A DNA stretch of 64,000 bases, from the NCBI RefSeq assembly GCF_000198775.1, contig NC_014718.1:361155-425154 (forward strand). Direction: 5' to 3'. This document shows, piece after piece, positions 1 through 64,000 of this stretch (position 1 is its first letter; every line of letters begins with the position of its first letter). The DNA is from Mycetohabitans rhizoxinica HKI 454 (GTDB taxonomy: Bacteria; Pseudomonadota; Gammaproteobacteria; Burkholderiales; Burkholderiaceae). The position numbers and the translations under genes were made by a program. The notes beneath the pieces were generated by a model. That model searched no databases and had not been told where the DNA came from. It saw only the letters and a program-made list of their open reading frames with translations.

Positions 1-1339
1 GAATGCCGCTTTAAACTATCCTGCCAGCTACGTCTGTGCAGGGCAGACTGGTCAACGACCTGCCGCGTCAACGCCGCCACGGCCGCGCTGCGACGACGCA
101 TTGACTTGCTCCTCGTCCACTCGACCGACAACGTATGATGACTTGCCGCCCGAGCTGATTGCCCGGATCGGTGACTATGTCCCCATTCAAGACGTGACAT
201 CGTTCGCCACAGTCGATCGCCGCACGTATCATGCGATGCAGGCCCGGCGCCTCGTCCACCGCTATTGGCAGCGGGCAAACCAGGCCGTCAGCTTGGCGTC
301 AGTCAACCAGCTGCTGGACGAAATGGGCGGTGCGTTGAGCAATCCAGCGCAGCATATCGAACCCATTGATGCGCTGAGTCAGCGTCTGCGAGCGTTGCCG
401 GAAGCCGAGCGAGTCGAGGCATTCAAGTGCGTGTTTGCAGCTGCAGAGCGTATCCCGCAGGACGGCGTGCGAATACAAAAAGCGCTGTTACGCACCTTTC
501 TTGATTTTCCTCTGAGCCGGCGCGTTGAGTTATTCGACTTCGCTTACGCGATGGCGCAGCGGCGCGCGCCCGGACAAGACAACATCTGGGCGGAACTGGC
601 TGACAGTTTGCAGTGCTTGTCACTGCGCTCATCTTTTGCCGAGCAGCGTTATCAGGCGCTCCTGGCCCGGCTTGCGTCGTTGAGGGTATCCGAACAAGCG
701 GAGCTCATCCCGGCATTGTCCAGTTTGCTCCTTTACTTTAATAAGACAGACCCACGCGTGCCTGAGCGGTATGCGCTCTTACGCGGACACGCGTTACAAC
801 TGCCGCCCTCTCATCAAGGTGCATCGGTCGGCATGTTAGCGAGGGTCGTAGAGATTTTGCCGAAAGCGGAGCAGTTCGCACAGTACACGCAGATGCGTGA
901 TTGGGCGCTGTCGCTGCCTGACGAGCAGTGGGGGATTGCTTTGCGGTATTTGCCTGAAGGGCTTGAAGCGCTGTCGCGCGAACAACGCGCGCAGGAGCTG
1001 ACGTTGCTTGAGGGTCATTTAGCGCGCGTGCCTATGTCACAGCGTGTTCCGGCGGCGTTTGGGCTGCTCAAATGCCTCCCTTTTTTAAACGATGTACAAG
1101 CAAAGCGAACCTGGCGGCAAAGTCTGAACCTACTGAATGGTGCGAGCGAAACCGCTTTATGGGATTTGCTGAGCCAACTTCGGGCCGATTGGGTGTTATC
1201 TGAGTTAAGCAACTTCGGATGGGAAATGGCAGTGGGTGAGATCACTCGCTTTATGGCGGCCACCCAGTTCTCCGAGCCGGCGCAGGCGCGATTCCAGGCC
1301 AATGTCAACTGGCTTAGAAGTGAGCCAGATAATATTTAG
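1..1339 (+). CDS. F-box / helical-repeat protein, copy 1 (5' end outside window), candidate secreted effector
   Basis: The reading frame is open from base 2. By alignment with the copy at 37213-38592 only about five residues are missing at the left edge. An early ATG at 101 is internal and not the start. After a Pro/Ser/Thr-rich leader comes an F-box-like segment (DDLPPELIARIGDYV, then a second helix ending RRTYHAM). The remainder is helical with recurring Leu-Pro turns (RALPEAER, LQLPPSHQ, LSLPDEQW, ARVPMSQR), like ARM/HEAT-type arrays. F-boxes are eukaryotic SKP1-binding modules; in bacteria they occur in secreted effectors such as Ralstonia GALA proteins, so a role inside a host cell is inferred. 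The two copies are roughly 85-90% identical. One extra base near 1330 makes this copy end at 1337-1339, about ten residues early; the ancestral stop is visible at 1365-1367. No leucine-rich repeats are seen. Confidence 0.75.
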   Translation, partial: NAALNYPASYVCAGQTGQRPAASTPPRPRCDDALTCSSSTRPTTYDDLPPELIARIGDYVPIQDVTSFATVDRRTYHAMQARRLVHRYWQRANQAVSLASVNQLLDEMGGALSNPAQHIEPIDALSQRLRALPEAERVEAFKCVFAAAERIPQDGVRIQKALLRTFLDFPLSRRVELFDFAYAMAQRRAPGQDNIWAELADSLQCLSLRSSFAEQRYQALLARLASLRVSEQAELIPALSSLLLYFNKTDPRVPERYALLRGHALQLPPSHQGASVGMLARVVEILPKAEQFAQYTQMRDWALSLPDEQWGIALRYLPEGLEALSREQRAQELTLLEGHLARVPMSQRVPAAFGLLKCLPFLNDVQAKRTWRQSLNLLNGASETALWDLLSQLRADWVLSELSNFGWEMAVGEITRFMAATQFSEPAQARFQANVNWLRSEPDNI

Positions 1340-1470
1340 TGTGACTGAACCCAGTATGCTTCGTTAATCCCAACGCCGAAACAGATACCGTCGTGCCATC
1401 GGAGAGGTCGGGTAACGCAGCGGGGTTCGTCATTGACGTCATGCAGCCTGACACACCGCGAGGTGCTTGC
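1..1470 (+). repeat. Inverted duplicate, left copy (F-box gene plus about 130 bp downstream)
   Basis: Similarity to the minus-strand segment 37095-38592 covers the whole visible F-box gene. It continues past the stop codon, including the block around GATACCGTCGTGCCATC and the block around AACGCAGCGGGGTTCGTCAT. It fades near 1450-1470, so DNA rather than just the coding frame was duplicated. The copies are in opposite orientation about 36 kb apart. Confidence 0.8.
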
Positions 1471-1930
1471 CCACAAGGGGGGACGCGGTAATACACTGCA
1501 ATGTCTTGCCAGAGATGTTCACAGACAGCATGCCGTACTCTTGTTTCAACTGGTGAAGCGTCGTCATCTTGAGGGCTTCAGCGGCGCGTTGCCCCAGTCA
1601 GTGAAGCACGAGATCCAGACCAGGATCATGCTGCACACCAGCATCTAGGCCGTCTACCATAAAGCCCAGCAGGATCTACCAGCGGACAGGCAAGCCCACT
1701 GGCAGGTGAGGCAGGTGAGTCGGGTGTACGCTCTCAAACAGGCCGGCCGCTTAATCATCGCCACCGCCGAAGACGGTCGGCATGCAGGGCATGCCGACCT
1801 TTCACGCCTTGACCAGCGCCCTTGCCTACACCCTCTCGAACACATCCGTACCACTCTGCCCTTCCCCAGAAAACACGCCATCGGCGGCATGTAACGACCT
1901 CGTAAAGTTGATCGATAAATCAAGGGGCAT
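1340..1930. other. Stretch without an intact gene; possible transposase scrap
   Basis: The first ~130 bases belong to the duplicated segment. Plus-strand translation around 1590-1750 gives a broken frame, interrupted by a TAG near 1647, with an Arg/Gln/Leu-rich look (LPADRQAHWQVRQV) reminiscent of transposase C-termini. I cannot assign a family. Nothing else is recognisable. Confidence 0.3.
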
Positions 1931-3181
1931 TTAATCAAGCGTGGGCTGAGCGGAAATGATATTGGCGACAGGTCGAGTTTCGCCGGGTTGTCCACTGCCG
2001 GCAAGTTTTTTTACAACACCATTCTCATCTTGAACACCGAGAAAAGTGGAACCACCGCCATCCAAATTAAACGAGGAAACACCAATCCCTTTATCGGCGT
2101 CTTTATATCTTCCCGTTGGATCAGCACCCATCTCCGTGATCTCTTGCCATCCTCCCTCTTCTGGCTGCCTCCCCTTTATTGGCACACCCAAATCCCGTTT
2201 GCCGTCTGTTGTTGTCAGCGTATGCATTACCAAGTCACCTGGCTTGTCGGACAATCGGTGCGTTCCGTCGGTTGGGTCAACGGACAATTCGGGGCGCACG
2301 CTCACCGCGGCCCGCTCGTTACGTTCATTGGCATGCGTTAGCGCGCCGGCAAATTTGTTTAATGGATTATCCTCCCCTTCTGCGTTGCGATATTGAAGCC
2401 GGCCATCGTTGTTTTCCAACCTCGCCCTCTGTCCATTCAATGCGAGCACTGGACCACTCGTGATGCCGACTTTACCGTCCTGCAGCAATTGACCATAGTC
2501 ATTCTGCCAAGGTGGAGCGACGTCGACATGGTCGGATCGAGTTGCGGTCGGGCCCACCGGCCTGCCATAGTCACTCTTGGTTGCTTTTCCTTCACTACCA
2601 CCTTGCATAATCTTGAGGCCGGACTTGTGCACAAAATACCCGCCATTGATGATGGCGGACCGCTTCGGCGCTTGCGCTGCAAGCGCCTGGGGCGGCTGCG
2701 GCGGTTCCCCTTCCTTCGTCCCGATCACCTTGCCAGACTTCGTCCCACCTTTCACGATAAGCATATTGTAGGTCGCAATACCATCGCCTACGCTATCGCT
2801 CTGTTTTTCTGATTGCGTTTTTGGAGGCGGAGTAAGCATATCTCGGATCTTCGCAAGCGGTGTCCCTGGCGGTCGCACGCCGCCAGGGCCGCCTTTGATC
2901 GTAACCTGAACGATTCCCGCACCGTGGCTTTGCACCTTGACGCTCTTCTCCCGCACCAAATATCCTTGGGCACGAGCGGCGAAACGGGAAAGTGCTTTGG
3001 CGGCGTTGGGATTGTTTTCAAGCTTATTTCGTATCGCATCGAATTCGTCTGTCTTGGATAAAGAGCGGGTCGGCTTAGGAGACGCGCGCTCAGACGATGA
3101 CGGTGCACGGGTCGGCGAGGTCTGCGTATTCGTGTTCTGCGCTTCAAATTCGGTCTGGTTAGACGTGATAGTCAGTCTCAA
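1931..3181 (-). CDS. Phosphodiester glycosidase (NAGPA-like) family protein, candidate type III effector
   Basis: The C-terminal two thirds carry hallmarks of the NAGPA/phosphodiester glycosidase fold: INGGYFVHKSG, then GITSGPVLALNG, then FNLDGGGSTFLG near the end. This family includes the enzyme that uncovers GlcNAc-phosphodiesters; the substrate here is unknown. The first ~60 residues are Ser/Thr/Pro/Asn-rich with no Sec signal or membrane segment, as in many type III substrates. I chose the TTG at 3181 because AGGAG lies eight bases upstream. The frame also opens at a TTG at 3259, which has no ribosome site. A PIP/hrpII box with a TATAAC -10 lies upstream (3328-3388). The gene stands alone. 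The fold is fairly sure; secretion is inferred. Confidence 0.72.
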   Translation of the reverse strand: MRLTITSNQTEFEAQNTNTQTSPTRAPSSSERASPKPTRSLSKTDEFDAIRNKLENNPNAAKALSRFAARAQGYLVREKSVKVQSHGAGIVQVTIKGGPGGVRPPGTPLAKIRDMLTPPPKTQSEKQSDSVGDGIATYNMLIVKGGTKSGKVIGTKEGEPPQPPQALAAQAPKRSAIINGGYFVHKSGLKIMQGGSEGKATKSDYGRPVGPTATRSDHVDVAPPWQNDYGQLLQDGKVGITSGPVLALNGQRARLENNDGRLQYRNAEGEDNPLNKFAGALTHANERNERAAVSVRPELSVDPTDGTHRLSDKPGDLVMHTLTTTDGKRDLGVPIKGRQPEEGGWQEITEMGADPTGRYKDADKGIGVSSFNLDGGGSTFLGVQDENGVVKKLAGSGQPGETRPVANIISAQPTLD

Positions 3182-3327
3182 TTTAAAATCTCCTGCCTGG
3201 TTTCGTGGCAAATTTGTCTGAAATCTGCTACTCAAGATAAAACCGTTTGCGATGAGCAACAGAAAGCCCGCACGTCATCTCGTTGCTATGTTGTCTCTTC
3301 CGAAGGAAAATGACGTGCTTCGGTTAC

Positions 3328-3388
3328 GTTATAGGCGTGCTGTTGTGTCTGTAATAGCGCCAAACGAAGTCCAGACGTCAAAAGCGAA
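3328..3388 (-). promoter_or_regulatory. PIP (hrpII) box with -10 element, upstream of the phosphodiester glycosidase gene
   Basis: On the minus strand TTCG (3388-3385) and TTCG (3368-3365) are exactly 16 bases apart, giving TTCGC-N15-TTCGT. Thirty bases later is TATAAC (3333-3328); an offset of 32 also gives the consensus YANNNT (TAACGT). This matches the TTCGB-N15-TTCGB-N30-32-YANNNT arrangement known for HrpX/HrpB-controlled promoters of Xanthomonas and Ralstonia. Predicted transcription starts near 3320, leaving a leader of about 140 bases to the TTG at 3181. Confidence 0.6.
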
Positions 3389-4133
3389 GCGCCTCTTAGC
3401 GGGTGAGCATTGGCTGAATAGAGGGACATATGACGGCTGACACCATGTCATGACGCGTCCAGCATCCCGGCGATGCGCGGGCCGTTGGCACCATCCGGCA
3501 ACGCCGTGCCCTAACGCATGTAGAGCGGAATTGATGCTTGCGGGTCTCGACCTAGCTAGGTGGCACAGGTGGCACTTCCCATTGTGCAGGATCGGTCAAA
3601 TGGGCGGTGTGTGTTGGTATGACCAGCGTCCCGTTAGGCCCGATGCAGTCCATCAGCGCTTAGATGACGGCCACGACTGCGCCTGCGACCCACCCAAGCG
3701 CGCTGAGGGACGAGTGCACGAGGATTGTGCTACCTGACGTCACGCGACCTTCCGCGAGTTGCCGGGCGAGACTCGATCGGATTCGCGGTGCAGAGTTTTT
3801 TTAGGATGAAATTATGTTCACCAAGCCTGTCAGCAGGGCTTCTGCATGCACTCTCTGCTCATGCCAAAGTCCAATGAGCAAATGCCAATTGCACATGGCA
3901 GTGGCTGTTACGCGAAGCTGCTCGCACAGTGGGCAAAGATCGAGATCCTTGTATTTCTTCACTCAATAATCGCCTGAAGCCGTGCCAAAGCGTCCTCTAC
4001 CACTTCGACTGGTACGCTTTCAACCTTGCGCGCGCCGCGCGCCTATCACGCACCAGGGGCACGGGCACGGGGTCTGCTACGCAATGGCGCGTCGTCCAAC
4101 TGCGGACGTCGTTGCCGCGATGGAGGAACCCGC
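3389..4133. other. Non-coding stretch apart from the AAC(3) remnant
   Basis: Outside the broken acetyltransferase (about 3470-3790) I see no gene. A block near 3926-3960 containing TCGAGATCCTTG resembles one near 60712-60745. The last part is the leader of the cydAB operon; no clear promoter or FNR/ANR-type site was found. Confidence 0.4.
3470..3790 (-). pseudogene. Aminoglycoside N(3)-acetyltransferase (AAC(3)) family remnant
   Basis: Minus-strand translation from 3787 gives an N-terminal helix (RSSLARQLAEG), the family signature ILVHSSLSALGWV, an in-frame TAA at 3662-3660 (probably CAA originally), then ALMDCIGPNGTLVIPTHT and LTDPAQWEVPPVP, and a TAG at 3554-3552. This is the N-terminal half of an antibiotic acetyltransferase of the AAC(3) type, normally about 270 residues. 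The C-terminal half is missing or scrambled. There is one nonsense mutation in an otherwise intact frame, then loss. It cannot encode an active enzyme. Confidence 0.72.
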
Positions 4134-5570
4134 ATGTTAGGCTTGTCCGCGCTGGACTTGGCGCGTTTTCAGTTCGCTTTTACGATTGCTTTCCATATTC
4201 TTTTTCCCGCTATCACGATTGGCTTGGCGAGCTATCTGGCCGTGCTCGAGGGATGCTGGCTACGCACACGCAACGTCGTCTACCGCGACCTGTATCAATT
4301 TTGGATCAAGATTTTTGCCGTCAACTTCGGCATGGGTGTGGTATCGGGCATCGTCATGGCCTATCAGTTCGGCACCAACTGGGCGGGGTTTTCGCGCTTT
4401 GCCGGCGGCGTGACCGGCCCGCTGCTTGCCTACGAGGTACTGACTGCGTTCTTCCTCGAGGCGGGATTCCTTGGTGTCATGCTGTTCGGATGGAACAAGG
4501 TTGGACCGGGACTGCATTTCCTGTCAACCATCATGGTCGCCGTCGGGACGCTGATTTCAACGACATGGATTTTGGCCTCGAACAGCTGGATGCATACTCC
4601 GCAAGGCTATCAGATCATCGATGGGCGCGTCGTGCCAGTCCATTGGTTGCAGGTCATCTTCAATCCGTCGTTCCCGTACCGCCTCGTGCACATGAGTCTG
4701 GCCGCATTTTTGGCCACCGCGTTGTTCGTGGCCGCATCGGCCGCCTGGCACTTGCTGCGCGGGCACGACAATGCGGCGATCCGCAAGATGCTATCGATGG
4801 CAATGGGCATGATACTTGTCGTCGCGCCAATCCAGGCTGTGGTGGGCGACGCACACGGGCTCAACACGCTGGAACATCAGCCAGCCAAGCTGGCTGCCAT
4901 CGAGGGCCACTGGGAGAACCGTGAAAACGAAGCCGTGCCGCTAATCGTCTTTGGCTGGCCCGACATGCAACGCGAGCAAACCCGTTATGCGCTCGAGATT
5001 CCGTACTTGGGCAGCCTGATCCTGACGCATAGCTGGAACAAGCAATTCCAGGGCTTGAAGGCGTTCCCCCCAGACGAGCGGCCGAATTCGACCGTGGTGT
5101 TCTGGACCTTTCGCGCAATGGTCGGTCTCGGACTATTGATGATTGCGCTGGGCGCATGGAGCCTGTTCTTGCGCCGCCGCGCACGCCTATACCACTGCCG
5201 GGCATTCCTGCACTGCACGTTGGTGATGGGGCCGGCCGGACTGGCCGCCGTACTCGCAGGCTGGCTGACCACGGAAATCGGCCGGCAGCCTTGGGTCGTG
5301 TATGGCCTACTACGAACCACCGACGCGGTGACGCCGCATTCGGCGCCGGAAATACTGCTGTCTGTGGTGCTGTTCGTTGTGTCATATTTTTTCGTCTTCG
5401 GGGCAGGGTTGGCCTATATCCTGCGGCTGATCCGTCAGGGGCCCCGGCCGCAACCCGATGCCACGCCGCCCATGGGTGGCCCAGGACAACCGCACACCCC
5501 GGCGCGACCACTGTCCGCCGCGCATGAGGATGAGCATCGAACGGCCAAGACGGACGACGCCGGGAGATAA
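4134..5570 (+). CDS. cydA: Cytochrome bd-type ubiquinol oxidase subunit I (cyanide-insensitive type)
   Basis: This is the catalytic subunit of a bd-family quinol oxidase, which reduces oxygen to water at the inner membrane. At 478 residues it is shorter than E. coli CydA (522), and the periplasmic Q-loop region is short, as in CioA-type oxidases. The N-terminus LGLSALDLARFQFAF leads into the helix with the conserved haem-ligand His (IAFHILFPA). GRQPWVVYG is the family motif near the quinol site, and about nine membrane segments follow. The start at 4134 has GGAGG seven bases upstream; the frame is open further 5' but that stretch is Arg-rich and unlike the family. cydB follows after five bases. 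Confidence 0.93.
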   Translation: MLGLSALDLARFQFAFTIAFHILFPAITIGLASYLAVLEGCWLRTRNVVYRDLYQFWIKIFAVNFGMGVVSGIVMAYQFGTNWAGFSRFAGGVTGPLLAYEVLTAFFLEAGFLGVMLFGWNKVGPGLHFLSTIMVAVGTLISTTWILASNSWMHTPQGYQIIDGRVVPVHWLQVIFNPSFPYRLVHMSLAAFLATALFVAASAAWHLLRGHDNAAIRKMLSMAMGMILVVAPIQAVVGDAHGLNTLEHQPAKLAAIEGHWENRENEAVPLIVFGWPDMQREQTRYALEIPYLGSLILTHSWNKQFQGLKAFPPDERPNSTVVFWTFRAMVGLGLLMIALGAWSLFLRRRARLYHCRAFLHCTLVMGPAGLAAVLAGWLTTEIGRQPWVVYGLLRTTDAVTPHSAPEILLSVVLFVVSYFFVFGAGLAYILRLIRQGPRPQPDATPPMGGPGQPHTPARPLSAAHEDEHRTAKTDDAGR

Positions 5571-5575
5571 CGACG

Positions 5576-6583
5576 ATGGGTTTTGACATTTCACTGGTCT
5601 GGGCCGTGATCATCTTTGCCGGCGTGATGATGTATGTCGTGACTGACGGCTTCGACCTAGGTATCGGCCTGCTCTTTCCCTTCGTCTCGAACCGTACGGA
5701 GCGTGACTTGATGATGAACAGCGTCGCGCCAGTCTGGGATGGCAATGAAACCTGGTTAGTACTCGGCGGCGCCGGGCTGCTGGCCGCGTTTCCACGAGCC
5801 TATGCGATTTTGCTGAGCGCATTGTATCTGCCGCTGATCTTCATGCTGCTCGGCCTGATCTTTCGCGGCGTGGCGTTCGAATTCCGTTTCAAGGCCAACG
5901 ATCGCGAGCGCCCCATCTGGGACATCGCATTCATGGCCGGCTCGTTGCTCGCGTCGTTCTTCCAGGGCGTAGCGCTGGGCGCGTATATCGACGGCGTGAA
6001 GGTCAATGGCGATGCATTCGCTGGCGGCGCCCTCGATTGGGTTAAGCCATTTGCGCTCTTTTGCGGGCTCGGCGTGGTCGTGATCTATGCGTTGCTGGGC
6101 GCGACATGGCTGATTATGAAAACCGAACATACGTTGCAACACACGATGATCGGCGTGGCGCGGCGGCTCACATGGCTCGTGCTCGCCGCGATCGCGATCG
6201 TCAGCATCTGGACGCCGATTGCCCATCCGCACATCGCACAGCGCTGGTTTACGCTGCCCAACCTGCTTTGGTTCTGCCCTGTCCCGTTGCTGGTGCTGCT
6301 TTGCGTTTATGCTCTCCAACGCTCGCTGAGCCACGCGCCGCACGCCGGTCCGTTCCTGTGCGCGCTGGCGCTGATGTTCCTGGGCTACACCGGGCTGGCA
6401 ATCAGCATCTGGCCGAATATCGTGCCACCATCGCTGTCGATCTGGGACGCAGCCGGCCCGTTGCAGAGTCAGGGCTTTACCCTGCTCGGCACGCTGTTCA
6501 TCATCCCGTTCATCCTCGGCTACACAATGTGGTCATACTATGTGTTCCGGGGCAAGGTACGCCCTGGCGAGCACTACCATTAA
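5576..6583 (+). CDS. cydB: Cytochrome bd-type ubiquinol oxidase subunit II
   Basis: This 335-residue polytopic membrane protein begins DISLVWAVIIFAGVMMYVV with the family motif TDGFDLGIGLLFPF, followed by a conserved NGNETW-like region (WDGNETWLVLGGAG). It pairs with CydA to bind the haems and complete the proton-conducting oxidase. Eight or nine hydrophobic helices are apparent. It starts five bases after cydA stops, and its TAA overlaps the ATG of the small gene that follows, so the three genes are likely translated together. Confidence 0.93.
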   Translation: MGFDISLVWAVIIFAGVMMYVVTDGFDLGIGLLFPFVSNRTERDLMMNSVAPVWDGNETWLVLGGAGLLAAFPRAYAILLSALYLPLIFMLLGLIFRGVAFEFRFKANDRERPIWDIAFMAGSLLASFFQGVALGAYIDGVKVNGDAFAGGALDWVKPFALFCGLGVVVIYALLGATWLIMKTEHTLQHTMIGVARRLTWLVLAAIAIVSIWTPIAHPHIAQRWFTLPNLLWFCPVPLLVLLCVYALQRSLSHAPHAGPFLCALALMFLGYTGLAISIWPNIVPPSLSIWDAAGPLQSQGFTLLGTLFIIPFILGYTMWSYYVFRGKVRPGEHYH

Positions 6584-6729
6584 TGCAAAAACCCCCTCGA
6601 AACCGCGTGCCGACCTGGGCCACGCGACTAGCTTGGCTGATCGCGCTGTGGACGGCTAGCGTCGCCGCGCTGGCCGTTGTCGCTGGTGTGTTGCGCCTCG
6701 CGATGCACGCAGCCGGGTTGTCCGCCTGA
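6583..6729 (+). CDS. DUF2474-type small membrane subunit of the bd oxidase (CydX/CioX-like)
   Basis: This 48-residue protein has one hydrophobic helix (LAWLIALWTASVAALAVVAG) after a basic N-terminus (RNRVPTWATR). Short single-helix proteins downstream of cydAB (CydX, or DUF2474 in Pseudomonas and Burkholderia cio operons) stabilise the oxidase complex. The start overlaps the cydB stop as TAATG. It is easily missed because the frame is also open far upstream inside cydB. Assignment rests on size, topology and position. Confidence 0.75.
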   Translation: MQKPPRNRVPTWATRLAWLIALWTASVAALAVVAGVLRLAMHAAGLSA

Positions 6730-7031
6730 ATTGGCCAGCAGCCGCGCCGCTCGCAGCGCAGATCGCGGCGCTCGCTGAACGCAGCCATGCGCTCGACGCC
6801 ATCATGAGCACGCTGCTATTTGAACGGCCTGCTTTTCGACATCCTACTCATTGAGTGCCTGCTTCTCGGCATCCTGCCAGCCCGCGCGGGTCGCGGATAG
6901 CACCGTCCACTATGCAAAGTTCACGGGCCGTGTTCGATGCCGCGATGCTGCGCTAGCCGCCGCGCTGGTTGGCGTGGTCCATTGGCGCGGCGGCCAGCGA
7001 CGTGCGCAGGCCGCGTGAAGCGGCCGGCGCG
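6730..7031. other. Gene-free stretch between convergent cyd operon and ferritin-like gene
   Basis: No coding frame is credible. Two imperfect copies of a short unit (CCTGCTTTTCGACATCCT and CCTGCTTCTCGGCATCCT) lie near 6828-6875, and GC-rich inverted repeats near 6740-6780 could act as a terminator for the cyd operon. Confidence 0.35.
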
Positions 7032-7565
7032 TTAGGCGCGCTCCGCGAGCAAATCGGCCATATCGTCAGCGTGCTCTTCTTCGACCGCCAGGATTTCCTC
7101 GAAGATGCGGCGCGTGGTCGGGTCCTTGTCGCCAATGTACTTGACGATCTCTCGGTAGGTATCGATCGCGATGCGCTCCGCAACCAGGTTCTCTCGAATC
7201 ATCTCGGTCAGCGTCTCGCCTTCCACATACTCGGAGTGCGAGCGGCTGGCCAGCCCGGCCGGCGCAAAATCGGGCGCCCCGCCCAACTGCACGATGCGCT
7301 GCGCCAGCTGATCCGCATGCTGCTGCTCCTCGGCCGCATGCTGCGCGAACTCGTCGGCCACCGCTTCCGAGTTGATCCCCTTTGCCATGAAATAGTGCCG
7401 CTTGTAGCGCAGCGTGCAGACTAACTCCGTGGCCAGCGCGTCATTGAGCAGCTTTAGAATCGTGTCGCGATCCGCGCTGTAGGTCGACGTCACGGGGCCC
7501 TCGTCCATATGCTGGCGAGCGCGCTCGCGGATTGTTTCTAAGTCGAGTCTAAAGGTGTCTGTCAT
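7032..7565 (-). CDS. Ferritin-like (bacterioferritin/Dps-type) protein
   Basis: A 177-residue helical protein with a ferritin-like diiron four-helix bundle. Glu in ATELVCTLRYKRH (helix A), EEQQHADQL (helix B), ENLVAERIA (helix C) and VEEEHADDM (helix D) provide the two E...ExxH sets. Related proteins in Burkholderia are annotated as bacterioferritin or ferritin-like domain proteins; roles are iron storage or protection from peroxide. The start at 7565 follows GGAGG by five bases; the frame runs 12 bases further upstream without a ribosome site. It is monocistronic. Confidence 0.85.
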   Translation of the reverse strand: MTDTFRLDLETIRERARQHMDEGPVTSTYSADRDTILKLLNDALATELVCTLRYKRHYFMAKGINSEAVADEFAQHAAEEQQHADQLAQRIVQLGGAPDFAPAGLASRSHSEYVEGETLTEMIRENLVAERIAIDTYREIVKYIGDKDPTTRRIFEEILAVEEEHADDMADLLAERA

Positions 7566-7805
7566 TGCAACCTCCATGAGTGACCGTCATGTCCTCGTCA
7601 CGTCGATCAGCCAACTGACGACAAACATGACAGCGAAAACGTAAAATAAAATTTCGCGCAGTTTGCGCGCCGCGCGTGGCCAAGCCAGTTAATTTCGATG
7701 CACGGACCATCACGGTCGCGACAAGAAGAAAGAACACCCTGCATCGTGCAGCAACGCGGCCTCTTTATCCACGCGCACGACACGCCCGGCATTTGCGTGG
7801 GACGG

Positions 7806-7979
7806 CTAGGTAACCTTCTTTGCGACAAAAATGCCGAACAGCAGGAACACCACGCACAGCACGAGGAAGACGAAGAACAGGAACTTCGCAATCGCTGCCG
7901 CGCCCGTGGCAATGCCGCTGAATCCAAGCAATCCCGCGATAATGGCGACAATCGCAAAGAATAACGCCCACCTCAACAT
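7806..7979 (-). CDS. DUF1328 (YtjA-type) small membrane protein
   Basis: A 57-residue protein with two membrane helices, [19 protein letters not shown] and [19 protein letters not shown], separated by a glycine/alanine turn. This is the DUF1328/YtjA pattern found as a lone small gene across proteobacteria; function unknown. The ATG at 7979 has GGAGG eight bases upstream, so the two upstream in-frame ATGs are not needed. It lies between the ferritin-like gene and the fadH remnant, with about 240 gene-free bases on its 3' side. Confidence 0.82.
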
Positions 7980-8191
7980 GATTGCGACCTCCATAGCAAG
8001 TGCCAAAATTCGGCAACGAGTGCAATTATAGCAATAGGCATGCCAGAATTGGCGCCCGCTGCCCCGGCAACGCTCCGTCCGACAACACGTCGCCCCCTAA
8101 AACCAAGGGTTTAGCGCCGTTTACCGAAAGGGGGCACGACGTACCGGTATAGGGTGCGCAGACAAGCGAGGCCGCCACTTTCTTTCATACA

Positions 8192-10553
<2,362 letters not shown>

Positions 10554-10668
10554 AGTAACATCTGCTTACAAAAGCGACGAATCGCCTACAAAGCCGCAAC
10601 GTCTTAAAACGTATTGATCGCGTACTATCGAATTAGGTCGGCAATCAACACAACGAGGAGTCACGATC

Positions 10669-10881
10669 ATGAATTCGGTCAAGCGTATCGGCGCTGCGGC
10701 GCTCAGCGCCGCGCTGCTGACGAGCCTGGCGGCGTGCGACGGGATGACCACGCGCCAGCGCAACACTGCGATCGGCGCGGGCGTGGGCGGCGTCGCTGGC
10801 GCGGCAGTCGGCGGCAACGCGCTGTCGACGCTGGGCGGCGCAGCTGTCGGCGGCATCATCGGCAATCAGGTCGGCAAGTAA
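10669..10881 (+). CDS. Glycine-zipper (OsmB-like) lipoprotein
   Basis: A 70-residue lipoprotein. The signal peptide ends in a lipobox LTSLAAC, giving an acylated Cys near residue 23. The rest is a glycine-zipper array (IGAGVGGVAGAAVGG, TLGGAAVGGIIGNQ), typical of OsmB/glycine-zipper 2TM proteins at the outer membrane. GAGGAG eight bases before the ATG supports the start. Family members are often induced by osmotic or envelope stress; regulation is not evident here. Confidence 0.85.
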   Translation: MNSVKRIGAAALSAALLTSLAACDGMTTRQRNTAIGAGVGGVAGAAVGGNALSTLGGAAVGGIIGNQVGK

Positions 10882-10934
10882 CGCTTCGTCGCGCGACAGG
10901 GCCACGGCTCGCGTGAGCCTCGGCAGAACGGCCC

Positions 10935-10968
10935 AGCCGGCGGCACTTCTACCAACGCGCCGCCGGCT
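10935..10968 (+). terminator. GC-rich hairpin downstream of the OsmB-like gene
   Basis: AGCCGGCGGC (10935-10944) and GCCGCCGGCT (10959-10968) form a perfect ten-pair stem with a 14-base loop, about 55 bases after the stop. There is no T-tract, so it is either a weak terminator or an mRNA-stabilising stem. Confidence 0.4.
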
Positions 10969-11339
10969 GTCCCTTGGTCGCTCATCCGGACGCACGCGGA
11001 CTCCGTCACGCCCGTCACGCTTACGAGGCGGCGTGCCTACCCGACGTCGCGCCGGGGTGCGCAGCACCCCTTGCTATCTGCTGCACGCCCACCATCGGAT
11101 GGCTTGCTCTGCTCATTGCGGCCCCGTGGACCGAGCATTCGATCGCACCATGACCGCGCGGGCTAGCCGCGCTCTTCTCCACGCTATGGGCTGCGCAGAT
11201 CCATTGCCTCGCCCCAAGCTAAACCACTCAGCCATAAGCAAAGTGCCGCCATAACGATTTGCCGCCGTAACGATTGGAGCGCTATTCCCAGCGCGGCCGC
11301 CAGGGCTTAGAGTGATAGGCCTTCTTGTTAATTCTGCCT
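10969..11339. other. Gene-free stretch before the EamA transporter gene
   Basis: No convincing coding frame or known family on either strand. A short near-repeat (AAAGTGCCGCCATAACGATT then TGCCGCCGTAACGATT) lies at 11239-11275. No promoter stands out. Confidence 0.3.
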
Positions 11340-12260
11340 ATGACAGCCCGCAACCTTCTTTATCTCCTTGTGCTTGCCGCGCTGTGGGGCGCCTCTTTTC
11401 TGTTCATTCGGATCGGGGTGGCCGAATTCGGCGTCACACCACTGATGGCACTACGCGTCTCGATCGGCGCGGTGTTCCTAGCCACGTTGCTGGTGGCACA
11501 AAAGGGTTTAGCCGGCGCGTGGCATAGCGCGCGCCGCCAATGGTGGCCATTGTTCGTCGTTGGCGTATTGAATTCAGCCGTGCCATTTTGCCTGTTTGCC
11601 TACGCCGAACTCACGCTGTCGGCCGGATTAACTTCGGTGATTAACGCAACAACGCCATTGTGGGGTGCCCTGGTCGCATTCGTTTGGCTCGGTGACCGGC
11701 TCAGCAGCATGCGCACCGCCGGGCTCGCGCTCGGCTTTGCGGGCGTGGTATTGCTGGTTTGGGATCAGATTACGGCACCGGTAGGCGCGAGCGGCACGCC
11801 GGTACCGGCGACAACCACGGCGCTCGCCGCAGGCGCGGCGCTCGGTGCCACGGCACTCTACGGCGTGGCGGCGAACTACACCAAACAGTACCTGTCCGGC
11901 GTGGATCCATTAACCGTGGCGTGCGGCAGCATGGTCGGCGCGTCCATCGCCCTGCTGCCGCTGGCCGCGTGGTGCTGGCCCACCGCCCAGGTCTCGACGC
12001 ATGCGTGGCTCGCAGTGCTGGCGCTCGGCGTCGCGTGCACGGGTATCGCGTACAGGCTCTACTTCCATTTGCTGGCCACGGCCGGCCCGGCTCGCGCGAT
12101 GACGGTAACGTTCGTGGTACCGGTGTTCGGTATTCTATGGGGTGCGCTGTTCCTCGCGGAATCCGTGTCGATGCGGATGATCGAGGGATGCGGGGTCGTG
12201 CTGATTGGCACCGCGCTCGCCGCCGGCTTCATCAAGCGGTTACGCGCGCAGGCATCGTAG
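11340..12260 (+). CDS. EamA/DMT-family transporter, paralogue 1
   Basis: A 306-residue protein with ten predicted membrane helices in two EamA halves. It begins LLYLLVLAALWGASFLFIR with the family motif ALRVSIGAVF, a WLGDRLS loop, and a second half starting ALAAGAALGATALYGVAANY. Family members export amino acids or other metabolites; the substrate here cannot be read from sequence. The ATG at 11340 fits the family start but has no strong ribosome site. A close paralogue lies at 61997-62926 in the same orientation. Confidence 0.85.
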   Translation: MTARNLLYLLVLAALWGASFLFIRIGVAEFGVTPLMALRVSIGAVFLATLLVAQKGLAGAWHSARRQWWPLFVVGVLNSAVPFCLFAYAELTLSAGLTSVINATTPLWGALVAFVWLGDRLSSMRTAGLALGFAGVVLLVWDQITAPVGASGTPVPATTTALAAGAALGATALYGVAANYTKQYLSGVDPLTVACGSMVGASIALLPLAAWCWPTAQVSTHAWLAVLALGVACTGIAYRLYFHLLATAGPARAMTVTFVVPVFGILWGALFLAESVSMRMIEGCGVVLIGTALAAGFIKRLRAQAS

Positions 12261-12667
12261 CGCCTGGCGCAAGCTCGCCAATCCGCGGCAAGACCCTATT
12301 GCGGCTGCGCGCGGCCCGCTGCTGAACGGGGGCACCGTTTTGAAGGGCACGTTTCGGGGCGCGCCGTTTGAGACTTGCATGCGTTATCCGGCAATCACGC
12401 CACTAGCCTCGAGCCTGCGGATTCGCTCGGATACAGCCGGCTAGCTCAGATGAACGCACCGTCCGACCTCGGCATGCAAAATGGGGGCCTCCTACTGCAG
12501 CAGTTCGAGAATCCAGAAAATCCTACTGATCGAACTAGGCATTCATAATGCTGCGACCCAAAGAAATGCTGACCGTCCATCAAGCAACCAGCATTACGCG
12601 CAAGCGAAGCGAAACCTGCGTCCATGATGCGATACCGGCTGGGGCTGGTACGGACAGACACTAAACT
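12261..12667. other. Gene-free stretch upstream of arfB
   Basis: About 400 bases with no recognisable coding frame, RNA gene or repeat on either strand. The final part presumably carries the arfB promoter, but no consensus is clear. Confidence 0.4.
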
Positions 12668-13069
12668 ATGCACAAACTCGCCATTCCTGACCAAGAAATC
12701 ACCATGACGGCAGTGCGAGCGCAAGGCGCAGGTGGGCAAAACGTCAATAAGGTATCCAGTGCAATCCACCTACGGTTCTCGATTCGGTCTTCATCGCTGC
12801 CCGAGGTGGTCAAGATGCGCTTGCTCGCGCTGAACGACAACCGCATTACGCGCGACGGGGTCATCGTGATCAAGGCGCAGTCCTATCGGACACAGGAGTT
12901 GAACCGTGCCGAGGCACTCGCACGCCTGCACGAGCTAATCGAACGCGCCAATACTCCCCGCCGGCCCCGCCGGGCGACCCAGCCGACGCTGGCGTCTCGG
13001 AGGCGCAGGCTCGACACGAAAACGCGCCGTGGCGAAGTCAAGGCCGGCAGACGGCCGGTGACCGACTAA
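12668..13069 (+). CDS. arfB: Alternative ribosome-rescue factor B (peptidyl-tRNA hydrolase YaeJ)
   Basis: This 133-residue protein rescues ribosomes stalled on mRNAs lacking a stop codon by hydrolysing peptidyl-tRNA. It has the release-factor catalytic motif [18 protein letters not shown] with the essential GGQ at about residues 21-23. After the small domain it has the Arg/Lys-rich C-terminal tail ([17 protein letters not shown]) that enters the empty mRNA channel. Length matches the family (about 140). It converges on recD with a gap of under 30 bases. Confidence 0.93.
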
Positions 13070-13096
13070 GCGCGACGGCGCGACAAGCCCGCGACT

Positions 13097-15172
13097 TTAT
13101 CGTGATGAGGCTGTTTCGCGCCGTGCACGCGCCTCAGCGTATCGTAACCGTGCCGACAGTCCGGTATCGCGGCGGGTCGGCGTGCCGATGGCCTGTGCCA
13201 ACACCGCACGCGTGCCGATAATCGTGATTTGAGCCCGCGCGCGGGTCACAGCCGTGTAAATCAACTCTCGCGACAACGCCCGGCTAAACGTAGGCGGCAA
13301 CACCAGCGCAGCCCGTTCGAATTCCGAACCCTGTGATTTGTGGACCGTGAGCGCGAATGCCGTCTCGTGCGACGGCAGCATCGCGGGCGACACGCTCCGG
13401 CGCTGCCCGGCACCCTGTTCGAAGACCACCCGCAGCGTGCCGTCGCCGGCCGGCAGCGCGATGCCGATGTCGCCATTGAACAGGCCGAGTGCATAGTCGT
13501 TGCGCGTGACGATGACCGGACGGCCAGCGAACCACCGGGCGGCCGGTGCAAGCGGCAAGCGGGCAACCCGACGCAGTTCAGCGCTGATCCACTCGTTCAA
13601 CGCATCGACGCCATGCGGGCCAGCGCGAACCGCGCACAGCACACGGAATGCGTTGAGCGCATCGAACAGCGCAGCGGCCTGTGACTCACACCGCTGCAGC
13701 ATCCCGGCCAGCAGATTTGCATAGCGTGCGAAACCCCGCGCGATATAGTCGCGTGCCGCGTGTCCGATTGCCGGCCCGCCGTCATCGATGAAGTGTGCGG
13801 GCGCGCGATCGTCTGCTGCATCGAGCACGCCGAGCGCGTCCGCAGGCGAGCCGTCGCGAATTGCACTGGACAGCTGCCCGATCGGGGAATCGAGGCCGAA
13901 CCGATAGTTGGTCTGCAACCACACGACGCAATTGGCGAGCGCAGCAGGCTGTGCACCGTCTGCCGCACGTGCCGTGTCGTTCGGCGCTGGCTCGACGATA
14001 TCTGCCCCAACCGCCGGATTGTCGTCGGCGAACAGATCGCGCTGTGCAGACGCTGAGGGCGGGGCCGGCGCGGCAGGCGGTGCGGATGCGGTAAGCCGCG
14101 TCGGAGTAGCAGCCTGCCCCAAGGTAGCAGGCTGCAATTGGGGCAGGCCACCGCGAACATGCGCGGCGAGCGCGTTGCGCAATGTATCGACCGTGCAGCC
14201 AAGCGCCTGCGCGATACGCTCGGCGCGCTGCCCGACATAGCATGGATGTGCACTCAGTTCGGCGAACACTGCCCCCGCGTCGACCGCGGCCAATTGGTCC
14301 TTGTCACCCAGCAGGATCAACCGGGCACGCGGTGCAACGGCGTCCACCAACCGGCTTGCCAGCGCGACGTCGATCATCGAAGCCTCGTCAACGACGATGA
14401 CATCGTACGGCAAAGAATTGCGCCGATGATGGCGAAAACCCCTGTCCGATGTGCTGCCCAGCAATCGATGCAGCGTATACGACGCGGTCGGCAGCTTGGC
14501 GGCGATATCGTGAGCCAATCGGTCGGCGCGGGACGCCAATGCCTCCAGCATGCGCTGTGCTGCCTTGCCAGTGGGCGCCGCCAGCGCGATGCGCAGATCC
14601 GGCTTGGCATCGAGCAAACAGGCTAGCACGCCGACGACCGTGGTCGTCTTACCCGTGCCCGGCCCACCGCTAACAATCGTCAGTTGCCCGGACAAGGCGA
14701 CAGCCGCCGCGACACGCTGCCAGTCGAGGTCGCTGCCGCTCGCCTCGCCAAAATAGCGGGTCAGTACGTTACGCCACCGCTGCGCGTCATCAAACGACGC
14801 ATCGTCAAATTCCGCCCGCGCGCGCGCACTCAGTGCATTAGCAAGCCCACGCTCGAATTCGTAATAGCGTGCGAGATACAGTCGGTCATCGAGGTCGATT
14901 ACCAGCGGCAAACGGGGCGCCGGCTCGTCGTCATCGATGCGCGTGGCAACACCGCTTGCAAGCAGCGACGCGCGGACTGTGTCGGACGGCTGCCCGAGTT
15001 GCCGCGCAAGCGCTGCCAGCTCGATGCAGACATGTCCATTTGCAGTCGCCGCGCTGACCATCGCGGCAGCAGCAGCAGCGACGCGTGCATCGCCGGCGGC
15101 TGCCCCCAAGCTTTGCGCGAGCGCGCCGATCCGGCGCGAGAACCCCTGGGCCAGCATGATGTCAGTCATCAC
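13097..15172 (-). CDS. recD: Exodeoxyribonuclease V subunit alpha (RecD helicase)
   Basis: The 5'-3' helicase subunit of RecBCD, which processes DNA double-strand ends. Its 691 residues include Walker A GGPGTGKTTT at 169-178, the Walker B region IVVDEASMIDVAL, QTNYRFG, and C-terminal UvrD-like motifs (TVHKSQGSEF, YTAVTRAR). Between the two helicase cores, at about residues 340-415, sits an Ala/Pro-rich low-complexity insert absent from short RecD proteins. It is last in the recC-recB-recD run, starting 41 bases after recB ends. Confidence 0.93.
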   Translation of the reverse strand: MMTDIMLAQGFSRRIGALAQSLGAAAGDARVAAAAAAMVSAATANGHVCIELAALARQLGQPSDTVRASLLASGVATRIDDDEPAPRLPLVIDLDDRLYLARYYEFERGLANALSARARAEFDDASFDDAQRWRNVLTRYFGEASGSDLDWQRVAAAVALSGQLTIVSGGPGTGKTTTVVGVLACLLDAKPDLRIALAAPTGKAAQRMLEALASRADRLAHDIAAKLPTASYTLHRLLGSTSDRGFRHHRRNSLPYDVIVVDEASMIDVALASRLVDAVAPRARLILLGDKDQLAAVDAGAVFAELSAHPCYVGQRAERIAQALGCTVDTLRNALAAHVRGGLPQLQPATLGQAATPTRLTASAPPAAPAPPSASAQRDLFADDNPAVGADIVEPAPNDTARAADGAQPAALANCVVWLQTNYRFGLDSPIGQLSSAIRDGSPADALGVLDAADDRAPAHFIDDGGPAIGHAARDYIARGFARYANLLAGMLQRCESQAAALFDALNAFRVLCAVRAGPHGVDALNEWISAELRRVARLPLAPAARWFAGRPVIVTRNDYALGLFNGDIGIALPAGDGTLRVVFEQGAGQRRSVSPAMLPSHETAFALTVHKSQGSEFERAALVLPPTFSRALSRELIYTAVTRARAQITIIGTRAVLAQAIGTPTRRDTGLSARLRYAEARARRETASSR

Positions 15173-15213
15173 TGCCTTCTACCGAAGTCGGGCATGGTCC
15201 GCGCCCAGTGAAA

Positions 15214-18200
15214 TCAAGCATGGCCACCCCCCGTTGAAAACAGGGCGTCGAACGCATCGACGGCGGCACGCGTCGGCCTGAATCGTTCGATGCCGGCGCC
15301 AGGCCAATCCGGCCGTACACCTCGCAAGAATAGGTACAGGCTTGCACCAAAATGGGTGTCATAGTCGTAATCCGGCAGGCGCGCCCGCAGATATCGGTGC
15401 AACGCAATCGTATAGATCAGTGCCTGCAACCGATATGCATGGGCATCCATCGCGGCCGATAGCTCGGCCGCGCGATACGCGTGCGGCGAGTTGCCGAGAT
15501 AGTTCGATTTCCAGTCGATAATCCAGAATCGGCCGCGGAACTCGATCACGGCATCGATGAACCCCTTCAGATAACCATGCAATACGCCATCGTCGAGGGC
15601 CATGCCGGCGATGCCGTGCTCCTCCAGCATTGTCGCAAACCGGCGCATATCGAGCGACGCAACCGGGAAGACAAATTCGAGCTCGGTCAACCGACGCGAT
15701 GGATCCAACTCGCCGAGCATGAAGTCCGCTTCGAGCGGAGTATGCGCAAGATCCCGCAACAGGCGCGTCATCATCGCACTGAGCTGCTCCGTGCTCAGCT
15801 CGCGCGAACTCACCGGCTGCTCGGTCAGAGCCCGCACGATGGCAGTCGGCCAGCTCGAAGGATCGCGCAGATCAGCAAGCTCCATCAGCCGATGCAAACA
15901 GTCGCCCGCGGCCGGCCCCCGGGGGAAACGCAGAATGTCGTCGTCACGCAGCCCGGGCGACGCATTAGTTGGCATCGGTTCTAGGTCTGCTTTAATCGCC
16001 TGCGTATCGGCCTGAGCGACATCGTCGTCGTGATCAGGTCGCGCGTGCAACACATCGTCGATATCCGGTAACGGCCGTTGTCGCGTCGAGGCGAGCGAGC
16101 TGAAACTCGCGATCCGCCAGGCATCGAAGAGACGGCGCGCCGGCACGCGTGCATGCACGTCCACGTGCGATGCATCGGGTGGAGGCAACGGATCACGTCG
16201 GGCCACGGTCGGCAGTGGCACGACGACGACGCCCTCGTCGTCGCCCGGCAACGCGCGCCAGCACGCCGCCAACGCGGCAGTCTCAGGTGGTCCATCCAAC
16301 CATGCGTCGAAATGTGTCGATCCGCCGGCAACGAGCCAGTTCAGCACACTTTGACGCGCCTCCTTCGTCGATGCATGGGCGCCGCTCGTGTAGATCCCCG
16401 CCACAAGATAGCACCGATACACTGCACGCGTGAGCGCGACATAGATCAGGCGCGCACGCTCGGCCGCCTGTTCGCGCCTCACGCCTCGATCGATGCGCTG
16501 CGCCTCGTCACCATCGCAGCCGAAGTGCAGCACGGCAAGTCCATCCTCACGATGGTACTCGCGCGCCACCGGCAATGCAGCGCACGAGGGCCCGGCACGC
16601 AATGCACCGTTGGTCAGGAACGGGCAGAACACCACGGGGTACTCGAGTCCCTTGGACTTGTGGATCGTCACAATTTGGACCAGATCTCGGTCTGATTCGA
16701 GCCGTAATTGTGTCTCGTCGCCGACGTCGGGATCCGCACGCTGCGCGCTCAGCCAGCATAGCGTTGGCGCGATACCGGGATGTTCGCTGTCGCGAGCCTG
16801 GATCAGTTCGGCCAGGTGATTCACGTCGGTCAGCCGGCGTTCACCGTCGTCTGCACTCGCCAGGCGCTGCGCAATGCGCAGTTCGCGCATCACGATGCGC
16901 CACATCGGCGCAAAGCCGCGCTCGTGCCAAAGCAACCGATAGCCCGCAAACCGCTCCACCCACGATGCTGAGTCCAGCTCCGATGGCACCGGCTCGCATC
17001 GGCCAGCGGCGGCAGCGGCTGGCTCACCTTGCTCGATGGCCCATAATGCCGCCGCGTCCAAACCGATCCAGTCTGTGGCCAATGCCGCTCGCAAGCGTCG
17101 CAGGTCACCCGGCGTGTCGATCGCCAACAAGAGACGCTCGAATTGTTCCGCGTCGATTGATGCGAACACCGAGGCTTGGGCAAGTTCCACGCTGCCAATG
17201 CCCCATCCGCGCAATACCCGTTTCATCAACATACCCTGCCGATGCGCCTGCACGAGCACGGCGATATTCGCCGGAGCGAGCGGCTCGGTGCCGATCGTCG
17301 CATCGCCCGCCCGCGCGTCGCGCATGAGCCGTGCGATCTCTGCCGCACACGCCTCAGCGGCTGCGCGCTCGGCATCCCGCTTGCTCAGCGGCGCGTGGTC
17401 CGGCAGCCACCATACTCTCAAGGCCGCCCCACTGCCATCGCTTGCGCCGAGCGGATCGTGCCGGTCGACAAATGCCGGTCGCGACCTCATGGCGGCGCGC
17501 ACCGGGTGGTAGTCGAGCCCGTCGAGCACAAAAGCGCGCGGGTTGGCACCGAACAACCGATTGCACGCAGCGATCAGCGCGGGATCGGACCGTTGATTGA
17601 CGGCCAACGTGTAGCGGGCGCTGGCATGGGCACGCGCGTCCAAGTATGTATGCAAATCGGCGGCACGAAAACTGTAGATCGCCTGCTTCGGGTCGCCAAC
17701 GAGGAACAAGGGACCCTTCGGTGCAAAAATTTGGTTAAAGATTGCGAACTGCAGCGGGTCCGTGTCCTGGAACTCATCGATCAGCGCTGCGGGATAGCGT
17801 TCACGCAACGCATCGGCGAGCCAAGGGTGCACATGCAGCGCATGATGCAAATTGGCCAGCAGGTCATCAAACGACATGATTCGCGCGGTACGCTTGCGTT
17901 CGGCAACGCTCGACGGCCCGACACGCAGCCACTCGCGCACCAACGCAAACCAACGACGCAAATGCATCGCTTGCTCTTCACGGAGCGCGGCAACCAACGC
18001 GTCCGCGCAGTCGAAGAACGGGTGCGTCGGCGGCTGGCATTGGACCTTGGTGGCAGCAGTCAGCGACGACGAAGTCAACTTCAACGCGTCCTTCGGAACC
18101 GGCGCATAGCGATCGCCGCGCACAAAAAATCGCTCCCACGCCGCCAGCGCGGCTTGCACTTGAGATGGCTTGTGCGTGCGCTGGTGCAACTGGGTGGCAC

Positions 18201-18951
18201 AGTCGGCGAGCCGCTGCGCAATCTGCTCTCGCTCGTCGCGCCATAGGTTTTTGGCGCGACCAAAATGATCGATCGCCGTGTCGACCGTCTCATCACACGC
18301 TGGGTCGGTCCATACAAGTTCGGCCAATGGCTTTTTCAGACGTTGCGCGAGCAACGCCTGTAGCACAGTGGGCCCGGCGCCGTGCGCAACGAGCCAGTGC
18401 GCGAATCCCGGCGTGCGTGCCGCTTCCGGTTCGACGCGCTCGCGCCAGAACTGCGCGGCGACATCGAAGCGCAGCGTGGTGTCGTCGGCTTCGGTCTCGA
18501 GCGCGAACGGCATCGCAGCCGCAAACGGCGCTTCTTGCAACGCACGTTGGCAGAACGCATGAATCGTATGAATCGCGGCCTGATCGAAACCATGCAACGC
18601 GCGCCGGATTCGCTTCAGCGCGCGCTGCGTGGCCGTTTCCGGCGCGTCGCCATCGACGAGCCGCCCGATTAACCCAGTCACGAACGGGTCGTCCAGCGCG
18701 ACGCCATGCGCGAGCGCCTGCTCGAGTTGCATCAGGCGCGCCCGGATTCGCTCGTGCAGCTCCGCAGTAGCCGCTTTCGTAAAGGTCACGACTAGGATCT
18801 GGTCCGCTTGCAAGTCCTTTTCGAGCAACAGGCGTAGATAGAGCGCACAGATATTCCAAGTCTTGCCGGTGCCGGCAGAGGCCTCGATCTGCGTCACGCC
18901 ATCGAGCGCGCACGCGAAGACGTCAAGTTCAAGCACGTCGGAGGTCATCAA
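15214..18951 (-). CDS. recB: Exodeoxyribonuclease V subunit beta (RecB helicase-nuclease)
   Basis: At 1245 residues this is a full RecB: a UvrD-type 3'-5' helicase fused to the single nuclease domain of RecBCD. Motif I is ASAGTGKTWNI at about residues 24-34. Other helicase motifs are IDEFQDTDPLQF, GDPKQAIYSFR, TIHKSKGLEYP and VALTRA. The C-terminal nuclease motif GRFWIIDWKSNYLG carries the catalytic Asp and Lys. Its ATG overlaps the recC stop by four bases, which indicates coupled translation. It acts with RecC and RecD and loads RecA after a Chi site. Confidence 0.95.
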   Translation of the reverse strand: MMTSDVLELDVFACALDGVTQIEASAGTGKTWNICALYLRLLLEKDLQADQILVVTFTKAATAELHERIRARLMQLEQALAHGVALDDPFVTGLIGRLVDGDAPETATQRALKRIRRALHGFDQAAIHTIHAFCQRALQEAPFAAAMPFALETEADDTTLRFDVAAQFWRERVEPEAARTPGFAHWLVAHGAGPTVLQALLAQRLKKPLAELVWTDPACDETVDTAIDHFGRAKNLWRDEREQIAQRLADCATQLHQRTHKPSQVQAALAAWERFFVRGDRYAPVPKDALKLTSSSLTAATKVQCQPPTHPFFDCADALVAALREEQAMHLRRWFALVREWLRVGPSSVAERKRTARIMSFDDLLANLHHALHVHPWLADALRERYPAALIDEFQDTDPLQFAIFNQIFAPKGPLFLVGDPKQAIYSFRAADLHTYLDARAHASARYTLAVNQRSDPALIAACNRLFGANPRAFVLDGLDYHPVRAAMRSRPAFVDRHDPLGASDGSGAALRVWWLPDHAPLSKRDAERAAAEACAAEIARLMRDARAGDATIGTEPLAPANIAVLVQAHRQGMLMKRVLRGWGIGSVELAQASVFASIDAEQFERLLLAIDTPGDLRRLRAALATDWIGLDAAALWAIEQGEPAAAAAGRCEPVPSELDSASWVERFAGYRLLWHERGFAPMWRIVMRELRIAQRLASADDGERRLTDVNHLAELIQARDSEHPGIAPTLCWLSAQRADPDVGDETQLRLESDRDLVQIVTIHKSKGLEYPVVFCPFLTNGALRAGPSCAALPVAREYHREDGLAVLHFGCDGDEAQRIDRGVRREQAAERARLIYVALTRAVYRCYLVAGIYTSGAHASTKEARQSVLNWLVAGGSTHFDAWLDGPPETAALAACWRALPGDDEGVVVVPLPTVARRDPLPPPDASHVDVHARVPARRLFDAWRIASFSSLASTRQRPLPDIDDVLHARPDHDDDVAQADTQAIKADLEPMPTNASPGLRDDDILRFPRGPAAGDCLHRLMELADLRDPSSWPTAIVRALTEQPVSSRELSTEQLSAMMTRLLRDLAHTPLEADFMLGELDPSRRLTELEFVFPVASLDMRRFATMLEEHGIAGMALDDGVLHGYLKGFIDAVIEFRGRFWIIDWKSNYLGNSPHAYRAAELSAAMDAHAYRLQALIYTIALHRYLRARLPDYDYDTHFGASLYLFLRGVRPDWPGAGIERFRPTRAAVDAFDALFSTGGGHA

Positions 18952-21900
18952 GCGTCCTCCGCCGGCTGCAGGTGCGCGAGCAGCGGTTCGAACACCGTCC
19001 TAGCAATGGCGACAAAGGTATCGTCCAATGTCATCGGCGTGCCGCGCAACGCGAGCTGGATCGCTGGATCGTCGAGCTCGCCGCCCGTACGTTCGTTCGA
19101 CCACGCGTTGCGGGCTGCGGACTCGCTTTGCGACACGAGTGACCAGGCGCTTTTCGGAAAGAAACGCAACGGCGCGCGTAACCCGGCACGATACAGCGCG
19201 AGCAACTCGCCCAGGTACGCGTGCGGGTCCCGTGGCGTCGTGAGCACGAAGCGCTCGTCGTCGCCGATCCACAGCGTCTGGCGAGAGGCTTGCGGACTTG
19301 CGGCACACCAGCACAGATGGCGCAGCCACGCATCGAGGTAATCACGAGCGGTCGGCCTGGCATAGCGATAGAGTACCAATTCGTTACGGGTCACCCCGTC
19401 TAGCACGCCGGTCAACACCGTCGGCAACAGCACCGTCCCGCGCCACGCCGGCACCCGGTCCAGTAACGTCGATACGGACTCCAGCCGCTCAGGCCAGCGC
19501 GGGGCAACGTGGATCGAAAATTCGACCGGTTCGAGTCCGGTGCCAACCTGCCCCCGGATGTACTCAGCCAGCTTGCTCAACGCCACCACCTCACGCTCGT
19601 GTATCGCGCGTCCGGTTGCACCTCCAGGCAATTCGGGAATCGCACGCGCGATTTCATGGGCCCGCTCGGCGTACGCCGATGACTCCACCAGCAACGGCAG
19701 CAGGCGCCCGGCGAGCGCATCGCGCCCCGCATAGTCGAACTCATACGGCTCGGTGTCGGGCAATGGAGCCTGCGCGCGATGCAGCACGATGCCCAGTCGT
19801 TCGCGCAGCAGCGCGCGTTGCGGGTGGCGCCAAAATCGCGCCAGTTCATCCAACCCGATCGTCTCACGCATATCGGCAGGCAGCGCAACGCCAAAAAACG
19901 GCGGCATGGCGTCCGCCTCCATCCGCCGTGTTGGATCGGCAAGCGCCGCAGCCACTTGCGCGCGATCTGCATCGTAGGTCAACAACGGGCCCTGCATCGA
20001 AAAATACGACAGCGCGAACGGCTGCAACGGATGTTCCGTAACAAAGCTGCGCCGCGCCAGTGCAATTTCGTCGAGGCTCGCCCCTTCGCCCGCCTTCAAC
20101 GACGCGAGGTGATCAAGCAGCTCGGCCACCAGCGCCGATGGCGGCAACTCGGCGTTGTCGCGGATATTGCGGCCGGTATAGCTGAGTAGCAAGGTATCGC
20201 GTGCTGCCAACATGAGGTCCAGAAACAAGTTGCGCTCGTCATCGCGACGTTGCCGGTCGCCGGGTTGTGCAAACGCGGCCATCAAGTCGAACTCATCCGC
20301 GCGCGCGCGCGTCGGCAACACGCCATCGTCGATACCAGCCATGCAGACGACACGGAACGGCACGCCTCGCAGGCTGGACAGCGGCGATACGGTCACCGCG
20401 CCAGACGGGACCCCACCGCGCGCCGGATCGTCGAGCACGGACAATAACGCCGTACGCAACACCGCCGCGGGCAACGGTGTATGCGGCGCACCTGCTTCGA
20501 TTTGTACAAAGAGCGCATCGAGTGCGTCGCGCAACTCGCTCAATGAATCAGCATTTGGACCGCGGGCATCGAAGAACTGCTCGAGCGCGGCGAGCAGCAC
20601 ATTACGCCACTGTGCAACCGTATGCGGTGTCGCGCACGCGAGCGCAAATGCATCGAGCTCGTCGACGAATTGCGCGAGCCGCCCAAGCAGCATGGCGTCG
20701 GCGCCGGTGGATGCCGCCACCGGCAACCAGTCGCCGATAGGCAGTGCGTCGTCCGGCATCGCGTAGCCAAGAAACAACCGCGTCAAAGCGTCAGCAAACG
20801 TATGGCGAGCGCGAGGCGCGTCAAGATCCCGCTGCTCACGCGGCGCAAACGAACGGCGCGCGCCGGCGTTTGCCAACCACCCTTGCACGGTGTCCAGCGC
20901 TACCGGATCGATGTCATAGCGCGCCGCAACCGCATCCACGCGCAGCCATTCGACCAGCGCGGAAGCGTTGACGTCGCGCTCCGCCAGGGCCAACCAGTCC
21001 AGCAGCGTGCGCGCGAGCGGATTGGCTTGGGACGGCGGCAAGCCGGTGACGCGATACGGGATGCGGCGCGGGTCGCTCGGCGGCACCGCGCCGAACACCG
21101 CGTCTACGATCGGCGCGGCGGCAATTAGGTCGGGTACCGCGATCAGTACGTCGGCCGGCGTCAAACTCGGATCCGCATCGAATTCGGCCAGCAGCCGATC
21201 ATGGAGCACCTCGAACTGCCGCGCCAGGCTGTGGCAGACGTAAACCTCGATGCCGTTGCGCGCAGGCGGTGGCGACGGCGACACCGGATGCTCGAGCGAC
21301 AGAATCGCATTTTGCACGACAGCGAGCCAGCTGCACGCCGGGGCCTCGACGAATTCGCTGCTCTCGCCCGCCACCGCACCCTCGGTATGCTCATGCAGCA
21401 ACGCGAGTTGCGCTTGTGTCTGCCGCCCCCACTCGGCCAGCAGTGGGTGTCCGACCGTCTGGTAGTCGAGTTGTCCCGCCGCATCCAGCGCGTCAGCATG
21501 TCGTTGCGTGACGATGTCAAACCAGTACTCGCGGCATGGATTGAGTGCATAGATCCGCACGTCGATCCAGCGCGACAGCTCGCGCAGCAACTGCACATGT
21601 AGTGGTGGCATCGTCGGCAACGCGAATACGCTGACCTGCGCCGGCCAGTCCGCGCGCGCGATGTCGTCCAGATCCAATTGCGATGCGATTGACAGAAACC
21701 GGTACGCGGGCGGCGACATTCGTTCGAGCGCATCGGCACCCGCATCGTGTCCGCCGGCCAGTTCGCCGAGCACGTCGCGCCACAATTGTGCTTGCCAGGC
21801 CTCATCGGCGCGCTGTATCGGCGTCGCGTCGGCAAGCCGTGGCGCGCCGCCCGGCTGGCGGCGCGGCGCGAAAATCGACTCGCCTGCCAGCCACTGGGCA

Positions 21901-22352
21901 AGCCAATGCGGACGATACGTCAGATAATGATCGAAAACGCAGGCGATGCGACGCGCCAGATCGAACGTCATCGCAGGATCCGCCGCCGACAAGTACGCGT
22001 CCAGTCGTGTCGAGGACACCTGGTCGTCGCCATCGCGCACAGTGTCACGCTGCGCGAGCCGCCGGTAAAGCCGCCATGCGAGACGCTCCGGCGCGAACGG
22101 CGATTCGCGCGGCACATCGATTACGTCGACGCGCGCGATCTGTGCCCATAACCACTGCGCGAGATAGCAAAATTCGACATTCGCGCACAGGCCAAACCGA
22201 TCGGCATAGTCTAGTTCGAGCCGTCGGCGCACCGCAGTATTCGGCACGATGATCGGCTGCGGCCGCCACAGGTCACCGCCGATGCGCGCGAGGTCGCCCA
22301 ACAGCGCCGAGGCAAGCGTCTCATAGCGGTTCGAGTAAAACAGTTCAAGCAT
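18948..22352 (-). CDS. recC: Exodeoxyribonuclease V subunit gamma (RecC)
   Basis: RecC is the scaffold and Chi-recognition subunit of RecBCD. Using the ATG at 22352 (LELFYSNRYETLASALL, the family N-terminus) gives 1134 residues. The frame is open 117 codons further upstream, but that stretch is unlike RecC and contains no ribosome site. Inactivated helicase-like motifs (IIVPNTAVRRRLEL, GLCANVEFCYLAQWLW, VVCMAGIDDGVLP) are recognisable. First gene of the operon, divergent from the FUSC transporter gene. Confidence 0.93.
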   Translation of the reverse strand: MLELFYSNRYETLASALLGDLARIGGDLWRPQPIIVPNTAVRRRLELDYADRFGLCANVEFCYLAQWLWAQIARVDVIDVPRESPFAPERLAWRLYRRLAQRDTVRDGDDQVSSTRLDAYLSAADPAMTFDLARRIACVFDHYLTYRPHWLAQWLAGESIFAPRRQPGGAPRLADATPIQRADEAWQAQLWRDVLGELAGGHDAGADALERMSPPAYRFLSIASQLDLDDIARADWPAQVSVFALPTMPPLHVQLLRELSRWIDVRIYALNPCREYWFDIVTQRHADALDAAGQLDYQTVGHPLLAEWGRQTQAQLALLHEHTEGAVAGESSEFVEAPACSWLAVVQNAILSLEHPVSPSPPPARNGIEVYVCHSLARQFEVLHDRLLAEFDADPSLTPADVLIAVPDLIAAAPIVDAVFGAVPPSDPRRIPYRVTGLPPSQANPLARTLLDWLALAERDVNASALVEWLRVDAVAARYDIDPVALDTVQGWLANAGARRSFAPREQRDLDAPRARHTFADALTRLFLGYAMPDDALPIGDWLPVAASTGADAMLLGRLAQFVDELDAFALACATPHTVAQWRNVLLAALEQFFDARGPNADSLSELRDALDALFVQIEAGAPHTPLPAAVLRTALLSVLDDPARGGVPSGAVTVSPLSSLRGVPFRVVCMAGIDDGVLPTRARADEFDLMAAFAQPGDRQRRDDERNLFLDLMLAARDTLLLSYTGRNIRDNAELPPSALVAELLDHLASLKAGEGASLDEIALARRSFVTEHPLQPFALSYFSMQGPLLTYDADRAQVAAALADPTRRMEADAMPPFFGVALPADMRETIGLDELARFWRHPQRALLRERLGIVLHRAQAPLPDTEPYEFDYAGRDALAGRLLPLLVESSAYAERAHEIARAIPELPGGATGRAIHEREVVALSKLAEYIRGQVGTGLEPVEFSIHVAPRWPERLESVSTLLDRVPAWRGTVLLPTVLTGVLDGVTRNELVLYRYARPTARDYLDAWLRHLCWCAASPQASRQTLWIGDDERFVLTTPRDPHAYLGELLALYRAGLRAPLRFFPKSAWSLVSQSESAARNAWSNERTGGELDDPAIQLALRGTPMTLDDTFVAIARTVFEPLLAHLQPAEDA

Positions 22353-22680
22353 GAAGCGGCGGATGAAGATCGCGACGCGTGACGGCCACAGGGGCGCCCC
22401 GTCGTTAGTGAAAGACCCAAGCATAACAAAGCGCCTGCCGCACGCGAACCCGGCCGTTCGGCCTATTGTGCGCGACAGGCCCGTGGCGTTACGCTGTCCC
22501 GGTACGTTATTGGGCTGTGGGTCGAAGACCCGCTCTTCGCCGGCGCTCGGCAGTACGCGGCTGGTGCCCGACGACATGCCACCCGATGTGATGGTATACA
22601 CGAGCATAACTTCCGGTGGGTGCAAAAAACATCGGTGAAGTGCGCTAGACTCGCAGCATTGTGTGCCCACCCAAGCGTCG
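22353..22680. other. Divergent promoter region between recC and the FUSC transporter gene
   Basis: No separate gene is seen. The recC frame happens to stay open through it. A TAGACT near 22646 could be the -10 of the transporter gene, but no good -35 is present, so this is only a suggestion. Confidence 0.3.
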
Positions 22681-25095
22681 ATGCGATATTCGATCGAAAT
22701 CAAGAAATTTCTATACAGTCAGTATTTCTACGGTGGGCTTCGGATCGCGACCGGCATCTCGCTGCCGGCAGTGGTGTTGCTCGTCGTCTTTCATAATCGG
22801 GAGCTTGGCTTCACGATTTCGACCGGTGCACTGGGCGCATGCGTGGTCGACATGCCCGGCCCCCTGAAATACAAGCACAACGAGATGCTCGCGTGCAGCG
22901 TGATCGGGTTCTTCTCGGCGCTGGCCACCGGCATCGCGACTGCTCACCCGCTATCGCTGTGGCTGACGGTCGTACCGTTGACTTTCGTGCTGTCCTTGAT
23001 CGTCGTCTACGGGAACAAGTGGCCGCAGATCAGCTTCGCGACGCTGTTCATGATGGTGGTGACGCTGGAGGAGCGCTTCACGCCGCTCCAGGCACTGGCC
23101 AATGCCGGTTGGATCCTGGCCGGCGGAATCTGGTACACGTACTGGTCGACGTTCGTGTCACGCTGGCAGATCCACCGGATCGAGCAACAGGCGATCGCCG
23201 AAAGTGTGTTCGCGTGCGCCGACTACTTGCGTGCGCGCGCCCGTTTCTACGATCCGACGCATGATCTGGATGAGTGCAACAGGCAACTGGTCGACAAGCA
23301 GGTGTTGGCCGTGGATCGGCAAGAGGCAGCACGCGACATCGTACTGCGCAACCTGCCGAAGCTGCGCAGCGGGCAGCTCGACGCGCACCGCACGATGTTG
23401 TTCAATTTGTTCATCAATACGGTCGACCTGCACGAACTGTTTGTCGGTGCGCACGTCGATCACCCGATGATCCGCGCGACCTTCGGTGGCTCGGACTTGA
23501 TGGTATTTTTTCGCGACCTGATCGAGAAGGCCGCGACCGACCTGGAGGACGTCGGACTGGCCGTGTTACAGGATCGCCCGTCGGCACAGCGGATCAACGC
23601 GAAAGCGGAGCTGCGCGCGATCGAGTACGAGATCGAGTTGATGCGCAAGAAGGCCTTGCCAACCACCAATCCGGAGGCGTACTCGGCGATCGTGTCGGCA
23701 TTCCGGCGCGTCTGGAGCGCACAGCGGCTGATCGAGCGCATGCACCGCAACACGCGCGTGGATATCAGCGCGCAAGAAACGGAGATGCGGATCGACCAGG
23801 CGCTGTCGCGCTTCCTGTCGAGCCGACGCGTGCCGTGGATGCAAATCTTTTCGAATCTGACCATGTCTTCGCCGAGCTTCCGGCACGCATTGCGCGTCAC
23901 CGCTGCGGTGGCGATCGGCTTGTGGCTCGGCCGCCTGCTGCCGCTCACGAACGCGTACTGGATTGTGATGACGACCATTATCATCCTGAAGCCTGGCTAC
24001 TCGCTCACCAAGCAACGCAATACGCAGCGGATCATCGGTACTACGATCGGCTGCGCGGCGAGCATCGCGCTGATCCTGTCCGTGAAGGAGCCGCCACTGC
24101 TGTTGGCCGTCATGTTCGCCAGCATGGTGATGAGCTACAGCCTACTGCTGTTCAACTATACGGCCAGCGTCGTATTCACGTCGTCATATGTTCTGTTGAT
24201 GTTCCACATGCTGGCACCCGGCAGCCTGCGCATCATCGGCGAACGCGCGATTGATACGGTGCTAGGCTGCGCGATTGCAATCGCCGCGAGCCACCTGTTT
24301 CCCTACTGGGAATACCGGCTGATGGGCAAACTGGTCAACGGCTTGCTCAGTGCCACCCGGCAATACCTGGAAATCTGCTGGTATGCGGGCAAATCGCGGA
24401 CCGCGGCCGGCGGCGCAACGGAACAGGTCAAGCCGCCGCCTTCGGATCCGGCCGCGCCGGCGGACAAGAAGGGCAAAGAGGCCAGCGCACTGGTTTCCAG
24501 CGCAACCGCGCAACCGACGCCGGCGGCCAGCGCAGCCGCGTCGGCGATCGACAGCGACATCCGTTACCGGCTTGCGCGTAAGAATGTGCATATTGCATTC
24601 GCCAACGTCGGGCAGGCGTTGCAGCGCATGTTGCTCGAACCGAAGTCGGCGCAACGCTACGTCGCTGAGTTGAACGACCTGCTGGTGCGCGTGCACGCGT
24701 TGACGGCACAGATCACCGCGTCCGCGCCGCTCATGATGACGCTGTCACAGTCGCCGGCCCGCACGGCCGGAATCGTGGGCGCCGCCGGATGGGGCACCCA
24801 GCCCGTACCGGTCGTCGATGCGCAAGCACTTGCGCCACTGCGCAAGGCGCTGGGCATCGTCCATGATAATCTGGTACAGGCCGAAGCGGGCGTCGCACCG
24901 CCTCCCGAGCAAACAAGCATCGTCAAGCAGTTGAATCGTGAACTGGACCAGATGGTCGTCGACGCGGAACGCACGCGCAGCGAATCGTCCGACGTGGCGC
25001 ACGAGCTTAAGGGGTTGGCATACCAATGTAAGCAGATGGTGGGCGCATCGTTCATAATCCGCAAGGATGCGAGCATTATCAAGTTGCCGACATAG
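22681..25095 (+). CDS. FUSC-family inner-membrane transporter (YccS/AaeB-like)
   Basis: An 804-residue protein with the duplicated layout of fusaric-acid-resistance-like transporters. An N-terminal block of about five helices (GGLRIATGISLPAVVLLVVF onward) is followed by a large cytoplasmic region. A second helix block (LRVTAAVAIGLWLGRLLPLT, AYWIVMTTIIILKPGYSLTK, the FUSC motif) and a long cytoplasmic tail with Ala/Pro-rich linkers complete it. Relatives export aromatic acids or related toxic compounds; the substrate is unknown. The ATG at 22681 was preferred over an in-frame alternative six codons upstream. No accessory membrane-fusion gene lies next to it. Confidence 0.85.
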   Translation: MRYSIEIKKFLYSQYFYGGLRIATGISLPAVVLLVVFHNRELGFTISTGALGACVVDMPGPLKYKHNEMLACSVIGFFSALATGIATAHPLSLWLTVVPLTFVLSLIVVYGNKWPQISFATLFMMVVTLEERFTPLQALANAGWILAGGIWYTYWSTFVSRWQIHRIEQQAIAESVFACADYLRARARFYDPTHDLDECNRQLVDKQVLAVDRQEAARDIVLRNLPKLRSGQLDAHRTMLFNLFINTVDLHELFVGAHVDHPMIRATFGGSDLMVFFRDLIEKAATDLEDVGLAVLQDRPSAQRINAKAELRAIEYEIELMRKKALPTTNPEAYSAIVSAFRRVWSAQRLIERMHRNTRVDISAQETEMRIDQALSRFLSSRRVPWMQIFSNLTMSSPSFRHALRVTAAVAIGLWLGRLLPLTNAYWIVMTTIIILKPGYSLTKQRNTQRIIGTTIGCAASIALILSVKEPPLLLAVMFASMVMSYSLLLFNYTASVVFTSSYVLLMFHMLAPGSLRIIGERAIDTVLGCAIAIAASHLFPYWEYRLMGKLVNGLLSATRQYLEICWYAGKSRTAAGGATEQVKPPPSDPAAPADKKGKEASALVSSATAQPTPAASAAASAIDSDIRYRLARKNVHIAFANVGQALQRMLLEPKSAQRYVAELNDLLVRVHALTAQITASAPLMMTLSQSPARTAGIVGAAGWGTQPVPVVDAQALAPLRKALGIVHDNLVQAEAGVAPPPEQTSIVKQLNRELDQMVVDAERTRSESSDVAHELKGLAYQCKQMVGASFIIRKDASIIKLPT

Positions 25096-25195
25096 GAGTC
25101 GGCGCCGTTAATGGCTCCAAGGCGTTGGCATGACTGCTGCAATGCCTGGCCGTGCTTGGCACCCGCATCGAGCCCTGATACGCAGGTAGCGTCGG

Positions 25196-27253
25196 CTACG
25201 CGCGCACCGCCGGTGGCGCGCGGCCGACCAGCGATGCGATCGCCAACAGCAGATCGGCCGGATCGACAGGCTTGGCCAAGTGCGTTTGGAAGCCGGCCAT
25301 CAGTGCGCGCCGGCGATCATCGCCGCGGACCCGGCCGGACAATGCCGCGGCCGGCGTCATCCCGCCTCGTGCCGCCTCACGCTCGCGCAACTGTGCAATA
25401 AATGCGAAGCCGTCTTCCTCCGGCATGCCCAGATCGCTGATGACGACATCGGGCGTGCCGTCGTCCAAAACCTGCAACGCATCGCGCACAGACGCCACCG
25501 CGCTCACCTGCGCGCCGCGCTCCTCGAGCACGCGGTGCACGAGCTCGCGCGCATCGGCTTCATCTTCGACCACCAGCACATGAACACCATCCAGGCGCGG
25601 TAGCGCCGTATCCGGCTGCGCGCTGATCGGTGCCACTGCGCCGCGACGCGTGTCGGCGCCGGTCGTCACCGTGGGCAGCGTCACCGTAAATGTCGCGCCG
25701 CGCTGCTCACCGTCGCTGGCCGCGGTGATATGGCCCCCATGCATCTCGACCAGCTCCTTAACGATCGACAACCCCAGCCCCAAGCCGCCAAACTGGCGTG
25801 TGGTACTCGCGTCCTCCTGTCGGAAACGCTCAAATACGTGCGGCAGGAACGCCTCGCGGATACCGCAGCCGGTATCACTGACGACCAGTCGCGCCTCGCC
25901 GTCGCCGCTGGTCAGCGTGACCGCCACACGTCCACGCCGGGGCGTGAACTTGATCGCATTGGTCAGCAGATTCCAAATGATCTGCTGCAGCCGAGCGGGG
26001 TCACCATTGACCACGGCCGGCGCGCCCAGCACCGGCATGACACGAAGCTCCTTCGCGTCGGCTGCTAGCTGCACGGTCGCGATCACGTCGGTGATCACAT
26101 CGACCAGTTCGACGCGCTGCACGTTGAGCCGCACCTTGCCCGCCATGATGCGTGACATGTCTAGCAAATCGTCGATCATCTGCGATTGCAGCCGTGCATT
26201 GCGGTGGATCACCTGCAGGCCCTTCTCGACGCGAGCCGGATCGGACGCGTCACGCAGCAGCAACTGGGCCCATCCGACGATGGCATTCAGCGGCGTGCGC
26301 AGTTCGTGCGACAGCGTGGCGACGAACTCGTCCTTGAGCCTGGATGCCCGTTCCGCTTCCGAGCGAGCCTGCCGCTCGTTTGCGAGTAAATGCTCACGCT
26401 CCTGCGCAGCCAGCTTCTGATCGTCGATGTCAGTCGACGTGCCAAACCACTTGCTCACCCGGCCGGCACCGTCCAGCAGCGGTGCGGCCCGGGTCTTGAA
26501 CCAGCGCCACGCGCCGTCGGCGGCCCGCAGCCGATGTTCGACATCGTAATCGCTGCTGTCGCGCAAAGCGTCGGACCAACGCTGTACGGTACGCTCGAGA
26601 TCCTCAGGATGAACCAGCGCGTCCGGCCACACGTGACCAAGCAGCGAAGGCGCATCCATACCCGTGTAGGATAGCAACTGCTTGGACGCAAAATCGATCC
26701 GTCCGTCGGGCAACGCGGTCCAGACCAGTTGCGGGATCGCCTCCGCCAGCGTCCGGTAGTGCAACTCCCTTGCGCGGACCAACTCCGCCTCGGCAATCTC
26801 CCGTTGCGCGCGCTTCTGCGCCAACACACGCTCGATTGCCTGTGGTAGATAGTCAAGATAATCGGAGGTTTTTGGCACCACATCCGCGACGCCCGAGCGC
26901 AGCGCCTCGATCACCCGCGTCTCATCGGCAAAGCCGGTGCACAAGATCGCGGGCAGCATCGTGCCCTGCATGCGTAACGAGCGCAGGAAGTCGAGCCCCG
27001 TCTCGGCGGTACCGAGCACATAGTCCACGACCAGCACGTCAGGCCACCGCTCCTGGCCCCGGCCGTCTAGCCACGCGCGCGCGGCCTGCGTGCTCGTCAA
27101 CGTCACCACATCAAATCCGGCGCGGGCAAGCGCACGGCGGGCCAGGCTGAGCAAACCCTCGTCGTCATCGATAATCAGTGCACAGGCAGCCAGCGGGCCA
27201 TCCGCGCCCAATGCTCCGGGTGACGAATCGATTCGATGAGAAGCAAGCGTCAT
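25196..27253 (-). CDS. Hybrid sensor histidine kinase (REC-PAS-HisKA-HATPase-REC)
   Basis: A 685-residue cytoplasmic protein. An N-terminal receiver domain (about 25-140; phospho-acceptor Asp near 77 in VLVVDYVLG) is followed by a PAS domain (about 165-285, with the PAC-like WRWFKTRAAPLLD). Next come HisKA (LSHELRTPLNAIVG, catalytic His) and HATPase (NLLTNAIKF, VSDTGCGI, GLGLGLSIV). A C-terminal receiver carries ISDLGMPEEDGFAF. There is no DNA-binding output domain. Its start overlaps the stop of the upstream kinase by four bases, so the two are co-expressed and may form one phosphorelay. Confidence 0.92.
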   Translation of the reverse strand: MTLASHRIDSSPGALGADGPLAACALIIDDDEGLLSLARRALARAGFDVVTLTSTQAARAWLDGRGQERWPDVLVVDYVLGTAETGLDFLRSLRMQGTMLPAILCTGFADETRVIEALRSGVADVVPKTSDYLDYLPQAIERVLAQKRAQREIAEAELVRARELHYRTLAEAIPQLVWTALPDGRIDFASKQLLSYTGMDAPSLLGHVWPDALVHPEDLERTVQRWSDALRDSSDYDVEHRLRAADGAWRWFKTRAAPLLDGAGRVSKWFGTSTDIDDQKLAAQEREHLLANERQARSEAERASRLKDEFVATLSHELRTPLNAIVGWAQLLLRDASDPARVEKGLQVIHRNARLQSQMIDDLLDMSRIMAGKVRLNVQRVELVDVITDVIATVQLAADAKELRVMPVLGAPAVVNGDPARLQQIIWNLLTNAIKFTPRRGRVAVTLTSGDGEARLVVSDTGCGIREAFLPHVFERFRQEDASTTRQFGGLGLGLSIVKELVEMHGGHITAASDGEQRGATFTVTLPTVTTGADTRRGAVAPISAQPDTALPRLDGVHVLVVEDEADARELVHRVLEERGAQVSAVASVRDALQVLDDGTPDVVISDLGMPEEDGFAFIAQLREREAARGGMTPAAALSGRVRGDDRRRALMAGFQTHLAKPVDPADLLLAIASLVGRAPPAVRA

Positions 27254-29001
27254 ACAGGGAACGTCGAGTAAGTAGGCGACGGGCGGTCCTGAGCTGAAGC
27301 GTCGGCGCCGGGCTCCAACCCGCTGCCTGGGCGCAGACGGCCGGATCGCGCGGCCCTGGGCCCCGCGTTGACGCGGGCTAGCGCGCTCAAAGTTGCCGCA
27401 CGCAACGCTTCATGCGCACTGCAGGATTCGGGCAACGACAAGTAGAACGTCGAGCCGATGCCTTCACTGGACTCGGCCCATACATTGCCACCGTGTCGCT
27501 CGACAACACGACGCACGAGCGCCAGCCCAATACCCTCGCCCTTGACTGCGCCACCGTGCAGGCGCTGGAACGCGGTAAACAATTTGGGCAGTGCCGATGC
27601 GGGAATGCCATATCCGTTGTCGCGCACGTAGTAAATGCGTAACGAGTGCACGCCCACTGGGTTCGGACGCGTACCGATCTCGATCTCGCCAGGACGGCTC
27701 GGATCAAGATAATTGACCGCATTGGAGACCAAGTTCGCGAAGACTTGCTCGACTGCGGTCGGATCGCCCCATGCCGACGGCAACGGATGTATCTTCACGG
27801 TCACGCCCCGGCTCTTGATCGAGTCGCGCATAGCATCCACCACGCGGGACATCACCGCCTGCACATCAACTTGTTGCGGTCGGTACTCGACCCGCCCCGC
27901 ACGCGAGAGCCGCAGCAACGCGTCAATGATACTGGCCGAGCGCATCACCGCTGTTTGCAGGAAGCGCAACGCCTCGGCAATATCATCATCGACGATCCGC
28001 GATAGCCGGCGCCGTTGTGTGTCGGTCAGCGTGCTGCGCGCCAGTATCTCGCGCACCGAATCGCACGCCAAGCTCAGCTCCTGAGAAAACCCCTGCAGGT
28101 TGACCAGTGGTGCGCGCAAGTCATGCGACACGCTGTAGATAAACATTTCGTTTTCTTGCGTACGCTCGCGCAAATGCTCGTTCATCGTGCCGAGTTCCTC
28201 GGCCTGATGCGCAAGGTCGGATCGATAGCGCGACTCGATGCGCTCCGCTTCAAGCAGGCGTCGGCTCGTTTGGTGCAGCGCGAGGTCTAATTCGGCGATT
28301 TCATCGTCGCCCTCGAGCATCGGTGCGAGCGGCGCATTGTTTGCGAGTTGCTTGGTGTTGTCCGCAAGCCTGCGCAGCCGCCGTCGCACGCTCGACGTGA
28401 ACACATAAACCGCGATGGCGCCGGTGATGATCGACGCGATCACGGCCGACACGAGCAGCACCTGCTGCATGCGGCGCGCCTCAGCGATACGTTCGGTGCG
28501 AACGCTGTCTAACCGCATCTCTTCTTGTTGCAACGCGGCGACCTGCGCACGGAAGTAATCGACGATATCGTGGCCTTTGAACTCGCGAAAGCGGGCCACG
28601 ACCCCCGCTTGCTGACCGTGCCGCAGCAACTCCTGCGAACGCTCACTCCACTGCCGGTACGCCTGTGCGCTTTGCCGAATCTGCACCGCACGCTCGACTT
28701 GCAATGGATTGTCGGCAACCAGTTCGATCAACCGGTTGATGCGACGGTCGATCTCACCCCATTGGCTAGGCGGCGTCCATACCTGTCCGTATCCGTCGAT
28801 CACGGCGCCGCGCATGCGCACGGCATCGACTAGCACTGGGTCAAGCACGGCAGTGGCCTGACTCAACACTTCCTTGCTCCGCACTGCCCACTGCTCCGCT
28901 TCCAGGGCCTCGGCCTGGGTACGCATCACGCCGACCAGTAAGCCAAGCTCGACGAGGCTCGGAATCGCGATCAGCAGCAGCCCTTTGGTGATCAATCTCA
29001 T
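27250..29001 (-). CDS. Membrane sensor histidine kinase (CHASE3-like sensor, HAMP, HisKA, HATPase)
   Basis: A 583-residue kinase from the ATG at 29001. Transmembrane helix 1 is at about 7-26, a helical periplasmic CHASE3-like sensor at about 30-178, helix 2 at 181-203 and HAMP at 204-255. A coiled coil leads to HisKA with SVSHDLRAPLVNLQG (His near 293), then HATPase (NLVSNAVNYLD, VRDNGYGIP, GEGIGLALV). The catalytic core resembles phytochrome/CHASE3-type kinases. The frame is open 55 codons upstream but that region is Arg/Ala-rich and precedes the membrane anchor. First of a two-gene operon with the hybrid kinase. Confidence 0.88.
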   Translation of the reverse strand: MRLITKGLLLIAIPSLVELGLLVGVMRTQAEALEAEQWAVRSKEVLSQATAVLDPVLVDAVRMRGAVIDGYGQVWTPPSQWGEIDRRINRLIELVADNPLQVERAVQIRQSAQAYRQWSERSQELLRHGQQAGVVARFREFKGHDIVDYFRAQVAALQQEEMRLDSVRTERIAEARRMQQVLLVSAVIASIITGAIAVYVFTSSVRRRLRRLADNTKQLANNAPLAPMLEGDDEIAELDLALHQTSRRLLEAERIESRYRSDLAHQAEELGTMNEHLRERTQENEMFIYSVSHDLRAPLVNLQGFSQELSLACDSVREILARSTLTDTQRRRLSRIVDDDIAEALRFLQTAVMRSASIIDALLRLSRAGRVEYRPQQVDVQAVMSRVVDAMRDSIKSRGVTVKIHPLPSAWGDPTAVEQVFANLVSNAVNYLDPSRPGEIEIGTRPNPVGVHSLRIYYVRDNGYGIPASALPKLFTAFQRLHGGAVKGEGIGLALVRRVVERHGGNVWAESSEGIGSTFYLSLPESCSAHEALRAATLSALARVNAGPRAARSGRLRPGSGLEPGADASAQDRPSPTYSTFPV

Positions 29002-29242
29002 ACAGCGTTCTGGCGTTGGCGAAACAATGCGCACGGCAATGTCCGATCCGACACACGCGCGAAACGCTGCATGACAGGCACGCGGCGGCGCGGCGTGTCG
29101 CCGGATCGGCCACGGAGCCATTATCGCGTCGTTCAGCCTAAATGACAAAAGCCCATGCTGTGGCAAATGACCTTCATCAATTCAGATATAAGGGCCACAA
29201 CATTAAGCATGATTATTTCAATATCGCGCTCAACAATCAGCT

Positions 29243-30037
29243 TTAAGACTCGAATATTTCTCCTCCAAGCGCATGTACGCCTTCATGTAGCACACCATAC
29301 GCGGCAGCGACTGCCTCCGGGTCGCCCTTAACGCCCAAATCGATATGCCGCCGTGCATAGATTCCGCCACGCTTAGCATCGCCGACGCTGGGTAAGCTGA
29401 AGACACGTACGCCGGCAAAATCGCGTTCGATACGCTCCATCAGCGGCGTAAGCGCCGACTCAGGCAACTCGAACACCAGAAATGAGCGCTCGTCACGCGG
29501 TGTGCCGTGATGCAAATGTGCATAATGGGTGTCGAGCACCCATTCCATCATGGGCCATGCCATGACAGGAAACCCTGGCATGAAATAATGATGACGCACC
29601 GAAAAGCCGGGAATCTTGTTATAGCTGTTCGGAATGATGCTGGCACCCTGCGGAAACACACCCATATTGAAGCGATGCAGGTTATCCGGCGCGTCCAGGT
29701 CCGCCCGGCCGGGCGGCGCGGTTTCGCTAATCCGCTCGGCGATTAGTTGCCGGGCCTGTGGGTGCAGTTCCAGCGGCACGCCGAGCGCGGCCGCCGCACA
29801 CTGCCGCGTATGATCGTCTGGCGTCGCGCCAATGCCTCCGGTCACGAAGACAATGTCATCTGAGGCGAAGGTGCGCTTGAGGGTGGCAGTGATTCGTCTA
29901 CGCTCGTCGCCGACGTACTCGGCCCACGCGAGCGCCAGCCCCCGTGCGCGAAGCAACTCGATGGCTTTGGGCAAATGCTTGTCAACACGCCGTCCGGACA
30001 GGATTTCGTCGCCAATGATGATGATGCCGAACCCCAT
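29243..30037 (-). CDS. Molybdopterin-binding / CinA N-terminal-like protein
   Basis: This 264-residue protein has the MoaB/MogA-like (MoCF) domain seen at the N-terminus of CinA: GIIIIGDEILSGRRVDKH at the start, VFVTGGIGATPDDHTRQ in the middle, and FVVFPQ-like MGVFPQGASIIPN followed by PGFPVMAWPMM. The C-terminal nicotinamide-deamidase domain of full CinA is absent, as is usual for this stand-alone version in Burkholderia. Proposed roles are nucleotide or cofactor hydrolysis; exact substrate unknown. EI24 lies just upstream on the same strand (34 bases). Confidence 0.85.
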   Translation of the reverse strand: MGFGIIIIGDEILSGRRVDKHLPKAIELLRARGLALAWAEYVGDERRRITATLKRTFASDDIVFVTGGIGATPDDHTRQCAAAALGVPLELHPQARQLIAERISETAPPGRADLDAPDNLHRFNMGVFPQGASIIPNSYNKIPGFSVRHHYFMPGFPVMAWPMMEWVLDTHYAHLHHGTPRDERSFLVFELPESALTPLMERIERDFAGVRVFSLPSVGDAKRGGIYARRHIDLGVKGDPEAVAAAYGVLHEGVHALGGEIFES

Positions 30038-30071
30038 GGGTTCCCCTTGATCGTTTCAGACGACACGCAGC

Positions 30072-30917
30072 TTACGCCGATCCCGGCGGGCGCGCTTGCG
30101 GTGCTTGCCGGTCGGCCCCATGGTGTCGCGCGCGCAATTGCCTCAGCGCGCGCAGGCAATAATGGGCGAACCATAGCGCGGAGAACACGAAGATGTACAC
30201 GTACAGCCAGATCGACACGATCGCGACGAACGGGAACAACACGATCATCAACACGGAGGACGCCCACAGCAGCGTCGGGACCGCGCCGAGCATCCCGCAC
30301 ATCACGCCGATCGCGAGCAGTGGCATGCGGTGCATGCGAAAGATCATGCGCCGCTCATCCAAGCTCGCATGCCATGCCAGCGCATCGTAGGTCATCACGC
30401 GATAGGTGAGCCAGCCCCACAGCAGCGGCGGGATCACGGCGAACAGCGGCGGCACGAGCCACAACGGGACCGTGACGACCAGCAGCACCACGCAGATGCA
30501 CGTGGCTACGATCGAGTGGAGCAAACTGCCGAGCAGCGTGCCGCCGCGCCGGGGCTCCAGATCGGCGAATTGACGTGCACCGAGATGGCGGATCACCGCC
30601 GGCATCGATATCGCGGCAATCATTAACAAAACGGTCAACACGATCAATGGCACGGCGATCGCGACCACGACGAGCGGCGCGAGCACCATTTGCACGTGGC
30701 CGAAGCCGATCCCCGCGAACAGCGAATTGAGCGACGCGGTCCAGCCCCAGTGTGACAGCCAACCATGCGCCGCACTGACCCATCCTTCCCAGCCGAACCA
30801 CAGCACCGCCCCCCAGCCCAGCGCGGTCAGCAGAAACGGCAACGCGGTCAACCACAGCATCCGCGGATGAAGCATGCCCAGCAGCGCGCGACCCAACGAA
30901 CTGAACAACTCGTTCAT
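30072..30917 (-). CDS. EI24 domain-containing inner-membrane protein
   Basis: A 281-residue membrane protein with about six hydrophobic helices (WLTALPFLLTALGWGAVLWF, VLAPLVVVAIAVPLIVLTVL, VPLWLVPPLFAVIPPLLWGW and others). The EI24/CysZ-like motif region is WGWLTYRVMTYDALAWHAS. Homologues in Burkholderia are called EI24 or etoposide-induced protein 2.4-like; E. coli CysZ in the same superfamily carries sulfate. Function here is unassigned. The ATG at 30917 was preferred over a GTG two codons upstream. Confidence 0.85.
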   Translation of the reverse strand: MNELFSSLGRALLGMLHPRMLWLTALPFLLTALGWGAVLWFGWEGWVSAAHGWLSHWGWTASLNSLFAGIGFGHVQMVLAPLVVVAIAVPLIVLTVLLMIAAISMPAVIRHLGARQFADLEPRRGGTLLGSLLHSIVATCICVVLLVVTVPLWLVPPLFAVIPPLLWGWLTYRVMTYDALAWHASLDERRMIFRMHRMPLLAIGVMCGMLGAVPTLLWASSVLMIVLFPFVAIVSIWLYVYIFVFSALWFAHYCLRALRQLRARHHGADRQAPQARPPGSA

Positions 30918-31102
30918 GGACACACGAGCGCGGCAGCAAGCGAGCCGGCCACGCAGCGGGCTCGCGCAAAACGGCGAGCTGGCGCAAAACGATTGGAATC
31001 GAGCATGGGCAACCAGACGGGAAAACTGCGTCTATTGTACGGTTTTTGCCGAGGGCTCGGAACGAATCACGCATTGGGGCCAACGCGCCGGCATGTCGCG
31101 CG

Positions 31103-34100
31103 TCATCGCTGCATCGATTCCCATACCTTGCGCAGCCGCTTGGCAGACACCGGCATCGGCGTACGCAATTCCTGCGCGAACAGCGAGATGCGCAACTCCT
31201 CGAGGAGCCAGCGGAACTCTACGAGCCGTGCGTCGACTGCGCCGCCACGCTGCGACAACGCGCGCTGGTATGGCTGCATGAGCGGCACGAATTCGGCCAT
31301 GAGCCGCTGGTCGCGCGCCGGGTCCACCTTGAGCTTATCGATGCGCAACAACATGCCCTTCAAGTAACGCGGGAAATGCGCAAGCTGGGCGTAAGGCGTA
31401 TCCATTACGAAGCGGCGGGTCATCAGCGCGGCCAGCTGCTGCTGCATATCCGCGTGGGCCGCGCCAAAGCCTTTGGCCTGCACGAGCTTCTTCACGAGCG
31501 CTGCGTACTCGGCGAGGATTTGGCCGGTCAGCCGGGCAAGTTCCTGAGCGAGCAACGACAGCCTAGCCCGGCCCTCGTCGCGCCGGGCGGCGAAGCTGGC
31601 ATCGTCATGCGGCAACGGCGGCTGCAGGCAGGCACGATCCAGCGCGGCTTCGATCAATTGGTCGCGCAGTTCCTCCTGCGTGCCGAGCGCCATGTACTGC
31701 ATTGACATTTCGCGCAGTCCTGGCAAGTTTTTCTCCAGATAGCGGATCGGCTCGCGCAATTGCAGGGCGAACAGCCGGCGCAGACCGGCGCGATGGATGT
31801 GCTCAGCCTGCACAGGCGAATCAAAGACTTCGACGTCGCAGTGCCCACCGCGATCGACCAGGGCCGGATAGCCGAACAGCGTCTGGCCGCCACGCTGGAT
31901 CTCGAGCAACTCGGGCAGCGTGCCAAAATTCCACGTCGTCAGGTTCTCATACAGCGCGGTACCGGCCGGCCGCGCCGTATCCGGTGCTTCGGCGTGACCC
32001 GGCCCGCCAGCGTTCGCCAGTCCGTTTCGCGCCGCGCCGCTCAACGGCTGATCGGCAACGCGCGCCGCACGCGACGCCGGCGCCTCGCCCGGCGTCCGGC
32101 TCGGCAAGCCAGCGCTTATCGCGGCCGCCCGCGCATGCCCGGACGGTGGCCGCCCATTAGTTCCTGCCGCGCCGGCCGCGGCCCAGACGATGCGCTGGAA
32201 TTGTTGCTGCGCCTGTGCACCAAGCTCGCCGCGCAGTTGCGCAAGATTGCGCGCCATTGCAAGTTGCCGCCCGTGCTCATCAACCACCTTGAAATTCATG
32301 AACAGGTGCGCCGGCAGCGTCTCGATCTTGAAGTCAGTCGACTTGACCATCGCTTGCTTGTGCTCGCGCAGGTCGGCGATCAGCGCGTCAATCAACGACT
32401 GCCCGGCGAAATGCGCGCGCTCGACGAAACCGGCCGCATACTCGGGCAGCGGCACGCAATGTCGGCGCAGCTTTTGCGGCAGTGATTTGAGCAGCGACTG
32501 CACCTTGTCCTTCAACATGCCAGGCACCAGCCATTCGGTGCGACGCGCATCGACTTGGTTCAGCGCGTACAGCGGCACGGTCAGCGTGACGCCATCACGC
32601 GCCGCGCCCGGCTCGAAATGGTAGCTCAGCGCCATGTCGACGCCGGCCATCGCCAGCCGCTTCGGAAACAGATCCGTCGTCACGCCGGCCGCTTCGTGCC
32701 GCATCAGGTCTTCGCGCGACAGAAATAGCAGCTTGTCGCCGTCGTCACCCCGCCGCCGCGCCTCGTCGCGATACCAGCGCTCGAACGCCGCGCCGGTATG
32801 GATCTGTGCGGGCACCGCCGCATCGTAGTACGCGTAGATCAACTCATCGTCGACCAGCACGTCCTGACGACGCGACTTGTGCTCAAGTTGCTCAATTTGC
32901 GCGACCAGCCGCCGATTGTGCGCAAAGAACGGCAGACGGGTGTCGAATTCGCCATCGACCAGCGCGCTACGAATGAACAATTCCCGCGCACGCGCCGGAT
33001 TCTGCGCGCCAAACGCGATGCGTCGGCGCTGATAGACGGGCAGCCCATACAACGTGCCACGCTCGAACGCCACCACCTGCGCGGCCTTCTTCTCCCAATG
33101 CGGCTCGGCGACCGAGCGCTTGATCAGGTGGCCGCCGACACGCTCGATCCATTCCGGCTCGATGCGGGCGACGGTGCGCGCGTAAAGCCGGGTGGTCTCG
33201 ACCAACTCCGCAGCCATCACCCAACGGCCGGCCTTTTTCGCGAGCGTCGATCCCGGCCATATGAAGAAACGAATGCCCCGTGCGCCCAGGTAATGCGGAT
33301 CGTCATCGGCCTTCAGACCAATGTTTCCGAGCAACCCCGCCAACAGCGCCTGATGGATCTGCTCGAACGTCGCCTCGGACTCGTTCAGCCGCCAGCCGTG
33401 CTCGCGCACCACGGTCAACAACTGCGAATGCACGTCACGCCACTCGCGCAGCCGCAGATGCGAGAGGAACTGCGCGCGGCACGCTTCGGCCAGTTGCCGG
33501 TTCGATTTCTTGTGCGCAACGGCTTGCTCGAACCACGCCCAAATCTTCAGCCACGTGATGAACTCCGAGCGCTCGTCGGCAAAGCGGCGATGCGCCTGGT
33601 CGGCCTGCTCTTGCGCGTCCAGCGGACGCTCGCGCGGATCCTGCACGGATAACGCGCTGGCAATGATCAGCATTTCGCGCAACGCGTGTTGCTCGCGCGC
33701 CGCGACAATCATCCGGGCCACGCGCGGATCCAGCGGCAGGCGCGCCAGCTCGCGACCGACCGGCGTCAACGCATTGTCGTCGTCAACCGCACCCAGCTCG
33801 GCGAGCAATTGATAGCCATCGGCAATGGCCCGGCCCGGCGGTGGCTCGACGAACGGAAACGCGTCGATTTCGCCCAAGTGCAACGACTTCATCCGCAGGA
33901 TCACCGACGCCAGCGACGCGCGCAGGATCTCCGGATCCGTGAAGCGCGGGCGCGCCTGGAAGTCACGCTCGTCATAGAGCCGAATGCAGACGCCGTCGGC
34001 CACCCGGCCGCACCGGCCAGCCCGCTGATTGGCGGCGGCTTGCGACGCCGGCTCAATCTGCAATTGTTCGACCTTGTTCCGGTACGAATAGCGCTTGACC

Positions 34101-35260
34101 CGGGCCAGGCCGGTGTCGACGACATAGCGGATACCGGGCACCGTCAGCGATGTCTCCGCAACGTTGGTGGCGAGCACGATGCGGCGTGCATTACCGGGCC
34201 GGAACACCCGCTCCTGCTCGGCGGCCGACAGCCGGGCAAACAGCGGCAGGATCTCGGTATGCGGCGGATGGTGCTTGCGCAGCGCCTCGGCGGCGTCGCG
34301 AATCTCCCGCTCGCCCGGCAGGAAAACCAGGACGTCGCCCGGGCCTTCACGACACAGTTCATCCACCGCGTCGACGATCGCGTCATGCAAGTCGCGCTCG
34401 GCCTGACGCGCGGCGGTGACACTGCCCACGGCGCCCGGCGGAGAGCCCAGCGAGCCAATTGGACCGGCCCCGGGCGCTGCGCCGCGCCGTGCGAGCGTAG
34501 CGCGGCCGTCGTCGCCAACGACCGGCCGATAGCGGATCTCGACCGGATACAACCGTCCGCTGACTTCAATGACGGGCGCGGGCTGCTCGTCGCTGCCGAA
34601 GTGGCGCGCAAAGCGCTGCGCATCGATCGTGGCCGACGTAACGATCAACTTCAGATCAGCACGCCGCGGCAGGATCTGCTTCAGATAGCCGAGCAAAAAA
34701 TCGATGTTCAGGCTGCGCTCGTGCGCCTCGTCGATGATGATCGTATCGTAGGCGCGCAGCAGTGGATCGGTCTGCGTTTCCGCAAGCAGGATGCCGTCGG
34801 TCATCAACTTGACCGAGGCGCCCGGCGACAGGTTGTCGGTGAAACGAACCTTGTAGCCCACCACGTCGCCGAACGGCGTACCCAGTTCCTCGGCAATGCG
34901 TCGCGCCGTCGCCGATGCCGCGATGCGGCGCGGTTGCGTATGGCCGATCAGGCCGGTGCCGCCCGCGCCCAGCCCGCGTCCGAGCGCCAGGCAGATCTTG
35001 GGCAGCTGCGTGGTCTTGCCTGATCCGGTTTCGCCGCTGACGATCACCACTTGATGGTGCGCGATCGCAGCAGCGATCTCATCGCGCCGGCCGCTGACGG
35101 GCAACGCCGGCGGAAACGTAACAGAAGGCACCGGATTGGGCGCCGAGGACGCGCGCCGCGCTTCGGCGCGACGCGCGGCAGGCGGGGTGCGGTGGCGCGC
35201 GGGGTCGGCGCGATCGGCCGGCGAAGCATCAGCCGCGCGGTTTTTGGCTACATTGGACAT
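31103..35260 (-). CDS. hrpA: ATP-dependent RNA helicase HrpA (DEAH family)
   Basis: A 1385-residue DEAH-box helicase acting on mRNA and ribosome-associated RNA. Motifs in order: GETGSGKTTQLPK (I), TQPRRIAA (Ia), DEAHERSLNIDF (II), VTSATIDAQRF (III), ATNVAETSLTVPGI (V) and QRAGRCGR (VI). HA2, OB-fold and the long HrpA-specific C-terminal domain follow. Inside the C-terminal domain is a low-complexity Ala/Gly/Pro/Arg insert of about 75 residues (around 31965-32185), probably a flexible loop. The name is unrelated to the type III pilin HrpA. Divergent from argA with only 22 bases between starts. Confidence 0.95.
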   Translation of the reverse strand: MSNVAKNRAADASPADRADPARHRTPPAARRAEARRASSAPNPVPSVTFPPALPVSGRRDEIAAAIAHHQVVIVSGETGSGKTTQLPKICLALGRGLGAGGTGLIGHTQPRRIAASATARRIAEELGTPFGDVVGYKVRFTDNLSPGASVKLMTDGILLAETQTDPLLRAYDTIIIDEAHERSLNIDFLLGYLKQILPRRADLKLIVTSATIDAQRFARHFGSDEQPAPVIEVSGRLYPVEIRYRPVVGDDGRATLARRGAAPGAGPIGSLGSPPGAVGSVTAARQAERDLHDAIVDAVDELCREGPGDVLVFLPGEREIRDAAEALRKHHPPHTEILPLFARLSAAEQERVFRPGNARRIVLATNVAETSLTVPGIRYVVDTGLARVKRYSYRNKVEQLQIEPASQAAANQRAGRCGRVADGVCIRLYDERDFQARPRFTDPEILRASLASVILRMKSLHLGEIDAFPFVEPPPGRAIADGYQLLAELGAVDDDNALTPVGRELARLPLDPRVARMIVAAREQHALREMLIIASALSVQDPRERPLDAQEQADQAHRRFADERSEFITWLKIWAWFEQAVAHKKSNRQLAEACRAQFLSHLRLREWRDVHSQLLTVVREHGWRLNESEATFEQIHQALLAGLLGNIGLKADDDPHYLGARGIRFFIWPGSTLAKKAGRWVMAAELVETTRLYARTVARIEPEWIERVGGHLIKRSVAEPHWEKKAAQVVAFERGTLYGLPVYQRRRIAFGAQNPARARELFIRSALVDGEFDTRLPFFAHNRRLVAQIEQLEHKSRRQDVLVDDELIYAYYDAAVPAQIHTGAAFERWYRDEARRRGDDGDKLLFLSREDLMRHEAAGVTTDLFPKRLAMAGVDMALSYHFEPGAARDGVTLTVPLYALNQVDARRTEWLVPGMLKDKVQSLLKSLPQKLRRHCVPLPEYAAGFVERAHFAGQSLIDALIADLREHKQAMVKSTDFKIETLPAHLFMNFKVVDEHGRQLAMARNLAQLRGELGAQAQQQFQRIVWAAAGAAGTNGRPPSGHARAAAISAGLPSRTPGEAPASRAARVADQPLSGAARNGLANAGGPGHAEAPDTARPAGTALYENLTTWNFGTLPELLEIQRGGQTLFGYPALVDRGGHCDVEVFDSPVQAEHIHRAGLRRLFALQLREPIRYLEKNLPGLREMSMQYMALGTQEELRDQLIEAALDRACLQPPLPHDDASFAARRDEGRARLSLLAQELARLTGQILAEYAALVKKLVQAKGFGAAHADMQQQLAALMTRRFVMDTPYAQLAHFPRYLKGMLLRIDKLKVDPARDQRLMAEFVPLMQPYQRALSQRGGAVDARLVEFRWLLEELRISLFAQELRTPMPVSAKRLRKVWESMQR

Positions 35261-35270
35261 GGGGGCGCAT

Positions 35271-35276
35271 TATAAT
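35271..35276 (+). promoter_or_regulatory. Possible -10 element (TATAAT) of argA
   Basis: A perfect TATAAT lies seven bases before the argA ATG, inside the 22-base gap to the divergent hrpA start. If used, transcription would begin at or next to the A of the start codon, giving a leaderless or nearly leaderless message. No -35 with standard spacing is visible; TTGGAC at 35253 is too close. Confidence 0.35.
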
Positions 35277-35282
35277 CCGGCC

Positions 35283-36692
35283 ATGACTGCACAAAACGAT
35301 CTTGCCCGCCGCGACACGAGGGCCAGCGACCTCGCCATGGCCGGCAGCCAGACGAGCGCCGCCATCGGATACACCGCGAATCACGCTCAATTCGTCGAAT
35401 GGCTGCGATCGGTCGCACCGTACATCCATGCGTTCCGCAACCGGATGTTCGTCGTCGCGTTCGGCGGCGAGTTGGTGCAGGCGGGCGCGCTCAATGCGCT
35501 GGTGCAGGATGTCGCGTTGTTGCATGCGATGGGTATTCAGATCGTACTGGTGCACGGTTCCCGCCCGCAGGTCGAAGAACAATTGAACCTGCACCAGGTC
35601 GAGTCGTTGTTCGCCGGCGGCATGCGGATCACCGATGCACGCGCGCTGGAGGCGGCCAAAGAAGCGTCCGGCGAAGTGCGGCTGGACATCGAGGCGGCGA
35701 TCAGCCAGGGTTTGCCCAATACGCCGATGGCACACGCGCATATCAGCGTCGTATCCGGCAATTTTGTCACCGCAAGGCCGGTCGGAATACTCGAGGGCGT
35801 CGATTTCCAACATACCGGCGTGGTGCGCAAGATCGATGCCGAATCGATTCGGCATTCGCTGGAGAGCAACAAGATCGTGCTGCTGTCGCCGCTCGGATTT
35901 TCGCCGACCGGCGAGGCGTTCAATCTGTCGATGGAGGATGTCGCGTCGTCCGCGGCCATCGCACTACGTGCCGACAAGCTGATCTTCATCACCGAGACAC
36001 CCGGCGTGATCGACGGCGATGGCGAGCTAACCCGTGAGCTGTCGCTGGACGACGCACAGAGAATCTACGAAGCCCATACGGGCGAGTTGGACCGTGCGGA
36101 TGCGGACTTTTACCTGAAGCATGCAATCCGCGCGTGCCGCGGCGGCGTGCCGCGCTCACACATCATCCCGTACGCGCTGGACGGCAGTATCCTGCTGGAG
36201 CTGTTCCTGCACGACGGGGTCGGCACCATGATCTCGTACGAGAATCTGGAAAGTCTGCGCGAGGCAGTGCCGGATGATGTCGGCAGCATTTTGCAACTTA
36301 TTGAGCCGCTCGAGACGGACGGCACGCTGGTGCGGCGCGGCCGCCACCAGATCGAGCGCGACATCGACCAATTTTCAGTGATCGAGCACGATGGCGTGCT
36401 GTTCGGTTGCGCGGCGCTGTACCCGTACCCGCAGGAGCGGATCGGCGAGATGGCGTGCCTGACCGTGGCGCCGGAGGCACAAGGCACCGGCGACGGCGAG
36501 CGCCTACTCAAGCGCATCGAGCAACGCGCCCGGGCGCGCGGCCTGACGCGGATTTTCGTGCTAACGACCCGCACTGAGCATTGGTTCCTAAAACGCGGTT
36601 TCGTCAAGGCGACGGTCAACGACCTGCCCGAGGACCGGCGACGCCTGTACAACTGGCAACGCAAGTCGCTCGTGCTGATCAAGCAGCTCTGA
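35283..36692 (+). CDS. argA: Amino-acid N-acetyltransferase (N-acetylglutamate synthase)
   Basis: This enzyme makes N-acetylglutamate from glutamate and acetyl-CoA, the first step of arginine synthesis. Its 469 residues comprise an amino-acid-kinase-like domain ([45 protein letters not shown]) that normally carries arginine feedback control. A C-terminal GNAT domain follows ([36 protein letters not shown]). The ATG at 35283 fits the family; the frame runs upstream over the hrpA start, which is coincidental. Confidence 0.95.
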
Positions 36693-36754
36693 GCACGCGC
36701 GGGGAATCCGCACGTCGGCGCCCCGTCCCACCCCGATATCAAAGGAGAAGTCTA

Positions 36755-37030
36755 ATGGCTCGAATGGTTCACTGCGCAAAACTTGGCAAAGAGGCGGAAG
36801 GATTGGACTTTCCACCATTGCCGGGCGAGCTTGGCAAGCGCATCTTCGAAAGCATCTCGAAGGAAGCATGGCAGGCGTGGCTCAAGCAGCAGACGATGTT
36901 GATCAACGAAAACCGTCTGAACATGGCTGATCCGCGCGCGCGCCAATATCTGTTAAAACAAACTGAAAAATTTTTCTTTGGCGAAGGCGCGGACGTCGCG
37001 TCGGGGTACGTGCCGCCCGCCAACGGCTAA
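36755..37030 (+). CDS. yggX: Fe(2+)-trafficking / oxidative damage protection protein YggX
   Basis: A 91-residue protein of the YggX family, starting [17 protein letters not shown] with the conserved Cys, then [20 protein letters not shown] and the end [16 protein letters not shown]. It protects iron-sulfur proteins from oxidation and takes part in iron transfer. AAGGAG eight bases before the ATG at 36755 decides the start. It follows argA by 62 bases and may be read with it. A 21-base hairpin lies 23 bases after the stop. Confidence 0.95.
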
Positions 37031-37053
37031 GCGGCGTGGCCGTGCCAGACATT

Positions 37054-37074
37054 GGCCGGCGGTGCACGCCGGCC
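37054..37074 (+). terminator. Hairpin after yggX
   Basis: GGCCGGCG (37054-37061) and CGCCGGCC (37067-37074) form an eight-pair GC stem with a five-base loop. No T-run follows, so termination would be weak or Rho-assisted. Confidence 0.4.
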
Positions 37075-37094
37075 ACCATTGCCGCACGCCCTGC

Positions 37095-38592
37095 TGGATC
37101 TTGCGGATGAGCATCTCGCGGCGGTCTCAGGTTGCATGACGACTTTAATGACGAACCCCGCTGCGTTATCCGCCCCCTCTGATGGCACGACGGTATCTGT
37201 TCCGGCGTTGGTTCAACGAAGCATACTGGGTTCAGTTTCACTAAATATTATTGGCTCACTTCTGAGCCAATCTACATTGGCCTGGAATCGCGCCCGCGCC
37301 GGCTCGGAGAACTGGCTGGCCTCCATAAAGCGAGTAATCTCCTCCACTGCCATTTCCCATCTGAAATTGCTGAACTCAGATAACACCCAATCGGCCCGAA
37401 GTTGGCTCAGCAAATCCCATAAAGCGGCTTCGCCCGCACCATTCAGTAGGTTCAAACCTTGCCGCCAGACCCGCTTTATTTGTACATCGTCTAAAAACAA
37501 TTGGCATTTGAGCAGTCCAAACGCTGCCGAAACACGCTGTGACATAGGCACGCGCGCTAAATGCCCCTCAAGCAACGTCAGCTCCTGCGCACGTTGTTCA
37601 TCCGACAGCTCTTTAAGCCCTTCAAGCAAATACTGCAAAGCAATCCCCCACTGCTCGTCAGGCAGCGACAGCGCCCAATCACGCATCTGCGTGTATTGGG
37701 CAAACTGCTCTGCTTTTGACAAAATTTGTACGCAACTCGCTAATATGCCGACCGATGCGCCTTGATGAGAGGGCGGCAGTTGTAACGCGTGTCCGCGTAA
37801 GAGCGCATAGCGTTCAGGCACGCGTGGGTCTGTCTTATTAAAGTAAAGGAGCAAATTGGACAATACCGGGATGAGCTTCGCTTGTTCGGATATCCTTAAC
37901 GACGCAAGCCGATCTAAAAGCGCCTGATAACGCTGCTCGACAAAAGGCGAATCAAACGAAAAAAAACGTAAACTGTCAGCTAGTTCCGCCCAGATATTGT
38001 CTTGTCCGGGCGCGCGTCGTTCCGCCATCGCATACGCGAAGTCGAATAGCTCATCACGCCGGCTCGGAGGAAAAATAAAAAAAGCGCGTAATAGCGCTTT
38101 TTGTATTCGCACACCGTCCTGCGGGATACGCTCCGCAGCCGCAAACACGCGCTTGAATGCCTCGACTCGCTCGGCTTTTGGCAACGCTCGCAGACGCTGA
38201 CTTAGCGCATCAATAGGCTCGGCATGCTGCGCTGGATTGCTCAACGCACCGCCTATTTCGTCCAGCAGCTGGTTAACTGACGCCAAGCTGACGGCCTGGT
38301 TCGCCTGCTGCCAATAGCGGTGAACGAGTCGCCGGGTCTGCATCGCATGATATGTGCGGCGATCGACTGTGGCGAACAGCATCACGTCTTGAATGGGTAC
38401 ATAGTCACCGATCCGGGCAATCAGTTCGGACGGCAGGTCGTCATACGTTGTCGGTTGGGTGGGCAAGGGACGAGTCAACGGGTTGTCGGAAGGCGGTCGT
38501 GGCGGCGCTGATGCGGCAGGCAGTTGGCCAGTCTGCCCTGCACAGACGTAGCTGGCAGGATAGTTTAAAGCGGCATTCAAATCGAAGTCCAT
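37095..38592 (-). repeat. Inverted duplicate, right copy (F-box gene plus downstream flank)
   Basis: Matches 1-1470 in reverse orientation across the F-box gene and about 110 bases beyond its stop, ending near 37095-37105. Differences are scattered substitutions plus one single-base indel near the 3' end of the gene. The two copies bracket about 36 kb of mostly housekeeping genes. Confidence 0.8.
37213..38592 (-). CDS. F-box / helical-repeat protein, copy 2 (complete), candidate secreted effector
   Basis: 459 residues from the ATG at 38592 (DFDLNAALNYPAS). The frame also opens at a TTG 14 codons upstream, with no ribosome site. Order: Pro/Ser/Thr-rich leader (1-48) without a Sec signal; F-box (about 50-88: DDLPSELIARIGDYV, then FATVDRRTYHAM); helical array with recurring Leu-Pro turns about 35-45 residues apart; C-terminus ending SETEPSMLR. 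F-box proteins in host-associated bacteria act as adaptors on the host SKP1-cullin ubiquitin ligase; that role is inferred here. No PIP box was found in the ~170 bases upstream, where a transposase scrap has landed, so expression may be altered. The copy at the left edge lacks the last residues. Confidence 0.8.
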   Translation of the reverse strand: MDFDLNAALNYPASYVCAGQTGQLPAASAPPRPPSDNPLTRPLPTQPTTYDDLPSELIARIGDYVPIQDVMLFATVDRRTYHAMQTRRLVHRYWQQANQAVSLASVNQLLDEIGGALSNPAQHAEPIDALSQRLRALPKAERVEAFKRVFAAAERIPQDGVRIQKALLRAFFIFPPSRRDELFDFAYAMAERRAPGQDNIWAELADSLRFFSFDSPFVEQRYQALLDRLASLRISEQAKLIPVLSNLLLYFNKTDPRVPERYALLRGHALQLPPSHQGASVGILASCVQILSKAEQFAQYTQMRDWALSLPDEQWGIALQYLLEGLKELSDEQRAQELTLLEGHLARVPMSQRVSAAFGLLKCQLFLDDVQIKRVWRQGLNLLNGAGEAALWDLLSQLRADWVLSEFSNFRWEMAVEEITRFMEASQFSEPARARFQANVDWLRSEPIIFSETEPSMLR

Positions 38593-38659
38593 CGGCAAAC
38601 TCAACAATCGATAAAAGGTCAACTCTGCGGCCAACGCGCACGCGCTTAAACGCAGACCT

Positions 38660-38734
38660 CAGATGCACATTCATTGCCGCACCCATCGCGCGTTCGATAA
38701 GCGCCTTGTCGAACGCCCGCATCAGATCTCGCAC
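38660..38734 (-). pseudogene. IS256-family transposase fragment
   Basis: The minus strand encodes RDLMRAFDKALIERAMGAA followed by MNVHL, resembling the N-terminal part of IS256-type transposases (KALIERALGAE...HHLGY). It then loses the family match about 50-70 bases upstream of the F-box gene start. Only about 25 codons remain. It marks an old insertion or rearrangement at the 5' edge of copy 2. Confidence 0.5.
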
Positions 38735-38781
38735 CTGGAGTGCGGATAGGCGGTGCGTTCAAAATTAGCCATTGCACCCGC

Positions 38782-40167
38782 CTACTGCTGCAGCGTCCGG
38801 ACGCGGTCAATCGCCTGCTCGATGCGCTCGACGGCGATCACCTGCAAGCCGTCGATTGGCTGCTTCGGCGCATTGGCCTTCGGAATCAATGCACTCGAGA
38901 AGCCGAGCTTGGCGGCCTCCTTCAAGCGCTCCTGGCCACGCGGGCATGGCCGGATCTCACCGGCCAACCCGACTTCGCCGAATACAATCAGCCCCTTAGG
39001 CAACGGCTTGTTGCGCATCGACGAATGAATCGCGAGCAGCACGGCCAAGTCCGCGGCCGGCTCGGCGATCTTCACACCGCCCACCGCGTTCAGGAACACG
39101 TCCTGATCGAAGCACGCGACGCCGGCGTGCCGGTGCAGCACCGCGAGCAGCATTGCTAAGCGGTTCTGCTCGAGGCCGACCGCGAGTCGGCGCGGATTAG
39201 GCACCTGCGCGGTATCGACGAGCGCCTGCACTTCGACGAGCAACGGCCGCGACCCCTCCTGCGTCACCAGCACGCACGAGCCGGGCACCGTGTGCTCATG
39301 CTGCGACAAAAACAGTGCCGATGGATTAGCCACGCCGCGCAACCCGCGCTCGGTCATCGCGAAAACGCCGAGTTCGTTGACTGCGCCGAAGCGGTTCTTG
39401 AACGCCCGCACGAGCCGAAACGACGAATGCGTGTCGCCTTCGAAGTACAGCACCGTGTCGACGATGTGCTCGAGCACCCGAGGCCCAGCGAGCGCGCCCT
39501 CCTTCGTCACGTGGCCGACCATGATGATCGTCACGCCAGATTGCTTGGCAATCCGCGTCAGTTGCGCCGCGCACTCACGCACTTGCGCAACGGAGCCGGG
39601 CGCTGAACTGAGCGCATCCGAGTAGATGGTCTGAATCGAATCGATGACGGCAATGTTCGGCTTGACGGCGTCAATCGTGGCTTGTAGCTTCTCGAGTTGG
39701 ATCTCTGCCAATAGTTGTAACTCGCCGGCCCGGCTGGCGTGCGCGTCGAGCAAGCCGAGCCGCTGTGCGCGCAACGCGATCTGCGCGCCAGACTCCTCGC
39801 CGCTGATATACAGCGCACGCCGCTCGCGTGCGATCTCGGCGAGCGCTTGCAGCAGCAACGTCGACTTGCCGATGCCGGGGTCGCCGCCGATCAGCACAAC
39901 GCCACCCGCGACCAGGCCACCGCCAAGCACACGATCGAACTCACCGATGCCCGTCGAGTAGCGCGGCACGTCCGACGCCTCAATCTCGGCGAGCTTGCGC
40001 ACTGGCTGGCTCTTAGCAAGTGCCTGGTAACGACGGTTCGGCGCAGCGGTCGACTCGACCGACTCGACCAGGGTGTTCCAGTGATGGCACGATGGGCACT
40101 GGCCTTGCCACTTCGGCGACTGCGCGCCGCAGTCATTGCAGACGTAAACGGTCTTTGTTTTTGTCAC
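38782..40167 (-). CDS. radA: DNA repair protein RadA (Sms)
   Basis: A 461-residue RecA-related branch-migration factor. The N-terminal zinc finger has four Cys (CNDCGAQSP, then CPSCHHW). The ATPase has Walker A GGDPGIGKSTLLLQ near residue 95, the RadA signature KNRFGAVNELGVF, and a C-terminal Lon-like domain (AADLAVLLAIHSS, GEVGLAGEIRPC). It helps process recombination intermediates. It lies 15 bases downstream of alr on the same strand, suggesting one transcript. Confidence 0.96.
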   Translation of the reverse strand: MTKTKTVYVCNDCGAQSPKWQGQCPSCHHWNTLVESVESTAAPNRRYQALAKSQPVRKLAEIEASDVPRYSTGIGEFDRVLGGGLVAGGVVLIGGDPGIGKSTLLLQALAEIARERRALYISGEESGAQIALRAQRLGLLDAHASRAGELQLLAEIQLEKLQATIDAVKPNIAVIDSIQTIYSDALSSAPGSVAQVRECAAQLTRIAKQSGVTIIMVGHVTKEGALAGPRVLEHIVDTVLYFEGDTHSSFRLVRAFKNRFGAVNELGVFAMTERGLRGVANPSALFLSQHEHTVPGSCVLVTQEGSRPLLVEVQALVDTAQVPNPRRLAVGLEQNRLAMLLAVLHRHAGVACFDQDVFLNAVGGVKIAEPAADLAVLLAIHSSMRNKPLPKGLIVFGEVGLAGEIRPCPRGQERLKEAAKLGFSSALIPKANAPKQPIDGLQVIAVERIEQAIDRVRTLQQ

Positions 40168-40182
40168 GCAACCTGCTCCCCG

Positions 40183-41253
40183 TTATTCTGCGCGCACTGA
40201 CACGCGCTGCGCGACTGCGCACATCAATTCATAGCCAACCGTGCCGCACGCTGCCGCGACATCGTCAATCGGCACGTCGGCCCCCCACAGTTGCACCGGG
40301 CTGCCGATAACCGCGTTCGGGCACGAAGATAGATCCACGGTCAACATGTCCATCGACACTCGACCGACGACCCGTGTGCGCACACCACCCACCTGGACTG
40401 GCGTGCCCTCGGGCGCGCAACGAGGGTAGCCATCCGCGTAACCGCACGCCACGACGCCAATACGCATGCGCTCGCGCGCCTTGAAAGCCGAGCCGTAGCC
40501 AACGCTGTCCCCCGGCTCGACCGTCTGCACCGCGATCAGTTCCGAGCTGAGCGTCATCGCCGGTTGCAGGCCGAGGCCCTCGATCGCGGCCGAGACGCCT
40601 GACGGCGACGCGCCATACAATATGATGCCAGGACGCACCCAGTCGAAATGCGCATATGGATGCCATAGCGTCGCAGCCGAGTTTGCTAGGCTGCGCGAGC
40701 CAGCAATGCCCTCAGCGCCATGCTCGAACACTTCTAATTGGTGTCGGATGCCCATTTCGCCATCAGCATCCGAAAAATGGGTCATCAGCGTAATCTGGCC
40801 GACGCTGGGGCACGCGCGCGCGCGTTCCCATGCGGCGCGATACTTGCCGGCCACATAGCCAAGCCGGTTCATGCCGCTGTTCATCTTCAACTGGATATTG
40901 ACCGGCTTGGATAGACGCGCCATTTCCAGCATCCGCAACTGTTCGTCGCAATGCACGGTAGTCGTTAGGCTGTAGCGGTCGATCACGTCAATGTCGGTCG
41001 GACGAAAAAAACCCTCCAGCAGCAAAATGGGCCCTGCCCAGCCCAATTCACGCAACTTGACCGCTTCTTCAAGGTCAAGCAATCCGAAGCCGTCGGTCGA
41101 ACGCAGGCCGGGGAACACGCGCGCCAAGCCATGCCCGTAGGCATTGGCCTTGACAACGGCCCAAAGTTTGGACTTCGAGGCATGGCGGCGGGCAACGGCG
41201 AGATTGTTGGCAAGCGCTGCGGTATGAATCGTGGCAAGGAGCGGGCGAGGCAT
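40183..41253 (-). CDS. alr: Alanine racemase
   Basis: A PLP enzyme giving D-alanine for peptidoglycan. It has 356 residues, with the PLP-lysine motif [15 protein letters not shown] near residue 33, barrel segments [14 protein letters not shown] and [11 protein letters not shown], and the C-terminal domain with catalytic Tyr in [19 protein letters not shown] and MDMLTVDLS. The start at 41253 ([19 protein letters not shown]) matches the family. First of a pair with radA; divergent from lplT across about 200 bases. Confidence 0.95.
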
Positions 41254-41453
41254 AGATTGGGTGATTTAATGTCGCTGCGAATCAACGATTTAAGTGCACG
41301 ATCGCCGACGCGATCCGCATCGCTGAGGCGAACGCTAGTCTGAACCTGCGTATTTTCGTGTTATAAAGCCGTGCACACAACCCATTTCGAGCGGCTCATG
41401 CTACGGGTTAGCCCGACAGCGGCTGCCGACAGAGGAATCAAGCTCAGCATCAG

Positions 41454-42758
41454 ATGAAGAAAGGTTTTTACACCATCATGGCGGCGCAGTTCTTTTCTTC
41501 GCTCGCCGACAGTGCGCTTCTGATCGCTGCCATAGCCCTCCTGAAAGACCTTCACGCGCCGAATTGGATGACGCCGCTGCTGAAGCTGTTCTTCGTGCTG
41601 TCTTACGTTGTACTTGCCGCCTTTGTTGGCGCATTTGCAGACTCGCAGCCGAAAGGCCGCGTCATGTTCGTCACCAATACGATCAAGATGGTAGGCTGCG
41701 TGACGATGTTGACTGACGCGCATCCGCTGCTGGCCTATGGCATCGTCGGTTTCGGCGCGGCCGCGTACTCGCCGGCTAAGTACGGTATCTTGACCGAGTT
41801 ACTGCCGCCAGAGCGCTTGGTCGTCGCCAACGGCTGGATCGAGGGGACGACCGTCGCGTCGATCATCCTGGGCACCGTGATGGGTGGCGCGCTAATTAGT
41901 CCGCACATCGCGCAGCCGTTACTGCGGCACTTGTCGTTCGCCCACACCGCAGCAGAATCGGCGATTGTGGTCATCATGTCCGTGTACGCACTTGCTGCGG
42001 TGTTTAATTTGTGGATACCGGACACCGGCGCACGCTATCCAAAACAGCAACACCGGCCAATCCGGCTAATCCGTGACTTTGCCGAGTGCTTCGGTGCGCT
42101 GTGGCGCGACAAGCTGGGCCAGATCTCGCTGGCGGTCACCACGTTATTCTGGGGCGCCGGCGCTACGTTGCAGTTCATCGTGCTCAAATGGGCCGAGGTA
42201 TCGCTCGGCATGACGCTCTCCGAAAGTGCCGTGCTGCAGGCCGTGGTCGCGGTCGGCGTGGCCGGCGGCGCGATGCTCGCGGCCACGCGCGTGCCGCTCA
42301 AGCGCTCGCTGACGGTGCTGCCCGTCGGCATCGTGATGGGCCTGTTGGTCATGACGATGTCACTCTATACCCGGGAGCTATTTCCATCCGACTGGGCATG
42401 GCACATTGGCCACATCCGGGTGCCCGCCTACCTAATATGCGCGTATGCTTTCCTCATAGTGGTCGGCGGCCTGTCGGGCTTTTTCGTCGTTCCGATGAAT
42501 GCGCTGCTGCAGCACCGTGGGCATGTGCTACTGTCCGCCGGCCATTCAATCGCGGTGCAGAACTTCAATGAGAATCTGTCGGTGCTCGTAATGCTGTGCC
42601 TGTACGCTGTGCTTGTCTGGTTCAACGTGCCGATCCAGCTGGTCATCGTGCTGTTCGGCACCTTTGTGTGCCTGACCATGTGGTGCGTGATGCGCCGGCA
42701 CGCAGCGAATCAGCGCGCATTCGATTCAGTCGCGTTGATCGGCGAGCAACGGCATTGA
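41454..42758 (+). CDS. lplT: Lysophospholipid transporter LplT (MFS)
   Basis: This 434-residue major-facilitator protein has about 12 helices and begins KKGFYTIMAAQFFSSLADSALLI. The family pattern is clear (GFGAAAYSPAKYGILTELLP, VVANGWIEGTTVASIILGTV, FFVVPMNALLQHRGH). LplT flips lysophosphatidylethanolamine inwards for re-acylation, often next to the acyltransferase gene aas. No aas is adjacent here; in Burkholderia it is commonly found alone beside alr. Confidence 0.92.
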   Translation: MKKGFYTIMAAQFFSSLADSALLIAAIALLKDLHAPNWMTPLLKLFFVLSYVVLAAFVGAFADSQPKGRVMFVTNTIKMVGCVTMLTDAHPLLAYGIVGFGAAAYSPAKYGILTELLPPERLVVANGWIEGTTVASIILGTVMGGALISPHIAQPLLRHLSFAHTAAESAIVVIMSVYALAAVFNLWIPDTGARYPKQQHRPIRLIRDFAECFGALWRDKLGQISLAVTTLFWGAGATLQFIVLKWAEVSLGMTLSESAVLQAVVAVGVAGGAMLAATRVPLKRSLTVLPVGIVMGLLVMTMSLYTRELFPSDWAWHIGHIRVPAYLICAYAFLIVVGGLSGFFVVPMNALLQHRGHVLLSAGHSIAVQNFNENLSVLVMLCLYAVLVWFNVPIQLVIVLFGTFVCLTMWCVMRRHAANQRAFDSVALIGEQRH

Positions 42759-42825
42759 CGCGTGCGGCGATGGCCGCGGCGCGACTTAAATGACTGTTTG
42801 AGTGGTTTTTCGTGCGCTTTTTGCC

Positions 42826-43632
42826 ATGGAGCATAAGATTCCGAACGTGCTGACGATTGCCGGGTCCGATCCAAGCGGCGGCGCCGGCATCCAAGCTGAC
42901 CTCAAGACTTTTTCCGCGCTAGGCGCATACGGCGCCGCGGCGATTACCGCATTGACCGTGCAAAACACGCGGGGCGTCACCGCGGTTCATCCGGTGTCGG
43001 CCGACGTCGTCGCTGCGCAACTGGACGCGGTATTGAGCGATCTGCGCATCGACGCGGTCAAGATCGGCATGCTGGCGAACGCGGCGATCGTTCGCGCGGT
43101 GGCCACCGCACTAGAGCGGTACCGACCCGCGCACGTGGTGCTCGATACCGTGATGCTGTCGTCCAGCGGCTGTCCGTTGCTCGAGCCCGATGCACTTGGC
43201 GCGCTGCGCGAGCGATTGCTGCCACTGGCCAGCATCATCACGCCGAACCTGCATGAAGCGGCGGCGCTGCTCGACCAACCCGTCGCCACCGACGAAGCGC
43301 AGATGGCGCGCCAAGGCGATGCGCTACACGCGCTGGGCGCCCGCGCGGTGCTGATCAAGGGCGGTCACTTGCCAGGCGAATTCAGTCCAGACTGGTTGAT
43401 CGAGGCAAACCACCATACCCGCCTGGCGGGCGCTCGCGTGAACGTGACCGGCACGCACGGCACCGGCTGCACCTTGTCCGCTGCGATTGCCGCGCTACGC
43501 CCGCAGCGACTGGACTTGGCCAACGCCGTCAGCGATGCAAAGACCTATCTGACCCAGGCATTGATCCAAAGCACGCGGCTTTCGGTCGGGCAGGGCACCG
43601 GACCACTGCATCACTGTCACGCATGGTGGTAA
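42826..43632 (+). CDS. thiD: Hydroxymethylpyrimidine (phosphate) kinase
   Basis: A 268-residue ribokinase-fold enzyme that phosphorylates HMP and HMP-P in thiamine synthesis. It has the N-terminal signature VLTIAGSDPSGGAGIQADLK, TPNLHEAAALL in the middle, and the anion hole/ATP site VTGTHGTGCTLSAAIAA. The ATG at 42826 (EHKIPNVLTIAG) is preferred; the frame extends eight codons upstream. It is unlinked to thiC (8622) and no TPP riboswitch precedes it. Confidence 0.95.
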   Translation: MEHKIPNVLTIAGSDPSGGAGIQADLKTFSALGAYGAAAITALTVQNTRGVTAVHPVSADVVAAQLDAVLSDLRIDAVKIGMLANAAIVRAVATALERYRPAHVVLDTVMLSSSGCPLLEPDALGALRERLLPLASIITPNLHEAAALLDQPVATDEAQMARQGDALHALGARAVLIKGGHLPGEFSPDWLIEANHHTRLAGARVNVTGTHGTGCTLSAAIAALRPQRLDLANAVSDAKTYLTQALIQSTRLSVGQGTGPLHHCHAWW

Positions 43633-43786
43633 CCGTTTTCAGGCAGCATCAGGCGTAGCGACCCGCGCGCGGCACGCTTTGCGCCGCGGGCGATACCGGC
43701 GCGTCCGGAACGCCATACGGGGGCGTCGTAGAAGGACATCGCACAGGGACGTCGCGCAGGGCTGCCGCGTGGAGACAGTCGCGATG

Positions 43787-44974
43787 TCACGAAATCGTCG
43801 TGTATGCGGCCGCGCGTTTGGGCCAATCATCCGGCACGATGAATCCGCGCGCCAATTCACACAATTCGTCAGCCGGGTTGCCGACGCCCTGGCTCACGCG
43901 CACGTTGTCCAGCGCTGCCACCATTAATGGCTGATCAGGCCGATCGCGCCAGTAGTCGATGCAGCGCACCAGCACAGCGGTCGAGTCACGATACACGCGC
44001 GGGTCGTCGGCGGACAGCCGCAGCGGCGCCATCCAGCCCAAGCGGGGCACGATCGTCCAGGCAGGCGCATCGAATACGGGCCACTGCGCGGCGCATGCCC
44101 ACCAGCCCCGTAAGTGATCCGGCGCGATGGGTCCCGGCGCGACATTGCCGCGCGGCGTGTGGTTCACGCTGACATGGTCCGAATCGCTGACGTCGCTCAG
44201 ATCCCAGCGACGGAACAGCCAGCCACGCACGATCATGGCCGCCTGCCAATGGCCATCGGCGGCCAACGCCGCGATTTGTGGATGCTGGCTCAGCGTCAGC
44301 TGGTGGGTCAGCAGCCGGGTCAGCTTACGATCAAAGCGATCGGCCAAATTCGGCCCCACATAGCGTGCCAGCGAACCGGGCGGACCACCCGCGTCGAGAT
44401 AGCACTTGACCGTCAGCTCCCAATGCCATGCCCTTGCGCCGTCATCCTCGAACAGAAAGTCGCATTCCCCCAGTGTGTGGCCATCGACCCGCACGGGCCG
44501 GTTCGCGGCGATCAACCGCGTGGCAGGGCCATGTTGCAGGAAGAAGCCGAGCAACTGCTCCGCATATAAGCCGAGACGCGACTGCGGCCGGGCATCCAAA
44601 GCCACATGCAACGCACGCGGATCGGCGTCGAGCCGCGTCAACCATGCGAGCGTTTGCTGGCGCTGCTGCGACTGCGCCAGCATGTGTGCTAACCGCGGGC
44701 CGAAATATCGTGCGTCAAGCAACGAGGGCGACAGCAGCAGCCACGCCAGATCACGCACCGCAACGTCACGATACGCATGTAGCAGATCAACGCAGGGCCT
44801 GCTGGCATGCGCAGGCATCCGGTGATCCGCGTGCGCTCGCGCGGCAGCCGCAAATGCAGCCGAGCCCTCCGGCTGCCGCGTGCCGCCGCCCTCGTCGGCA
44901 GCCGCGCCGGCGTCGCGATCATGGCGGCTCAATGCGCAACGGTGCGCTTGCGATGAATCGCGCGAGCCAGACAT
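43787..44974 (-). CDS. DUF1853 family protein
   Basis: 395 residues from the ATG at 44974, which has GGAG six bases upstream. After a variable N-terminal ~50 residues comes the DUF1853 core: VRDLAWLLLSPSLL, LGLYAEQLLGFFLQHG, ECDFLFEDDGARAWHWELTV with conserved acidic residues, YVGPNLADRFDRKL. Acidic/Lys motifs of this sort recall PD-(D/E)XK nuclease folds, but no activity is established. Its 5' end overlaps the 3' end of the uracil-DNA glycosylase gene by 46 bases, making it last in the tsaB-rimI-udg run. Confidence 0.85.
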   Translation of the reverse strand: MSGSRDSSQAHRCALSRHDRDAGAAADEGGGTRQPEGSAAFAAAARAHADHRMPAHASRPCVDLLHAYRDVAVRDLAWLLLSPSLLDARYFGPRLAHMLAQSQQRQQTLAWLTRLDADPRALHVALDARPQSRLGLYAEQLLGFFLQHGPATRLIAANRPVRVDGHTLGECDFLFEDDGARAWHWELTVKCYLDAGGPPGSLARYVGPNLADRFDRKLTRLLTHQLTLSQHPQIAALAADGHWQAAMIVRGWLFRRWDLSDVSDSDHVSVNHTPRGNVAPGPIAPDHLRGWWACAAQWPVFDAPAWTIVPRLGWMAPLRLSADDPRVYRDSTAVLVRCIDYWRDRPDQPLMVAALDNVRVSQGVGNPADELCELARGFIVPDDWPKRAAAYTTIS

Positions 44975-46083
44975 AGGTCGCTCCAAGCCTTGTGCTTGTC
45001 GTGCAGGCTGCGTAACAGATACGCCGGGTGATACGTGACGATCACTGGCACGCCTTCATACTCGTGCACACGTCCCCGCAACGAAGCAATGCTCGCATCA
45101 GTCTTCAGCAAGCTCTGCGCGGCGAACCGTCCGAGCGCAACGATCACGTTCGGCTTGACCAGCGCCACTTGCCGTTTCAGATAGGGTTCGCAGCGCATCA
45201 CTTCGTCCGGCTGCGGATTGCGATTGCCCGGCGGCCGGCATTTCAGCACGTTCGCGATATAGACGTTATCGCCGCGCCGCATCTGCAATGCACGCAACAT
45301 GTTGTCCAACAGCTTGCCGGCCTGGCCGACGAACGGCTCGCCTTGCTTGTCCTCGTTCTCGCCTGGTGCCTCGCCGACCAGCATCCAGTCGGCCGTCTCG
45401 TCGCCGACGCCGAACACCGTGTTCGTGCGTCGTTCGCACAGCCGGCACAGCGTACAGCCCGCGACGCGCGCCTTCAATGCTTCCCAGTCCAACATCGGCA
45501 CCGGTTGCGCGTCTGCCGCGACCCCGAGCGCCGGTGCGGCAGCTTCACCCTGTCCACCCATTGGCTCGGCCTGCAACGAGCGAGCATCGCCCAGTCCAGT
45601 CGGTACGGTCTCGGCCGGACTGACCGGCGCGGCCAACGCCCGCCGCGCATTCGGCACTTCTACCACCGCCCCGTCTCCCTCAGGCGCCTCGACTCGTTCA
45701 GCCGCCTTAACCCCTTCGACCACCTTGACTCCTTCGAGCGCCTTGACTCCCTCAGCCGCCTTGACTCCGTCACCCGCTGGCCCGGTTGCGGCGCCCTGCG
45801 CCTCGGTCGCTTCAACTCGTGACCGCGCGGCCTCAACCGGCGTGTGGCTTGCTTGAGCGGACGCATGCGCTGCCCTCTCTTGCGCGTCGCAAGCTTGCAC
45901 AGTCACCTGCGTTGCTTGGAGCGCCTGCGACGGCAGCACGATGCCGGCCTCGCGCATGACGTCCCGAGCCGGGGACAGCCCATCGCCCTCGGCGTCACCA
46001 AGACGATGAGCATGACCCGCGCCGCGGCGGACCCACAACGGCGCAATGCCAAGTTCTTCCAGAATCGCGTCAAGCTGCGTCAT
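44929..46083 (-). CDS. Uracil-DNA glycosylase, family 4 (iron-sulfur type)
   Basis: A 384-residue protein that removes uracil from DNA. The C-terminal ~200 residues are the enzyme: Fe-S cysteines in CTLCRLCERRTNTVFG, then VGEAPGENEDKQGEPFVGQA (uracil site), ANVLKCRPPGNRNPQPDE, KPNVIVALGRFAAQSLL and VIVTYHPAYLLRS. The N-terminal half is a linker, with an Ala-rich part and a tandem array of six-residue units of the type GVKAAE (about 45690-45780). Typical family 4 enzymes of about 200-300 residues lack this array. The ATG at 46083 overlaps rimI; the upstream Arg-rich frame is not used. Confidence 0.93.
   Translation of the reverse strand: MTQLDAILEELGIAPLWVRRGAGHAHRLGDAEGDGLSPARDVMREAGIVLPSQALQATQVTVQACDAQERAAHASAQASHTPVEAARSRVEATEAQGAATGPAGDGVKAAEGVKALEGVKVVEGVKAAERVEAPEGDGAVVEVPNARRALAAPVSPAETVPTGLGDARSLQAEPMGGQGEAAAPALGVAADAQPVPMLDWEALKARVAGCTLCRLCERRTNTVFGVGDETADWMLVGEAPGENEDKQGEPFVGQAGKLLDNMLRALQMRRGDNVYIANVLKCRPPGNRNPQPDEVMRCEPYLKRQVALVKPNVIVALGRFAAQSLLKTDASIASLRGRVHEYEGVPVIVTYHPAYLLRSLHDKHKAWSDLCLARAIHRKRTVAH
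45690..45780 (-). repeat. 18-bp tandem repeat inside the uracil-DNA glycosylase linker
   Basis: About five imperfect 18-base units (consensus CTCCTTCGAGCGCCTTGA on the plus strand) encode GVKAAE, GVKALE, GVKVVE, GVKAAE-like and RVEAPE in succession. The period keeps the reading frame. It separates the N-terminal peptide from the catalytic domain and could vary in copy number between strains. Confidence 0.7.
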
Positions 46084-46720
46084 CGGCCTGCTCCCGTTCC
46101 GCTTCCAGCGGGGCGCCCACGCGCCGCGCGCCGGGCATCGGCTGTTCGTGTGATGATGGCGCGCCCTGTGGCGAGGCGGCCTGCTGCGGGGCATGCCGCC
46201 CCTGTGCGTCGGCGTGTCTCGCAGCAGCGGCTGGTGCGACCGACACCTCGGCGTGCAAGCCGTAACGCATCACGATTGCATCCTCGCGCGTACGGTGCCG
46301 CGCGGGGTAGTAATTATTGCGCCGGCCGATCACGATGAAACCAAAGCGCTCGTACAGCCGCATGGCACGCTGATTGGACGGACGCACCTCGAGCAGCACG
46401 CTGCCGAGCTGGCGCGCACGCGTGATGCGCACCGCTTCGCGTAGCAACGCCAAGCCAGCGCCGTGGCCTTGCGCGGCGGGCGCCACGCACAAGTTCAATA
46501 AGTGCATCTCGTCCACAACCGGCATCAGTATGCAATAGCCGACCAACACGCCGGTGACGTGCCTCAGGCAGACGCCGAAATAACCATTGCGCAACGAGTC
46601 CTCGAAATTGCCTCGCGTCCAGGGAAACTCGTACGCGTCGCGCTCGACCGCTGCGACCTCATCGAGATCGCTTTCGGTCATTGGCGTCAGATAGCGCTCG
46701 GTCATCAATACGCCGCTCAT
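46070..46720 (-). CDS. rimI: Ribosomal protein S18-alanine N-acetyltransferase
   Basis: A GNAT enzyme of 216 residues: MTESDLDEVAAVERDAYEFP at the start, acetyl-CoA motif LCVAPAAQGHGAGLALL, VLLEVRPSNQRAMRLYERFG, and RTREDAIVMRYGL. The core ends near residue 160; the last ~55 residues are an Ala/Gln/Pro-rich extension not found in E. coli RimI (148 residues). Its start overlaps the tsaB stop by four bases and its end overlaps udg by 14 bases, so translation is coupled. It acetylates the S18 N-terminus in E. coli. Confidence 0.92.
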   Translation of the reverse strand: MSGVLMTERYLTPMTESDLDEVAAVERDAYEFPWTRGNFEDSLRNGYFGVCLRHVTGVLVGYCILMPVVDEMHLLNLCVAPAAQGHGAGLALLREAVRITRARQLGSVLLEVRPSNQRAMRLYERFGFIVIGRRNNYYPARHRTREDAIVMRYGLHAEVSVAPAAAARHADAQGRHAPQQAASPQGAPSSHEQPMPGARRVGAPLEAEREQADDAA

Positions 46721-47469
46721 CGGGCCTCCTTCGCCGGATCTTTCAACGCACGGGCCGCCGCGCGCTCGTCGGTAGTTTGCGCGACCTTGTCGCGCACGTA
46801 CTCGGGCATGGCCAGGTGCGCAGGCAACGCGCGGCCCGCCATGAACGCACGCCAGCCGGCCAGCGCCAGCGCGTGGGCATGCGGCATCGCGCCCGGGTCA
46901 ATCACGCGCGCCTGCGTCGCGGCACACAGCGCATCGCCGAACACGGAGGATGCATTGCCAGCTAGCGTAAACGGCTCGTCCGGCACCGGCACGCGGGCGG
47001 GCACAGCGAGCGCGGCGGGATGGCACACCCGCCAGTCGGCGAGCGTGTCGTCCCACGCAAAGTCCGCCCAATAGACCTCGCCCATCCGCGCGTCGAGCGC
47101 CACGAGCACGCGTCGTGCATCCGGATCCGATGCGCGCGCGCGTTCCGCGCAGGCGAGCAACGTGCCGACCGGCACCACCGGCACACCGAGCCCAAACGCC
47201 AGACCCTGCGCCACGCCGGCCGCCGTGCGCAAGCCGGTGAACGAACCGGGTCCCGCGCCAAACGCCACCGCGGCACAATCGGCCAGCGTGAGTGTCGCTT
47301 CCTCCAGCACTTCGCGTACCGCGGGCAGCACGCGTGCGCTGGAAGCTGGGCCAGTGTGCTCATGGCGACTGACCACGCGCGGCGAGCCGGCGGCATGTGG
47401 CAAGTGGAACACTGCGACCGAGCAGAATTCGGTCGACGTATCGAGGGCAAGCAAGGCATGAGGCGTCAT
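46717..47469 (-). CDS. tsaB: tRNA threonylcarbamoyladenosine biosynthesis protein TsaB
   Basis: A 250-residue ASKHA-fold partner of TsaD/TsaE in making t6A at position 37 of ANN-decoding tRNAs. It begins HALLALDTSTEFCSVAVF with the family motif AFGAGPGSFTGLRTAAGVAQ near residue 75. The ATG at 47469 gives the family length; the frame is open for 140 more codons upstream antisense to the acyl-CoA-binding protein gene and is rejected there. First gene of the tsaB-rimI-udg-DUF1853 run. Confidence 0.94.
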   Translation of the reverse strand: MTPHALLALDTSTEFCSVAVFHLPHAAGSPRVVSRHEHTGPASSARVLPAVREVLEEATLTLADCAAVAFGAGPGSFTGLRTAAGVAQGLAFGLGVPVVPVGTLLACAERARASDPDARRVLVALDARMGEVYWADFAWDDTLADWRVCHPAALAVPARVPVPDEPFTLAGNASSVFGDALCAATQARVIDPGAMPHAHALALAGWRAFMAGRALPAHLAMPEYVRDKVAQTTDERAAARALKDPAKEAR

Positions 47470-47593
47470 GACCGCTATTGTAATGCCCGCCCACATCAAC
47501 TCTGCTGTTTGGAGGACTTGCTCCAACGCATAGCGACACGTTCCGACTACACTTAGCAGTTCAGGATGGATGGACAGGATCGAGGAGGTCACG

Positions 47594-47863
47594 ATGCGTG
47601 AGATCGATGCGCGGTTCGCACAAGCGCAGGGCGAAGTTAAGCAATTGTCGGAGCGCCCCAGCAACCTAACGTTACTGCGCTTGTACGCGCTATTCAAGCA
47701 AGCCACCAAAGGCGACGTGCACGGTGACAAGCCTGGCTTAGCCGATATCGTCGGCAAGTACAAGTACGATGCCTGGGCCGCGCTGAAAGGCACGTCGCAG
47801 GACACCGCCAAGCACCAATACGCCGAGTTGGTCGAATCGTTAAAGAACGGCACCGCGTCGTGA
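47594..47863 (+). CDS. Acyl-CoA-binding protein
   Basis: An 89-residue four-helix ACBP. It has the family signature: LRLYALFKQATKGDV with the acyl-CoA-contacting Tyr and Lys, then KYKYDAWAALKGTSQDTAKHQY. It binds long-chain acyl-CoA esters as a cytosolic pool former; such stand-alone bacterial ACBPs are common in Burkholderia. GAGGAGG six bases before the ATG at 47594 sets the start. Divergent from tsaB across about 125 bases. Confidence 0.93.
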   Translation: MREIDARFAQAQGEVKQLSERPSNLTLLRLYALFKQATKGDVHGDKPGLADIVGKYKYDAWAALKGTSQDTAKHQYAELVESLKNGTAS

Positions 47864-48270
47864 TGCCGCGCGCCCGCGCCGGCGGGCACAGCGAGATCTT
47901 ACTCGCAGCAGGTGGCACAGCGCAGCAAATTCAGATAGAATCAATACTTCGCGCGCCGGTGAACTGTATTATTTGGCCTGGTCGCGCGTTTTTACAGCGT
48001 TGTGCTCCAATCCCCGTTTAGAAACTGTCCCCTCCCACCTTTGCCCACTTTTGGGTGCGGTTGTAGACCGAGCAAGGTTCGCGTTTCCGCGTTGGGCGGT
48101 TCGCACCGTTACAGGTTCTAACATCGGCTCGCATTTCACGAGCCATGCCCGTTTTTCGATCTGATGAACAAATATCGTTCATCGCATCCGACGATCGTGG
48201 CTGCCGATTGGCGCCTCTCGCATTTTTCCGGACCGGTTCGCGCCGCAGGCGCGAAACTCATAGGATCGTC
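47864..48270. other. Leader region of the DEAD-box helicase gene
   Basis: About 400 bases without a gene. A hairpin GGCTCG/CGAGCC (48126-48144, seven-base loop) followed eight bases later by five T residues (48152-48156) could be an attenuator or cold-sensitive leader structure. A frame open from 48145 overlaps this region but lacks a ribosome site. Confidence 0.35.
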
Positions 48271-50037
48271 ATGACCTCGAATTCCCCCTCGTCACTCGGC
48301 GCGCTGGCGCGTGAACTTTTCGGCAACGATGCCCCCGTGTCGCACGGCGACGCACCGGCGGTGCCCACGCCGGCTGCTGAAGCCGCCCCTGCCACGACGG
48401 TGCACGCAGTAGCCGCCACGCCTGCACCCGATGCGATGGCCACGTCGATAGCCGCACAGCCCGGCTCCACAGCAAGCGCGGCCGTTGACGCTGCACAGCC
48501 CGCCGACACGGCGAACAGCGACACCCCTCACGGCGACGGCTTTATCGCGCTCGGCCTATCGCCAGAGATCGTCTCCGCGCTGACTGCTGCCGGCTATCAG
48601 GCGCCGACGCCGGTCCAGCAGCGCGCGATACCGGCTGCACTCGCCGGCCGCGATCTGCTGGTCTCGAGCCCGACTGGCTCGGGCAAGACCGCGGCATTCA
48701 TGCTGCCCGCGATCGAGCGCTTCGCACAGATGCAAAAAGCCGGCACGCTTGGCCAGCGCGCGAACCAGCCCGTGCATCAGGCACAGCGCGGTGACCGGGG
48801 CGAGCGCCGTCATCGCCGCGAGCAGCCTGTCGCCAGACCGGCGTTGCTGGTACTGACGCCGACACGCGAACTCGCGATGCAGGTGACCACCGCGGCGACC
48901 ACCTATGGCAAGCATCTGCGGCGGCTGCGCACAGTCAGCATTCTAGGCGGGGTCGCCTATGGCCAGCAATTGATGCTGCTGGCGAAGAACCCCGAAATCC
49001 TGGTGGCCACCCCCGGCCGGCTGATCGATCATCTCGAGCGCGGCCGCATCGACCTGTCTCAGTTGCAGATGCTGGTGCTCGACGAAGCCGACCGGATGCT
49101 CGACATGGGGTTCATCGAAGACATCGAAGCCATCATCGACCGCACCCCGGCCACACGGCAAACGCTGCTGTTCTCGGCAACGCTCGACGGCAAAGTGGGA
49201 TCGCTGGCCCAACGCTTTCTCAGCGACGCCGAACGGATCGAAATTCGTCGTGAGCCAGAATCGCGCGCGAACATTGCGCAGTCCGTCCACTACGTCGACG
49301 ACCGCGCCCATAAGGATCGGCTGCTGACGCATCTACTGGCTGACGGCGCGCTTGATCAGGCGATTGTGTTCACTGCGACAAAGAACGACGCGGACGTGAT
49401 CGCCGCCAGGCTGGCCGAAGACGGCTTCGCCTCCGCCGCGTTGCATGGCGATCTGCCGCAAGGCGCGCGCAACCGGACAATCCGCGCCTTGCGTGAACGG
49501 CGCGTGCGCGTGTTGGTCGCGACCGATGTCGCCGCGCGTGGCATCGACATACCCGGCATCACGCATGTGTTCAACTACGATTTGCCCAAATTCGCGGAAG
49601 ACTACGTGCACCGGATCGGCCGGACCGGACGTGCGGGGCGCAGCGGCATCGCCGTCAGCCTCGTACACCATGCTGAAGTCGGCACCCTAAAGCGAATCGA
49701 GCGATTCGTGCGCACACCGCTGCCTGTTAACGTGATTGCCGGATTCGAGCCCAAGCGGGCACCGTCCACGCGTGCACCGGCACGTCGCGGCGCGCCGCCG
49801 CGTGGCAACGGGCGGGGTGCCGGCGGTTATCAAGGACGAGGAACGGGCAACGGCTACGGCAACGCGCGGCACGGCGCTGGCAGTAGCCGCGAAGGCGGCG
49901 GCCGCGATGCCGGCTATCGCGGCGGATTCAGTGATGCCCGCGCCAGCAATGACCGTGGCCGGGGCGGTTTTGCGGATTCACGCGGGCCGGCGCGCCGGCG
50001 GGATGACGATCGCCGTACGTCACGCTACGACGACTAA
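48271..50037 (+). CDS. DEAD-box ATP-dependent RNA helicase (RhlE-like)
   Basis: 588 residues from the ATG at 48271. A ~85-residue Ala/Pro/Thr-rich leader precedes the Q motif (FIALGLSPEIVSALTAAGYQ, PTPVQQRAIP), motif I SSPTGSGKTAAF, PTRELAMQV, VLDEADRMLDMGF (motif II), FSATLDGK (III), ATDVAARGIDIPGI and HRIGRTGRAG (VI). The last ~100 residues are RGG/GYG-rich and disordered, an RNA-binding tail. Such helicases remodel rRNA and mRNA structure, often in the cold. It ends in a strong terminator. Confidence 0.92.
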   Translation: MTSNSPSSLGALARELFGNDAPVSHGDAPAVPTPAAEAAPATTVHAVAATPAPDAMATSIAAQPGSTASAAVDAAQPADTANSDTPHGDGFIALGLSPEIVSALTAAGYQAPTPVQQRAIPAALAGRDLLVSSPTGSGKTAAFMLPAIERFAQMQKAGTLGQRANQPVHQAQRGDRGERRHRREQPVARPALLVLTPTRELAMQVTTAATTYGKHLRRLRTVSILGGVAYGQQLMLLAKNPEILVATPGRLIDHLERGRIDLSQLQMLVLDEADRMLDMGFIEDIEAIIDRTPATRQTLLFSATLDGKVGSLAQRFLSDAERIEIRREPESRANIAQSVHYVDDRAHKDRLLTHLLADGALDQAIVFTATKNDADVIAARLAEDGFASAALHGDLPQGARNRTIRALRERRVRVLVATDVAARGIDIPGITHVFNYDLPKFAEDYVHRIGRTGRAGRSGIAVSLVHHAEVGTLKRIERFVRTPLPVNVIAGFEPKRAPSTRAPARRGAPPRGNGRGAGGYQGRGTGNGYGNARHGAGSSREGGGRDAGYRGGFSDARASNDRGRGGFADSRGPARRRDDDRRTSRYDD

Positions 50038-50083
50038 CCGTTCTGGCGCGAGCGGGCCAGCGATGGCCCGACGTTCCGAGACG

Positions 50084-50111
50084 ATGGCGCCCTCTGCGGC
50101 GCCATTTTTTT
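50084..50111 (+). terminator. Rho-independent terminator after the DEAD-box helicase gene
   Basis: ATGGCGCC (50084-50091) and GGCGCCAT (50098-50105) form an eight-pair stem with a six-base loop. A run of seven T follows directly (50105-50111). This is the clearest intrinsic terminator in the window. Confidence 0.88.
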
Positions 50112-50441
50112 GCGTCGTACTTATTGCGTCGTACGGCTGGCATTCGAATCAGCAATATTTCGCAATATGAAATTATTTTTTGTGCCATAAAAATATGTAG
50201 TGCATGGCACAAAAATTCTATTGCAGTATAGAAAACGTGTTCTCACACGATGAAATAATATTTCTAACTATTTGATTTTTATGGTTTAAATATATTCAAC
50301 CAAACCTTTTTCGCTCCTGTCTCGGCCGACGTGGTTGGCCTAATCTCTTATATAAGAATTCACGACGCAACGCTAAACGCGGCGTTAGAAAACTGGAGTC
50401 GCCCAGGCTAACCGATACGTCATTCGAGTCAGGAGAACGCT
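50112..50441. other. AT-rich aceA upstream region
   Basis: About 330 bases, much richer in A+T than the surroundings, especially 50150-50320. No gene is seen. It ends with CAGGAG before aceA, and is presumably the promoter and regulatory region. Confidence 0.45.
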
Positions 50442-51749
50442 ATGTCTCGCCAACAGGAAGCTCAGAAACTGCAGGTCCAGTGGGAAACCAATCCACGCTG
50501 GAAGGGCATCAAGCGCGGCTACACCGCAGAAGATGTCATTCGCTTGCGTGGCTCGGTACCGGTCGAGCACACGCTTGCCCGACGCGGCGCCGAGAAGCTG
50601 TGGATGCTGATCAACGAAGAGCCGTTCGTCAACGCGCTTGGCGCATTGACTGGCAACCAGGCGATGCAGCAGGTCAAGGCCGGGTTGAAGGCAATCTACT
50701 TGTCAGGCTGGCAAGTCGCGGGCGATGCCAACGTCGCCGGCGAAATGTATCCGGACCAATCGCTGTACCCGGCCAACTCGGTACCGCTGGTCGTCAAGCG
50801 CATCAACAACACGCTGGCCCGTGCTGACCAGATCCAATGGTCCGAAGGCAAGAATCCGGGTGACGAAAGCTACATCGACTTCTTCGCACCAATTGTTGCG
50901 GATGCCGAAGCTGGCTTTGGCGGCGTGCTGAACGCATTCGAGCTAATGAAGGCAATGATCGAAGCGGGTGCGGCCGGGGTACACTTCGAGGATCAACTCG
51001 CCTCCGTCAAAAAGTGCGGCCACATGGGCGGCAAGGTGCTGGTGTCGACCCGCGAAGCGGTAGCCAAACTCATTTCGGCGCGGCTCGCGGCCGACGTCAG
51101 CGGCACGCCGACGGTATTGGTGGCCCGCACCGACGCGGAAGCCGCTGACCTGATTACCTCCGATATCGACGACAACGACAAGCTGTTCCTTACTGGCGAG
51201 CGCACAGTCGAAGGCTTCTTCCGCACCCGCCCGGGCTTGGAGCAAGCGATCTCGCGCGGCCTGGCGTACGCGCCGTATGCCGACCTGATTTGGTGCGAAA
51301 CCGGCAAGCCGGACCTGGAATACGCGAAAAAGTTTGCTGAGGCAATCCACAAGGCATTCCCAGGCAAGCTGCTGTCGTACAACTGCTCACCGTCGTTCAA
51401 CTGGAAAAAGAACCTGGACGATGCAACGATCGCAAAGTTCCAAAAGGAGCTTGGCGCGATGGGCTACAAGTTTCAGTTCATCACGCTGGCCGGCTTCCAC
51501 AGCCTAAACTACTCGATGTTCAACCTTGCCTATGGCTACGCGCGCAACCAGATGAGCGCCTTCGTTGAGTTGCAGCAGGCCGAGTTCGCCGCAGCCGAAA
51601 AGGGTTTCACCGCGGTCAAGCACCAACGTGAAGTCGGCACCGGCTACTTCGACGCGGTCACGCAGACGATCGAGCGCGAAGCGTCGACGACCGCACTGCA
51701 TGGCTCCACCGAAGACGAACAGTTCTTTGACAATAAGAAGGTCGCGTAA
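50442..51749 (+). CDS. aceA: Isocitrate lyase
   Basis: The first glyoxylate-shunt enzyme, splitting isocitrate into glyoxylate and succinate. 435 residues, with the catalytic signature [18 protein letters not shown] (active-site Cys in KKCGH), [34 protein letters not shown], and [26 protein letters not shown] precedes the ATG. aceB follows in the same orientation after about 490 bases, separated by a decayed LysR gene. Confidence 0.97.
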
Positions 51750-51919
51750 ACTGTGTCGGCTGACCGCCCCGAAAAAGGCGTCTGCGCGCGACGTACCTTC
51801 GATGCAGCGGTGCGTGCACAGCGAAATCAGGCAGGAGAGCGAGCGCCGCAACCTTGGGTCGCCGGCGCTTTTTTTCGCCCCGAACGCCGAGCGCACGGCA
51901 CGAAATGTGTGCAGTGTAT

Positions 51920-52130
51920 GCGGCGCTCGACGAGGCGGTCCGTCAGATCCAACGACACGGTCACGCCCGGATGCGCGGCCGAGAACGCCGGGATCAGTGG
52001 CGCAATATGCTTGCGACCAAAGCCCGCGGGCGCGGACACACGCAAATGCCCGCTAGCCTTGACGCTTCCCGCCGACACGCTTGCTTCGGCGTTTTCAACC
52101 GCGCGGGCGCTTCTGCCGAGAGACTCAGCA
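51920..52130 (-). pseudogene. LysR-type regulator remnant between aceA and aceB
   Basis: Minus-strand translation gives the junction and first strand of a LysR effector-binding domain: [40 protein letters not shown], then a shift to unrelated residues. The helix-turn-helix half and most of the sensor domain are gone. A LysR gene here would be placed to regulate aceA or aceB, so the loss may have changed glyoxylate-shunt control. Confidence 0.7.
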
Positions 52131-52243
52131 TCGAGCCGGCCGATACCGGATCCGGCATGCAGGGACATGATCACGTTCATCGAACGCGCGTCTCACCTAG
52201 CTTATTGGTACCGCTAAATAAATTTGACCGACCAGGAGAAATC

Positions 52244-53839
52244 ATGGCACACCCGACTCCCTCGCTACCCGAAGGCGTGCAGATTCACGCTCCGCTCAAG
52301 CCGGGCTTCGAAGCGATCCTCACGCATGACGCACTCGCGTTGGTTGCCCAACTCCACCGTCAATTCGAAGCGCGCCGCCAAACCCTGTTGGCTGCGCGCG
52401 TGGAGCGTGCAAAGCGGTTAGATGCCGGCGAACGACCCGACTTCTTGCCCCAAACTCAAGCCATTCGAGAGGGCAGCTGGACTGTCGCACCGCTGCCTGC
52501 CGACCTGCAATGCCGTCGTGTCGAGATCACCGGGCCGGTTGAGCGCAAAATGGTCATCAACGCGCTGAACTCCGGCGCGGACTCGTACATGACCGACTTC
52601 GAGGACTCAAACGCGCCGAACTGGGACAACCAGATCCAAGGCCAGATCAACCTGAAGGACGCGGTGCGACGCACGATCTCGTTGGAGCAGAACGGCAAGT
52701 CATACCGGCTCAACGACAAGATCGCGACGCTGCTGGTGCGCCCCCGCGGCTGGCACCTCGACGAGAAGCATGTGACGGTCGATGGTCAACGCGTGTCTGG
52801 TGCTCTGTTCGACTTCGCGTTGTTCCTCTTCCATAACGCCAAGGAGCAACTGTCGCGTGACACCGGCCCGTATTTCTATCTGTCGAAGATGGAAAGCCAC
52901 CTGGAAGCGCGGCTGTGGAATGATGTGTTCGTCGCCGCGCAACAGGCCATCGGCATCCCGCGCGGCACGATCCGCGCGACCGTGCTGGTCGAGACCATCC
53001 TCGCCGCGTTCGAGATGGACGAGATCCTGTACGAGCTGCGTGAACACAGCGCCGGGCTGAACGCCGGGCGCTGGGACTATATTTTCTCGGCAATCAAGAA
53101 ATTCAAGACCGACAACGACTTCTGCCTCGCCGATCGTGCCCAGGTGACGATGACTGCGCCGTTCATGCGGGCATACGCGTTGCTGCTGGTCAAGACCTGT
53201 CACCGGCGCAACGCACCGGCGATCGGTGGCATGAGCGCGCTGATTCCGATCAAAAACGATCCGGCTACCAACGACAAGGCGTTAGCCGGCGTGCGTTCGG
53301 ACAAGGCCCGAGATGCGGGCGATGGCTACGATGGTGGGTGGGTCGCCCACCCTGGTCTGGTGCCGATCGCGATGGAAGAGTTCGTCAAGGTGCTCGGCGA
53401 CAAGGCCAACCAGATCAGCAAACAACGCGACGACGTGCAAGTCACCGCCAAGGATCTGCTCGACTTCCGCCCGCAAGCGCCGATTACCGAAGCCGGCTTG
53501 CGCAACAACATCAACGTGGGCATCCATTACCTTGGCTCGTGGCTAGCTGGCAACGGCTGCGTGCCGATTCACAACCTGATGAAAGACGCGGCGACCGCTG
53601 AAATCTCGCGTTCTCAGGTGTGGCAGTGGATCCGCTCGCCGAAGGGCAAGCTCGATGACGGCCGCAAGGTGAGCGCGGAACTCGTGCGTGCGCTGGGCGT
53701 CGAGGAACTCGCCAAGGTCAAGGCCGTCGTGGGCGGCGACACTGCGCCATACGACCGGGCCGCGCAGATCTTCGAGCAGATGTCGACATCGGACACGTTC
53801 ATCGACTTTCTGACGCTACCGCTGTACGAAGCGATTTGA
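52244..53839 (+). CDS. aceB: Malate synthase A
   Basis: The second glyoxylate-shunt enzyme, condensing glyoxylate with acetyl-CoA to malate. 531 residues, the isoform A length. Seen: [35 protein letters not shown], the signature [20 protein letters not shown] with catalytic Arg/Glu, [13 protein letters not shown], and [18 protein letters not shown] near the C-terminus with the catalytic Asp. AGGAGAAATC before the ATG at 52244 sets the start; the frame is open upstream through the LysR remnant but is not part of the gene. Confidence 0.97.
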
Positions 53840-54199
53840 CCATCGAATTGCTGCGCGATCCTGTTCCATCTTTATACTTAATTTTTTCCACCCTAATTCC
53901 AGACTCGAGACGGCACTAAACGCCGTTTCCTCAGAGCCGACTACCATCTTGAATCGATAAGCGGGAATGGCTTCATTTGTTACAATTTTTACAGCCGCTG
54001 TAGTAACTAGTACTTTCCATCCTATTTAACTGATACTCAACTACTTTCCACATCAAGCAAAGATGCATTACTTACCTCTGCTTTGAACAAGCGGTTGCTT
54101 ATACGCCAATTCGTATGAGATACGCCTTTAAATTTTACACTTGCATTCATTTACTTAATACATAAACCACTTCACTCGCTTGCATCATTTAACTAATAT
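53840..54199. other. AT-rich gene-free boundary region
   Basis: About 360 bases with strikingly low GC compared with aceB, and no coding frame. A possible weak terminator for aceB lies at 53907-53929: an eight-pair stem with one G-U pair and a seven-base loop, without a T-tract. It marks the switch from core genes to the decayed accessory region. Confidence 0.5.
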
Positions 54200-54850
54200 T
54201 TATGATTTTTCGTTCGCTGTAGTGGGCAACGTTGCTTGAGCAGACGTCGGTGCACCATTCATCGTTTGGGTCGTCACATGCGTGTCCGGATCAGTCGCGA
54301 AACTGGTAATCACCGCCGCCTGCTTGGTTGCCGTCGACGACGAGCCAAAAAAGAATTCTTTTGCTCCTAGCACCATCGCAATTAGCACCCCCTCAATATT
54401 GCCAAGCACGCCAAAGGCGATCGGATTGACGGGTATGCGAGCGAACAACAACCAGAAATGCGCACCAATCACCAAGAATAAGCCAACTGTGTACAGATAG
54501 GCCAAGTTACGCGGAGTGTGATCGTGCTCAGTCAAAGCCATTTGCCGGGCATTAGCGCGATCGGCCGCATTCGTCTTCGCAGTTTCCACGTCGGCCGTAA
54601 TGCGCGTCTTTTCCACATCCGCTGCAATGCGTTGCAGATCAATCTGGCTCTCAACGATCGACTCCTGAAACCGGTAAGCAAGGTCTGGGTTTGCCTGGAT
54701 CGCGGCCAGTGCCTGTTCCGGAGTGCTCGTGCCCGTGACAGTTTGGGCGATATCGACCACTTTTTGAGCCACTTGCTCGGCTCGACTGCCGCCAATCCAA
54801 TGCGCGATCTGCGGCGCGAACTGCGCGAGTGCGAGAACAATCGGTAACAT
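54200..54850 (-). CDS. 3TM-holin-like phage membrane protein
   Basis: A 216-residue protein with the layout of the Holin_3TM family. A weakly hydrophobic N-terminus (VLALAQFAPQIAHWIGG) and a long charged helix (RIAADVEKTRITADVETAKT) precede two strong membrane helices (LAYLYTVGLFLVIGAHFWLLF and FGVLGNIEGVLIAMVLGAKE). A polar Thr/Ala-rich tail ends it. Such holins open the membrane for an endolysin. The ATG at 54850 follows the endolysin stop by two bases, and its ribosome site AGGAG lies inside the endolysin end. Confidence 0.75.
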   Translation of the reverse strand: MLPIVLALAQFAPQIAHWIGGSRAEQVAQKVVDIAQTVTGTSTPEQALAAIQANPDLAYRFQESIVESQIDLQRIAADVEKTRITADVETAKTNAADRANARQMALTEHDHTPRNLAYLYTVGLFLVIGAHFWLLFARIPVNPIAFGVLGNIEGVLIAMVLGAKEFFFGSSSTATKQAAVITSFATDPDTHVTTQTMNGAPTSAQATLPTTANEKS

Positions 54851-54852
54851 GG

Positions 54853-55337
54853 TCAGGCTCCTGCCACTCTTAAGTTAGTCGCGATGCGTCGCGCCCAGCC
54901 GCGGCCAAAGCTCGGCCAAGTTTGCAGTGCGGTCAAGTAGGTCAAGCGCGCGGCAATAAAACGCATAATGAAAAGCTCAGGATCGACGGCCTGCACCGCA
55001 GCGATCGTCTTGGGCCCGAGTTTGCCGTCAGCGAATGCGCCACTGGCCTGCTGCATCCAGATAACAACGTGACCACCGTTGTAATTGGCATCAAAAATTT
55101 GAAACGCGACCCGTGCGTCATAGCGGTCACAGTGCAATGGATCCCAGTACAGGGCCTTAGCGATCTGTTTCGCTGTCTCACGTGGTAACTCCCGCATCGG
55201 GCCAGTATAGCCCCATGCGCGCGCGACGCGTTGGGGTCACGCCCCACATCGTCTCTCCCCCTGGATCCTGAGGATTTATTGGAATAACCGCCTTCATTGC
55301 CAATAAGCTTATCGAATGCGTCGTCGAAAACGCTCAT
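54853..55337 (-). pseudogene. Endolysin (glycoside hydrolase 108 family) with two frameshifts
   Basis: The start (55337) reads SVFDDAFDKLIGNEGGYSN, the GH108 N-terminus with its catalytic Glu in EGGY. The frame is then lost at an AAA run. Removing one A restores NPQDPGGETMWGVT. Removing one C at a CCCC run restores the family order up to MRELPRETAKQIAKALYW. The last frame is then open through the PG-binding_3-type C-terminus (GPKTIAAVQAVDP) to 54853. Two +1 insertions in homopolymers mean either a recent pseudogene or base-calling errors. Domain order and stop-to-holin coupling are otherwise intact. Confidence 0.75.
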
Positions 55338-56945
55338 ACCTTTCTACCCAAAAAGGAATACCTTGGCTTCGCATGCAAAGCAATTCGTGCACCAGCTGAT
55401 TCAAGCACCGCATCATGCCGACACACGTTAGCATGAGCCGTTCAACAATGAGCAGAAAAATGGATAGGCTTGATCAGTCATCACGCAGCGTTACCGCCGT
55501 GCTCGCAAAACGGATAGTAGAGGAAGAGGCTGTGTGTGTATTGCGTAGCTGAGGAGAATGTCGCTGAGTCAAGCCAGTATTCTCTTTCATTATTTTTCCC
55601 CAAATATCACTTGCATGGATCAAAGACCGCGGTACTGCACCTGCCTCAGCGAACCATCATGCCTCATTTCGCTGCCTATCCCTCGTTTGGACGATTGAAA
55701 ATTTCTCACAAGTTCAACAAAACTTCAAGCTTTTTGAACTGCGGCATTTGTCCATCATGTCATCACGCTATTGGCATACCCGCTTACATCGTCCAGGTGC
55801 AGTGCACAATTGACCGCCTCCAGAAGATTGACCACCTCCAGAACCTTGAACAACTCGCACCGCCGATGCATCACCAGCTTAACCGGTGCATAGCGCAAAC
55901 GTGATGACCGCTCGAGTATCCCAGCAACTTACAATCCGAGTGGTTCGTCCGTGCGCAAATTTTTGATGAATCCAATCCTGTTTTACAACATAGTTCTAAA
56001 TAATAGAGCACATTCCGATGAACTATGGCAACGTATAAATTTGCAGGTACACCTTGTGGGTCTTGCCTTTGCCGGGGCAGCACATCTGCACCAGCGTCTC
56101 GCATACGTGTAACGCACCCTGCTGCTGGATTTTGGTAAAGCGTGCCGATCAGCCTCTGTCGTTGCACACCACTGTGCCGATCCCCTCTCATCATTTGCTA
56201 ACTGATATTCCAAAAAACTCTTAGCGCCACGAACTGTATATTCGAGGTGAGACCCTCAGAATGAACCAGCCAACTTCACTAAATTCAGGGAAGCAGCAGC
56301 CTGCATTGGGAACCAAGCGCAAGGGCGGAAAGCGATAAGCGGATGTAATCCCATACAGAAAAAATAGCTTGCTTCGGTTATCTGTCCTGCCCCCAGCAAA
56401 CAAAACCAGCCAGAGTGGAGTAAAATTATTTTTGGAAGGAGGCGAACATAACGCAAGATGACGCGACCACTCGATGAAGGAGTCCTGCCTGAGCAAAGAC
56501 CGTGAAATATGAGTTAAACGGATCCAGAGGGAACTAATCATAATCTATTGGCTAATTAGGATTTGCGGCAAATTTGATGCAGTGGAGCGCCGCATAGGAG
56601 GCACGGAACACCGCAGAGCGGCAAATGGGTGGGCTGCCCGAACAAGCGAAGTGTCGCAGCCTATCGTCAAACGGATATTGGCCAGATATCGAAGTAATCA
56701 ATACGCGTTACGAAAGGCCCCGTTACGCGTTGAAGCCGGCGCCCCACCCGCCTACGTGCGACCAATACATTATTCGACTAAAGCATAGCCGCCTCGGGTT
56801 ATCATTCCATTGGCATCAGCTCGATCCGGCTCGCTAAGTGCATGCGGCATCCTCCTGCAAAGCTGTCTCGGACCGCGAATCGACGTCCGCGGGCGGTGTC
56901 GAGAACGAAATAAGCTAGATTAAAACAACGAAGACCCATTGGACA
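55338..56945. other. 1.6 kb with no recognisable gene
   Basis: Both strands are broken into short frames, none with a ribosome site and a family I recognise. Base composition is lower in GC than the core and varies along the stretch. A minus-strand frame around 55870-56190 and a plus-strand frame at 56582-56837 are the longest; neither can be assigned. Likely decayed mobile or prophage DNA next to the lysis pair. Confidence 0.4.
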
Positions 56946-58031
56946 TCAAGCCCTGTTGCCCACCTCACGAATCGGGATCTCCGTGTGGCCGCCACAGTGG
57001 CGCAGCAAGTCGCGCAACTCATTGATCACTGGGAACACCTCGTGGTTCCAATCCGCACCCTGCCTGTCGTGGGCTTCTTGCTCCTGCTCCACGACCCAGC
57101 GGTCCTCCTTGAAGATGCGCTCGGTGAACCAAATTAGCAACGGCCAGGCCAGGTCCAGCGCGAATGGTATTTTCGGCTTACGGATGGAAAGCAGGCCGAA
57201 CGTGCGGTTGGTACGCTGCGCCGCATCCAGCGGCACATACACGATCCACAAATCCATGACCAGCGTGCCGTCCCCCGACCGGATCTGCAAAGTCTGATAT
57301 GGATAACAGGTGCGCACCGCCATCACGCTCTTGTCGGCTTGGCCGCCCGCATTTTTGCTGGCGCCAAACACCAGCGCCTCACCCATCGGCTGGCTGCCCG
57401 CCATGCGCGCAAATGTGTAGTTCACTTCCGCCCAGTCCTCGCCATGACTTCGGCCCACGCAGCGTGCGCGCATCTGCCCCATCTGCCGCCGGTGCAGAAA
57501 CTGATGGTTCATGTCCATCAAGTTCTCGTGCATGAATGAGTAGTGACACTTGACCTCGCGGCCAAAGCGACGCGTCTTGTACGCACTGTCGCCCACCGAG
57601 GACAGCATGGGCAGTGGCCGCACGTCGGCTAAAGCTGGCTCGCCCGGAAAGACGAAGATCAGGCCGTGCACTTCACGGCATGGATAGGCGCGCACCCCAT
57701 TGGGCAAGCGCTCCCGCCCAAAATACGGCACGTCGATGCAGTGGCCGCCGCAATCGTAAGCCCAGCCATGATAGCCGCAGCGGATGGACTCGCCTTCGAC
57801 CACGCCCGCATGCAGCGGCACTTGCCGGTGCGGTTTGCCGGACGCGGTGCGCGCCAGCACGATCGGATCGCCTGCAAACTGTACACCGAGCGCCTTGCTG
57901 CGCTTGACCTCGTGAGACCAGGCCAACGGATACCAGTGGTCCGGGTGAATCGGCACACGGCGCAGATCGCGCACCGAGGCACTGGCAGGCAGGTCAATGG
58001 CGCCGGTGTCCGGCAAAGGCAGTGCATGCAT
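56946..58031 (-). CDS. Rieske-type aromatic-ring-hydroxylating oxygenase subunit, first Rieske Cys deleted
   Basis: 361 residues resembling the alpha subunit of Rieske non-haem iron oxygenases. The second half of the [2Fe-2S] site is intact (RCGYHGWAYD), and the mononuclear-iron triad region is present (ENLMDMNHQFLH). The first half should read Cys-x-His but reads ASGKPHRQVPLHAG: the His is there and the Cys is not. Compared with the family, about eight or nine residues between SGK and PHRQ appear deleted in frame. Without that Cys the normal cluster cannot form, so the protein is probably inactive. GGAGG lies eight bases before the ATG at 58031. No reductase or ferredoxin gene is adjacent. 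Confidence 0.75.
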   Translation of the reverse strand: MHALPLPDTGAIDLPASASVRDLRRVPIHPDHWYPLAWSHEVKRSKALGVQFAGDPIVLARTASGKPHRQVPLHAGVVEGESIRCGYHGWAYDCGGHCIDVPYFGRERLPNGVRAYPCREVHGLIFVFPGEPALADVRPLPMLSSVGDSAYKTRRFGREVKCHYSFMHENLMDMNHQFLHRRQMGQMRARCVGRSHGEDWAEVNYTFARMAGSQPMGEALVFGASKNAGGQADKSVMAVRTCYPYQTLQIRSGDGTLVMDLWIVYVPLDAAQRTNRTFGLLSIRKPKIPFALDLAWPLLIWFTERIFKEDRWVVEQEQEAHDRQGADWNHEVFPVINELRDLLRHCGGHTEIPIREVGNRA

Positions 58032-58633
58032 GCGTGACGCCTCCTTACGTAAAGGTACTTCGAGGGTCGTAGCCAGCAGTCGAGTCGGCGAACGGGCGGA
58101 TTTGGCACAGTCTACGCGAGTCCGGCCGAAACCGCGCCTTGGCGCTCCTTAGTCGCGGCGTCATCCCGCAGCGCGTGCTGCTCGCGCAGCAGCGTGGCCG
58201 CAAGCCCATGGAGCGATGCTGGGCGCACGTTGCACATCGTCCACCGGCATGCTTGCACGAGCGGACCCCACGCGATGTCTGAATAGGACGTTTACGTCGG
58301 TGCAACGCACCGGTAGACGAGCGCTAGCCGCTTAAGCTGATCACTGTCATCAGCTCCCCCTTCTGCCGCACAGGCGCTGGCACGCCAGTCTTACACTGAA
58401 AATGCGCGACGGCATGCGCGACATCCCGCTGCCTGCCCGGCAAGCAAGCCTCACCTTCGTCATGCAGATGATAGGCGACGCGCCCAATGCTGCAACCGAC
58501 CACGGAGTACTGGACGCGTTACACCTGATGGTCACGACGCGCGATGCCGCCTCCGTCCCGTGGCTTGACAACGCCATAGCAGCGCGAAGAAACGTTCTGC
58601 ATGAGGGCCGCTCACCCGCCTTGACGACTTTCC
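58032..58633. other. Gene-free stretch upstream of the MerR/TipAS gene
   Basis: No gene is supported. An 89-codon frame at 58402-58671 runs straight across the regulator's operator and has no family resemblance. Confidence 0.4.
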
Positions 58634-58666
58634 GCTTGACCCTCACGCTACGTCAGGGCTCATCTT
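58634..58666 (+). promoter_or_regulatory. MerR-type operator/promoter of the TipAS regulator gene
   Basis: A -35 TTGACC (58636-58641) is followed after exactly 19 bases by a weak -10 CATCTT (58661-58666). The long spacer contains the dyad CCCTCACGCTACGTCAGGG (58640-58658; CCCTnACG/CGTnAGGG). MerR-family activators bind such dyads and untwist the overlong spacer. It lies 32 bases before the regulator's start, suggesting autoregulation. Confidence 0.7.
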
Positions 58667-58697
58667 TTTGAAACGCTGGAAACGGAGGCAAAGGCAA

Positions 58698-59723
58698 ATG
58701 CGCTTGACGGTGGGAGAGTTGGCCAAACGCAGCGGACTGACGGTACGCACGCTGCACCACTACGACGCGATCGGTTTGCTGAAGCCTTCGGCACGCTCCG
58801 AAGCGGGATACCGGCTTTATAGCCGCGACGACGTCGCGCGCCTGTACCAGATACATGCGCTGCGTCGCTTTGGCATGTCGCTCGCCGACATCGGAGCTTG
58901 CCTGGATCGGCCGGACCATTCGCTGGTAACTATCGTGCAACGCCAGATCGGCACGCTCGATGCACAACTTACGCAAGCGCGTCTGTTGCGCGAGCAGCTT
59001 GCGCGCCTGCACGAACAGTTGTTGGTGGGAACCGATCCAGACCAGTCAGACTGGCTAATCACTTTGGAGATGATCACCGTGTATGAAAAGTACTTTTCCG
59101 ACGACGAACTGAATCGCTTGCCGCTGTACCGCCTCGACGAGGCGCGCGAAAACGAATGGCGCGAAGTGGTTGCGCAGGCGCGTGTGCTGATTACACAGGG
59201 CGTGCCACCGCAAAGCGACGACGCGCGAGCGCTAGCCAAGCGGTGGATGGCGATGGTGCAGCGCGACACCGGCGGCGATCCTCGACTACTCGCGAAGCTG
59301 AACCGGATGTACGAAGCCGAGCCCACCATGCAGAGCAAGACTGGCATTTCGCCGGACCTACTGCAATATGTGCTGCAGGCGAGTTGGGAAACAAAAATGG
59401 CGTTGTACGAGAAATACCTACTGCCTGATGAAGTGCGTTACATGCGCGCACATTACAGTAAGCGCGCGCATGAGTGGCCGGAGCTGATCGGGGCATTGCG
59501 CACGCAGATCGAGCAAGGCGCCGAACCGTCCGCCCCTGCGGTACGGCGCCTCGCACAACGCTGGCTTGAGCTGTTCCGTTCCTACGCCGGCGACGATCCT
59601 GCCACCCAGGCGCGCTTCAGGCTGGCACACGAGCAGGAACCGGAGCTGCTTGAGGACGCGTGGGCCGACGCGCCGATGCTCGACTTCCTGAAACGCGCGG
59701 TCGCCGCGGCCTCCCCCGCGTAA
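58698..59723 (+). CDS. MerR-family regulator with TipAS-type ligand domain
   Basis: 341 residues. The N-terminal winged helix is a clear MerR domain: RLTVGELAKRSGLTVRTLHH, YDAIGLLKPSARSEAGYRLY, then a dimerisation coiled coil. The C-terminal ~200 residues match the TipAS antibiotic-recognition fold (EMITVYEKYFSDDELNRL, RWMAMVQRDTGGDP), here apparently duplicated: a second block YEKYLLPDEVRYMRAHYSK with RWLELFRSYAGDDP follows. GGAGG ten bases before the ATG at 58698 supports that start. An autoregulatory operator lies just upstream. The effector is unknown. Confidence 0.88.
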   Translation: MRLTVGELAKRSGLTVRTLHHYDAIGLLKPSARSEAGYRLYSRDDVARLYQIHALRRFGMSLADIGACLDRPDHSLVTIVQRQIGTLDAQLTQARLLREQLARLHEQLLVGTDPDQSDWLITLEMITVYEKYFSDDELNRLPLYRLDEARENEWREVVAQARVLITQGVPPQSDDARALAKRWMAMVQRDTGGDPRLLAKLNRMYEAEPTMQSKTGISPDLLQYVLQASWETKMALYEKYLLPDEVRYMRAHYSKRAHEWPELIGALRTQIEQGAEPSAPAVRRLAQRWLELFRSYAGDDPATQARFRLAHEQEPELLEDAWADAPMLDFLKRAVAAASPA

Positions 59724-59740
59724 CCACCGCGGCCCGATCT

Positions 59741-59771
59741 CACGCCGGCTGCACGACAGGCTGCCGGCGTG
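59741..59771 (+). terminator. Hairpin after the MerR/TipAS gene
   Basis: CACGCCGGC (59741-59749) and GCCGGCGTG (59763-59771) pair perfectly over nine bases around a 13-base loop, 18 bases after the stop. No T-run. Confidence 0.4.
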
Positions 59772-60120
59772 CCGCGACGGCAGCGTATCGCCACCGGTTT
59801 CATCGATCGCGCGCCATGCCGCCCGCGAGCGTTGCACGGCGACATCCCGCGGAAACAGCGGTGCAGTCTCGTCGCCGTTGGAGTCCTCGATTGACCAGCA
59901 GGTCAGTCACCGCAACAATCTCACGCAGATGCCCGAGCACGACGCCGCGGCAGACTATGTCGCCCATACGAGCGCGCGACCACGCAAAGTCGGAACTAGT
60001 CGTTGCGATCGCCCCGAAACCGAGAAGTTGCAGATAGCGGATGCTCCCTACGGCTGATGCATTCGGTAAGACGACGCAGCCGGATTGATGCAGTTGTCGA
60101 AAGGCGGCGGTGCGGGACAT
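59770..60120 (-). pseudogene. Isocitrate lyase / PEP mutase superfamily remnant
   Basis: From 60120 the minus strand reads SRTAAFRQLHQSGCVVLPNA, then GSIRYLQLLGFGAIATTSS and LREIVAVTDLLVN, the N-terminal barrel of PEP-mutase/ICL-like C-C lyases. It then jumps, in another frame, to IEDSNGDETAPLFPRDVAVQ and AAWRAIDETGGDTL, which normally lies about 25-30 residues further on. The loss includes the region with metal-binding acidic residues, and the C-terminal half is absent. It is broken by deletion, frameshift and truncation. Confidence 0.72.
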
Positions 60121-60235
60121 TTCGTCTCTGTCTGCAAAGGGGTGGCGTAGTCCGGCACACATCGACCCGATGGCACGCCGGGGACCTGCCACGTCGATTA
60201 ATGACCATTGTACATCCCGAGCCGGCGGCTCGATG

Positions 60236-60296
60236 TTCGCTTTCGAACCGCCTCCTTCGCGAATCAATCGTGCGCCAATGGCCGCTCCGTCATAGT
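60236..60296 (+). promoter_or_regulatory. PIP (hrpII) box with -10 element, upstream of the 58-residue protein
   Basis: TTCGC (60236-60240) and TTCGC (60256-60260) are separated by exactly 15 bases, the perfect plant-inducible-promoter box. Thirty bases later is CATAGT (60291-60296), matching YANNNT. All three elements meet the published TTCGB-N15-TTCGB-N30-32-YANNNT rule. Predicted transcription would start near 60303, about 64 bases before the ATG at 60367. It indicates control by an HrpB/HrpX-type AraC regulator. Confidence 0.68.
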
Positions 60297-60366
60297 GAGT
60301 GTCGCGGAGAACACCCGCGTACACACCACTAGGGCCTTCTGGCCCCTACTTTGTTGGAGGATAGCA

Positions 60367-60543
60367 ATGAGTGTCAATGCTCCTGGCGCTGTGGCTTCTG
60401 GCGCTTTTAATAAGGATGATTTTGATAAGAAATTTGATTCGATGACTGGCAAGCAAAAGGAGGCCTACCAAAAATTGGTTGACGAATTTAACCGAACCGC
60501 TTTTCAGGGAGCTGCTCCAAACTTGAAGCCCGCCCTCGACTAA
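60367..60543 (+). CDS. 58-residue small protein behind a PIP box, candidate type III-associated protein
   Basis: Strong ribosome site (TTGGAGG, six bases before the ATG) and a clear stop at 60541-60543. The protein begins SVNAPGAVASGAFNKDDFDK, continues with a charged amphipathic helix (MTGKQKEAYQKLVDEF) and ends with PNLKPALD. There is no signal peptide, membrane segment or known family. Its codons are much richer in A/T than neighbouring genes (runs such as AATAAGGATGATTTTGA), suggesting transfer. The PIP promoter upstream and an 11-pair hairpin downstream define a single-gene transcript. It could be a small secreted protein, a helper or a chaperone; size and Ser/Ala/Asn-rich N-terminus fit a type III substrate, by inference only. 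Confidence 0.72.
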   Translation: MSVNAPGAVASGAFNKDDFDKKFDSMTGKQKEAYQKLVDEFNRTAFQGAAPNLKPALD

Positions 60544-60555
60544 CGCTAATACAGA

Positions 60556-60592
60556 CCAGCGACGCGTCCATGAACGACCGCCGCGTCGCTGG
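60556..60592 (+). terminator. Hairpin after the 58-residue protein gene
   Basis: CCAGCGACGCG (60556-60566) and CGCGTCGCTGG (60582-60592) are perfectly complementary over 11 bases with a 15-base loop, 12 bases after the stop. Only A residues follow rather than T, so it may stabilise or terminate weakly. Confidence 0.5.
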
Positions 60593-61183
60593 AAAACGCC
60601 TTTACGGTTGCGCGCTGTGTGGACCGTAAAGCACCTCTACAAAAGCCGCCCTGCATCGTTGAAACAGGTTACGTATCGACATAAGTAAAGTATCGACAAG
60701 GCATCCTCCGACGCAGTGGGTCGAGATCCTTGCATTTCTATCACGAAACACCGCCGTCAAGCTTGCTGTACCGGACCACAGCATTGACCGCACCGGTTGT
60801 GGACTTTGGAAAGTCATGGCACGCGGCAAGCAGCGCCAGGATTCGATCGGTTACAGCCACGAAACGGGCCTCTTCCAACACTTGGGCGTCGTCGGGCAGC
60901 GGCAATTCGCTGCCCAGAAGCAACACCAGCAGCTGCTGATGCGCTTCACCCGGAATGCCACGCCGTCCATTAGCGTCCGTTCATGGACAGCACCGCTGTG
61001 CAGCCCCAACGCGAGCAGCCCTGCGTGCGCTCTGACCAAGCGTCGCCATGCTCGAGCCTGCATAGCGTGCGGCTCCGGCGTTTGCCGCGATACCGGTGGG
61101 GCTTACCGCCAAGTTGAGGAAGCTAATGATGTAGCGCATTCATTAGTGATACAAAATTTTAATGCAGCGCGACCGACAAGCGC
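60593..61183. other. Gene-free, probably decayed DNA
   Basis: No family recognised. Minus-strand frames around 60740-60930 and 60851-61063 have protein-like composition and may be two frames of one broken gene, but I cannot name it. A block at 60712-60745 resembles 3926-3960. Confidence 0.3.
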
Positions 61184-61505
61184 AGCCATACACCAATGAG
61201 CTGCTTGCCGAAGTTGTGCACAAGGACACCGGCATTCGCACCGAGCGTTGACTAAGTCATGTCTTCATGATGGACGTGCCGGTCAATCCGGAGTCGCTGT
61301 TCATCACCGACGCGGTGGTCAATATCTTCCGACCTCGAACGCTTTCCGAGCTTGAGTAGAAAGCAGACATCGTGCGCAACGCGATTGAGCTTATGCAGAC
61401 GCCGCGGATCGACCGGCTCAACATGGCGATCTTTTCCGCCATGAAAACCGTGACGTCGAAGATCCCCTCGACGATCAATGCAGCCGCATTGTGCCGTATC
61501 TTGGC
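61184..61505 (+). pseudogene. Phosphate acetyl/butyryltransferase remnant
   Basis: One plus-strand frame reads ELLAEVVHKDTGIRTER, stop, LSHVFMMDVP, SLFITDAVVNIF, stop, KADIVRNAIELM, then MAIFSAMKTVTSKIPSTINA and ALCRI. This is the middle of a phosphotransacetylase, as in bifunctional enoyl-CoA hydratase/phosphate acetyltransferases (family pattern SHV.MMDVP...LFITDAAINI...AILSAVETV..KIPST). It contains an in-frame TGA and TAG, and both ends are missing. Confidence 0.75.
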
Positions 61506-61509
61506 ACAC

Positions 61510-61725
61510 CGACCGGTCAAAGACAACAGGGCAGCGCCGTCCCCTGCGTCGGTGTTGGCAGGCATGCTTAGCCGGACACGATGAAACGCAATACAGGCCA
61601 TCGCGCCTGCTAGCACACTCACGCCAGCTGCCAAACATGCGAACGGCCAACCCCAGTGCAACGCAACATACGGCAGCAGCGCCACCGACAACGTGCCGCC
61701 CTCGGTAAATAGCGAGGCACACCAA
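61510..61725 (-). pseudogene. Major-facilitator transporter C-terminal remnant
   Basis: The minus strand encodes ASLFTEGGTLSVALLPYVAL followed by HWGWPFACLAAGVSVLAGAM and a basic tail, resembling the last two helices of an MFS permease. No upstream portion is present. It abuts the phosphotransacetylase scrap tail to tail. Family level only. Confidence 0.45.
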
Positions 61726-61996
61726 ACTGTAATAAAGTGTTGGTGTTATCATGGTACAAAAAACTACCATGGTAAATGGCGAGTCTACCCATAGGCTGCC
61801 CTTCACAACAAGCCAGCGGCTGTTGCGCTTACCATGCTTTATCCGCCGAAAGCATAACCGCCTCCGCTGACCCCATCAATACTGCTCGCGCTTTCGCATA
61901 ATCTGCTCACAGTGGCGCTTGACTAGTTGCCCTTGTTCCATCCGGACTTGCCGATGCGTGCAACGTGCAATGCCGGTCACCCGGCGAAGGCTCCGC

Positions 61997-62926
61997 ATGA
62001 TCTCCCGAGCGGTGTTCGACTTGACCAACTTGCTGGCGCTCGCAGCACTTTGGAGTACGTCGTTTCTTTTCGTGCGCATCGGCGTTGCGGAGTTCGGCGT
62101 CGTGCCGATGGTGGCGTTGCGTGTGTCGATCGGCGCCACTTTCTTAATCGCGCTATTGATCGTGCGGAAAGGCGTGAAGGGAAAATGGCGTGATTCGCAA
62201 CGCAAGCTTTGGCCGTTGTTCGTGCTCGGCGTGCTGAATGCTGCGATGCCATTCTGCCTGTTTGCGTATGCCGTGCCCGCTCTGTCGGTGGGTCTGGCCT
62301 GCGTGATCAACGCGACCGCACCGCTGTGGGGCGCGCTGGTCGCGTTCCTTTGGCTCGGGGACCGGCCCAGCATCATGCGAATCGCCGGCATCGTGCTCTG
62401 TTTCGCCGGTGTGACGCTAATGGTCGGGAGTCAGATCAGTGCAACGGGCAGCTTCGCAGGTGCAGCGCCATGCGCGCGGACCACTGCACTAGCCGCCGGC
62501 GCGGGACTCACCGCCACGGCGCTGCTGGGTATCGCGGCCAACTATACGAAGCGCTATTTGTCCGACATCGACCCCTTGATGATCGCGGCCGGCAGTCTCG
62601 TCGGCGCATCGATCGTACTGCTGCCGCTCGCCGCATGGGCATGGCCAGCGACACCGGTTTCGATGCGGGCGTGGCTCGCGGCGCTGGCACTCGGCGTGGC
62701 GTGCACCGGCGTTGCCTATGTGCTGTATTTTCGCCTGCTCAATGCCGGCGGGCCGGCTCAGGCGATGACCGCCACATTCGTAATCCCGGTGTTCGGCATC
62801 CTTTGGGATTCACTATTTCTTTCGTTATCCATATCAATATGGATGATAGAATGCTGCGCCATTGTGCTGGTCGGTACCGTCTTGGCCACGGGCTTGATCG
62901 AGCGACTGCGTCCACAGCTATCATAG
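61997..62926 (+). CDS. EamA/DMT-family transporter, paralogue 2
   Basis: 309 residues from the ATG at 61997, with ten membrane helices. It aligns end to end with the transporter at 11340-12260: LALAALWSTSFLFVRIGVAE, PFCLFAYAVPALSVGLACVI, WLGDRPSIMRIAG, GIAANYTKRYLSDIDPL. By eye about two thirds of residues match. The last helix region departs from the first copy (ISIWMIECCAIVLVG), and the codons there are more A/T-rich. The frame extends upstream into Arg/Cys-rich sequence that is not used. Substrate unknown. Confidence 0.85.
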   Translation: MISRAVFDLTNLLALAALWSTSFLFVRIGVAEFGVVPMVALRVSIGATFLIALLIVRKGVKGKWRDSQRKLWPLFVLGVLNAAMPFCLFAYAVPALSVGLACVINATAPLWGALVAFLWLGDRPSIMRIAGIVLCFAGVTLMVGSQISATGSFAGAAPCARTTALAAGAGLTATALLGIAANYTKRYLSDIDPLMIAAGSLVGASIVLLPLAAWAWPATPVSMRAWLAALALGVACTGVAYVLYFRLLNAGGPAQAMTATFVIPVFGILWDSLFLSLSISIWMIECCAIVLVGTVLATGLIERLRPQLS

Positions 62927-63063
62927 CGACAGGCAACGCGTTGACAGCATGGATGGCGACGATAGTCCCACATACACGCGCCATGTTTCTTGCCATCGCT
63001 TCGCCGACACGGGCAAGCGGATAGCGGATACACGAGATCAAAATTAATTCTTAGTTATCCTAT

Positions 63064-63320
63064 CTAATAAAGCAACGCGAGTGTGGACAACCAAGCGCCG
63101 TTGGAGCGTGCGGCGAAATGCTTGCCGATCGCGTCGACACGTTGGCCGCGCTTCGTATCCGGCAAGCTAACCGTTGAGACCAACACACCGCCACGCCTGA
63201 GCACGAACCATGAAGCAGCATCGGCGGGTGGCCTCGCACCGCCGATGCTGCCGGCCAAGCGAACACCGCCGGCATCGATATCCAGCGTGCGCAAGCCTGG
63301 AAAGAACGGTGGCGTCGCGT
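63064..63320 (-). pseudogene. Zinc-type alcohol dehydrogenase / quinone reductase remnant
   Basis: A minus-strand frame contains ADAASWFVLRRGGVLVSTVS followed by LPD and RSNGAWLSTLALL, matching the cofactor-domain end of quinone-oxidoreductase-like proteins (xxLKRGGxLVSxVS ... VRxNGxQLxxLAxLV). Only about 80 codons remain, without catalytic half or a start. Confidence 0.55.
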
Positions 63321-63391
63321 CAGGCTCGGCACTATCGGCTGCGGAAAGATTGGCAGGATTGTGCTATTGATCCAGGTTCACGGCGATCTTC

Positions 63392-64000
63392 TCAGCCCTG
63401 GTTGGCTGCTGTCACGAACCCCGCAAGTTCTTGTCCATAACGCACTGGCTCCTCGTAAAAGGGGCTATGTCCGCTCTCGAAGAAAAGCGACAGACGGCTG
63501 TTCGCGTGAATCGACTTGATCCGTTCCGACATCGCCAGGCGCACGAGCCGGTCATGAAGGCCGTGGGTTAACAAGATTGGTCCAGAATAGGCTTTAAAGA
63601 CGGGCTCGAAATCGGGCGTCTGCGTCTTGATAAAGCCCTCGTTCACGGCCCGTGCCGTCATGCCGTTGACGACCAGCATGCGCTGCATCTCCACTTCGGT
63701 CGGCGGCCGGTGGAAGCAGGCGGCGAGGAACTCGGCCGTGGCCGCGGTCCGTACGGCGAAATCGTGAGAGGTGGTGGTGCTGGTGAATGCAGCCGCCTCC
63801 GCGGTGAGAAGATCCGGCGACAGGTTGGTGACGGCGTCGACCAGATTGACGCCGGCAATGGCGGCGCCGCCATATTTGCGCAGATACGCGCCGGCCACGA
63901 AGCCGCCGAGCGACCAGCCCACCAGCACCGGTCGGCGAAGCTTGGCGCCGGCGATAACGGCGGCGACATCGTCCGCCCATCGATCAGCCTCGGAATAGGC
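63392..64000 (-). CDS. Alpha/beta hydrolase (5' end beyond right edge)
   Basis: The frame is open to base 64000; 202 residues are visible. Nucleophile elbow GWSLGG after RRPVLV, a lid/cap region, then the acid strand LLTHGLHDRLVRLAMSE with candidate Asp, and the catalytic His in FFESGHSPFYEEP near the C-terminus. This is the triad order of haloperoxidase/esterase-like hydrolases. The upstream part (ADRWADDVAAVIAGAKL) fits the helix before the nucleophile strand. About 80 N-terminal residues are missing. Substrate unknown. Confidence 0.85.
   Translation of the reverse strand, partial: AYSEADRWADDVAAVIAGAKLRRPVLVGWSLGGFVAGAYLRKYGGAAIAGVNLVDAVTNLSPDLLTAEAAAFTSTTTSHDFAVRTAATAEFLAACFHRPPTEVEMQRMLVVNGMTARAVNEGFIKTQTPDFEPVFKAYSGPILLTHGLHDRLVRLAMSERIKSIHANSRLSLFFESGHSPFYEEPVRYGQELAGFVTAANQG

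Follow-up and report, generated by a model that had tools for sequence, protein, structure and literature searches.

The 58-codon gene and its upstream signals

Within the analysed window, a 64,000-nucleotide stretch of Mycetohabitans rhizoxinica HKI 454 (C1:361155-425154, C1 being the 822,304-base megaplasmid), a 58-codon orphan gene is preceded by a PIP box, a -10 element and a ribosome binding site. The features of the locus, in window coordinates, are as follows:

60236..60260, plus strand: PIP (hrpII-type) box, TTCGC-N15-TTCGC, identical in strains B12, B47 and B49
60291..60296, plus strand: -10 element CATAGT (fits YANNNT), 30 nt after the box
60332..60345, plus strand: short GC-rich stem in the 5' leader, from the terminator scan; the fold of the whole leader is weak (z only -0.75)
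60356..60360, plus strand: ribosome binding site GGAGG, 6 nt before the ATG
60367..60543, plus strand: 58-codon orphan coding sequence, ATG at 60367 and TAA at 60541-60543
60556..60592, plus strand: 11-bp inverted repeat 3' of the stop codon (z -2.56)

The assembly analysed consists of 3 contigs with 3,750,138 bases; the accessible text of PMC3102044 gives 3,750,139 bp for the HKI 454 genome and 822,304 bp for the megaplasmid pBRH01, and places the type III secretion system (T3SS) cluster on the megaplasmid. M. rhizoxinica resides inside the fungus Rhizopus microsporus, and the stable symbiosis requires the T3SS; TAL-like proteins aside, the sections concerned in the same two sources describe the T3SS substrates for colonising the fungal host as mostly unidentified (PMC10746252; PMC11261895). 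The 4 kb around the 58-codon gene match three M. rhizoxinica megaplasmids at 98.3-99.2%.

The box, TTCGCTTTCGAACCGCCTCCTTCGC, agrees with the TTCGB-N15-TTCGB pattern of the PIP-box/HrpB regulon, and CATAGT lies within the 30-32 nt at which YANNNT is expected past the box. The initial annotation had stated that box, spacer, -10 distance and -10 sequence all match the HrpX/HrpB rule, and each of them does fit the form given for Burkholderia s.l. in the relevant section of PMC8565462, TTCG[CGT]-N15-TTCG[CGT]-N30-32-[CT]A-N3-T. Judged from the -10 element, transcription would start near 60303. The ribosome site had been described as strong; in a stretch of this kind, about 0.04 starts of this quality are expected. 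As for the hairpin assigned to the gene, the 11-bp stem behind the stop codon is present, but it has no T tract and was not picked by the terminator scan, whose single match was the leader stem (1.8 in shuffles).

The gene had been thought small enough for automatic annotation to miss, yet for three sibling strains RefSeq has an entry, a hypothetical protein (WP_157864538.1 in two of them, WP_338861251.1 in the third). In the literature searched, supplementary tables aside, the gene is unmentioned and the accession WP_157864538 absent. Its GC content and GC3 are both 0.46, the latter below that of all 63 coding sequences compared from three stretches of sibling strains; with the stop codon left out, GC1, GC2 and GC3 are 0.55, 0.38 and 0.47. 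The description of an AT-rich orphan was supported; GC3 is lower still in some other ORFs behind boxes with a -10 element (0.33, 0.40). Over 100-base intervals GC ranges from 0.39 to 0.49 across the ORF, compared with 0.57-0.62 in the adjoining DNA. This dip is not unique, as 60600-60749 also shows 0.47-0.48 with no recognised gene.

The encoded protein is neutral, with a mass of 6.3 kDa and a pI of 6.1. A single-sequence AlphaFold model of modest confidence (mean pLDDT 69.9, pTM 0.37) places helices at residues 16-25 and 28-47, and with this model as query Foldseek returned no PDB match at E up to 10. No family was found in Pfam (E up to 10) or NCBIfam (E up to 1). Three weak PHROGs matches (E 0.04-0.10) are each of unknown function, and a sequence search of the PDB gave two chains with a best E of 0.87. 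The N-terminal signal of type III substrates is judged by serine content, V at position 3 and the lack of an early acidic residue, and for plant-type substrates roughly 10% serine is expected at the N-terminus. The 58-residue protein has V at position 3 and no acidic residue before position 17; serine makes up 3 of its first 50 residues, a content below that level, which weighs somewhat against a type III substrate.

Between a MerR/TipAS gene and the 58-codon gene lies the remnant of a PEP-mutase family gene (59800-60324, minus strand, Pfam E 5.6e-9). In all three sibling strains the series of locus tags has a gap of one number between the MerR gene and the 58-codon gene. We take this gap for a pseudogene that PLSDB omits; the PEP-mutase-like remnant lies at that place.

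Given these surroundings, the transcript might be HrpB-driven and the ORF meaningless, either a remnant or a regulatory RNA. The decayed look of the neighbourhood, with a broken gene just upstream on the other strand, would suit such a reading, as would the second GC dip and the one coding SNP seen among strains, which is non-synonymous. Against it stand the good ribosome site at a fitting distance, the RefSeq calls in three strains, the excess of GC1 over GC2 and the lack of any Rfam match over the locus at E up to 1. We regard a meaningless ORF as improbable; the 58-residue protein is quite probably made.

Box and -10 element on the megaplasmids

The rule examined was the box together with YANNNT 30-32 nt downstream, with -10 elements at other spacings as background. 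The box alone occurred 142 times in the whole genome, compared with 127 for the reversed control pattern, and 5 times in the window, compared with 2.31 ± 1.60 in 100 shuffles, 9 of which reached 5. Taken by itself, the box is therefore at background frequency and says little. Downstream DNA was examined for 99 of the 142 boxes, namely the 33 listed for the megaplasmid, without exception, and 66 out of 67 listed for the chromosome. Among these listed matches, 14 of the 33 megaplasmid boxes carried a -10 element at 30-32 nt (1.99 ± 1.42 at other spacings, maximum 5). On the chromosome 8 of the 66 did so (3.73 ± 2.25, maximum 9); this is hardly an enrichment and counts against the explanation that we favour below. 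The M. endofungorum megaplasmids gave 8 of 28 boxes in strain B13 (2.01 ± 1.24, maximum 6) and 11 of 26 in strain B60 (2.04 ± 1.42, maximum 5). On all three megaplasmids, that of HKI 454 and the two of M. endofungorum, the full rule shows strong enrichment. The window itself holds three full-rule sites, while 0.10-0.13 were expected from 60 simulated windows at each of two Markov orders, none of which had more than one.

The full rule was also linked with what lies downstream. An ATG-initiated ORF of at least 40 aa with a Shine-Dalgarno site followed within 40-160 nt for 8 of the 22 boxes with a -10 element, but for only 3 of the 77 without (Fisher p 0.0002). The 58-codon gene is one of these eight; another, behind the box at C1:702057, lies inside a longer ORF of 572 aa, and that site is probably false. 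A further full-rule box, C1:701515, stands 129 nt before the ATG of the 572-aa ORF with a stop between, and box and -10 element recur there in M. endofungorum B13 and B60.

Box and -10 element might nevertheless have come to stand before an unrelated orphan gene by chance. Boxes alone are at background frequency, and about 2 of the 14 megaplasmid full-rule sites are expected by chance to be false, which puts the value for any given megaplasmid site being real at about 0.86. Against coincidence speak the excess of full-rule sites and their association with downstream ORFs. We consider coincidence hardly more probable than a meaningless ORF. To judge from its anatomy and these counts, the promoter of the 58-codon gene very probably works.

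The same signature stands before T3SS genes. In a 43-kb T3SS stretch of strain B12, three of the six boxes carry a -10 element: one precedes hrpB1-sctI, one lies inside the end of sctP ahead of sctQ, and one precedes sctD. The same three full-rule boxes are present in the HKI 454 genome, where a 4.8-kb stretch corresponds at 99% to the annotated sctP-sctD genes and the sctD model matches with E 1.1e-11, below the model's cut-off. A 484-aa AraC-family gene adjoins sctC, as read in B12, and from its place, size and domain we infer that it is HrpB; a T3SS and a putative AraC-type HrpB regulator were thus both found, the latter in the sibling strain. Effector-like genes also lie behind the rule. 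The box at C1:567872, with its -10 element at spacing 30, precedes a TAL-effector-like frame (Pfam TAL repeat above cut-off; the AvrBs3 match, E 2.8e-59, falls short of the cut-off of its model), and a chromosomal full-rule site precedes an F-box gene (E 1.5e-6). F-box-like and TAL-like candidates, which may or may not be the genes found here, are induced by fungal contact according to the pertinent part of PMC7482071. These T3SS and effector-like genes, together with the enrichment on three megaplasmids, support the HrpB-type control first proposed for the 58-codon gene.

Seven ORFs behind full-rule boxes were scanned against Pfam and NCBIfam, and four of them had no family at E up to 0.01. 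One of the seven, a 416-aa ORF in the window (1931-3181, minus strand), has a TTG start and an N-terminus rich in Ser/Thr/Pro; its only Pfam match, to NAGPA, is sub-threshold (E 4.5e-5). It stands behind the second full-rule promoter of the window (box at 3364-3388, minus strand, -10 element at spacing 32), and box, -10 element and start are kept in M. endofungorum B13 and B60. By sequence, this ORF is a better conserved effector candidate than the 58-residue protein in the same window. A box with a -10 element at 3129-3153 (plus strand) faces the start of the 416-aa ORF from the opposite side; a similar convergent box in B13 and B60 lacks the -10 element there, so that this site may be chance. 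The box at C1:67555, with a -10 element and a 110-aa ORF, is conserved in HKI 454, B13 and B60. On the chromosome, the full-rule box C2:931499 is followed by a 99-aa AT-rich ORF (L067:323-622). A conjugative plasmid of M. rhizoxinica holds a partial relative of this ORF, with 51% over 53 residues, where no gene is annotated.

Distribution of the gene and of a second small-protein family

The gene and its box are present in all four M. rhizoxinica strains compared, HKI 454 included. The idea that orthologues might lack the box was not borne out, as all three other megaplasmids carry the gene at 98-100% with box and -10 element unchanged. Across the four strains, 361 bases contain just two variable sites, and conservation therefore cannot separate constraint from recent ancestry.

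By tblastn the gene was absent from all five M. endofungorum megaplasmids. Four of these five records have a DMT gene under the match at the same locus, and the box is absent from the locus stretches of strains B5 and B3, as it is from the lists that cover the entire records of B13 and B60. A 56-aa hypothetical protein in B5, considered as a counterpart, looks unrelated by eye. None of the seven other same-genus genomes searched has the gene, and among 72,556 plasmid records (E up to 10) no relative appeared beyond the M. rhizoxinica megaplasmids. Phages and viral contigs gave no relative, genome contigs no close one. The proposed Burkholderiaceae-wide search for joint conservation of gene and box thus revealed no clear relative outside M. 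rhizoxinica, and on present sequences the gene is a species-restricted orphan.

The search of 397 other family genomes (E up to 0.05) yielded nothing beyond nine weak non-self matches with E 0.005-0.04, seven of them in one genus (38-40% over 48 residues, E 0.005-0.014 per genome). One of the seven matched proteins was scanned and belongs to the FliP family, and three more give the same SctR-type alignment, without gaps over 48 of the 58 residues. Its score of 72-75 was reached by none of 1000 shuffles (24.5 ± 4.1), which speaks against chance. The bacterium's own SctR (read in B12), however, scores 26, that is, background, third-codon identity is 21%, and no neighbouring SctR part matches around the 58-codon gene. 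Since hundreds of genomes were searched, we take the SctR match as chance and not as a fossil, with some room left for more than chance. Of the remaining two matches, that in genome G025 (E 0.0385) was discarded, the stretch containing only short ORFs; that in genome G107 has E 0.033.

A second family of tiny proteins, designated family B, was found behind the same kind of promoter. Its founder is a 70-aa ORF (C1:128370-128579, minus strand, GC 0.50) preceded by the box at C1:128697; the HKI 454 copy contains an undetermined base in the assembly. By tblastn, relatives 48-67% identical to this ORF occur in all eight Mycetohabitans megaplasmids found, with two tandem copies in strain B60. In all 13 loci examined the box has its -10 element at 30 or 31; these are nine copies in the eight records, the HKI 454 copy and three further loci (L099, L101, L183), some of which may be duplicate strains. 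The proteins are 68-87 aa long, share a C-terminus and appear in RefSeq as hypothetical proteins such as WP_104078488.1 and WP_338910442.1; three members scanned gave no clear Pfam or NCBIfam family. Among 150 family genomes, only four had family B at E < 1e-20, all of this genus, the next best value being 0.08. Four small Mycetohabitans genomes (1.1-1.2 Mb) had no clear copy. A relative in an Oscillospiraceae MAG was set aside, its sequence reading by eye like part of a transporter ATPase.

Given the same promoter, size class and layout, the 58-residue protein could be a distant member of family B. A single BLASTP comparison gave 25% identity over 44 residues (E 0.007), with a shuffle fraction of 0.028. 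Against this, the family B profile ranks the protein only 77th of 1982 scored (itself and its own shuffles), hhalign gives a P-value of 0.064, and the C-terminal motif common to the family B copies is absent. For want of a profile match and of the shared C-terminus we rejected homology, and distant membership is rather unlikely; it concerns ancestry and would be compatible with the explanation favoured below.

A putative HrpB-controlled small protein

We consider it rather likely that the 58-codon gene belongs, as a monocistronic unit, to the HrpB (PIP-box) regulon and that its product acts with the T3SS in contact with Rhizopus. An AraC-type HrpB-like regulator would bind the box at 60236-60260, and RNA polymerase would then use the -10 element at 60291, giving a short single-gene transcript along with the T3SS. 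This transcript would encode the 6.3-kDa, mostly helical, AT-rich-coded protein, which would most likely work alongside the T3SS when the bacterium meets the fungus. As to its nature, a small protein confined to this species, either a type III substrate or an accessory protein, seems most likely. That it leaves the cell by the T3SS is a guess from regulon membership, and the chance of this is somewhat short of even.

The box may instead be HrpB-driven and the protein stay in the bacterium as a small T3SS chaperone, adaptor or regulator, a reading that overlaps the favoured one in all steps but the last. The product is small, neutral and helical (pI 6.1), and the T3SS cluster contains two small hypothetical proteins (76-77 aa), one of them weakly HrpD6-like. 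The gene, however, lies about 0.3 Mb from that cluster on the megaplasmid with no annotated effector gene adjoining, and neither the family databases nor the three PHROGs matches point to such a function. A protein that stays in the cell is unlikely in our view, though less so than distant membership of family B.

Since its promoter is of the type found before T3SS genes, the 58-residue protein is probably one more part of the toolkit for life inside the fungal host. A bolder reading, less likely than not, is that HrpB controls a whole group of single-gene proteins in Mycetohabitans, all of them tiny (58-99 aa), AT-rich and fast-changing. These would be type III substrates of peptide size, adapted to the fungal host, and would include the 58-residue protein, the genus-wide family B and the 99-aa chromosomal ORF. 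If this were true, there would be tiny substrates too small for effector surveys, and the presence of family B under the same box makes such a type III-associated class worth testing. A clean HrpB-type promoter with a species-restricted 58-residue protein, together with family B, provides short, testable candidate lists.

Compared with family B, the 58-residue protein is alike in tiny size, promoter anatomy and lack of a clear family; the copies of family B have a C-terminus in common and come from both of the Mycetohabitans species examined, whereas the 58-residue protein occurs in M. rhizoxinica only and does not have that motif. With the HrpB/HrpX (PIP-box, hrpII-box) regulon of Burkholderia s.l., Ralstonia and Xanthomonas it has box, spacing and -10 element in common, following the rule as set out in the section cited (PMC8565462); it differs from the regulon genes in having no family, and HrpB control is putative here. 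The btl/MTAL genes of Mycetohabitans encode large repeat proteins known to serve as effectors, and no sequence relation to the 58 residues was seen; what they share with the 58-codon gene, as far as the cited part of PMC11261895 describes them, is the hrpII box upstream.
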